Shown: positions 1 through 38,086 of the stretch, piece after piece
How the letters are laid out: each line of letters opens with the position of its first letter
Position numbering within the stretch: the stretch's first letter is position 1
Source of the DNA: Magnetospirillum moscoviense
GTDB lineage: Bacteria > Pseudomonadota > Alphaproteobacteria > Rhodospirillales > Magnetospirillaceae
Direction: 5' to 3'
Assembly (NCBI RefSeq): GCF_001650635.1
Contig: NZ_LWQU01000138.1
Coordinates: forward strand, 1 to 38,086
DNA length: 38,086 nucleotides
Made by a program: the position numbers and the translations under genes
Notes under the pieces: generated by a model
The model's database searches: none
Told to the model about the DNA's origin: nothing
What the model saw: the letters and a program-made list of their open reading frames with translations, nothing else

Positions 1-47
1 AATGCTTCAACATTGAGCGCCGGCTTGGCCATGCCCAACAGAATCAT
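1..47 (-). CDS. possible 5' end of a minus-strand gene running off the left edge
   Basis: An open frame begins with ATG at 45-47 on the minus strand and reads MILLGMAKPALNVEA to the window edge. A second ATG lies at 30-32. No clear Shine-Dalgarno sequence precedes either. Only about 15 codons are visible, so no product can be named and the frame may be chance. Confidence 0.2.
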   Translation of the reverse strand, partial: MILLGMAKPALNVEA

Positions 48-170
48 GAACCCGTCAGGGATTCAATCAAATGTGAGTCGTGCGCCAAGGGGCGCCCGGA
101 CTTTTGCCCCAGTTACCGCGTATCCGCATAACGCGCTGTTTCCATTCGATTTTGTTGCGCCGCCGCGTGG

Positions 171-193
171 ATGCCCGTGTCAAGCACGGGCAT
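171..193. repeat. intergenic inverted repeat (9-bp stem, 5-nt loop)
   Basis: ATGCCCGTG (171-179) and CACGGGCAT (185-193) form a perfect 9-bp stem around TCAAG. It lies downstream of the minus-strand TPR gene that ends at 241. No T-run follows on either strand, so it is not a standard intrinsic terminator. GC-rich palindromes of this form are common as dispersed intergenic repeats in alphaproteobacteria; membership of such a family is inferred. The rest of 48-240 shows nothing recognisable. Confidence 0.5.
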
Positions 194-240
194 GACGCAA
201 AAGGGCATGGAACGCTAAATCTGCGCTTCTCCGCAGCTTG

Positions 241-2019
241 TTAAAGCGAGTTCCCGATCGCCGCCACCACGCTGTCCCAGTCGCCAGAGGCGGGCTGGCG
301 GAACAGGCGCATGGTCGGATACCACGGGCTGTCGGTGCGATCCAGCAGCCAGCGCCAGTCCGGCGCGAAGGGCAGCATCACGCGGACATCCTTGCCCATC
401 GCCCCGGCCAGATGGGCGACCGAGGTGTCGACGGTGATCACCAGATCCAACAGGCTGACCAATGCCGCCGTCTCGGCGAAATCGGTCAGGTCCGGCCCCA
501 GATCGATCAGTCGGGGATCGCCCGCCGCCTCGGCCCGGCCCTTTTGCAGCGAGATCCAGCGGATGCCGGGCCGGTTCAGCAAGGGCGCCAACGCCGCCAG
601 CGACAGCGAGCGGTTGCGGTCGTTGGTATTGTCGGCACTGCCGGCCCACACCAGCCCGACCCGCCGGCCGCGCTGCGACGCCAGCCGGCGGCGCCATGGC
701 TCGATCCGGGCCGGGTCAGCGCTGACATAGGGACGCTCGGCCGGGATGGTCTCCAGATTGGTCTGGAAGATGCCGGGAAGGCTGAGCAACGGACAATGCA
801 GATGATAGTCGCAGGGCGTTCCCCGCCCGATGATTTCGGCGAAGGGCAACAGGCCTTGCAGCAAGGTGACCAGTTCCGGCTGGACCTCAAGCACCACCTT
901 GGCCCCCAGGGCGGCAACGCGCGGCACGTAGCGGACGAACTGGATGGTGTCGCCCAGGCCCTGCTCCGCATGGATCAGAATCCTCTGGCCTTCAGCGGGC
1001 TGGCCCCGCCATTGCGGGCGGGCGCGCATCAGGCCGACGGTCGCCCAGGCCTTCAAGCCCCACCGCGCCTCGTATTCGGGCCAGCCGGCCGCCAATTGCC
1101 CGCCGACCAGTAAGGTCAGGGCCAGATTGAACCGGGCCTCGGCCGAATCGGGTGCCAGGGCCAGGGCGCGGCGCAGAACCGTTTCGGCCTCGGAAACGCG
1201 GTTCAGTCCACGCAGCGCCACCCCCAGATTGTTGGCCGACAGGGCATGATGGGGCACCGTCGCCAATTGGGCCTGGAAGGCGCCGACCGCCATGTCCAGA
1301 CAGCCGGAAGCACTGAGCATGCAGCCCAAATTGTAGTGCGCGTCCGACCGGGGATCATCGACCGCCGCCTGGCGCAAGGCCGCCTCTGCCTCGGCCTCGC
1401 GGCCGGTGCGGGCCAGGGTCAGGCCCAGATTGATCCGAGCCACCGCCATGGTGGGAACCATCGCCAAGGCCCGCCGGCAGGCCGCCTCGGCCTCGGCATC
1501 AAGCCCCAGTTCCAGACAGGCGGCCCCCAGATTGCTCCAGGCCGAGGCCAGACCGGGGGCCAGGGCGCAGGCCTGGCGGTGGGCGGCCGCCGCCTCGGCG
1601 AAGCGCCCCAGCCGCTGCAGCGCCTTGCCGCGCTTGTCGTGGCCGTCGGCGAATTCCGGCTTGGCCGCCACGGCCCTGTCGAAGGCGGCCAAGGATTCGG
1701 CGAAGCGGCCCCGGTCGAACAAGGCCTGGCCGTAATTGCACTGGGCCTCGGCGAAATCGGGCTTGGCCGCCACCGCCTGGGCCAGATAGGCCAGGCCGCC
1801 ATCCAGGTCACCCAACTGGCAGGCGACGATCCCCAGATGGTGAAGGATGAAGGGATTGTTCGGCTCACGGTTCAGCGCCGCCCCATAGGCCGCCTTGGCC
1901 TGATCCAGCCGGCCAGCCTGATGGTGCGCCATGGCTTCGACGTGAAAACGGTTACCCGCGGGAATCTGTGGCGCCTTGGCGCCCAGGCTCGCCTGCTTGC
2001 GTCGTTGCTGGCGATTCAT
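241..2019 (-). CDS. TPR-repeat protein with C-terminal glycosyltransferase-like domain
   Basis: The protein has 592 aa. About residues 28-270 are consecutive tetratricopeptide repeats, with recurrent patterns such as LGxxLARxGRxAEAEAAxRxA and AxxNLGxxLRGLNR. Residues about 300-590 resemble the C-terminal domain often attached to TPRs in alphaproteobacteria and related to the GT-B/heptosyltransferase (GT9) fold. Visible marks are HAEQGLGDTIQF, VGLVWAGSADNTND and ITVDTSVAHLAGAMG. Family members are thought to glycosylate proteins or envelope sugars, but the substrate here cannot be read. No signal peptide is seen (the N-terminus is MNRQQRRKQ), so it is probably cytoplasmic. It is divergent from the cupin gene at 2145, leaving 125 bp for both promoters. 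The ATG at 2017-2019 has only a weak AGGCG ribosome-binding site. Confidence 0.85.
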   Translation of the reverse strand: MNRQQRRKQASLGAKAPQIPAGNRFHVEAMAHHQAGRLDQAKAAYGAALNREPNNPFILHHLGIVACQLGDLDGGLAYLAQAVAAKPDFAEAQCNYGQALFDRGRFAESLAAFDRAVAAKPEFADGHDKRGKALQRLGRFAEAAAAHRQACALAPGLASAWSNLGAACLELGLDAEAEAACRRALAMVPTMAVARINLGLTLARTGREAEAEAALRQAAVDDPRSDAHYNLGCMLSASGCLDMAVGAFQAQLATVPHHALSANNLGVALRGLNRVSEAETVLRRALALAPDSAEARFNLALTLLVGGQLAAGWPEYEARWGLKAWATVGLMRARPQWRGQPAEGQRILIHAEQGLGDTIQFVRYVPRVAALGAKVVLEVQPELVTLLQGLLPFAEIIGRGTPCDYHLHCPLLSLPGIFQTNLETIPAERPYVSADPARIEPWRRRLASQRGRRVGLVWAGSADNTNDRNRSLSLAALAPLLNRPGIRWISLQKGRAEAAGDPRLIDLGPDLTDFAETAALVSLLDLVITVDTSVAHLAGAMGKDVRVMLPFAPDWRWLLDRTDSPWYPTMRLFRQPASGDWDSVVAAIGNSL

Positions 2020-2144
2020 CGCCTGTCTCGCTAAGGTCGTGTCGTCCGTTTGCTCTATGGTCAGGGTAACCGCCGCCGTGACAAAGTGAAACCCTTGGAT
2101 GGAACGGCGAGCCGCCTGCCCCCCTTCGCGAAAAGGATGTCCAG

Positions 2145-2540
2145 ATGAAAGGCTTTGTCGGCTGCATCGAGAAGCTCACCAAGGAAAATGACGATTTCCG
2201 GCGGGTGCTCTATACCGGTCATAACCTGCAACTGGTGGTGATGACCATCCAGCCCGGCGACGAAATCGGCGACGAGGTCCATGACGACCGCGACCAGTTC
2301 TTCCGCATCGAGGCCGGCGAAGGCGAAATCTGGATCGACGGGCTCTGCCACAAGGTCAAGGCCGAGGACGGCATCGTCGTCCCGCAGAACGCTCGCCACA
2401 ACGTCATCAGCACCGGCACCGAGCCGTTGCGGCTCTACACCATCTACGGCCCGCCGGAACATATCGACGGCACCATCCACAAGACCTGCGCCGAGGCCCA
2501 GGCCGCGCACGAGCATTTCGACGGCAAGACCACCGAATAG
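2145..2540 (+). CDS. cupin-domain protein
   Basis: This 131-aa single-domain cupin is of the mannose-6-phosphate-isomerase-like small cupin type. The first cupin motif is visible around residues 40-65 (PGDEIGDEVHDDRDQFFRIEAG). The second is near 82-100 (VVPQNARHNVISTG), with histidines and a glutamate positioned to bind one metal ion. The family includes isomerases, oxygenases and plain binding proteins, so a reaction cannot be assigned. An AGGA stretch stands just before the ATG. The gene precedes the two bacterioferritin genes on the same strand, but a 100-bp gap containing a palindrome suggests that those genes have their own promoter. Confidence 0.8.
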   Translation: MKGFVGCIEKLTKENDDFRRVLYTGHNLQLVVMTIQPGDEIGDEVHDDRDQFFRIEAGEGEIWIDGLCHKVKAEDGIVVPQNARHNVISTGTEPLRLYTIYGPPEHIDGTIHKTCAEAQAAHEHFDGKTTE

Positions 2541-2605
2541 CCCCCCCACCTGCCCCCTTGCGTTCGCCGTCCGGTGTCGATGTCTTGCGACTTATTCGCA
2601 ATCGC

Positions 2606-2623
2606 ATATCGAATGTTCGATAT
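2606..2623. promoter_or_regulatory. perfect 18-bp palindrome upstream of the bacterioferritin genes (candidate operator)
   Basis: ATATCGAA (2606-2613), TG, then TTCGATAT (2616-2623) form a perfect 8+2+8 inverted repeat. It ends 17 bp before the ATG at 2641. A possible -35 (TTGCGA, 2585-2590) lies upstream, and a weak -10 (TATCGA, 2607-2612) would overlap the palindrome, which suits repressor binding. An iron- or redox-responsive regulator (Fur/Irr/Rrf2 type) would fit the genes controlled, but the sequence does not match any consensus I can state with confidence. Confidence 0.5.
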
Positions 2624-2640
2624 TCCTGACGGAGGCCGCC

Positions 2641-3126
2641 ATGAAGGGCAGCAAGAAGGTTCTCGACACCCTGGCCAAGCTGCTGACGGCAGAGCTGACG
2701 GCTGCCGACCAGTATTTCGCCCATTCGCGCATGTTCCATAATTGGGGCCTGACCAAGCTTTACGACCGCATCGCCCACGAGCGCGACGAGGAGCTTGAGC
2801 ATGCCGACAAGATCATCCGGCGTATCCTGTTCCTGGAGGGCACCCCCGACGTCGGCAAGCGGGCCAAGCTGACCATCGGCCAGGACGTGCCCGAGATGCT
2901 GAAGAACGACCTGACCTATGAGCTGGCGGTGGTCGGCGAGTTGAAGGCGGCCATCGCCCTGTGCGAGGCCGAGAAGGATTTCGAGACCAGGGCGATCCTG
3001 CGGGAATTGCTGCACGACACCGAAGAGGACCACACCCATTGGCTCGAGCAGCAATTGGGCCTGATCGACCGCCTGGGCCTGCCCAATTACCTGCAGTCGG
3101 CGGCCGGTTCGCCGTCCGGTTCGTAA
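2641..3126 (+). CDS. bfr: bacterioferritin subunit with complete ferroxidase site but lacking the heme Met
   Basis: This 161-aa four-helix-bundle ferritin of the 24-mer bacterioferritin family stores iron as a ferric mineral. Aligned by eye to E. coli Bfr, the ferroxidase ligands are all present: E18, E51, H54, E94 and the late E...H pair in the TEEDH segment. The heme-ligating Met52 is replaced by Leu (DEELEHAD). This subunit should oxidise Fe(II) but not bind heme by the usual Met-Met pair. The start at 2641 is set by a strong GGAGG (2631-2635) and by homology (MKGSKKV); longer upstream frames are not real. The second subunit follows after 10 bp, so the two are surely co-transcribed. Two-subunit bacterioferritin is documented in Magnetospirillum. 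Confidence 0.93.
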
Positions 3127-3136
3127 GGAGGCGGCG

Positions 3137-3616
3137 ATGAAGGGAGACAAGCAGGTCGTCGCCGCACTGAACGCCATCCTGAAAATCCAGCTGACCGCCA
3201 TCCACCAGTATTTCCTGCACGCCCGCATGCTGCGCAATTGGGGGCTGAAGGACCTGGGCAAGGCCATCTACAAGCAATCCATCGAGGAAATGAAGGCCGC
3301 CGACGAGGTGATCGAGCGGGTTCTGTTCCTGGAAGGCCTGCCGAACCTGCAAGACCTCGACAAGCTGCTGATCGGCGAGGACGTGCCGGAGATCATCGCC
3401 AACGACCTGCGGATGGCCCAGGGCGAGCACAAGGCGGTGGTCGCCGCCATCACCCTGGCCGAAGCCAAAGAGGATTTCATCACCCGCCACGAGTTGGGCG
3501 AGATCCTGGAAGAGGTCGAGGACTATATCGACTGGCTGGAGACCCAGCAGGACCTGATCAAATCCATGGGACTGCCCAACTATCTGCAGGCCGCCATGGG
3601 CGAAATCGCTGATTAG
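3137..3616 (+). CDS. bfr: bacterioferritin subunit with heme Met but degenerate ferroxidase site
   Basis: This 159-aa partner of the preceding bacterioferritin keeps Met52 (IEEMKAAD), the residue that ligates the inter-subunit heme. Almost every ferroxidase ligand is lost: E18 is Q, H54 is A, E94 is A, E127 is V and H130 is Y; only E51 remains. It is therefore expected to supply heme and the electron path for iron release, while the upstream subunit oxidises iron. The alignment to E. coli Bfr is by eye. A strong AAGGAGG ribosome-binding site lies between the stop at 3126 and the start. An intrinsic terminator at 3645-3679 closes the unit. Confidence 0.93.
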
Positions 3617-3644
3617 ACCGCCACCGGATCGGATGAACTGAAAA

Positions 3645-3679
3645 GCCTGCACGCCGATGGACGTGCAGGCCATTTTTTT
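3645..3679 (+). terminator. rho-independent terminator of the bacterioferritin operon
   Basis: GCCTGCACG (3645-3653) pairs perfectly with CGTGCAGGC (3662-3670) around an 8-nt loop. The stem is followed by CA and seven T residues (3673-3679). It sits 28 bp after the second bacterioferritin stop codon and is a textbook intrinsic terminator. Confidence 0.92.
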
Positions 3680-3954
3680 GCTTTGGAGAACCGTCAACTT
3701 TTCGGCCAGGGCCCGCATCTCATGCTGGGGATAGGTTGCCGAGGCTTCCAAGACGAAGACGTGGTCGGCGCACGGCTTGACAGGAATCGAACAGCAACCC
3801 ATCCTGAAGTTCTGGCCTTGGGGCCATCGTGTCTGGTTCAGACCGCCTCCGGCGCATCGCCGGGATATGCCCAGGCCACTTCCCCGCGACGACCATCTCG
3901 GCGCCCCTGGTGGCGCGACCTCGCCCTTGTGGGCCGCAACGGAGACTCGTGGAC
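3680..3954. other. 275-bp intergenic region before selD, nothing recognised
   Basis: This lies between the bacterioferritin terminator and the selD start. It presumably carries the selD promoter, but no convincing -35/-10 pair, operator or RNA gene is visible. Frames open through it on both strands run into the terminator or the bacterioferritin genes antisense, and do not look coding. Confidence 0.5.
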
Positions 3955-5004
3955 ATGTCCGAACCCGTCAAGCTCACCAGCTTTTCCCATGGTGGCGGCT
4001 GCGGCTGCAAGATCTCCCCGGCCGTGCTCGAGCGCATCCTGGCCGAGCTGCCCAAGGACGCCCTGCCCTATCCCGGCCTGCTGGTCGGCCTCGAGAACGG
4101 GGACGATGCTGCCGTGTACGATATCGGCGGCGGCCAAGCGATCGTCGCCACCACCGACTTCTTCATGCCCATCGTCGATGATGGTTACGATTTCGGCCGC
4201 ATCGCCGCGACCAACGCCATCTCGGACGTCTATGCCATGGGCGCTCGCCCCATCCTGGCCCTGGCGATCTTGGCCATGCCGATCGAGAAGCTGCCTGACC
4301 AGATCATCCGCGACATCGTGCGCGGCGGACTGACCGTCTGCCAGGCCGCCGGCATACCGCTGGCCGGCGGGCATTCGATCGATTCGGTCGAGCCGATCTA
4401 TGGGCTGGTGGCGCTGGGCCTGGGCAAAACCGAGCACATCAAACGCAACGACAAGGCCCAGGCCGGCGACGTCCTGGTGCTGGGAAAGCCCATCGGCGTC
4501 GGCATCCTGTCGGCGGCCCTGAAGAAAGGGAAATTGTCGCCCGAGGGCTATCGCACCATGGTCGACGTCACTACCCGTCTCAACACCCCCGGTCCCGATC
4601 TGGCGGCGCTGGACGGCGTCAGGGCGATGACCGACGTCACCGGTTTCGGCCTGCTGGGCCATGCCTTTGAGATGGCGCGCGGCGGCAAGCTGACCGTTCG
4701 CTTGAAGGCCAGCCGGATTCCGGTGATCCCCGAGGCCGGGCAACTGGCCCAGGCCGGCATCGTCACCGGCGCCTCGGGCCGCAACCTGACCAGCTACGGC
4801 ACCAAGGTCTCGGGCCTCGACCTTTTGCCGCAATGGCAAAGCAACCTGCTGACCGACCCGCAAACCAGTGGCGGCCTTTTGGTGTCATGCAGCCTGAACG
4901 CCGTCAACGAGGTGCTGGCCATCTTCCGCGAGCACGGCTTCGCCGATGCCGCCATCGTTGGTGACCTGACCGCCGGTCCGGCCATGGTCGCGGTGGCGGG
5001 TTAG
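3955..5004 (+). CDS. selD: selenide, water dikinase (selenophosphate synthetase)
   Basis: The 349-aa protein makes selenophosphate from selenide and ATP, the selenium donor for SelA-made Sec-tRNA. The N-terminal active segment SHGGGCGCKISP carries the conserved Cys and Lys (C16, C18, K19, matching E. coli C17 and K20); the position that is Sec in some homologues is Cys here. Further marks are the nucleotide-binding stretch GDDAAVYDI, TDFFMPIVDD, AGGHSID and the C-terminal LTDPQTSGGLL. The start at 3955 is chosen because MSEPVKL aligns with the family; an in-frame extension to 3829 is rejected. It is convergent with, and separate from, the fdn/sel operon, so selenium supply is transcribed independently of selA-selB-selC. 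Confidence 0.95.
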   Translation: MSEPVKLTSFSHGGGCGCKISPAVLERILAELPKDALPYPGLLVGLENGDDAAVYDIGGGQAIVATTDFFMPIVDDGYDFGRIAATNAISDVYAMGARPILALAILAMPIEKLPDQIIRDIVRGGLTVCQAAGIPLAGGHSIDSVEPIYGLVALGLGKTEHIKRNDKAQAGDVLVLGKPIGVGILSAALKKGKLSPEGYRTMVDVTTRLNTPGPDLAALDGVRAMTDVTGFGLLGHAFEMARGGKLTVRLKASRIPVIPEAGQLAQAGIVTGASGRNLTSYGTKVSGLDLLPQWQSNLLTDPQTSGGLLVSCSLNAVNEVLAIFREHGFADAAIVGDLTAGPAMVAVAG

Positions 5005-5013
5005 ATCCGGGCA

Positions 5014-5079
5014 GCGCTTCGCGCATAAAGCCCGCGCGGCGACTGAGCGAGCCCGGCACGGGCCGCGCTCCGCGCATAA
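5014..5079. repeat. short direct repeat between convergent selD and gcvH-like genes
   Basis: GCGCTTCGCGCATAA (5014-5028) recurs as GCGCTCCGCGCATAA (5065-5079), 14 of 15 identical and 51 bp apart. Each copy can fold a small GCGC-containing hairpin. It lies between two convergent stop codons (5004 and 5086). It may contribute to bidirectional termination, but there is no T-run. Confidence 0.35.
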
Positions 5080-5085
5080 CCCCAT

Positions 5086-5481
5086 TCAGGGTCCACCACA
5101 TTCGGCCAGCCCCGATGCCAGCAGGGCGCGGGTGGCGTCGGGATCGTCGGCCAGGATCGCCACCATCCAACCTTGGCCGAACGGGTCCTGGTTGATCAGT
5201 TCGGGCCGGTCGATGGGGGCCTCGTTGGCCTCGACGACTTCGCCCGAGAAGGGAACGCGCACCGCGCCCACCCACTTGCCGCTTTCTACCGTGGCGATGG
5301 AACGCCCGGCCTCGGCCCGGCCGCCGACCCGCTTGGGCATGAAGGCGACCAGATCGCCGACCGTCTTGGCCCCCAGGCCGGTGATGCCGACGCGGAACAG
5401 GCCCGGCGCTTCCTCCTTGAACCACATGTGGCGGCCGGCATCGTAGAAACGGTCGGCGGGGAAGTCGAAGGTATTGACCAT
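5086..5481 (-). CDS. GcvH-like lipoyl carrier protein
   Basis: This 131-aa protein has the size and fold pattern of glycine cleavage H protein. The lipoylation motif is visible as ATVESGKWVGAVRVPFSGEV, with K69 as the expected attachment site (ESVKA in canonical GcvH). VRVGITG-like and INQDPFGQGWM segments match the flanking strands. No gcvT or gcvP gene is nearby, so glycine cleavage is not its obvious role. GcvH-like lipoate-binding proteins also serve sulfur pathways (LbpA of the sHdr system), where DsrE-like proteins and dedicated lipoate ligases are neighbours. Here such neighbours sit upstream, but no HdrABC-like genes are seen. The ATG at 5479-5481 shares one base with the preceding TGA (TGATG), so translation is coupled. 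This is the last gene of the operon. Confidence 0.8.
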   Translation of the reverse strand: MVNTFDFPADRFYDAGRHMWFKEEAPGLFRVGITGLGAKTVGDLVAFMPKRVGGRAEAGRSIATVESGKWVGAVRVPFSGEVVEANEAPIDRPELINQDPFGQGWMVAILADDPDATRALLASGLAECGGP

Positions 5482-5858
5482 CAGAAGGTCAGCACCCGGC
5501 AATTGTCGTCCATCAGGTCGGCGACATATTCGGTCACCGCCGCCAGCCCGTCGCATTCGGGGATCAGGTCGTCGGGCCCCAGACCGTGCAGGTCGGCGGT
5601 AGCGGCGCAAAGCAGGAACCGAGCGCCGGCCTTCTTGGCCATCTTGATGAAATCATAGGCGGTCTTACCCGAATCGGCTTTCAGGACCAGAGCCTCGGCC
5701 ACCCCTTTCTTCATCAAGATACCGGGCGCTCCGGTAAGAACAACATCGACCTCGCAATCCATCGAGGCGGCGACGGCGGCCTGGAACAATGGCGCGCCGA
5801 CCTCGATCGGCCGATCGGGATCGGTATTGGCCAGCAGCACGACAAGCTTAGTCGGCAT
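5481..5858 (-). CDS. DsrE-family protein
   Basis: This 125-aa DsrE/DsrF-like small protein belongs to a cytoplasmic family that often carries persulfide on a conserved Cys. The start MPTKLVVLLANTDPDRP is set by GGAG just upstream and by homology; the 32-residue extension upstream overlaps the previous gene and is rejected. Cysteines are at about 35, 84, 102 and 120. C84 (FLLCAATADLHG) is at the usual DsrE position after the central strand. The start lies within the end of the lipoate-ligase-like gene (11-bp overlap), and the stop touches the gcvH-like start. Sulfur-transfer function is inferred from the family, not proven by the sequence. Confidence 0.75.
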   Translation of the reverse strand: MPTKLVVLLANTDPDRPIEVGAPLFQAAVAASMDCEVDVVLTGAPGILMKKGVAEALVLKADSGKTAYDFIKMAKKAGARFLLCAATADLHGLGPDDLIPECDGLAAVTEYVADLMDDNCRVLTF

Positions 5859-6600
5859 CCAAATCTCCGGTTTCCAGGAAGTGTTCGCCGCCCAATGGTC
5901 CGGCGAGCAGTTGGGCGGCGTCTTGTTCTTCCGGCGAAGCGATCTCGCCAGCATAGGGCGTGAAGCCCAGCGAGGCCATGCCGTTCGTCACCGCGTCCTT
6001 CACCGCCTCGAAGGACGGGACCTGACCCAGGATGGCGCGCAGGCTGGTGACCCGCTCGGCGACCCCTCCGGCGCCGTGGCGGGCCAGCTTATCGGCGGGC
6101 GGGGTCAGCACGTCGGCCATGCGGGCGATGTCGGCATCGATCAGCAAGGTGCCGTGAAGAAGCATGATGCCGTCCTCTGCATAGCCGGCGGTGCCGCAAA
6201 TCTTGCGCCCCGCGACCTCGATGTCGTTGCCGGGCCGGAAGCGGGCCGCCACCCCCAGACGCTCGAGCCCGGACGCCACCGCTTCGCACACATGGGCCGT
6301 CATCTCGGGCAAGGGTGCTCTCGCCGCCATGACCACTTCCCAGCAGATTTGCCTGGGATCGATATAGACGGCGCCGCCACCGGTCAGCCGGCGAGCCAAT
6401 TCCACCCCATCGGCCCGTGACAGATCGACTTCGGCGGTCAGGGATTGATGACGGCCGATCAGCACCGTCGGCGGAAAGCGGAAGAATCGCAGCGTATCGG
6501 GCGAAGTACCGCGCCGACGCCCGGAAACCAGCGCGGCCCCGAACGCCATGTTGGCCCGCGCCCCACGAAGGCCGCTATCGATGACGCGCAACTGGGTCAT
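5848..6600 (-). CDS. lipoate-protein ligase A family protein
   Basis: This 250-aa BPL/LplA-fold protein shows RRLTGGGAVYID (about residues 70-81), the hallmark lipoate/biotin-ligase loop. It also has GRKICGTAGY with K133 at the catalytic lysine position, and HGTLLIDAD (149-157). The natural substrate is probably the GcvH-like protein encoded two genes downstream; this is inferred from the operon. The ATG (6598-6600) overlaps the selB-frame TGA (6597-6599) as ATGA and lies 2 nt after the CCA end of selC. No ribosome-binding site can precede it except inside the tRNA gene. The start is supported by homology (LRVIDSGLRGARANMAF). Translation may depend on ribosomes that read selB through the tRNA sequence. 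Confidence 0.85.
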   Translation of the reverse strand: MTQLRVIDSGLRGARANMAFGAALVSGRRRGTSPDTLRFFRFPPTVLIGRHQSLTAEVDLSRADGVELARRLTGGGAVYIDPRQICWEVVMAARAPLPEMTAHVCEAVASGLERLGVAARFRPGNDIEVAGRKICGTAGYAEDGIMLLHGTLLIDADIARMADVLTPPADKLARHGAGGVAERVTSLRAILGQVPSFEAVKDAVTNGMASLGFTPYAGEIASPEEQDAAQLLAGPLGGEHFLETGDLDAD

Positions 6601-8594
6601 GATGGCGGAAGGGAGTGGGAGTCGAACCCACCAACAGCCGGCGACCGACCGTTTCCGGATTTGAAGTCCGTCCGCCCCACCAGGGACGATTCCCTTCCAT
6701 CAAACGTTCCGAACAGCGTCAGACGGTCCGTGCGCACCTTGCGCTGGTCGTCCCTGCGGATGGTCAGTCCGACGCGATCGAAGTACTCGAGTATTTGTAT
6801 GGCAACCTTACGCCCATTGTCGAGCCGGTCACGGAACTCGGCCGCGATTATCCAGCCATCCTTGGCGGCCTGTCCACATTCGGCGACGATCTGGGCCATT
6901 TCGGCCACGACCGGACGCAGGAAATAATGATCCTGGGCGATCAACACCACCTTGCCCATGCGGGCCAGCCGCTTCATCAGCGCCCGCATCTCGGCTTCCG
7001 GGGTCCCCAGTGCCTGGGCCAGATCGCGCACCCTGGGCGGACGAAAGCGATTGCCATCCGACAACAGGGGAAGCGCCTCTTCCCACAACAGCTCGTCGGC
7101 GGACGACAGGCGCACCTGATGGGTGGGCAGGCGCAGCCACGGCCCGTCCTGAGCCACGGCGCCGTCGGCCACCGCCGCCTCGACCAGGCATGCGACCAGA
7201 TCGACCGGCAGCTTGGGACCGAGCGCCGAACGCAGCCTTGGCATCTGCAGTCCCGGCTGGTCGGCATTGGCTTCATGATAGGCGCCAAGAACGCCCAGCA
7301 GACGCTGATTGAATTCGGCCCAGGACTGGCTTGAGAAGCCAAAGCGGCCGACGCTCACCAGGCCGGGAACCGACAGATCGGGCCGGTTCCATTGCATGCG
7401 GTATCGCTCGAGATCCACCCAACCGGGATCTTGCGCCAGCAAGGCGGCCAAACCGTTTCTGGGATCGCAATCGGCCAGAAGGCGCAGCTCGGCCAGGCGG
7501 GCCGGGGTGCGGCGCCCTCGCGCGGGGGGAAACAGGTCGATGACCCGGCCGCCGCCGATGGTGCGTCTGGCCGACTGATCGCGCAGGATGAAGCGGTCGC
7601 CGGCCAGGGCGCCGATGGGGCGTTCCAGCACCAGCTGCACCAGGCCCGATGCGCCGGGAGCCAGGCTGTCGGCCTCCAGCAAAGCGACGCGGGCGGGCAC
7701 ATGGGCGGCGCCCAGATGCAGATGCACCGGCGTCCAGTGGGCCAAGCCGCGAGGCTCGCCCGGCAGCAGGCGGAAGGTCGCGTCCATCCGGCTGACCGGA
7801 AGATGCAGGGCGGGATCAAGCACCCATTCGCCGCGCAGAATGTCGTCCTTGGACAATTGCGGCGCCGCCAGATTCAAGGCCAGACGCTGCCCGACCTCAC
7901 CGCTTTCGGCCTTGCGGTTCTGGGCATGCAGCGAGCGGATGCGGACCTCGCGCCCCGATGGCGACAGCAGCAACCGGTCACCGACCGCCACCCGCCCGGA
8001 AAAGGCGGTCCCGGTCACCACCACGCCGGCGCCCGACAGGGTGAACGAACGGTCCACGGCCAGACGAAACCGCCCACTCACCTCGCGCCCGATCGCGGCG
8101 GCAGCCTGCGACAGGTGGTCGGCGACACGATCCACGCCGATCCCGGTTCGGCTGGAGACGGCGAGGATGGGGATGTCGGCCAAAGAGGTGCCGTCCAGCA
8201 GCGCCCGCACTTCGGCCTCGACGGCGGCCAGGCGGGGCGGGTCGGCCAGATCGGCCTTGGTGATCGCCACCAGACCGCGCGACAGCCCAAGCAGGTCGAG
8301 GATGTGAAGGTGTTCCACCGTTTGCGGCATCGCACCGTCATCGGCGGCCACCACCAGCAGGGCGAAATCCAGCCCCGAGACGCCGGCCAGCATATTGTGG
8401 ATGAAGCGCTCGTGGCCCGGAACATCGACGAAGCCCATCACGCTGCCGTCGGGCATGGGCAAATAGGCGAAACCGAGATCGATAGTGATACCGCGCGCCT
8501 TTTCCTCGGCCAGCCGGTCGGCATCCACGCCGGTCAACGCCCGCACCAGCGCGGTCTTGCCGTGGTCGATATGGCCGGCGGTGCAGACGATCAT
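6597..8594 (-). CDS. selB: selenocysteine-specific elongation factor SelB, frame extended through selC
   Basis: This 665-aa GTPase delivers Sec-tRNA to UGA codons next to a SECIS hairpin. Visible are G1 GHIDHGKT (7-14), G3 DVPGHE (57-62), ITKADL for base recognition, then EF-Tu-like beta-barrels. Winged-helix repeats at the C-terminus bind SECIS; the last reads [21 protein letters not shown]. Homology should end near TLFGTF. The frame then stays open and its last 33 residues (633-665) are exactly the selC tRNA-Sec sequence, ending in a TGA that overlaps the next ATG. The start (8592-8594) overlaps the selA stop as ATGA. The tail may be a neutral read-through; RNase P/E processing of the tRNA would remove the stop codon from the message. 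Confidence 0.95.
6603..6698 (-). tRNA. selC: tRNA-Sec (anticodon UCA)
   Basis: Read on the minus strand, this is a 96-nt gene including an encoded CCA (6603-6605). The acceptor arm has 8 bp (GGAAGGGA at 6698-6691 with UCCCUUCC at 6614-6607) and the discriminator is G. The T arm is a 5-bp stem GTGGG/CCCAC around TTCGACT. The anticodon loop is CUUCAAA with anticodon UCA at 6664-6662, and the variable arm is long and GC-rich. The 8+5 bp stem and UCA anticodon are diagnostic of bacterial tRNA-Sec. The whole gene lies inside the 3' end of the selB reading frame. Confidence 0.97.
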
Positions 8595-9949
8595 GCCAGC
8601 TGCGCCAGAAGGGCCGTCTCGTCCTCGAGACAGCGCAAATCAAGCCACAGGGCGCCGTCGGCGACGCGGCCGATCACCGGGACCGGATGCTCGCGCCACT
8701 CGGCCGCCATTTGCTCCAGCCAGCGCCCTTCCGAGCGGATCGGGGTCACGGGCCGCATCACCAATGCCCAGCTGGGCAACAGATCGACCGGCAGGGCACC
8801 GCTGCCGATCTGGCTGTGGCAGGCTTCCAGGGTGACCCGGGCCTTGCCGTCCATCGCCGCCTGGACAGCGGGCAGCAGCCGTTCGCCCAGGGCCTTGATA
8901 TCGTCGGCCTTGCGGGTCAGCAGCCGAAGCGTCGGCAGCCGCTCGGCCAGTCGGTCGGGATCGGCGTAAAGCTTCAACACCGCCTCCAGCGCTGCCAGCC
9001 GGATCTTGTCCATGCGCAGCGCCCGCTTCAGCGGGTTCTTCTTGATCCGCGCGATCAGATCCTTGCGGCCGACGATGATACCGGCCTGGGGACCGCCCAG
9101 CAGCTTGTCGCCGGAAAAGCTGACCAGATCGGCGCCCTGGGCCAGGGTCTCGCGCGGGGTCGGCTCGTGCGGCAGGCCATAGCGCTCTAGATCGATCAAC
9201 GAACCGGCGCCCAGATCGACCAGGAACGGCAATCCGTGATCGTGCGCCAGCTTGGCCAATTCCGCCTCGGCCGGCTGGGCGGTGAAGCCGATTACCGCGT
9301 AATTGCTGGTGTGCACCTTCATCAGGGCGGCGGTCTTGGGGCCGATGGCGGCTTCGAAGTCGCGCAGGTGGGTGCGGTTGGTGGTGCCGACCTCGCGCAG
9401 GCGGGCCTGGGCCCGGCTCATTACCTCGGGGATACGGAAGGCGCCGCCGATTTCCACCAACTCGCCGCGGCTGACCACCACTTCGGCCTTGGCCGCCAGG
9501 GCGTGCAGCATCAACAGCACGGCACCGGCATTGTTGTTGACCACGGTGGCCGCCTCGGCGCCGGTCAGGCGGCACAGCCAATTCTCGACCAGATCATCGC
9601 GGTCGCCGCGCTTGGCCCGGCCGAGGTCGAATTCCAGCGGAATGGCCCCGGTCATGGCGGCGGTGGCGGCCTCGACCGCTTCCATGGGCAACGGCGCCCG
9701 GCCCAGATTGGTGTGCAAGACGGTGCCGGTCAAGTTGAAGACCGGCCGCACCCGCGGGCGGTGGCGGTAATCCAGGATGGCGGCAGCCGACACCACCACC
9801 TGCCCGACATCGGCGGTGTGGCCGGCCTGACGCAAGGAATCGAGCGCCTCACGCACCGCCGACACGGTATCGTCGCGGCCGAAGCGGTCCAGCAGCGGTG
9901 CTGCATCCGGCGCGGACAGGACGGCGTGGACGGCGGGAAGCGGACTCAC
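8591..9949 (-). CDS. selA: L-seryl-tRNA(Sec) selenium transferase
   Basis: The 452-aa PLP enzyme converts Ser-tRNA-Sec to Sec-tRNA-Sec with selenophosphate. The PLP lysine is in [14 protein letters not shown] (K282), and [16 protein letters not shown] (72-88) is the conserved N-terminal core. Length agrees with E. coli SelA (463). The start is GTG at 9947-9949, overlapping the fdhE stop as GTGA. The longer frame upstream of it is fdhE read out of frame. The stop overlaps the selB start (ATGA). Placement inside the formate dehydrogenase operon ties Sec synthesis to production of its main client. Confidence 0.96.
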
Positions 9950-10866
9950 CCGCCCCCCGCCTGCAGGAATGGATTGGCCACAGCACGGTGCCAGTTCTCC
10001 TCGGCCAGACGCAGATCCAGCCCGACCGTCGCCAGATCGTCGGCGAAGGGCTCGGCGCCGGGCGACTTGGCCTCGTCGAACAGCTTGAGATAGGTGCGGC
10101 AATCGGAACAGGTCTCGCCGCGCACATGGCCGGCCGGCCCCTCGAAGGCCAGATAGGCGATGTCCTTGTCGGACCCGCAGGACGAACATTGCGCACGCGG
10201 ATAATGCCAATGGCAACCGCACAGGCCGCAAGCCAGATAGCGCACCCCTTCCAGCGGCTCGGCCGCCATGGTCAGGCCCGCCACCGGAGCCGAACCGCAG
10301 ACCGGGCACAGGCCGGGCGGATCGAGCGGCTGGATGGTCGCCGGATCAAGGCCGGGCAAGGCCTTGGCCCAGAACACCTGCAGCGCCGCCAAGACGAACA
10401 ATCCCCGCGCCAGATCGTCGGGCGCGGCCTGGCCGGTCAGGCAGGCGGCGGCCAGCGCATCCTGCTCGGGCGCCGGCATGGCCGCCAACTGCTCGATCAC
10501 CGATCGCGCCGCATCCGGCAAAGGCTGGGCGGCGAAGGCGTCAAGGATGGCCGCCAAGGCCAGGCGCCAATCGTTGGTCAGATACGACGCCTCACGCGGC
10601 AGCAACGGCATGCCGGCGGCGCGACGCCGCGCGATGATGGCTTCGGCGGGACACGGAACGTCGCCCAAGGCCTTGACGGCACGATGCTGGGCGGCGGCCA
10701 GATGGGACAGGAACGCCAGATACTCGCCCATCGGATGATCGTCGGCCCAGGCGGCAAGACGCCGGGACCTGCGGTCGAACATCAGCGCGGGATCGGGCAG
10801 AAGGACGACCGGGGGCGGTACGGTCGTTCCGCCCCCGGTCTGCAACGTTTCGGGACTGTCGCTCAT
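9946..10866 (-). CDS. fdhE: formate dehydrogenase accessory protein FdhE
   Basis: This 306-aa cytoplasmic maturation factor is needed for activity of respiratory formate dehydrogenases. Four CxxC pairs typical of FdhE are visible: C187/C190, C213/C216, C227/C230 and C253/C256, forming rubredoxin-like metal sites. The start overlaps the fdnI stop (ATGA) and the stop overlaps the selA GTG. No signal peptide is seen, as expected for a factor that acts before Tat export of the catalytic subunit. Confidence 0.95.
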   Translation of the reverse strand: MSDSPETLQTGGGTTVPPPVVLLPDPALMFDRRSRRLAAWADDHPMGEYLAFLSHLAAAQHRAVKALGDVPCPAEAIIARRRAAGMPLLPREASYLTNDWRLALAAILDAFAAQPLPDAARSVIEQLAAMPAPEQDALAAACLTGQAAPDDLARGLFVLAALQVFWAKALPGLDPATIQPLDPPGLCPVCGSAPVAGLTMAAEPLEGVRYLACGLCGCHWHYPRAQCSSCGSDKDIAYLAFEGPAGHVRGETCSDCRTYLKLFDEAKSPGAEPFADDLATVGLDLRLAEENWHRAVANPFLQAGGG

Positions 10867-11516
10867 TTACGTCCGCCGACCTCCTCACGCAAGAATCGGC
10901 GATGATGCTTCCACAGCCAGCCGCCGGTCACCGGCCCGCGCGTCATGGCGCGGACCGAACCGGCGTTCCAGATGGCGGCATAGATGTGGATGATCATGGT
11001 GATGATCATCGCCGCCGCCATCACGGCATGCACCAGTCCGGCGAAGCGCTGCAGCCCGATGGGGAAGGCATCGCCGAAATAATGCTGCCACAGGACCAGG
11101 CCCGACAGGAAGAGGGTCACCACCGACCAGAACATGACGTAGAAGACCAGCTTCTGCGCTGCGTTGAACCGGCCGGCCTCGGGGACCTTGTCTTCCCGGT
11201 GGTTGATGACGTCGCCGACATGGCTCATCCATTCGCTGTCTTCCTTGGTCCAGATGTTCTGGCGGAAGAAACGGATGCCCATGAAGGTAAAGGAAATGGC
11301 CAGCACCACCCCGATCCACGGATGGATCGCCCGGGCCGCCTGGCCGCCGCCGAACAGGGCGGTCAGCCAGAAGAAGACCGGATGGAAGAAGGCCAGACCC
11401 GACAGCATCAGCAACAGAGCGCAGACCACCACCAGCCAATGATTGGCCCGCTCGCTGGGATTGTAGCGGGTGTAGGTGTCGCGGACGACCGCGACCTTTT
11501 CGGTGCTCGTCGTCAT
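10863..11516 (-). CDS. fdnI: formate dehydrogenase-N gamma subunit (cytochrome b556)
   Basis: The 217-aa membrane protein has four predicted hydrophobic helices (about residues 24-45, 60-80, 120-142, 155-178). Histidines suited to two b hemes include the one in [15 protein letters not shown] and those in the third and fourth helices ([29 protein letters not shown]). It takes electrons from the beta subunit and reduces quinone in the inner membrane. Both ends overlap neighbours by 4 bp (ATGA). Length matches E. coli FdnI (217 aa). Confidence 0.94.
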
Positions 11517-12412
11517 GCCGCGTCCCTCCCTTTGAGCTTGCGGGCGTTCTCTTCATCCGCCTCGGTGACCTCGTTCGGGCCCTTGGTGACGAAGTGGAAC
11601 AGACCAGCCAGCAACGCCATGCCCATGCCGATCATCGACAAAGGCTTCAACGCCCCCTTCCACAGCGCCACCATCGGGCTGATTTCGGGGTTGTTGGGCA
11701 GGCCGGAATACAGTTCCGGCCGGTCGGCGTGGTGCAGGACATACATGACGTGGGTGCCGCCCACGCCCTGCGGGTCATAAAGACCGGCCTTGTCGTAGCC
11801 ACGCGATTGCAGGTCCTTGATGCGGCCCTGGGCGTGATCGACCATGCTTTCCTTCGACCCGAACACGATGGCTCCGGTCGGACAGGCCTTGGCGCAGGCC
11901 GGGCTCTGGCCGACGGCCACCCGGTCCGAGCAAAGGGTGCACTTATAGGCGCGGTTGTCGGCCTTCGAGATGCGGGGCACGTTGAAGGGACAGCCCTTCA
12001 CGCAATAGCCGCAGCCGATGCAGTTTTCCTGCACGAAGTCGACGATGCCGTTGGCGTACTGCACGATGGCGCCGGGCGACGGGCAGGCCTTGAGGCAGCC
12101 CGGGTCCGTACAATGCATGCAGCCATCCTTGCGGATCAGCCACTCCAAGCGGCCCGCTTCCTCGTGTTCGGTATAACGCATCACCGTCCACGCGGCCGGG
12201 CCCAGGTTTTCGGGGTTGTCGTAGATGCCGGAATTGACGCCCACATCGGGCCGCAAGTCGTTCCAGGCCATACAGGCCGATTGGCACGCCTTGCAGCCGA
12301 TGCATTTCGAGACGTCGATCAGCTTGGCGACTTCCAGGTCCTTGCGGACCGAAGGAGGTACAGCCGTGCTGGCCGAGCGGTTGCGGACATCCAGGGATTG
12401 CAAACTAGCCAT
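11513..12412 (-). CDS. fdnH: formate dehydrogenase-N beta subunit (4Fe-4S)
   Basis: The 299-aa electron-transfer subunit has four 4Fe-4S clusters: C37/40/43/47, C98/101/106/110, C131/134/137/141 and C158/161/173/177. A single C-terminal membrane helix (about 257-277) anchors it as in E. coli FdnH. It passes electrons from the molybdenum subunit to the cytochrome b subunit. It starts 13 bp after the fdnG stop, with a GGGAGGGA ribosome-binding site in the gap. Its stop overlaps the fdnI start. Confidence 0.95.
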
Positions 12413-12425
12413 TGTCAGTCCCTCC

Positions 12426-15400
12426 CTACGCCGCCGGGCCGATACGCTTGATGTTCACCAGGAACGCCTTGTATTCGGGCGTCTCGGTGTTGGCATCGCC
12501 GACGTATGGAGTGAGTTGGTTGGCGCCGAATCCCTTCTTTGTGGCTCCGATGAAGCCCCAATGGATGGGAATGCCGACGATATGGACAGGCTTGCCATCG
12601 CAAACCAGCGGCCTGATGCGCTTGGTGACCACCGCCTTGGCCTTGATGCGGCCCCGGTTCGACGACACTTCGACCATGTCGCCGGACGCGATGCCCTTAT
12701 CCTTGGCCAATTGCTCGCCGATCTCGACGAACAGTTCCGGCTGCAGGACGGCATTCATCTTGGCATGCTTGGTCCAATAGTGGAAATGCTCGACCAGACG
12801 GTAGGTGGTGGCGACGTAGGGGAAGTCCTCGGACTTGCCGAACACTTCCAGGTCGCCCTTGAACACCCGGGCCACCGGGTTCGATTGAACCTTGGTGTGG
12901 AACGGGTTGGCCACCGGGCTTTCGAACGGTTCGTAATGCTCGGGGAACGGGCCTTCCCGCATCATGCCCCTGGTGAACAGCCGCCCCACCCCTTCCGGGT
13001 TCATGATGAAGGGACCGGTCGCCTTTTGGGTCGGGTCGATCAGCGGCCCGAAATCGGGCACGTCGATGCCCGCCCAGCGGCTGCCGTTCCACTCGATCAC
13101 CTTCTTCTTGGCATTCCATGCCTTGCCCGACGGATCGGCCGAGGCGCGGTTGTACAAGATGCGCCGGTTGGCCGGCCAGGCATAACCCCAATTGGGATGG
13201 ATGCCCTTGCCCGACGGATCGGACGGGTCGCGCCGGGCGGTCATGTTGCCCTTTTCGGTGTAGCACCCCGAATAGATCCAGTTGGCGCAAGACGTGGTTC
13301 CGTCGTCCTTCAACTGGGCGAAGATGTCCATCAGCTCGCCGGCCTTCTTGATCGGCGGCTTGGTGGCATCAGCCGGATCAGGCAGATCCGCCAAAGCCCG
13401 GCCGTTGATCTCGCGTAAGAGCTCGTCGGCGGTCGGCTTGGCCGGATTACGGTAGCTCCAGTCCACATTCATGATGGGGTCCGGGAACTTGCCGCCTTCC
13501 TTGGCGTACAACGCTTTCAGCCGCAGGAACAGGTCCGCCATGATCTGGATGTCGGTCCTGGCCTGGCCCGGGGGCTCCGCCGCCTTCCAGTGCCACTGGA
13601 TGACGCGGCCCGAGTTGGTGAAGGTGCCTTCCTCTTCCGCGAAGCAATTGGTCGGCAGCAGAAATACCTCGGTGGCGATCTTCGCGGGATCGGCGTCGTT
13701 CATCTCGCCGTGATTTTCGAAGAAATGGGCCGTTTCGGTATGAAGCGGGTCCATCACCACCAGATATTTCAGCTTGGACAGGCCGGCGATCAGCTTCTTG
13801 CGGTTGGGTACGCTCATCAGCGGATTGAAGCCCTGGCAGATGAAACCGTTCATCTTGCCCTGGAACATCAGCTCGAATTGCCGCAGCGTGTCGAGGTTGA
13901 CGTCCACCTTGGGCAACCAGTCAAAGCCGAACTGGTTTTCCGCCGTGGCGTTCTTGCCGTACATCGCCTTCAGGAACGAGACGAAGAACTTGCGATAATT
14001 CTGCAAGAACGACATCTGATCGGGCCGAATCGGCTTGAAAGCCCGGGTTTTCAGATATTCCTCGAGCGTGGTCTCCTTGCTGTTGGGCATGGCCAGATAG
14101 CCCGGCACCGAGTTCGAGAACAGACCGAAATCGGTGATACCCTGCACGTTCGAGTGACCGCGTAGCGCGTTGATGCCGCCACCCGGAACACCCATATTGC
14201 CCAGCAGCAGCTGGATGATGGCGATGTTGCGGATGTTCTGCGAGCCCTTGGAATGCTGGGTCCAGCCCAAGGCGTACAGGCTGGTCAGGGTCTTGGCGCC
14301 GGTGGCGGTGGTGGCGATCAGCTCGCACACCTTCAAGAACAGGTCCTTGGGCGTGCCGCAGGTCTTCTCGACCATCTCGGCCGTATAGCGGGAATAATGC
14401 ACCTTCAGCAGGTTGAACACGCAGCGCGGGTTCTCCAGCGTCGGGTCCAGCTTGGCCTGCCCGGCCTCGTCATATTCGTAATCCCAGCTCGAACGGTCGT
14501 AATCGCGCTTCTCGGCGTTGTAACCGCTGAACAGGCCGTCCTCGAAACCGAACCCCTCCTTCACGATGAAGGCGGCGTTGGTATAGGCCAGGACGTAATC
14601 CTTGAAGATCTTCTCGTTGGACAGGAGGTAATGGATGATACCGCCCAGGAAGGCGATATCGGAACCCGGACGCAACGGCGCGTACAGGTCGGAAACCGCG
14701 GCCGTGCGCGTGAAGCGCGGATCGACCACGATCAACTTGGCGCCGTTGCCCGACTTGGCCTCGGTCACCCACTTGAAGCCGCAGGTATGCGCTTCGGCGG
14801 CGTTACCGCCCATCACCAGCACGACATCAGCGTTCTTGATGTCGTTCCACCCGTTGGTCATCGCACCACGCCCAAAACTTGGAGCCAGACTGGCCACCGT
14901 GGGGGCGTGTCAAATACGGGCCTGATTATCGAGCGCAATAATTCCGAGCGAGCGGACCGCCTTGTAGGTCAGCCAGCCGGTTTCGTTGGTGGTGGCGCAA
15001 CCGGCCAGGAAGCCGGTGGTCGGCCAATGATTCAGAGTCTTGCCGTCGTCGCTGGCCTGCTTGAAGTTGGCGTCGCGGTCGTCCTTCATCAGACGAGCGA
15101 CCCGTTCCATCACGAAGTCCCAGCTGACCGGCTTGAAGCCCGCCTCGCCCGCCGCGCGGTGCATCGGCTGCTTGACCCGGGTCTCCGAGCGGATGAAGTC
15201 CAGAAGCGCCGCACCCTTGGGGCACAGCGAGCCACGGTTGACCGGATGGTCGGGGTCGCCCTCGACATGCACGATCTCGGCCTTGGTGTTCTTCGAACCG
15301 TCGCCGGTGGTGTGGATGATGACACCGCAGCTGACCGAGCAATACGGACAGGTGTTGCGGGTCTCGGTGGTTCGCGCCAGCTTGTAGGGCCTGACTTCGG

Positions 15401-15500
15401 CCGCTACCGCCTCCAGGGATCCAAACCCCAGGGCGCTGGCGGTTGTTCCGGCAACGGCGGTCCCGCCTAGCCGGAAAAACTCGCGTCTGTTGATGGTCAC
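12426..15500 (-). CDS. fdnG: formate dehydrogenase-N alpha subunit, selenoprotein (in-frame TGA = Sec197)
   Basis: This is the catalytic molybdopterin subunit that oxidises formate to CO2 in the periplasm. It is about 1024 aa, close to E. coli FdnG (1015). The Tat signal is RREFFRLGG at the N-terminus. The 4Fe-4S ligands are C51, C54, C58 and C93. The frame is split by TGA at 14910-14912 (residue 197, against U196 in E. coli). The flanks [24 protein letters not shown] match known Sec formate dehydrogenases, and a SECIS-like hairpin follows, so this is one intact selenoprotein rather than a broken gene. The GTG at 15498-15500 is chosen because GGGAGGA lies 6-7 nt upstream and it puts the Tat motif at the extreme N-terminus; a GTG at 15518 is also in frame. 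First gene of the operon. Confidence 0.96.
14881..14912 (-). promoter_or_regulatory. bacterial SECIS element and Sec UGA codon in fdnG
   Basis: TGA is at 14912-14910 (minus strand). Eleven nucleotides later a hairpin forms from 14898 to 14881: GGTGGCC, apical AGTCT, GGCTCC, with one mismatch and one bulge. The spacing and the GU-containing apical loop resemble the E. coli fdnG and fdhF SECIS elements that SelB binds. Pairing was done by eye. Confidence 0.8.
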
Positions 15501-15787
15501 GTCATTCCTCCCGTCCACCCGGTGACGTTGGTATCACCAGTTGGCCGTTATCATCTTATAGTCACAGGAGAAAGTGAACCGTGAAATGAAGGCAAAGCGG
15601 CAAATAAGTCATTGTTAATGTTGCATTTGCTAACACCCCGGCCGGGATCAGCCTCAGACATTGTTCGGCTGGGGCGCCAGGCAAAGCAATATCCGAGCGC
15701 CTTCATGCCGTGAAACATAGAGCGTCATTTTTATGAATGGCGGTCGAGAAGTTACTTGTGACTAATTCGCCAACATGACATCTATTC
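15501..15787. promoter_or_regulatory. divergent promoter region of the fdn/sel operon and the exported-protein cluster
   Basis: These 287 bp separate fdnG (minus) from the plus-strand cluster and are AT-richer than the surroundings. They must hold promoters for both. No clear FNR box (TTGAT-N4-ATCAA), sigma-54 site or strong -35/-10 pair is seen. A TATAAG (minus strand, about 15553-15558) could be a -10 for fdnG. TTGTGA near 15756 could be a -35 for the plus-strand cluster. Both are weak. Confidence 0.4.
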
Positions 15788-15820
15788 ATGCTATATGGGA
15801 TAGGCCAAATGGGGCGTGAC

Positions 15821-16651
15821 ATGCGGTTTCGGATTTTTGTCGCCTCCCTCGCCCTGCTGACATGCAGCACGTCCCTTTGCCGAGCGGACGAGGCCGCGCC
15901 CTGTTCCGTCGCCGCGGCCGTCGGCGAGGCGGGCCAGCGTTTCCAAGCCTTCCGGCTGATCAATAGTCGAGCGATGCTGCCGATCGCCAAGCGGATCGCG
16001 GCGGCTCAGACCGGCGACGGCCAGGATGGGCTGGCCGAGGCGCAGCGCGATCAGCGTGTGCTTCTGGCCCGCGACCTGGTCGCCAGCGCCTATTATCGTG
16101 ATGCGCTGGTGATCGAGGAATTGACGCAGCTGGCGGAAGCGCTGGCGACGGATTCTCCGACCAATGTCGGCCCAGAGGATTTTCTCCTGAACATGCTGAT
16201 GGCGATGCGGAACCATGCCGCCGGAAACTTGCCGGTTATTCCCGTGCAGACAGACCCCGCCCAGGCCGGAAGCGCTGGGTGCACCCTGGACGGTGCGCTC
16301 GCCGCCGAGGTGCTGGCCGCCAACGGCCGGGTCGAGGCGGGCATGGCCAAGGCCGATCCGGCGACCATGGGGGCCGTCCAGGCGCAGGTGAAGCAACTCA
16401 TCGACCTGGGCAACATCCGGAAGCTCCATGCCGTCAGCCTGGCCATGTACGGCCTCCATGTGTCGCGCGTCGGCGTGGCCAAGACCGACGATGACCTGAG
16501 GGCGGCGAACGGATCCTGGGAGGAGGCTGTGGCCAAGCTGGATGACCGGGGCCGATTTTTTGTGGCCTCGCTCAATATGATTCAAGACCGCATCGCCGGC
16601 CCCAGTATCGTCGAGGAATTGCTGTCAAAGACCGACGGCACGGCAAAGTAG
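15821..16651 (+). CDS. exported protein of unknown function
   Basis: The product is about 276 aa with a clear signal peptide (MRFRIFVASLALLTCSTSL, cleavage near CRADEA). The mature part is alanine-rich and helical, with two Cys (APCSVAAA and SAGCTLDG) that could form one disulfide. No known domain is recognised. In-frame ATGs also occur at 15788 and 15809; 15821 is preferred because it gives the shortest charged n-region, and GGGG precedes it by 6 nt. It is the first of four consecutive plus-strand genes whose products are all predicted to be exported, which suggests one envelope process. Nothing in the sequence names the process. Confidence 0.7.
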   Translation: MRFRIFVASLALLTCSTSLCRADEAAPCSVAAAVGEAGQRFQAFRLINSRAMLPIAKRIAAAQTGDGQDGLAEAQRDQRVLLARDLVASAYYRDALVIEELTQLAEALATDSPTNVGPEDFLLNMLMAMRNHAAGNLPVIPVQTDPAQAGSAGCTLDGALAAEVLAANGRVEAGMAKADPATMGAVQAQVKQLIDLGNIRKLHAVSLAMYGLHVSRVGVAKTDDDLRAANGSWEEAVAKLDDRGRFFVASLNMIQDRIAGPSIVEELLSKTDGTAK

Positions 16652-16693
16652 AGATTTCTCGCTGTTATCGACAGAACGTCCAGGAGGCAATCC

Positions 16694-17293
16694 ATGCGCA
16701 TAATTCTTCTTGCCGCCTCTGCTTGCGTCGTCTTCGCGGCCACCGCCTCGTCCGGGCTGGCCGCCGAAAGGCGGGCCGCCGCGAAGGAGACGGTCCACCA
16801 CAGGGCGAGTCCGGTCCAGCACGCCAGGGGGACTCACTCGGCCGCGAGGGTGCTGTCCCGTCTGAGAACGAGCGTTACGCCCACCGAAACGATCGCACTG
16901 TCCAATCGGGCCGCGTTGGCGCAGTCATTACAGGACGGCTCGGCGGTGGCCCAGCTTGCGGAGAAGAGCGTCGCGGAGGCCGAAGTCGCATCGCCCCCAG
17001 GGGTCTACGCCCTAAACCTAGAAGCCATGCCCGCGGACTCCTTTCAAAATTTGCAACTCGCCTTCGGGAACACCGATAAGTTCCAGAAGCAGAGTCAAAC
17101 CCGTATTGGCGACAACGGGCGAGCGCCGTTCACCCAAAACGTTGCCACTGAATCGGTTCCGGTTCCGGTTGCGGGGATGGACGGGGAGATTGTCCGTTTT
17201 ACCGTGAACAACATTATGGCCCAGGCCGGAAAGACTGTCCTTGGTGGTGCCAATGAGATGATGGGTTACCTGAAAGCCATGCTGGGCGGTTAA
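16694..17293 (+). CDS. small exported protein of unknown function
   Basis: The product is 199 aa with a signal peptide (MRIILLAASACVVFAATASSGLAAE). The mature N-terminal part is basic and histidine-containing (KETVHHRASPVQHARGTH). The C-terminal half is mixed and contains FQNLQLAFGNTDKFQKQSQT. No domain is recognised. A good CAGGAGG ribosome-binding site lies 7-8 nt before the ATG, and the gene starts 42 bp after the previous one. It is probably co-transcribed with its neighbours. Confidence 0.7.
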   Translation: MRIILLAASACVVFAATASSGLAAERRAAAKETVHHRASPVQHARGTHSAARVLSRLRTSVTPTETIALSNRAALAQSLQDGSAVAQLAEKSVAEAEVASPPGVYALNLEAMPADSFQNLQLAFGNTDKFQKQSQTRIGDNGRAPFTQNVATESVPVPVAGMDGEIVRFTVNNIMAQAGKTVLGGANEMMGYLKAMLGG

Positions 17294-17324
17294 CCACCCC
17301 GGGTGACCGGGACCGAGAGGGACA

Positions 17325-17645
17325 TTGCGCAGGTTGATCGTGTTGGCGGTGGTGCTGGTGGCGTCCGGCCTGTTGGAACCGGCGCCCACCCAGGCGGCGG
17401 GAAAGGGGTCGCTCCGTGATGCGCTCCAAAGCCGGGCCTCGCAACCCAACCGCCAGCGTTTGCATCGCGCAGTACCGCAGCCGAGAGTGCCCGAGGTCGC
17501 AAGGGACGGGGCGCACAGCAGTGAACCATCGTCCGGTAGGCACCAGCAGGATTTGCACTCCTCCTTGCGCCGCAGCGTTGGCCAGCACGCTCCCAAGAAC
17601 CAAGCGGCGCCGCCGCCGGCAGATGGGGAGGCGGCGGCGCCGTAA
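17325..17645 (+). CDS. small exported protein with TTG start
   Basis: The product is 106 aa. It begins at TTG (17325) behind GAGAGGGA. The N-terminus MRRLIVLAVVLVASGLL...PTQA is a plausible signal peptide. The mature part is low-complexity, polar and proline/alanine-rich at the end, and resembles nothing known to me. It ends 4 bp before the outer-membrane gene at 17650. A second frame (from 17416) overlaps it and leads into that gene, so this could alternatively be a leader that was once in frame. Existence as a protein is moderately supported by the start signals and the signal peptide only. Confidence 0.5.
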   Translation: MRRLIVLAVVLVASGLLEPAPTQAAGKGSLRDALQSRASQPNRQRLHRAVPQPRVPEVARDGAHSSEPSSGRHQQDLHSSLRRSVGQHAPKNQAAPPPADGEAAAP

Positions 17646-17649
17646 TCCT

Positions 17650-18816
17650 ATGCGAAAAGCCCTTTGCCTGTCGGTTGCGGCAATTCTGGTACCGCAATCC
17701 ATCGTCGCGGCGGAACCGGGCGCGACCTCGTTTCCGGCGTTGGTTGGAGCGATCGACGTGATCCTCCAGTCCGACATCGCCACCCAATCGACCCTTCCCG
17801 ACAAGCAAATGAGCGACACCTACCTGGTCGCAATCGGCAGACTGGGGACATTCTTCACGCCCGAATTGTCGCTGCGTTCGACCATAACCTTCGAGCCGGT
17901 GCGGTCTGCGAGCCAATCCCGCGCCTTTCAAGACGAAGGCGCCTTCATCGAAGAACTCAACCTGAAATGGGAAAAGGGGCCGCTGATCGTCTACGGGGGC
18001 AAGTTCAATCCCGGTTTCGGCTTGGCCGGCAAATTTGCTCCGGGGCTCTACGGCGCCGATTTCGCCGGAGACTACCTGGTGCGGGAAGCCATCGGCGCCG
18101 GCGGCTCCTACGCCATTGATGCCGGACCGCTGGGAACTCTGGCGCCGGGTGCGGCTGTGTTCTTTCTCGACAACACGTTCCTCAGCAACGCCTATATCAC
18201 CCGGGCTCGCTACGGCCAGACCGACTCCTCGCGCTACCGAGCCATGCGCGGCTGGTACGGCGGCGTCGGCAACACCGAGAGTCCGTCATCGTTCGCGCTG
18301 ACCCTGGACGCCAGTGACATTCCCGCATTGCCGGGGTTGGAGCTGCATCTGGGTTACGATGTCCTTCGCCATGGCCAGGATGGCACCCAGGACCAGATGG
18401 CGCAGGTGGCGGGCGCCCGCTATCCGCTGACGCTGAGCAAGGCCGTGACCCTGACGCCGATTGCCGAGTACGCCCGCATCCAACATGTCGGCGGCGCCGT
18501 AATCGACTCCAGTACCGGTCAGTCGATGAATCAGGACGCCCGCTACATCACCTTCGGGATCGAGGCGACGAATGGGGGCTGGTCGGCCTCGGCCGTGCGG
18601 TCCTACCGCTGGAACATCGAACCCGATGACGGCACCGGCCTGAATGGGTTCAGCAACCTTGACCGGACCGTGACGGCGTCGGCGGGCTACACCTTCGCCA
18701 TGGGACTTGGCATCGCAATTGGCTGGAAACGCACCCACACCTACGATTCGATCCTGGGTCAGATCGGCGACACCGAGACCTGGGGCGTGCAGTCCACCTA
18801 TGGCGTGCAGTTTTGA
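17650..18816 (+). CDS. outer-membrane beta-barrel (porin-like) protein
   Basis: The product is 388 aa with a signal peptide (MRKALCLSVAAILVPQSIVAAEPG). It has regularly alternating hydrophobic/polar strands and aromatic girdle residues, and the last residue is Phe (STYGVQF), as in outer-membrane beta-barrels inserted by BamA. No specific porin family or substrate is recognised. The start at 17650 is chosen at the signal peptide; the upstream in-frame extension from 17416 is arginine-rich and not protein-like. It closes the four-gene exported cluster and is convergent with the signalling operon. Confidence 0.75.
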   Translation: MRKALCLSVAAILVPQSIVAAEPGATSFPALVGAIDVILQSDIATQSTLPDKQMSDTYLVAIGRLGTFFTPELSLRSTITFEPVRSASQSRAFQDEGAFIEELNLKWEKGPLIVYGGKFNPGFGLAGKFAPGLYGADFAGDYLVREAIGAGGSYAIDAGPLGTLAPGAAVFFLDNTFLSNAYITRARYGQTDSSRYRAMRGWYGGVGNTESPSSFALTLDASDIPALPGLELHLGYDVLRHGQDGTQDQMAQVAGARYPLTLSKAVTLTPIAEYARIQHVGGAVIDSSTGQSMNQDARYITFGIEATNGGWSASAVRSYRWNIEPDDGTGLNGFSNLDRTVTASAGYTFAMGLGIAIGWKRTHTYDSILGQIGDTETWGVQSTYGVQF

Positions 18817-18859
18817 ACTCTTGACCGGCCCAGGAATTTTCATCCGGAAGCTCTTACCG

Positions 18860-18882
18860 AAAAAGATCCGCCCCCCAGGGGC
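18860..18882 (-). terminator. candidate terminator downstream of the signalling operon
   Basis: On the minus strand, GCCCC and GGGGC (18882-18878 and 18874-18870) form a 5-bp stem around a 3-nt loop. After GGATC there is a run of five T (18864-18860). It lies about 140 bp past the HD-GYP stop codon. The stem is short and the T-run is slightly displaced. Confidence 0.4.
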
Positions 18883-18922
18883 ACGTCACCTTCGGCCAAG
18901 GCTTTATTTAAGGCTGGATGAA

Positions 18923-18949
18923 CGTTGAAGTTGGTTGCGGGGGCAGGAT
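18923..18949. repeat. left copy of a 27-bp direct repeat resembling a tRNA 3' end
   Basis: The repeat is 25/27 identical to 37157-37183 in the same orientation. On the minus strand it contains ATCCTGCCCCCGCAACCA. This matches the T-stem, acceptor strand and CCA expected for an alphaproteobacterial initiator tRNA-Met. It is followed by a shared flank (TTCAACG with one variable base before it). The 5' part of the tRNA is absent. The tRNA identity is from memory of the family, not a search. Confidence 0.6.
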
Positions 18950-19024
18950 GCCAATTTTGGCGAACAGCGATGACCGAGTCCGCTTCGGAAGCTGTACCCG
19001 CGACCTTCGTCTCAGATTTTGATG

Positions 19025-20160
<1,136 letters not shown>

Positions 20161-20164
<4 letters not shown>

Positions 20165-20571
20165 GGCAGCGTCACCTTCAATGCGCGTTCGATGGATTTC
20201 TTGACGGCGGCGATCGACACCGGCTTGACCAGATAGCCGGCGACCTTATGGCCCTTGGCGGCCATCACCGCCTCCTCGCCCGAATCCGAGGTCAACATCA
20301 CCACTGGGGTGGCGGCCACGTCGGGGATCGGCGCGGAACGGACCTTGGCCACATAGGAGAGCCCGTCGTCACCCGGCATGTGGATGTCGCACAGCACGAC
20401 GCTGGGCCGCACCCGCAAGGTCTCGGCCAGACCGGCCGTGGCGTCGCCGGCGTCGTACAAATTCGACGGCGGAATGCCGATCTGCATCAGGATCTGACGA
20501 ATGGTCAAGCGGATGAACGGTTCGTCGTCGATCAGCAGCACCTTGATTCGTCGCAGTTCGTTGTCACTCAT
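20161..20571 (-). CDS. CheY-like single-domain response regulator
   Basis: The 136-aa receiver domain stands alone. The acidic pocket is DDE at 15-17, the phosphoacceptor is D62 ([13 protein letters not shown]), and Thr/Ser and Lys are in VVMLTSDS and YLVKPVS. With no output domain it may act as a phosphate shuttle or sink between the hybrid kinases and the HD-GYP regulator, or bind a target such as a flagellar switch. It overlaps both neighbours by 4 bp. Confidence 0.92.
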
Positions 20572-23500
20572 GCGTCACCTTTGTCGTCCATGACGGACGC
20601 CAGCGCGTCCTTCAACTCATTCAGGGTCGCCGGCAGCAGCGGTGCCAGCATCTCGACCGCCTCGGCATTGCCCTCCTTGGCGACATTCTCGACATCGGCG
20701 GCCAGACGGCCCAACCGCACCGCGCCGGCGGTGTTGGCGGTGCCCTTCAGCCCGTGAGCCAGCTCGCGCAAGGCCGCCAGGTCCGTTTCAGAACCGATTC
20801 GGGCCACCTTGGAGGCAGAGTCGGCCAGGAAGGCTGCCAGCAGAGGCCGGATGCGTCCCATGTCCCACTTGTAGATCGCCCCCATCCGGTCGAAATCAAA
20901 CACGTCGGGATCGATATCGGGCAGTTCTGGGCGTCCAGCCGGGCCGTCTTCCCCCTGAAGCAGCTTCAGCGCCTTGTCGAAGTCGAACTCGCGCACCAGC
21001 TTGGCAAAACGGTTGGTCTTGGCCCCCAAAAGCTTGCGCAGCGGGACCATGTTGGATTCGACCAACTCCTCGGCCTCGGGGTCGTCGGCGGCCAGCAGGT
21101 CATGCAGGCGAGCGACCAATCCATCGTCGAGCGGTTGCGGGACCGGCGGCCGATCGACAACCGAGCTGCGCCATTTCAGCAAGGTGGCGAACATCGAATC
21201 GGGGTCGATGGGTTTGGCGATATGGTCGTTCATGCCCGCTTCCAAACAACGATCCTTATCGACCTGCATGGCGTTGGCGGTCATGGCGATGATCGGCAGG
21301 CGATCCAGCCCCAGTTTGCGGATTTCACGGGTGGCGGTAACGCCGTCCATCACCGGCATCTGCATGTCCATCAAGATCAAGTCGTACGAGCCGGCCTTGA
21401 CCATATCGACAGCGATCTGGCCGTTGTCGGCGATATCGACCACCAAGCCGGCATCGCGCAGGATTTCGCCGGCCACCTCCTGGTTCAGGTCGTTATCCTC
21501 GACCAGCAACACCTTGACGCCCTTCAGGGCCTCCAGGTTCTGGACGGCTGCGGCTGGACCGTCGTCGCCCTCGCCGCGGCGATCGTCCGAGGCGAACACC
21601 CGCATGACGCTGTCGAACAAGGCCGCCTGGTTGACCGGCTTGATCAGGACTTCGCCGATATCGGCGGCCTGCGCGCCCTTCATCACCTCTTCGCGGCCAT
21701 AGGCGGTGACCATGATCAGGTGCGGCGGGAACGGCAAGCGGATCGAATGGATCGCCTCGGCGACTTCAAGCCCGTCCATGCCGGGCATCTGCCAGTCCAG
21801 AAACACCACCTCGTAGGGCTCAGCCAACATGGCTTCGCGGATGGCTTCGATCGCCGGGGGGCCGGATTCGAACGAATCGACGTTGAACGACATCGAGGTC
21901 AGCATATCGACCAGCACGGCGCGGGCGTTCTCGTTGTCATCGACCACCATCATGCGCCGGCCCTGCAAATCGGCCTCGGGCAGCATCGGGGCGCGCTGTT
22001 TGCCTTTGCCCAGTCGGGCGGTAAACCAGAAGGTCGATCCCTGGCCGGGCACGCTATCGACACCGACCTCGCCCCCCATCAGGTCGGCCAGTTTCTTCGA
22101 GATCGCCAGCCCCAGGCCGGTACCGCCGAATTTGCGGGTGGTCGAGCTGTCGGCCTGCTGGAAGCTTTGGAACAGGCGGCCTTTCTGTTCCTCGGTCAGG
22201 CCGATGCCGGTATCCTTGACCTCGAAGCGCAGCAAGACCTGGGCGCCAAAATCCTCGACCAGATGGACGCCGACGACGATTTCGCCCTCGTCGGTGAACT
22301 TGACCGCGTTGTTGGCGTAATTGATCAGCACCTGCCCCAGGCGCAGCGAATCGCCCATCAAGTCCAGCGGCACGCCGGGACCGATGTCGAACAGCAGTTC
22401 CAGCCCCTTGGCGGTGGCCTTGTCCGAGATCAGGTTGGCGACGTTTTCCAGCACCTTGTCGAGATGGACTTCCGAGACCTCGACTTCCAGCTTGCCGGCC
22501 TCGATCTTCGAGAAATCCAGGATATCGTTGATGATCCCCAACAGGTGCTGGCCCGATTGCTGGATCTTCTTGACGTAATCGCGCTGGCGCGGCGTCATCT
22601 CGGTCTTGAGGGCCAGATGGGCCATGCCGATGATGGCGTTCATCGGTGTCCTGATCTCGTGGCTCATGTTGGCCAGGAAGTCGGACTTGGTGCGGGCGGC
22701 ATCCTCGGCCACCTCCTTGGCGCGAGCCAGAGCCTCGGCCGCCGCGCGGGCCTCGGTGACGTCTTCCAGCATCCACACTGAACCGCGCGACAGATCCGAA
22801 GAATCGACGGCGCTGCCGCTGATCCGGCACCAGAAACGAGAGCCGTCCTTGCGGACGTAATTCTGTTCGCGGTGGTAGACCTCGCCGCGGCCCAAGGCTT
22901 CGTAGGCCTCATCGACGTCGGCGTAACTTTGGTCGTCGGGGAACCATATCCGGGTCGATAGGCCGACCTGTTCGCCCGGTTCATAGCCGAACAACTTGTC
23001 CAGGCGCGGGTTGCCGCGCACGATCACCCGATTCTTCAAGAAGGCGATTCCGACCGTCGCCGCTTCCAAAATCGCCTGCTGCTCGGCACTGGCGACCCGA
23101 ACCGCGTCTTCTGCCTTCTGACGTTCGGTGATGTCGTATATCCAGGTGACAAGATGGCGGCCATCGGCGAATTCGGTCAGAGCCGATGTCAGCAACACGG
23201 TGATCGGTTGGCCGTCGTCGCGGACGAACCGGGTCTGGAAATCGCGAACCGCTCCATCGCGGCGCAATTGCTCGATGAAATCCTGGCGATCGCCAGGATC
23301 AAGCCAGGCCGCAGCGGCGTTGCGGGTCATCAATTGATCGACCGATGCCCCCAGCATCTCGGCCAAGCGGCGGTTGGCGAAAGCCGGCCGTCCGTCTTCG
23401 GTATTGATCGAGACACCAGCTGGGCTGTTTTCCAGGATACGGCGCAGCCGTTCGCCGCTTTCCTGCATCTCGCGTTCCAGACGCTTGCGCTCGGTGATGT

Positions 23501-25586
23501 CCTCGACGATCCAGATCGAGGCGCGTTCCATCCCCTCCAGATGGACGCCCTTGGCCGAGATCGCCGCCTTGAACACCCGCCCGTCGCCGCGCTTCAAATC
23601 CCATTCGTAATGGATGCCATCGCCCGCCGCCAGCTTCGGCCCGACCATGCCGCCAAAACTGCGGTGACTTTCCGGCGAGGTGAACAGGCCGGCAGCCTCG
23701 TACCCCTTCAATTCCTCGACCGAATGGGCCAGAAGTTCGGCCATCGCCGGATTGGCCCGCTGGATCACCCCCGAGGCGGTATACATGATCCCCATTGGGG
23801 CGTTGTCGAAGATGGCGTCCTGCTCGGCCAGCAGCGACTGAATGCGGCCTTGCTGAGCGGTCAGTTCCCGAGCCTGCTGCTGGGTCGCTTCCAGCAACTG
23901 GCGGGTCCGTTCGGAACGCGCCAGAATTTCCATCCGCATCGCCAGGACCGGCAGCACTGTATCCAGGACAGTCAGGTCCTGCGGGGCCAGAGGCTTAAGC
24001 AAACCCATCTCGACCACACCCAGCAAATCATCGCCACCGACGATGGGCAGCAGCAGGATGGCGCGCGGTATCGCCTGGGCCAGGCCGGTTTGAGCGCGCA
24101 GGTAATCGGGCGGCGGATCGTCAATGCGGATGACCTGGCGGGTGGCTGCGCATTCACCGACCAGCCCGTCACCCCGTGTGACGGTGCGCCTGGAACGCAC
24201 GTCACCGACGCGGGCGTAGCCGCCACAATAGATCAGATCCACGGATTCGCCGTCTGTCCGAAAATAGCTGGCCACGCCCAATTCCAGCACCGGAGCGAGA
24301 TTCGAGAACAGCGCGTCGGCAAGGCGCTCGAAGTCTTCGGCCGCCTGCAAGTCGGCGGTGATCCGGGCCACCATGCCTGATACATAGCTTTCGCTGGCGC
24401 GGCCACGCACCACCTCGACCAGACGTTTCAGGGCGGCGAACAACTCGCCGACCTCGTCGTGCCGGGCGATAGCGGGTAGGTTGACCTCGTCCGCACCCGC
24501 CGCCAACTGACCCAGCGCCCGATGAACATGGGACAACGGGCGCGACAGGCGCTGGATAATCAACAGGAAGCACAGCGCGATCGAGAGCCCGACGATGACG
24601 GCCAGCACCACGCTGGTGGCCAGCGACTGCCTGCTATCATGGTCCAACCTGCCGATACGGGTGGAAATCGCCTCCAGGGCAACAACCCGCAAGTTCAAGA
24701 TGACGTTCATCTGCGGCACGTAGACCTTGGCGAACTCGGCGGCGTTCATGCCATACTCACCGCTGGTGCGGCCGATGGCGCGAATCTTGCGGACCAGCGG
24801 CAGGCCACCGCCGACGAAATCGGAATCGATCACGGACAGCGCCGCCTTCAGGTCGTCGGGCGCCCCGGTCTTGTCGAAGGCCAGCCGCAACTGGATGTCC
24901 AGCACCCCGATGATACCCAGCAGGTTGTCAATGCGGGCGTGTTCGTCGGCATTCAGCGGCCGGCGGCCGACGAAGGCGGCTGTGAACACCGACCCCAGCT
25001 GACCGGCGTAATCGCGCATCTCGGTCGCCAGGCGGGCGATGGTGACGTAATTGATCAGCGCCGGGTCGGCCTGGGCCAGATTGTTCTCGATGACGTTCAG
25101 GCCTGGCGACAGCAACGGCAACACATCGATCATGGCGGTGACCGCGGCCGTCACCGCGGCATCGTTGCGGGTGGCGCGCGGCCGGGTCGCCAAATCGTCG
25201 ATCATGCGCCGGGCTTGGGTCAACTGGCGCCCGGCGGCGGCCAGAGAATCGGTGACGGTGTCGATCCGGCGCAGCACCACTTTGGCCGAAGCCGCCGTCT
25301 CGACATCCCTCAACGCCTGGTCGGAGGCCGCCCGGGCCACCTTCAGCGCCTCGACCCGTTCGGGCGGCAGCGGAACGTCGCTGCCGAGCACACCGTTCGC
25401 CGGGCCGCGTTCCGCCGATATTTTCGACGCCGCGGCGAGGCCCAGGCCCATCATCCGCTCGGCCGCCATGCCCGTCTGGACACGCGCCTGCATGTCCAGT
25501 TGCGGTGCGATGACACGCCCGACAAGCACGATGTTGGCGAGGACCACCAAACCCATGCCAAGGCTGACGACCGTCGATACACGCAT
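20568..25586 (-). CDS. hybrid sensor histidine kinase (periplasmic sensor-HAMP-GAF-3xPAS-HisKA-HATPase-2xREC-HPt)
   Basis: The protein has 1672 aa. TM1 is about 5-27 and a long helical periplasmic region (28-322) begins with AERMMG...[10 protein letters not shown], reminiscent of NIT-type sensors. TM2 is about 323-346 and HAMP 347-400. GAF is about 415-558, followed by a coiled coil. PAS domains are at about 590-700, 710-822 and 832-945, each ending in a DIT- or DVT-type motif. HisKA has H976 in [11 protein letters not shown]; the ATPase N box is around [10 protein letters not shown] and the G boxes are VKDTGIG and GTGLGL. REC1 has D1264, REC2 has D1407 and HPt has H1611 ([10 protein letters not shown]). 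It contains every step of a phosphorelay and probably phosphorylates the CheY and HD-GYP regulators encoded immediately downstream. The start is 45 bp after the truncated sensor gene; the stop overlaps the CheY start. Confidence 0.93.
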
Positions 25587-25631
25587 TCGCTTTACTCGCC
25601 CCCTGATCGAGTCCCCACGGACGGCATCTCT

Positions 25632-27410
25632 TTATGACACCGCTCGGGGGCGAACTGAAACGCTGATGCATTTGCCTCGGCTGCCGCGCGGCGGCAGCGG
25701 GCTGAAGGCGATGACCATCGGGAACTCGGCGCCGTCCTTGCGTAGCCCCACGATGTCTGCCCCGCCATCGATCACCCGGCTGGGGTGATCGATCAAGATT
25801 TGCTGGGACAGACCGCCCTGAGGGTCGCGCAGACGGACCGGAAACAACTGATCGAAACCGTTTCCGATCAGTTCCCCTGCCTCGTAGCCGAACATCGTCT
25901 CCGCAGGGGGATTGGTCAGCAGGATGCGTCCTTTGGCGTCGGCGACCAGCATGCCGTCGGGCGCGGTCTCGATGATGCTACGGAACCAGTTCTCGGTTTC
26001 CAGCAGTTCGGACTGCTGGGCTTCCATCTCGACCTGCTGCTCCTCGAGTTGAGCAGCCTGTTTTTCCATCCGCTCAGCCTGCTCCTGGGTCGCGGCCAGC
26101 AGTTCCTTGGTGCGCAGGTTGCGGTCGAGGATTTCCATGCTGGCCGACAAAGCTGGCAGCAGGCCGTCCAGAACCGCCCGTTCGCGATCGCCGATTTGCT
26201 GGAACGACGCCATCTCAAGGACGCCCAGGACGCGGTCGCCATGCATGACCGGCAGAACGACGACACAAGCCGGCGGCCCTTCGCCCAGTCCCGAATTGAT
26301 GCGGATATAGTCCTTGGGAGCGGTCAGCATGATGGTCGAGCGCTCCAGCACGCATTGCCCGACCAGACCTTCGCCTGGCATGTAGCCGTTGGACAGGTGC
26401 TTGCGCTCGCGATAACCATAGCTGGCCCGCAGATTGTAGCGGCCGTCGCGGTCGGCGACGTAGAAAGCACCATGTCCGGCTCCGATAGTCGGCGCCATCT
26501 TCGACACGGCTACCTGCGTCAGTTCACCGAAATCCTCGGCTTGCTGCAGGGCGGCGCTGACCTCGGCGACGTGCGACTTCACCCAATGCTGGTCGTTGGC
26601 CTTGCGATAGATGGTCTGCAACACGCCGACGGCCCGAGCCATCACTCCGATCTCGTTGGGGTAGTCGGTATGGGGGATGACCACATCGACATTGCCGGCC
26701 GCCAGATCTTCGACCGAATTTCTCAGGCGGTTGTTCGGTCGCTGGATACTGAGGCCGATGACGATGCCGGCGAACACGGAAACGACGATTCCGGCAAGCA
26801 ACAAGATGATCGAGTAAACCTTGACCTGGCGCGACTCCTCCCGCGCCTGATCCAACGAGGCATCGGCCGCCCGCTCCTTGATCTCGACCAGATCATGCAG
26901 GGCCTGGTCAGCCTTGGCGACGGCAGCACCGAACTCGGGACTAGTGATGTATTGGGCCGCTGCCGACGAACGCATTTCCTCGCGGCTGATCAATACGACG
27001 GCATGCTCGATACCCTCGAGTGCTTTGTTCAGGTCGTTCTGGAACGAATTGAAGCGGTCGATCACCTCGGGACGATAGATGCGCTTGCGGGCCTCGGTCA
27101 GATCGACCAGCAGCTTCTCCCGCGCCCGCTTGATCTGGGCCATCGCAGAATCGCGAACCACCTGATCCTGAGCAATCAGCATGTGGCGCATCGACCGGCT
27201 CATATAGATGAGATTCAGGTTGGCGTCCTTGATGTGCGAAATGCCCAGCAGGTCGTTCTGGTACATCCTTTCCATCTCGGCTTCCAAGGCCGACAACCCG
27301 GACAGGGCGTTCAGCCCGATCACCAAGGCCGCCACAATACCCGTCGAGAATCCGATCACCAGTTTTGTGGTGAGGGTCAACCGTTCGACCGAGGAAATCA
27401 GCGTTTTCAT
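25632..27410 (-). CDS. membrane sensor (4-helix bundle-HAMP-GAF-coiled coil-PAS) lacking any output domain
   Basis: The protein has 592 aa. TM1 is about 14-36, then a four-helix-bundle periplasmic sensor of the MCP type (40-195), TM2 about 199-221, and HAMP 222-275 with IPHTDYPNEIG. GAF is about 290-430, a coiled coil 432-470 and PAS about 472-587. It ends KCISVSVRPRAVS. The same architecture and motifs form the first ~590 residues of the 1750-aa kinase, where the sequence continues with a DIT motif, more PAS domains and a kinase. Here the frame stops exactly where DIT should be. It is probably a duplicated kinase front end cut off by deletion or frameshift. It may still act in mixed dimers with its paralogue. 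Confidence 0.85.
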   Translation of the reverse strand: MKTLISSVERLTLTTKLVIGFSTGIVAALVIGLNALSGLSALEAEMERMYQNDLLGISHIKDANLNLIYMSRSMRHMLIAQDQVVRDSAMAQIKRAREKLLVDLTEARKRIYRPEVIDRFNSFQNDLNKALEGIEHAVVLISREEMRSSAAAQYITSPEFGAAVAKADQALHDLVEIKERAADASLDQAREESRQVKVYSIILLLAGIVVSVFAGIVIGLSIQRPNNRLRNSVEDLAAGNVDVVIPHTDYPNEIGVMARAVGVLQTIYRKANDQHWVKSHVAEVSAALQQAEDFGELTQVAVSKMAPTIGAGHGAFYVADRDGRYNLRASYGYRERKHLSNGYMPGEGLVGQCVLERSTIMLTAPKDYIRINSGLGEGPPACVVVLPVMHGDRVLGVLEMASFQQIGDRERAVLDGLLPALSASMEILDRNLRTKELLAATQEQAERMEKQAAQLEEQQVEMEAQQSELLETENWFRSIIETAPDGMLVADAKGRILLTNPPAETMFGYEAGELIGNGFDQLFPVRLRDPQGGLSQQILIDHPSRVIDGGADIVGLRKDGAEFPMVIAFSPLPPRGSRGKCISVSVRPRAVS

Positions 27411-27431
27411 AAACCGTCCTTTCCGGGGACT

Positions 27432-28931
27432 TCAACGACGACGACGGAAGAGTCGGTGGAAATGATCGATGGGGGCGAAAAGCGAGTTGCCGACGAAACT
27501 GAGCGATTCCGACTGGCCGATAAACAGCAATCCCTGGGGTCGCAAGGACTGATGAAAGAGCTTTACCAGATCATCCTGCAAGTGGCTTTTCATGTAGATC
27601 AACAGGTTGCGGCAACTGACCAGGTCCAGGCCTGAGGGAGGAGGCCCGGCCAGCACGTCGCGCCGCTCGAAGGTCACGCAGGCCTTGATGGCCGGGTCGA
27701 TTTCGTAATGCTGGCCGCGCGGGTGGAAATAGCGGTCACGCAAGGAATCCTCGACCTCCTTGAAAGCGGTCTTGCGATAAAGCCCCTCGCGGGCTGTGGC
27801 CAGGGCGTCCGGATTGAGGTCGGTGGCGGTAATGGCGATCGGGCGCCGGTCCCCAGTGACCCGCATCAACTCGGCCAGGATGATTGCCAGGGTATAGGGC
27901 TCCTCGCCCGAGGCGCAACCCGGCACCCACATTCGAAACGGTTCGCCGTCAGGCTTGTCGGCCAGGGCGCCGGCCAAGGCGCGTTCCAGGACGTGAAATG
28001 ATTGGCAGTCACGAAAGAACGACGACACCGATACCAGGAACAAATGCTGCAGGGTGTCAAGTTCCCCCGGATCCTTGCGGATCAGCGCCTGATAGGCGTC
28101 GGGTGTGGTGATGCCCAGGGTGGACTTGCGCTTGTCCAGCCGTCGCAGCAAGGTCTCTTCCTTGTAGCTGGAGAAATCTATGCCGGTGGCTTCGTGGACT
28201 TTGGCGATCAACACCTGCAATTCATGATGTTGCGCCGCCGACACCACTGGATCGGCCATCGTCGCCTCGCCCACAGCCAGACCGGACGGAGACGGAGACG
28301 GAGACGGCGCGGTCAGGATTGCGGCCCCCGCTGCGGGGAAGCGCAACGCCAAGGCGTCACCGATAGTCTCGACCGGCAGCACCTCGTCGATCATCTTGGC
28401 GCGGATGGCCGCCTCGGGCATGCCGTCGAACTTGGCTTCCGCAGGCGTCTGCGCCAGCGTCAGCCCGCCGGCATTACGGATCGCACGGCACCCGGCAACG
28501 CCGTCCGATCCGGTTCCCGACAAGACGATCCCGATCGAGGCAGCCCCCCAACTGTCGGCAATCGAGGTGAGCAGCGCATTGACCGACGGCGTGGACAGAT
28601 GTTCCGGGGCCGGATCGCACAGCCTTAAGATGTCGCCCTTCACATGGCCGTCCTTGCCGGCGGGAATGACCACGACGCGGTCGGCCGCCAAGCGGCTGCC
28701 ATGTTCTCCCAACACCACCGGTAGAACCGATTCGCGCTGGATCAGCCGCACCACCAGATCGCTGTGGCCGTTGTCGGCCATGTGCTGGGCGACGACGAAG
28801 GCCAGCCGTCCGGTCGGCCGCATGCGGGCGAACATCGCCAGCATCGCCTCCAGGCCACCCGCCGAGGCGCCGATCCCGGCGACATGCGACGGCGATGTGG
28901 GGGTAGGCACGGCAGCGACGGCCAAGCTCAT
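27432..28931 (-). CDS. CheB methylesterase-CheR methyltransferase fusion
   Basis: The protein has 499 aa. Residues 1-200 are a CheB catalytic domain with the Ser-His-Asp triad S23 (GIGASAGG), H50 (AQHM) and D143 (LSGTGSDG); there is no receiver domain in front. A PSPSPSPS linker (209-216), encoded by a GGAGAC repeat, leads to CheR (about 235-495). CheR shows SFFRD (304-308), the SAM-binding GCASGEEPYT (338-347) and SCRNLLIYM (439-447). Such fusions often extend into PAS-kinase modules; this one ends after CheR. It could add and remove methyl groups on the MCP-like helical sensors of the same operon. The start overlaps the stop of the 1750-aa kinase (ATGA). Confidence 0.93.
   Translation of the reverse strand: MSLAVAAVPTPTSPSHVAGIGASAGGLEAMLAMFARMRPTGRLAFVVAQHMADNGHSDLVVRLIQRESVLPVVLGEHGSRLAADRVVVIPAGKDGHVKGDILRLCDPAPEHLSTPSVNALLTSIADSWGAASIGIVLSGTGSDGVAGCRAIRNAGGLTLAQTPAEAKFDGMPEAAIRAKMIDEVLPVETIGDALALRFPAAGAAILTAPSPSPSPSGLAVGEATMADPVVSAAQHHELQVLIAKVHEATGIDFSSYKEETLLRRLDKRKSTLGITTPDAYQALIRKDPGELDTLQHLFLVSVSSFFRDCQSFHVLERALAGALADKPDGEPFRMWVPGCASGEEPYTLAIILAELMRVTGDRRPIAITATDLNPDALATAREGLYRKTAFKEVEDSLRDRYFHPRGQHYEIDPAIKACVTFERRDVLAGPPPSGLDLVSCRNLLIYMKSHLQDDLVKLFHQSLRPQGLLFIGQSESLSFVGNSLFAPIDHFHRLFRRRR
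28288..28305. repeat. GGAGAC hexanucleotide tandem repeat in the CheB-CheR linker
   Basis: Three perfect copies of GGAGAC (28288-28305) are flanked by partial ones. They encode the Pro-Ser linker between the CheB and CheR domains on the minus strand. Gain or loss of units would keep the frame and only change linker length. Confidence 0.8.
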
Positions 28932-31900
28932 GGCAGGCCTGCCGCCGTCAGTTTTTCCAGCGCGCCGTCAAGGTCGCAATCCTCGATGGCGGCAGCCACC
29001 GGCCGCAACGCCTTGGCCAGGTCGGTACCCGCGATCTTCAGAATCAATGCCTTCAGCACGTCGCCGGCCTCGGAATCGCTGTCGCGTAGCAGAGCGGCCA
29101 ACCGTCCCAGGGTCGCCTTGACCTCGGTATCGGCTGTGGCAGCGGGCTTGGCCGGCGTCTCGGCCGTCCCCCCGACCCGGCCCAGCCCGGCAACCACCGG
29201 GGCCAACTCGGCCAGGGTCACGGCCAGCAGGGCGTCGATCTCGACAGCTGGGCGATTCTCCTTGCAGGCCTGTTCCAGGTTCGCCGCCGCCTGCTGAACC
29301 CCCTTGGCGCCGATATTGCCAGCAGTCCCCTTGAGGGTGTGGGCGGCCCGCGTCGCGGCGGTGGGATCGGCATCGACGCGGGCGGCGGCGAAGGCCTGGG
29401 CGAAACCGGCCTGGCCGTCACGGAACTTGGCCAGCATGCGCAGGAACAAGGATTCCTTGTTGGCCATGGTCGCCATGCCGGCCTTGACGTCGATGCCGGG
29501 CAGGTCGGGCAGGCCGCCAACCACAGGAGCAGGAACCGGAACCGGCTTTTCCACCGATTGCGGCACCACTGTCCGGCCCGGCTTGATCCACTTGGCCATG
29601 GTGGCAAACATGGTGTCGAGGTTCAGCGGTTTGGCGATGTGGTCGACCATGCCGGCCTCGACGACCTTGTCGCGATCACCGGCCATGGCGTTGGCGGTCA
29701 TGGCGACGACCGGGATATGGGCCAGGGCCGGATTGGCGCGGATCAGCCGGGTGGCGGTATAGCCGTCCATCACCGGCATCTGGCAATCCATCAAGATACC
29801 GTCGAAGCGAGAATCGCCGGCCAGGATGTCCAGGGCCTCCTGGCCGTTGACGGCGACAACCACCTCCATCCCCGCCTGGCTCAGCAATTCGGTCGCCAGT
29901 TCCTGGTTCATCTCGTTGTCTTCGACCAGCAGGACACGGACGCCGTCCAGCGCCTTCATCGCCGCCTGGTAGCCGGCTGCCTTGTCCTGGGTGCCGGTCT
30001 CGACCACCACGCCCTTGCCCAGGGTCTCGCCGACGGCCTCGAGAAGACTGGCGGCGGTGACCGGCTTGGTCAGCACCGTTTTCAAGGCGATACCGCGTTC
30101 CTGGGCGTCGGTCAGGGCCTCCTCGCGGCCATAGGCGGTGACCATGATCACCGCCGGAATATTGGCGCCCGGATCGGCTTGCAGATGCTGGACGGTTTCG
30201 ACGCCGTCCATGATCGGCATCTTCCAATCCATCAGGATCAGGTCGTAGGTAAGTTCGCGCTTGTTGGCGGCGGCGATCATATCCAGGGCTTGGCGGCCGT
30301 CCCAGGCGGCATCGACCTCAAGCCCGAAGCCCTTGGCCATCACCGACAGGATCTCGCGCGCCGAGGCATTATCATCGACCACCAGGACCCTGAGGCCCTT
30401 CAATTCGTCGGGACGGAAAGTCCGCCGGGGCGCCGGTTGGGACTGCACCCCCAGATGGACCTCGAAATGGAAGGTCGAGCCCTTGCCGGCCTCGCTTTCG
30501 ACCCAGATGCGGCCGTTCATCATCTCGACCAAATTCTTCGAGATCGCCAGGCCCAGGCCGGTGCCGCCGTATTTTCGGGTGGTCGAGGAATCGGCCTGAC
30601 TGAAACTCTGGAACATCTTCCCGCATTGTTCCGGCGTCATGCCGATGCCGGAATCGTGGACCCAGAAATGCAAGGTGACGCGGTCGTCGGCGCGGTTGAC
30701 CATCTCGGCGCCGACGATGATCTCGCCCTTGTCGGTGAACTTGACGGCGTTGTTGCCCAGGTTGATCAGAACCTGGCCCAGGCGCAGCGGGTCGCCGACC
30801 AGGGCGGTGGGAATGTTGGGGGCGATGTTGAACAGCAGTTCGAGGCCCTTGTCCTCGGCCTTCAGACCGACCAGGCCGGCCAGGTTGTCCATCACGTCTT
30901 CCAGGTGGAAGTCGATGGCCTCCATGCTCATCTTGCCGGCCTCGATCTTCGAGAAGTCGAGGATGTCGTTGATGATCCCAAGCAGGTTCTCGCCCGAACG
31001 GTGGACCTTCTCGATGTAGTTGCGCTGCTTCTTGTCCAGCTTGGTCTGCAGCGCCAGATGGCTCATCCCGATGATGGCGTTCATCGGCGTCCTGATCTCG
31101 TGGCTCATGTTGGCGAGGAAGTCGCTTTTCGCCTTGGTGGCCTCTTCCGCGATCTCCTTGGCGCGCAGCACCGCGGCCTCGGCCTGCTTGATCTCGGTGA
31201 CGTCCTGGGACACGCCATACATGAACAGAGGGTTGCCGTTGCCGTCGCGGACCACGTTGCCGATGGCCCTGATCCAGGCGATTTGTCCGTCCATGGGGCG
31301 CTTGTAGCAATAGGTGGTGTCGTAGCGCGGCACCTTGCCCGCGACGGCATCGGCGTAATGCAAGCCTGTCGCCTCTGCCACGGCGGGATCGGCGGCGGTA
31401 ATGCGGCTGTACCATTCGTCCATCAGGTGGTAGCGGAAACCCGGCGTCGGAATCTCGCCAAAGATCGCCGCAGCCCGCTCGGAACTTGTGTAGTAATCAG
31501 GATCGCTATAATCGATCAGCCAGTATCCGGCCTTGGTCAGGTCAAGCGCCGAATCGCTCAGCATATTGATATGTTTGATTTCATCTTCGGCGCGTTTGCG
31601 CTCGGTGATGTCCTGATAGGCGCCATACATATAGAGAATTTTGCCCGAAGCGTCATCGCGAACCAGTTTGCCTGCGGCACGGACCCACACCACCTTCCCA
31701 TCGACCGGACGCTTGTAGGCGTAGGTCGAGTCGTAATGGTCGTAAGTGCCGTCGATTGCGCCTTGATAGCGCTCGGCGGTCAGGCGCGCGGTCTCCTCAT
31801 TGGCTTCCTGCAACCGCGAGAACCATTCGTCCATCAGGTGATAGCGACCGTCGGGCTTCAGCGGTTCACCCAGGATGTTGGCGGCGCGATCCGATTGATA

Positions 31901-34180
31901 GTAATAGTCCGGGTCACTGTAATCGACCTGCCAATACCCGCTTCCAGTCAGTTCCAGCGCGACGTCCGACAGGAAGTTGGCGCGCTTCATCTCTTCTTGC
32001 AGGCGCTTACGCTCGGTAATGTCGCGATAGACGATCACCGTGCCCTTCAGAACTCCGTCCTTGATCACCGGTGTCGTCGAGTACTCCACCGGCAGCGCGG
32101 TTCCATCCTTTTTCCACAGCACCTCGGAATCGACGGTGCGCGGCTGGCCATCGACCGAGGTCTTGTACATCGCGCATTCGTCGCGCGGAAAGTCGCGCCC
32201 GTCGGGATAATGGTGGTGAACCAGGGCGTGCATGCCCATGCCCTGGTATTCGTCTGGGGTATAGCCCAGCAGCGCCGACGCCGCCGGATTGGCGAAAACG
32301 ATGATTCCATCGTTGTCCAGCCCGACAATGCCGTCCTGGACCGCGCCCAGGATCAGGCGGCTGCGTTCTTCCAGGATGGCCATGCGGTCTTCGGCCACCT
32401 TGCGCGCGGTGATGTCGCGGATCGAGGCGCAAATGCACCGGCCGCGGCCTCCGATGGCCGGCAGCCGCGACAGCCCGACCTCGACCGGGAACTCGGCCCC
32501 ATCCTTGCGCACGCCGCGCAGTTCGCGGTCGCGCATTGCCACACGGGCGCGATCATCGCTGTGAATGAAACCGTCGCGCTGGGCGGCATGGCCGCCACGG
32601 GCCGATTCAGGCACCAAAACCTCGATCGGCCGGCCGGCCAGCTCGCCCGGCCCATAGCCGAACATCGCCTCGACCTGCGGGTTGACCATGACGATGGCCC
32701 CGCTTTCGTCTGTGACCAGCATGCCGTCGGGCGCCGATTCGATGATGCCGCGATACCACGCCTCGGTGGCCTTGATCTCGGTCTGCTGCGCCTCCAGCTC
32801 GACCGACTGCTCCTCCAGCCGGGCCGCCTGCTTTTCCATGTTCTCGGCCTGGCGCCGGGTTTCGGCCAACAATTCCTGCGTCTTGGCGTTGCGCTCGAGG
32901 ATTTCCATGGTCATCGCCAGGATCGGCATGACCCCTTCCAGCAGGGATTCCTGGTCGGGCCCGAAACGTTCGAAGGTCGCCAGTTCGACCACCCCCATCA
33001 ACTGGTCGTTATGCAGGATCGGCAACGCCATAATGGCCCTGGGCACCGCCTCGCCCAGGGCGGAGCTGATGCGAACATAGTCCTCTGGCGGTTCGGTGAT
33101 GATGATTGGCTGGCGTTCCAACGCACACTGGCCGACCAGTCCCTGTCCCAGGGCGATGGTCTGGTTGAACGTCTTGCGGGCCAGAAAGGCGTAGCTGCCC
33201 ACCAGCCGCAAATGCCGCTCGGCCTCGACATGGCAGTAGAAGACGCCGTGCCCAATGTTCAACAGCGGCGCCAGACGAGCCAGAAAGCCCCGCGCCAGGT
33301 CGGTGATGTCGGTTGCCGCCTGCAATTGCGATCCGATCGCCGCCTGGTTGGTCTTGACCCAGCGTTGGGCGGCCAATTGGCGGGACTGAGCCTGCAGCAC
33401 CTCGATGGAACGCGCCAACCCGCCGATTTCATTGGGATAGTCGGTGTGGGGCACCGTCACGTCCAGATGGCCATCGGCCAGTTTGTCAACCGCCAGACGC
33501 AGATGTTCGGATGGCCCCCGAATCGACCAGGTGATGACGATTCCAAGTCCCAGCGCCAGGATGAGGCCACCGCCCAGGATCGCCAATGCAAACACCATCG
33601 CGTCTTCCGACCGGGTCCTGGCGGCGGTGGCGGTCATTTGGGCGACGACTTCGGTCCCCTTGGCGATTTCAGCCAGAGCGTCGTTGGCGGCGCGGCCGGC
33701 CTGCTGGAATTCCGGTGCCGCCAGCAGCGCCAGCGAATCCGCCAGGTCGCCGCGACGCTGCGCTGCGACCACCAGCTCGACCCGTAACTTGTATTGGTTG
33801 AGGGCGGCGTCGAACCTGGCCAGGGCCGCCTTGTTGCTTTCAAGGTCCAGGCGCTTGCGCGCCTCGTCCATCTCGCGGCGCAGACCGCTTTCGGCGTCGG
33901 CCAACTGGCGATAGGCGGTGTCGCGTTCACCCGGGGCCTGAGGCAAGATGGCCTGGCGCAGCGCCCGGCCCATGAAGGCGTACTGGACACGGGCCTCCTT
34001 CAGGTGGGACAGGGTGGCGATTTCGTTGGCGTAGAACCGGTCGAATGTCCGGCTGATCTGGTTCATGCTGTAGAGGGAATAAAGATTGATGCCCAGGGCG
34101 ACGGCGACGATCGAGGACAACCCCAGCAACATCTTGCGCATCAGCGGCCACTGGCCGATGGCGGTCAGGATGACCTTCAT
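28928..34180 (-). CDS. hybrid sensor histidine kinase (4HB-HAMP-GAF-4xPAS-HisKA-HATPase-2xREC-HPt)
   Basis: The protein has 1750 aa. TM1 is about 16-38, the four-helix-bundle periplasmic sensor 40-190, TM2 about 197-219, HAMP 220-275 (VPHTDYPNEIG) and GAF about 290-430, then a coiled coil. PAS domains are at about 472-592 and 605-722. Two more (about 735-860 and 868-995) are near duplicates sharing GYW..DYSDPDYY and RYHLMDEW. HisKA has H1027, then HATPase ([23 protein letters not shown]). REC1 has D1318, REC2 has D1465 and HPt has H1614 (AAHTLKGTAGN). About 90 further C-terminal residues are helical. All phosphorelay residues are present. It is parallel in design to the 1672-aa kinase and shares its front end with the 592-aa sensor. 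Both ends overlap neighbouring genes by 4 bp. Confidence 0.94.
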   Translation of the reverse strand: MKVILTAIGQWPLMRKMLLGLSSIVAVALGINLYSLYSMNQISRTFDRFYANEIATLSHLKEARVQYAFMGRALRQAILPQAPGERDTAYRQLADAESGLRREMDEARKRLDLESNKAALARFDAALNQYKLRVELVVAAQRRGDLADSLALLAAPEFQQAGRAANDALAEIAKGTEVVAQMTATAARTRSEDAMVFALAILGGGLILALGLGIVITWSIRGPSEHLRLAVDKLADGHLDVTVPHTDYPNEIGGLARSIEVLQAQSRQLAAQRWVKTNQAAIGSQLQAATDITDLARGFLARLAPLLNIGHGVFYCHVEAERHLRLVGSYAFLARKTFNQTIALGQGLVGQCALERQPIIITEPPEDYVRISSALGEAVPRAIMALPILHNDQLMGVVELATFERFGPDQESLLEGVMPILAMTMEILERNAKTQELLAETRRQAENMEKQAARLEEQSVELEAQQTEIKATEAWYRGIIESAPDGMLVTDESGAIVMVNPQVEAMFGYGPGELAGRPIEVLVPESARGGHAAQRDGFIHSDDRARVAMRDRELRGVRKDGAEFPVEVGLSRLPAIGGRGRCICASIRDITARKVAEDRMAILEERSRLILGAVQDGIVGLDNDGIIVFANPAASALLGYTPDEYQGMGMHALVHHHYPDGRDFPRDECAMYKTSVDGQPRTVDSEVLWKKDGTALPVEYSTTPVIKDGVLKGTVIVYRDITERKRLQEEMKRANFLSDVALELTGSGYWQVDYSDPDYYYQSDRAANILGEPLKPDGRYHLMDEWFSRLQEANEETARLTAERYQGAIDGTYDHYDSTYAYKRPVDGKVVWVRAAGKLVRDDASGKILYMYGAYQDITERKRAEDEIKHINMLSDSALDLTKAGYWLIDYSDPDYYTSSERAAAIFGEIPTPGFRYHLMDEWYSRITAADPAVAEATGLHYADAVAGKVPRYDTTYCYKRPMDGQIAWIRAIGNVVRDGNGNPLFMYGVSQDVTEIKQAEAAVLRAKEIAEEATKAKSDFLANMSHEIRTPMNAIIGMSHLALQTKLDKKQRNYIEKVHRSGENLLGIINDILDFSKIEAGKMSMEAIDFHLEDVMDNLAGLVGLKAEDKGLELLFNIAPNIPTALVGDPLRLGQVLINLGNNAVKFTDKGEIIVGAEMVNRADDRVTLHFWVHDSGIGMTPEQCGKMFQSFSQADSSTTRKYGGTGLGLAISKNLVEMMNGRIWVESEAGKGSTFHFEVHLGVQSQPAPRRTFRPDELKGLRVLVVDDNASAREILSVMAKGFGLEVDAAWDGRQALDMIAAANKRELTYDLILMDWKMPIMDGVETVQHLQADPGANIPAVIMVTAYGREEALTDAQERGIALKTVLTKPVTAASLLEAVGETLGKGVVVETGTQDKAAGYQAAMKALDGVRVLLVEDNEMNQELATELLSQAGMEVVVAVNGQEALDILAGDSRFDGILMDCQMPVMDGYTATRLIRANPALAHIPVVAMTANAMAGDRDKVVEAGMVDHIAKPLNLDTMFATMAKWIKPGRTVVPQSVEKPVPVPAPVVGGLPDLPGIDVKAGMATMANKESLFLRMLAKFRDGQAGFAQAFAAARVDADPTAATRAAHTLKGTAGNIGAKGVQQAAANLEQACKENRPAVEIDALLAVTLAELAPVVAGLGRVGGTAETPAKPAATADTEVKATLGRLAALLRDSDSEAGDVLKALILKIAGTDLAKALRPVAAAIEDCDLDGALEKLTAAGLP

Positions 34181-36993
34181 CGCTGCGTCTCCCCTTCGTG
34201 GCGGGACGGCGCCTGATGGACCCGGGTCGCGTCCTCGGCCAGGCTCATGGCGGCCAGTCGTTCCTGGCGCAACAGGACGGCTTGGCGGGTCAATGCCTGC
34301 TGCGCGGCGGCGGCACGGTGGCGGGCCAGTGACATCGTCGAAATCAGCCCGGCGAAACCGGACAGGAAGCCCAGGATGATCGGCAGACGAGCCTCGTCCA
34401 TCACCGGCGCGGCGGCGACCGCCTTCAGGTACTGGTCTTGGTCATAGCCGAACTGCTTGGCCTGGTTGCGGAAAAAGTCCATGTCCGGCGGCCCCACATG
34501 GAACTGGCCGATGAAGACATTGGCCAGATGCTGGCCCTCGACGATGATCGGCGAGGCGCAGTCGGTCAGGCCGTTCTTGCAGCGATAGATGGTGAAATCC
34601 TCGCCTTCCTTCAGCTTCAGCGCCAATTCGGTGTCGCTTTCGATACAGCGGGCACAGGAATCCGGGTTGACCCGATGGAAGTCGGTGCAGGCCGGTTGCC
34701 AACGCGACGAGGCCAGGATGTTGGCCTGCAGGTCGATGATGGCGGCCGACACCCCGACCACATCGCAGAAATTCGAGAACAGTTCCTGAAAGGCGTCCAG
34801 ATCGACTAGGTCGGCCAGTTGCAAAGACCGGCCGGGGACGTTGAAATTGGCTTCGTAATCGGGATGCGGCTCGATTTCATGGTCGCCCACCGCCTCGACC
34901 AATTCGGTGACGTAGGGCGGTGAACGCCCCATTTCGTCAGCGAGAGCGTTGACCTCGCGCTTGAGTTCAAGAATGCGAATCTCACGCCCGCGGGCTAGAT
35001 GGGCGAAGCGGTCGGCGTCGGACAGGCGGGCCAGTTCACGCTCGGCATCCTTCATCTGGGTGATATCGACGAAGGTACCGACCAGCCCCCCCGGCGAGCC
35101 GTCGGGACGGCGAAAGCCGGACAGGAAATAAAGCGCATCGTGCACAGAGCCGTCAGCGTGGGCGATACGCAATTCGCGTTGGGTGCGACCGGCAGCAGTG
35201 ATGATCGCCTCGTTCTCGGATTGGTAGGCAGCTCGATCGGCCGGATTCAGGAATTCCAGATCGGTCATCTTTCGGCCAACCAACTGGTCGATCCGGACAC
35301 CGAAAGTGTCGGCATAGGCCTTGTTGGCCCCGACGATGCGGGTATCCTCTTCCAGGAAGAACACCGGATAGGGAATGCTGTCGATCAGAACCTGCTGGAA
35401 CGCCAGTTGTTCACTCTTGGCCGCTTCCGCCGCCGAGGTGACTTGCAGGCGTTCCTCGATATGTTCATGTCGGCGAACCAGTTCCAGGTTCAGGGCCAAA
35501 ATCCCGACCAATTCCTCGAATTGCCGCGTCGTTTCATCGTCGGGGGGGGACAGAAGAGCGACCTCGACCACGCCAAGCAGCGATTCGTTCAACAAGATCG
35601 GCGCCAGGATCACCGCCCGCGGCCGGGTGTTGCCCAGCCCGGACCCGATGGTCCATATCCCGTCGGGAGGCGTGGGGATGACCCGCATGACCCGCGTCAA
35701 GGCGACCTCGCCCAGCAGACCTTCGCCCAGGGAGATTTCGGACGGAATGCCGGTATCGACGGCATAGCCGGCCGCCAGGCACATCAATCCATCATGGTCG
35801 TTCGTCAGGACATAGACCAATCCCTGCAAGGTGCCGGTCAAATGGTGGGATTCTGTCAAGAAGGCTGCCGCTAGATCGGGAATGCTGGACGCCTGCTGCA
35901 GGCGAAGCGCAGTTCCCGCCAACTGCGCCTTGCGTTCGGCGCTACGCTGCTGGGCGCGGGCGAAGGCGGCGACCTGTTCGGCCGACAGATGCTGGGCATG
36001 GCGGCTGCGCATCATATTGACCAGCGTCAGCAACAAGATTCCGACGACGATTCCCGCTCCGGCACCGATCGACAGCGAATCGCGACCGGAAACGGTTCGG
36101 GTCAAGTCCTCCATCATCACCAGGGTCCAGTCGCCGAACGGATCGTTCCACCCGACCTGGGCCCGGGCCACCGCATAGCGCCGTCCATCCACATGGACTT
36201 TGTCGTCATCAATGGAAAACGGCAGGGACTGCGGTTCACGCTTGTCGAACATGGCGCCGAACTGCTTCAGTTCACGGATGGCCGTCAGCAGTTCGGACGT
36301 CGGCGGTTCCTGCATGAAACCGATCCATTCGGATCGGTTGCCGGCAAACACCACCCCTTGCGGTGACAACAGCAACGTGACGTCGGCCTTGTCCTTCAGC
36401 AGGGCGTCGATCTTGACCAAATTGGTTCGAGCCACCACGCCGCCGATAGAGACGCCGTCACGATTTTTGTCGGCCAGAACCGGCGCGGTGAAATAAAGCG
36501 AGCGGTCGCCACGTGCCAAGCTGACCGCCGCGTAGACATTCTCCTTGCGCTGCATGGCCATCTGGTAGTAGGGGCGGAATTTGACGTTCAGGCCGGTTGA
36601 CGGCTTGCCGCTGCTGTCCCACGACGAGCGGATGAAACCGTCCTGGCCGACCACGAAGATTCCGTCGGCGTCGTAGGCCTTGGCCACGCTTTCAAGTTTG
36701 GCGAGGATCGACGAAGTATTGGGGGTGCCGCCCCCCAAGCCTTCGGCCTTGATCTCCTCGTCCAATAAGCCAAGGACGGACACCGACCCCATCAAATTAC
36801 CGTTCAGGGTCTGGGACATGATGGCAATGGCCTGGCGATTCGCCTCGAAACTCAGGCGCGACAGCCGCCCGTCCTCATCCACCGATCGGACAGCCGATGC
36901 AGTACCAATGGCGATCGACGCGGACAGTGCAATGATGACCAGCCAGGACTGGGGTATGTTGTTGGAAACAAACAGGACCAATCGGCCGATCAT
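34177..36993 (-). CDS. membrane sensor with Cache, GAF, PAS and PocR domains, no kinase
   Basis: The protein has 938 aa. TM1 is about 15-35. The periplasmic region (38-303) has a double-Cache look (VAKAYDADGIFVVGQDGFI, PYYQMAMQRKENVYAA, GDWTLVMMED). TM2 is about 306-326, GAF about 365-510 and PAS about 530-648, ending in VDITQMK. A coiled coil precedes a PocR domain (about 725-885) with conserved cysteines C769, C780, C783, C805 and C812, and VGPPDMDFFRNQAKQFGYD. PocR domains bind small organic ligands. A helical tail ends the protein. No transmitter or enzyme domain follows, so it probably signals through the kinase encoded next (ATGA overlap at 34177-34180). First gene of the operon; GGAGAG precedes the ATG. 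Confidence 0.88.
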   Translation of the reverse strand: MIGRLVLFVSNNIPQSWLVIIALSASIAIGTASAVRSVDEDGRLSRLSFEANRQAIAIMSQTLNGNLMGSVSVLGLLDEEIKAEGLGGGTPNTSSILAKLESVAKAYDADGIFVVGQDGFIRSSWDSSGKPSTGLNVKFRPYYQMAMQRKENVYAAVSLARGDRSLYFTAPVLADKNRDGVSIGGVVARTNLVKIDALLKDKADVTLLLSPQGVVFAGNRSEWIGFMQEPPTSELLTAIRELKQFGAMFDKREPQSLPFSIDDDKVHVDGRRYAVARAQVGWNDPFGDWTLVMMEDLTRTVSGRDSLSIGAGAGIVVGILLLTLVNMMRSRHAQHLSAEQVAAFARAQQRSAERKAQLAGTALRLQQASSIPDLAAAFLTESHHLTGTLQGLVYVLTNDHDGLMCLAAGYAVDTGIPSEISLGEGLLGEVALTRVMRVIPTPPDGIWTIGSGLGNTRPRAVILAPILLNESLLGVVEVALLSPPDDETTRQFEELVGILALNLELVRRHEHIEERLQVTSAAEAAKSEQLAFQQVLIDSIPYPVFFLEEDTRIVGANKAYADTFGVRIDQLVGRKMTDLEFLNPADRAAYQSENEAIITAAGRTQRELRIAHADGSVHDALYFLSGFRRPDGSPGGLVGTFVDITQMKDAERELARLSDADRFAHLARGREIRILELKREVNALADEMGRSPPYVTELVEAVGDHEIEPHPDYEANFNVPGRSLQLADLVDLDAFQELFSNFCDVVGVSAAIIDLQANILASSRWQPACTDFHRVNPDSCARCIESDTELALKLKEGEDFTIYRCKNGLTDCASPIIVEGQHLANVFIGQFHVGPPDMDFFRNQAKQFGYDQDQYLKAVAAAPVMDEARLPIILGFLSGFAGLISTMSLARHRAAAAQQALTRQAVLLRQERLAAMSLAEDATRVHQAPSRHEGETQR

Positions 36994-37123
36994 TCGGATC
37001 TCTCCGCCCTACTGCAACCCAAGTCAGGAGCACGTCACGGTAGGCCACCCCCTACTGCAGTCTATGACGGGGCGTAAACTTTGGCGAGTGGCTTCATTCT
37101 GGCGGCCTGCGACACAAAATCGC

Positions 37124-37153
37124 AAAACGCCGCCTCCTGGGGAGAAACGGCGT
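37124..37153 (-). terminator. intrinsic terminator directly behind the tRNA-end-like repeat
   Basis: On the minus strand, ACGCCG (37153-37148) pairs with CGGCGT (37132-37127). An inner CTCC/GGAG pair closes the loop (37144-37141 with 37137-37134). TTTT follows (to 37124), then GCGATTTT. It lies 3 bp past the tRNA-end-like repeat on the same strand, the usual position for a tRNA gene's own terminator. It points toward the signalling operon and could insulate it from transcription arriving from the right. Confidence 0.65.
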
Positions 37154-37156
37154 GTT

Positions 37157-37183
37157 CGTTGAAATTGGTTGCTGGGGCAGGAT
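37157..37183. repeat. right copy of the 27-bp direct repeat resembling a tRNA 3' end
   Basis: The repeat matches 18923-18949 at 25 of 27 positions (differences at 37164 and 37173). On the minus strand it reads ATCCTGCCCCAGCAACCA and then the flank ATTTCAACG. That is a T-stem strand, acceptor strand and CCA without the rest of a tRNA, followed by a terminator hairpin. One acceptor base differs from the left copy. It has the form expected of an attachment-site remnant. Confidence 0.6.
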
Positions 37184-37312
37184 TAGATCGGCGGGGATAG
37201 CGGGCGGGAGAGGTCGGGATTTTCACCACGGCTTGCCCAAGCTTGCGCTGGTCTGCTTTCCCTATATGTTTCGCGCCTTAGCGCCGAGCGTCGCCCTTCT
37301 GAACTGGTGGAC

Positions 37313-38086
37313 ATGCTTGCCCAACTCAGCGGGCAAGATCTGTCGTATCTCAGACATCTCCGCTTCCTAGCCTCGAAGGAAGTCTCCGCCCTATTATCCG
37401 TTGGACCGGCTTTGTTTAGGCGCTTGCCCCAATCGACGCAATCCGTCCGCAACATTTGCCGGGAGGTCCGAGGCCGTGTGGACTGGGGAGCAACGCTAAA
37501 GGAACGCCTGTCGCGAGGGCATGACCCGAGCATTTTCTCGGTGGCGGTCGCCCATCGGCATTCTGATATGCCTGAGAACCGCGCCTTGGTCCATGTTCTC
37601 CGCCGCATATCGGAGGAGCAGACCTTCCTGGACAACGTCACCGCCGAAAGCATGCTCGACGGCTTCATGCAGCGATTCGGCTTCATCATCGCCGACGCCG
37701 ACCCCGAGCGAACGCCGGACATGTTCCCCATCTACCGGCTGGAGGAAGACGCCAACCTGGACCCGTTAAGGAAGGCCTGGACGAAGCTTGCCGCCCTGCC
37801 CCTGCATCCGGTTTACGTCGTAGACCGGGATGCGGAAATGGCCTTCATCCATGTGTTCAAGCGGCAATACAGGAGCCACGCCGACATGCCGTCGTCGTTC
37901 TTTCGCCGGGTCATGTGGCGGACCTTCAAATACGCGTTGGTCTACCATGTCCTTCTCGGCAAGGCCGATGACCGGCTCGATGCGGAAGACATCGGCTGGG
38001 CGACGCGGGTCACCGCCTGGATGGATCACCACCAGATTGCTCCCGACCAGCGCAAGGACAAGCTGTCCGGGTGCTTCTTCATCCCT
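37313..38086 (+). CDS. unrecognised protein, 3' end outside the window
   Basis: An open frame of 258 codons runs from ATG 37313 (or GTG 37307) to the window edge without a stop; the first upstream stop is at 37184-37186. No known domain is firmly recognised. Residues 50-98 (REVRGRVDWGATLKERL, MPENRALVHVLRR) recall McrC-like/DUF2357 proteins. Residues about 108-240 (AESMLDGFMQRF, FKYALVYHVLLG, LDAEDIGWA) recall the C-terminal part of DUF3987-type helicase/primase proteins of mobile elements. These two impressions do not normally go together, so it may be a chimera or neither. Codon use is less GC-biased at the start (cta, tta, agg) than in neighbouring genes. Placement beside the tRNA-end repeat suggests acquired DNA. 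Confidence 0.55.
   Translation, partial: MLAQLSGQDLSYLRHLRFLASKEVSALLSVGPALFRRLPQSTQSVRNICREVRGRVDWGATLKERLSRGHDPSIFSVAVAHRHSDMPENRALVHVLRRISEEQTFLDNVTAESMLDGFMQRFGFIIADADPERTPDMFPIYRLEEDANLDPLRKAWTKLAALPLHPVYVVDRDAEMAFIHVFKRQYRSHADMPSSFFRRVMWRTFKYALVYHVLLGKADDRLDAEDIGWATRVTAWMDHHQIAPDQRKDKLSGCFFIP

Follow-up and report, generated by a model that had tools for sequence, protein, structure and literature searches.

A tRNA-Sec gene nested in the selB reading frame of Magnetospirillum moscoviense and its conserved junction with a lipoate-ligase-like gene

Introduction

What becomes of an RNA that carries a whole tRNA gene inside a protein reading frame is the question raised by the selB-selC locus of Magnetospirillum moscoviense, since such an RNA must choose between two products that work together. 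The arrangement has a precedent. Mukai 2021 (PMC8124441) described various Alphaproteobacteria, a few Rhodospirillales groups among them, in which the selB ORF takes in the entire tRNA-Sec; in most cases the nested tRNA-Sec is 96 or 93 nt long, in many the selB stop overlaps the next start, and the trait has been lost in some species. Partial selB/selC overlaps were reported there for Gammaproteobacteria and Nitrospirae. In the model of that paper, tRNA processing leaves the selB RNA without a stop codon and the RNA downstream without a leader, which makes SelB and tRNA-Sec alternatives. Passages of two later reviews (PMC13188914 and PMC9312934) restate the nested arrangement. The published either/or idea was drawn from sequence alone, and no experimental test of it came up in the open-access literature searched. 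The running text of PMC8124441 names neither Magnetospirillum nor lipoate (the figures might show otherwise), and the lineage and the LplA-like partner gene described below may be absent from that paper.

Results and Discussion

The selC gene lies within the selB frame

The window is the whole 38,086-nucleotide stretch of DNA that was analysed, and its relevant features are collected in Table 1. A sequence-only reading of it had claimed that the selB frame stays open across the whole tRNA-Sec and its CCA, that the selB TGA overlaps the ATG of a lipoate-ligase-like gene as ATGA, and that SelB homology stops near the tRNA; all three claims are borne out. Both ARAGORN and Rfam (RF01852, 73.2 bits at 6607-6698; gathering 47) recognise selC, which is located entirely within selB on the same strand. 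The first nucleotide of the tRNA is codon position 1 of the selB frame and its length is a multiple of 3; the encoded tail, GRESS...SLPP, is read in phase from a Gly to a Pro. The junction sequence is CCA-TC-ATGA, which puts the start codon of the next gene (LplA-B_cat) 2 nt past the encoded CCA. SelB-wing_3, the last Pfam domain of SelB, ends at residue 619, and in 38 of the 40 un-nested Pseudomonas loci the selB stop comes 6-14 nt ahead of selC. When selC is folded with 60 nt on each side the cloverleaf persists, with pair probabilities of 0.90-0.95 for the first seven acceptor pairs and 0.56 for the eighth.

Table 1. Features of the selB-selC region (window positions).
Feature	Position	Strand	Details	Source
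selB reading frame	6597..8594	-	665 aa	ORF listing
Parts of SelB	within 6597..8594	-	folded part about residues 1-631; tRNA-encoded tail from residue 633	Pfam, AlphaFold
selC (tRNA-Sec)	6603..6698	-	anticodon TCA; 96 nt including encoded CCA	ARAGORN
ATGA	6597..6600	-	selB stop TGA 6597-6599 overlapping lplA-like ATG 6598-6600	
Lipoate-protein-ligase-like gene	5848..6600	-	LplA-B_cat, E 2.8e-46	Pfam
DsrE-like gene	5481..5858	-	next cistron	Pfam
GcvH-like gene	5086..5481	-	lipoyl carrier; next cistron	Pfam
selA	8591..9955	-	TGA overlaps selB ATG (ATGA); start codon unsettled	
Formate dehydrogenase alpha subunit gene	12426..15554	-	in-frame Sec TGA 14910-14912; start codon unsettled	
SECIS_3 element	14857..14915	-	at the Sec codon; RF01989, 75.7 bits	Rfam
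selD-like gene	3829-5004	opposite	AIRS domains	Pfam

The recognised genes over 5086-15554 are all on the minus strand, in the order formate dehydrogenase alpha subunit, FdhB, cytochrome b, FdhE, SelA, SelB with selC inside, LplA-like, DsrE-like and GcvH-like. Because an ATGA links selA to selB as well, such an overlap is not peculiar to selC. Another TGA near the 5' end of the formate dehydrogenase alpha frame is probably upstream of the true start. Across the genome RF01852 picks out a single clear tRNA-Sec; its second-best match (53.5 bits), a candidate for another, is a tRNA-Ser. As far as these two top-scoring matches show (weaker ones follow, some at 47.8 bits against the cut-off of 47), the operon's Sec-containing enzyme relies for its tRNA on one excised from within selB. 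The LplA-like/DsrE-like/GcvH-like trio recurs in the same order 0.85-2.1 kb past the selB stop in two other nested loci, L004 and L013, and this recurrence of the genes at 5086-6600 suggests that a lipoyl-carrier system is tied to the formate dehydrogenase/Sec operon.

Survey of selB-selC loci

SelB matches at E 1e-80 or better were obtained in 50 of 385 genomes of the class and 36 of 297 of the order, and in 3/5, 72/76 and 20/43 genomes of three other orders; within the genus, two of the 13 genomes searched (the window genome G000 and G009) reached this threshold. Named SelB loci are the best 80 of 346 confirmed. At most 30 matches per search were taken as loci, and the SelB and tRNA searches together gave 218. 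With the window added, 189 of the loci include the C-terminus of SelB, and 175 differ from one another close to that end. Among these 175, selC is nested in 21 (window included), the selB stop comes before the tRNA in 104 (40 of them Pseudomonas) and inside it in three, one has tRNA-Sec on the other strand, and 46 show no ARAGORN tRNA-Sec within 700 nt (two of the 46 have less than 300 nt there). In L173 the tRNA-Sec lies on the opposite strand just past selB, and its SelB groups with Reyranella-like SelBs. The plasmid search gave partial matches only, and none of 82 records covered 80% of the query.

By hand count, a stop/start overlap with an ORF of at least 70 aa is present in 8 of the 21 nested loci (L014 being doubtful), TGATG in one and neither in 12. 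Two types of short downstream ORF, of about 127 aa and about 155 aa, were found in the other nested loci, and Pfam gave nothing above cut-off for three 60-residue pieces of them.

The junction is conserved in the window clade

The nearest SelBs among the matches listed are those of L001 (genome G009, 76% identity), L142 (G617, 72%) and L143 (G464, 73%). All three loci are nested, with zero spacer between SelB and tRNA and with ATGA at the LplA-like start, although the LplA match of L143 is weaker (33%, from residue 31). A comparison with relatives had been suggested as a check on the junction, and the open frame and ATGA are kept in all four window-clade members found. The distance from CCA to ATG is 2, 14, 17 and 14 nt in the four loci, always 2 modulo 3; because it shifts by multiples of 3, the stop/start overlap survives. 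The conserved phase, zero spacer and ATGA in 4/4 clade members found are more than chance. A selB stop ahead of selC is thus absent from the three nearest relatives but present in 104 of the 175 loci, some of them within clades that have nested members.

An open frame through the tRNA is by itself weak evidence, and was discarded as such, because frame 0 is free of stops in 78 of the 104 un-nested tRNA-Sec genes (frame 1 in 96, frame 2 in 59). This is what would be expected if the overlap were passive, that is, if selB lost the stop that had preceded selC, the tRNA happened to be stop-free in that phase and the tail was tolerated, with selC processed from the operon RNA, enough SelB made and no regulation involved. 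The phase of the nested loci is harder to accommodate in that way: all 21 have tRNA nucleotide 1 at codon position 1, although the spacer takes 10 different lengths between 0 and 78 nt, every one a multiple of 3, and the other two frames of these tRNAs would be open in 16/21 and 19/21. Un-nested loci outside Pseudomonas (n=64) are spread over phases 0/1/2 as 15/23/26. Phase 0 is found in 21/24 overlapping and 15/64 un-nested loci (Fisher p = 5e-8, an overstated value, as the loci are related and Pseudomonas is set aside). The un-nested Pseudomonas loci (n=40) divide 36/1/3, which means that phase 0 may be common to a series of related loci none of which is nested. In L027, L029 and L215, where the selB stop falls within the tRNA, the phase is 1, as if a frameshift came after nesting or the origin was separate. 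Taken with the ATGA kept in 4/4 window-clade members despite changed distances, which also counts against a passive overlap, the spacer multiples of 3 suggest that translation gets to the other end of the tRNA and that this is of consequence; they say nothing on regulation.

The tRNA-encoded tail of SelB

In an AlphaFold model (20 sequences, mean pLDDT 83) pLDDT is below 50 for residues 632-665, starting one residue before the tRNA, and also at 33-40, 60-63 and 70-73 in the GTPase domain. The tail from residue 633 is thus probably disordered, a predicted property that a passive overlap with a tolerated tail would share. Selection on the tail codons was assessed with 96-nt tRNAs ending in CCA (21 nested, 87 of the 104 un-nested). 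The synonymous share of codon differences is 0.279 in nested loci and 0.162 in un-nested loci outside Pseudomonas; drawing 19 of the 29 distinct un-nested non-Pseudomonas tRNAs at random 300 times never gave a value as high, either for this share or for the third-position share, but the difference is not readable as selection, because the share is higher still (0.309) in un-nested Pseudomonas, which are much less diverged.

The start of the LplA-like gene

The LplA-like start had been said to have no ribosome-binding site outside the tRNA, and the anti-SD energies agree: +1.9 kcal/mol for the 20 nt before its ATG, as against -11.8 to -12.9 kcal/mol for fdhE, cytochrome b and fdhB. The comparison set, the other starts of the window's operon, further includes dsrE (-6.6), gcvH (-6.1) and the ATGA-coupled selB (-2.2). 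The three clade relatives give -1.7, -2.5 and -2.5 kcal/mol before lplA, and a clear SD between tRNA and start exists in some other nested loci (L038 -10.3, L028 -7.4, L013 -6.6). Provided that lplA is translated at all, the window clade, with its weak or absent SD, would lean most on ribosomes coming from selB. As to where lplA begins, the ATG is the probable start, since the N-terminus M-x-x-LR-x-ID is kept in all four clade members and none of the four loci has an in-frame start codon upstream of it. A conserved separate promoter was not found in a sigma-70-like scan of 5000-15500, which gave one site against 1.4 expected by chance.

Gain or loss of nesting

A quick SelB tree was built from 126 of the 175 rows, after thinning out the bulk of Pseudomonas and of one Reyranella-like group and removing short rows; all 21 nested loci were kept. 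Nested versus not changes 10 times on this tree, at least six of the changes being forced by well-supported branches, and 11 times on a 67-row tree. The window clade is nested in 4/4 members (100* on the quick tree). A single clade of the window clade and the Rhizobiales-type nested loci is rejected (p-AU 0.005, 41 rows against 26, on a quick tree and with groups picked after viewing it). On these sequence trees, nesting would have been either gained at least twice or lost in the lineages between. Loss is easy, needing just one stop codon, and convergence is for this reason not claimed. Close kin of nested loci can lack the nesting, as some Ancylobacter do, and the selB stop lies before or inside selC in L018, L019, L022 and L027. 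In another member of the window's family (G613, locus L144) selC is un-nested, the SelB groups with the Rhizobiales type and one TGA is reported in the matched frame, which suggests transfer of sel genes.

We think it rather unlikely that same-phase nesting with stop/start coupling arose independently in the window clade, with a different partner (LplA-like, no SD). If it did, convergence would mean selection for an either/or coupling of SelB and downstream proteins versus tRNA-Sec, and the downstream message, with its AUG 2 nt after the CCA, would be left nearly leaderless once the tRNA is excised.

A proposed dual use of the operon transcript

We propose, as a moderately probable reading, that the selB-selC part of a single operon transcript has two uses, yielding either SelB and the downstream proteins or tRNA-Sec. 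The transcript would run from the fdh genes through fdhE, selA, selB/selC and the lplA-like gene to dsrE and gcvH. On some copies ribosomes would read straight through the tRNA sequence, giving SelB a disordered tail of about 33 residues; having terminated at the UGA, they would re-initiate at the AUG that overlaps it and so translate the LplA-like gene, whose start lacks a ribosome-binding site. On others the tRNA would fold, RNase P would cut its 5' end and the 3' end would be trimmed to the encoded CCA. Besides tRNA-Sec this would leave a selB fragment with no stop codon and, downstream, an RNA whose 5' end lies about 2 nt ahead of the lplA AUG. A given transcript would thus yield either SelB plus downstream proteins or tRNA-Sec. 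The single transcript, the processing, the translation through the tRNA and the re-initiation are steps we infer. What had been claimed for one RNA as both message and tRNA precursor stands as to the anatomy, from which it follows logically that excision of the tRNA takes away the selB stop and cuts the downstream genes off; the trade-off between SelB with its downstream genes and tRNA-Sec is plausible, and is not a new reading, since Mukai 2021 (PMC8124441) drew the same inference.

A passive overlap is the better of the alternatives, and we hold it to be possible if on the doubtful side. Nested and un-nested states are mixed within clades and 12 of the 21 nested loci lack an overlapping downstream ORF of at least 70 aa, as a passive origin would have it. 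That un-nested loci are the majority also tells against dual use, and the case for a strong regulatory role is weakened by the absence of nesting in close kin (L018, L019, L022, L027) and by those 12 loci. Very improbable is a promoter of selC's own in the 3' part of selB, which would make tRNA-Sec supply independent of the selB message: the TGGACA-18-GATAAT pair (10/12) about 150 nt upstream at 6876-6847 on the minus strand is the sole sigma-70-like site of a scan that expected 1.4 by chance, and neither hexamer is kept in L001, L142 or L143.

For the dual-use transcript the window clade is a clean test case: spacer and SD before the next gene are both missing and, as far as found, the genome has a single selC. 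Any real re-initiation or competition should be easiest to see there.

Comparison with known systems

The window locus is a further case of a published arrangement and mechanism. As in the systems of Mukai 2021 (PMC8124441), a whole 96-nt tRNA-Sec with its CCA is in frame in selB, the tail runs from Gly (GGA) to Pro at the CCA, the selB stop overlaps the next start, and the either/or model proposed is the same. Unlike that description, the window clade has no SelB-tRNA spacer and its coupled partner is LplA-like and without an SD, whereas the text of PMC8124441 names ORF1 and ORF2 as next genes; presumably these are the ORF types of about 127 and 155 aa in our other nested loci. In Dyella/Luteibacter and Nitrospirae (PMC8124441) selB and selC share sequence as they do here, but the selB stop lies inside selC; in Shewanella/Ferrimonas (PMC8124441) they also share sequence, but antisense, with the tRNA on the other strand. 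The tRNA-Lys in cox1 of Armadillidium mitochondria, as cited in PMC8124441, resembles the present case in that a whole tRNA lies in a protein frame in the same orientation and processing is set against message, and differs in belonging to the compact genome of an animal mitochondrion and to unrelated genes. To the published account this analysis adds the conservation of ATGA with an LplA-like partner in the nearest relatives, controls for phase and openness, a tail predicted to be disordered, and a tree compatible with convergence or repeated loss.
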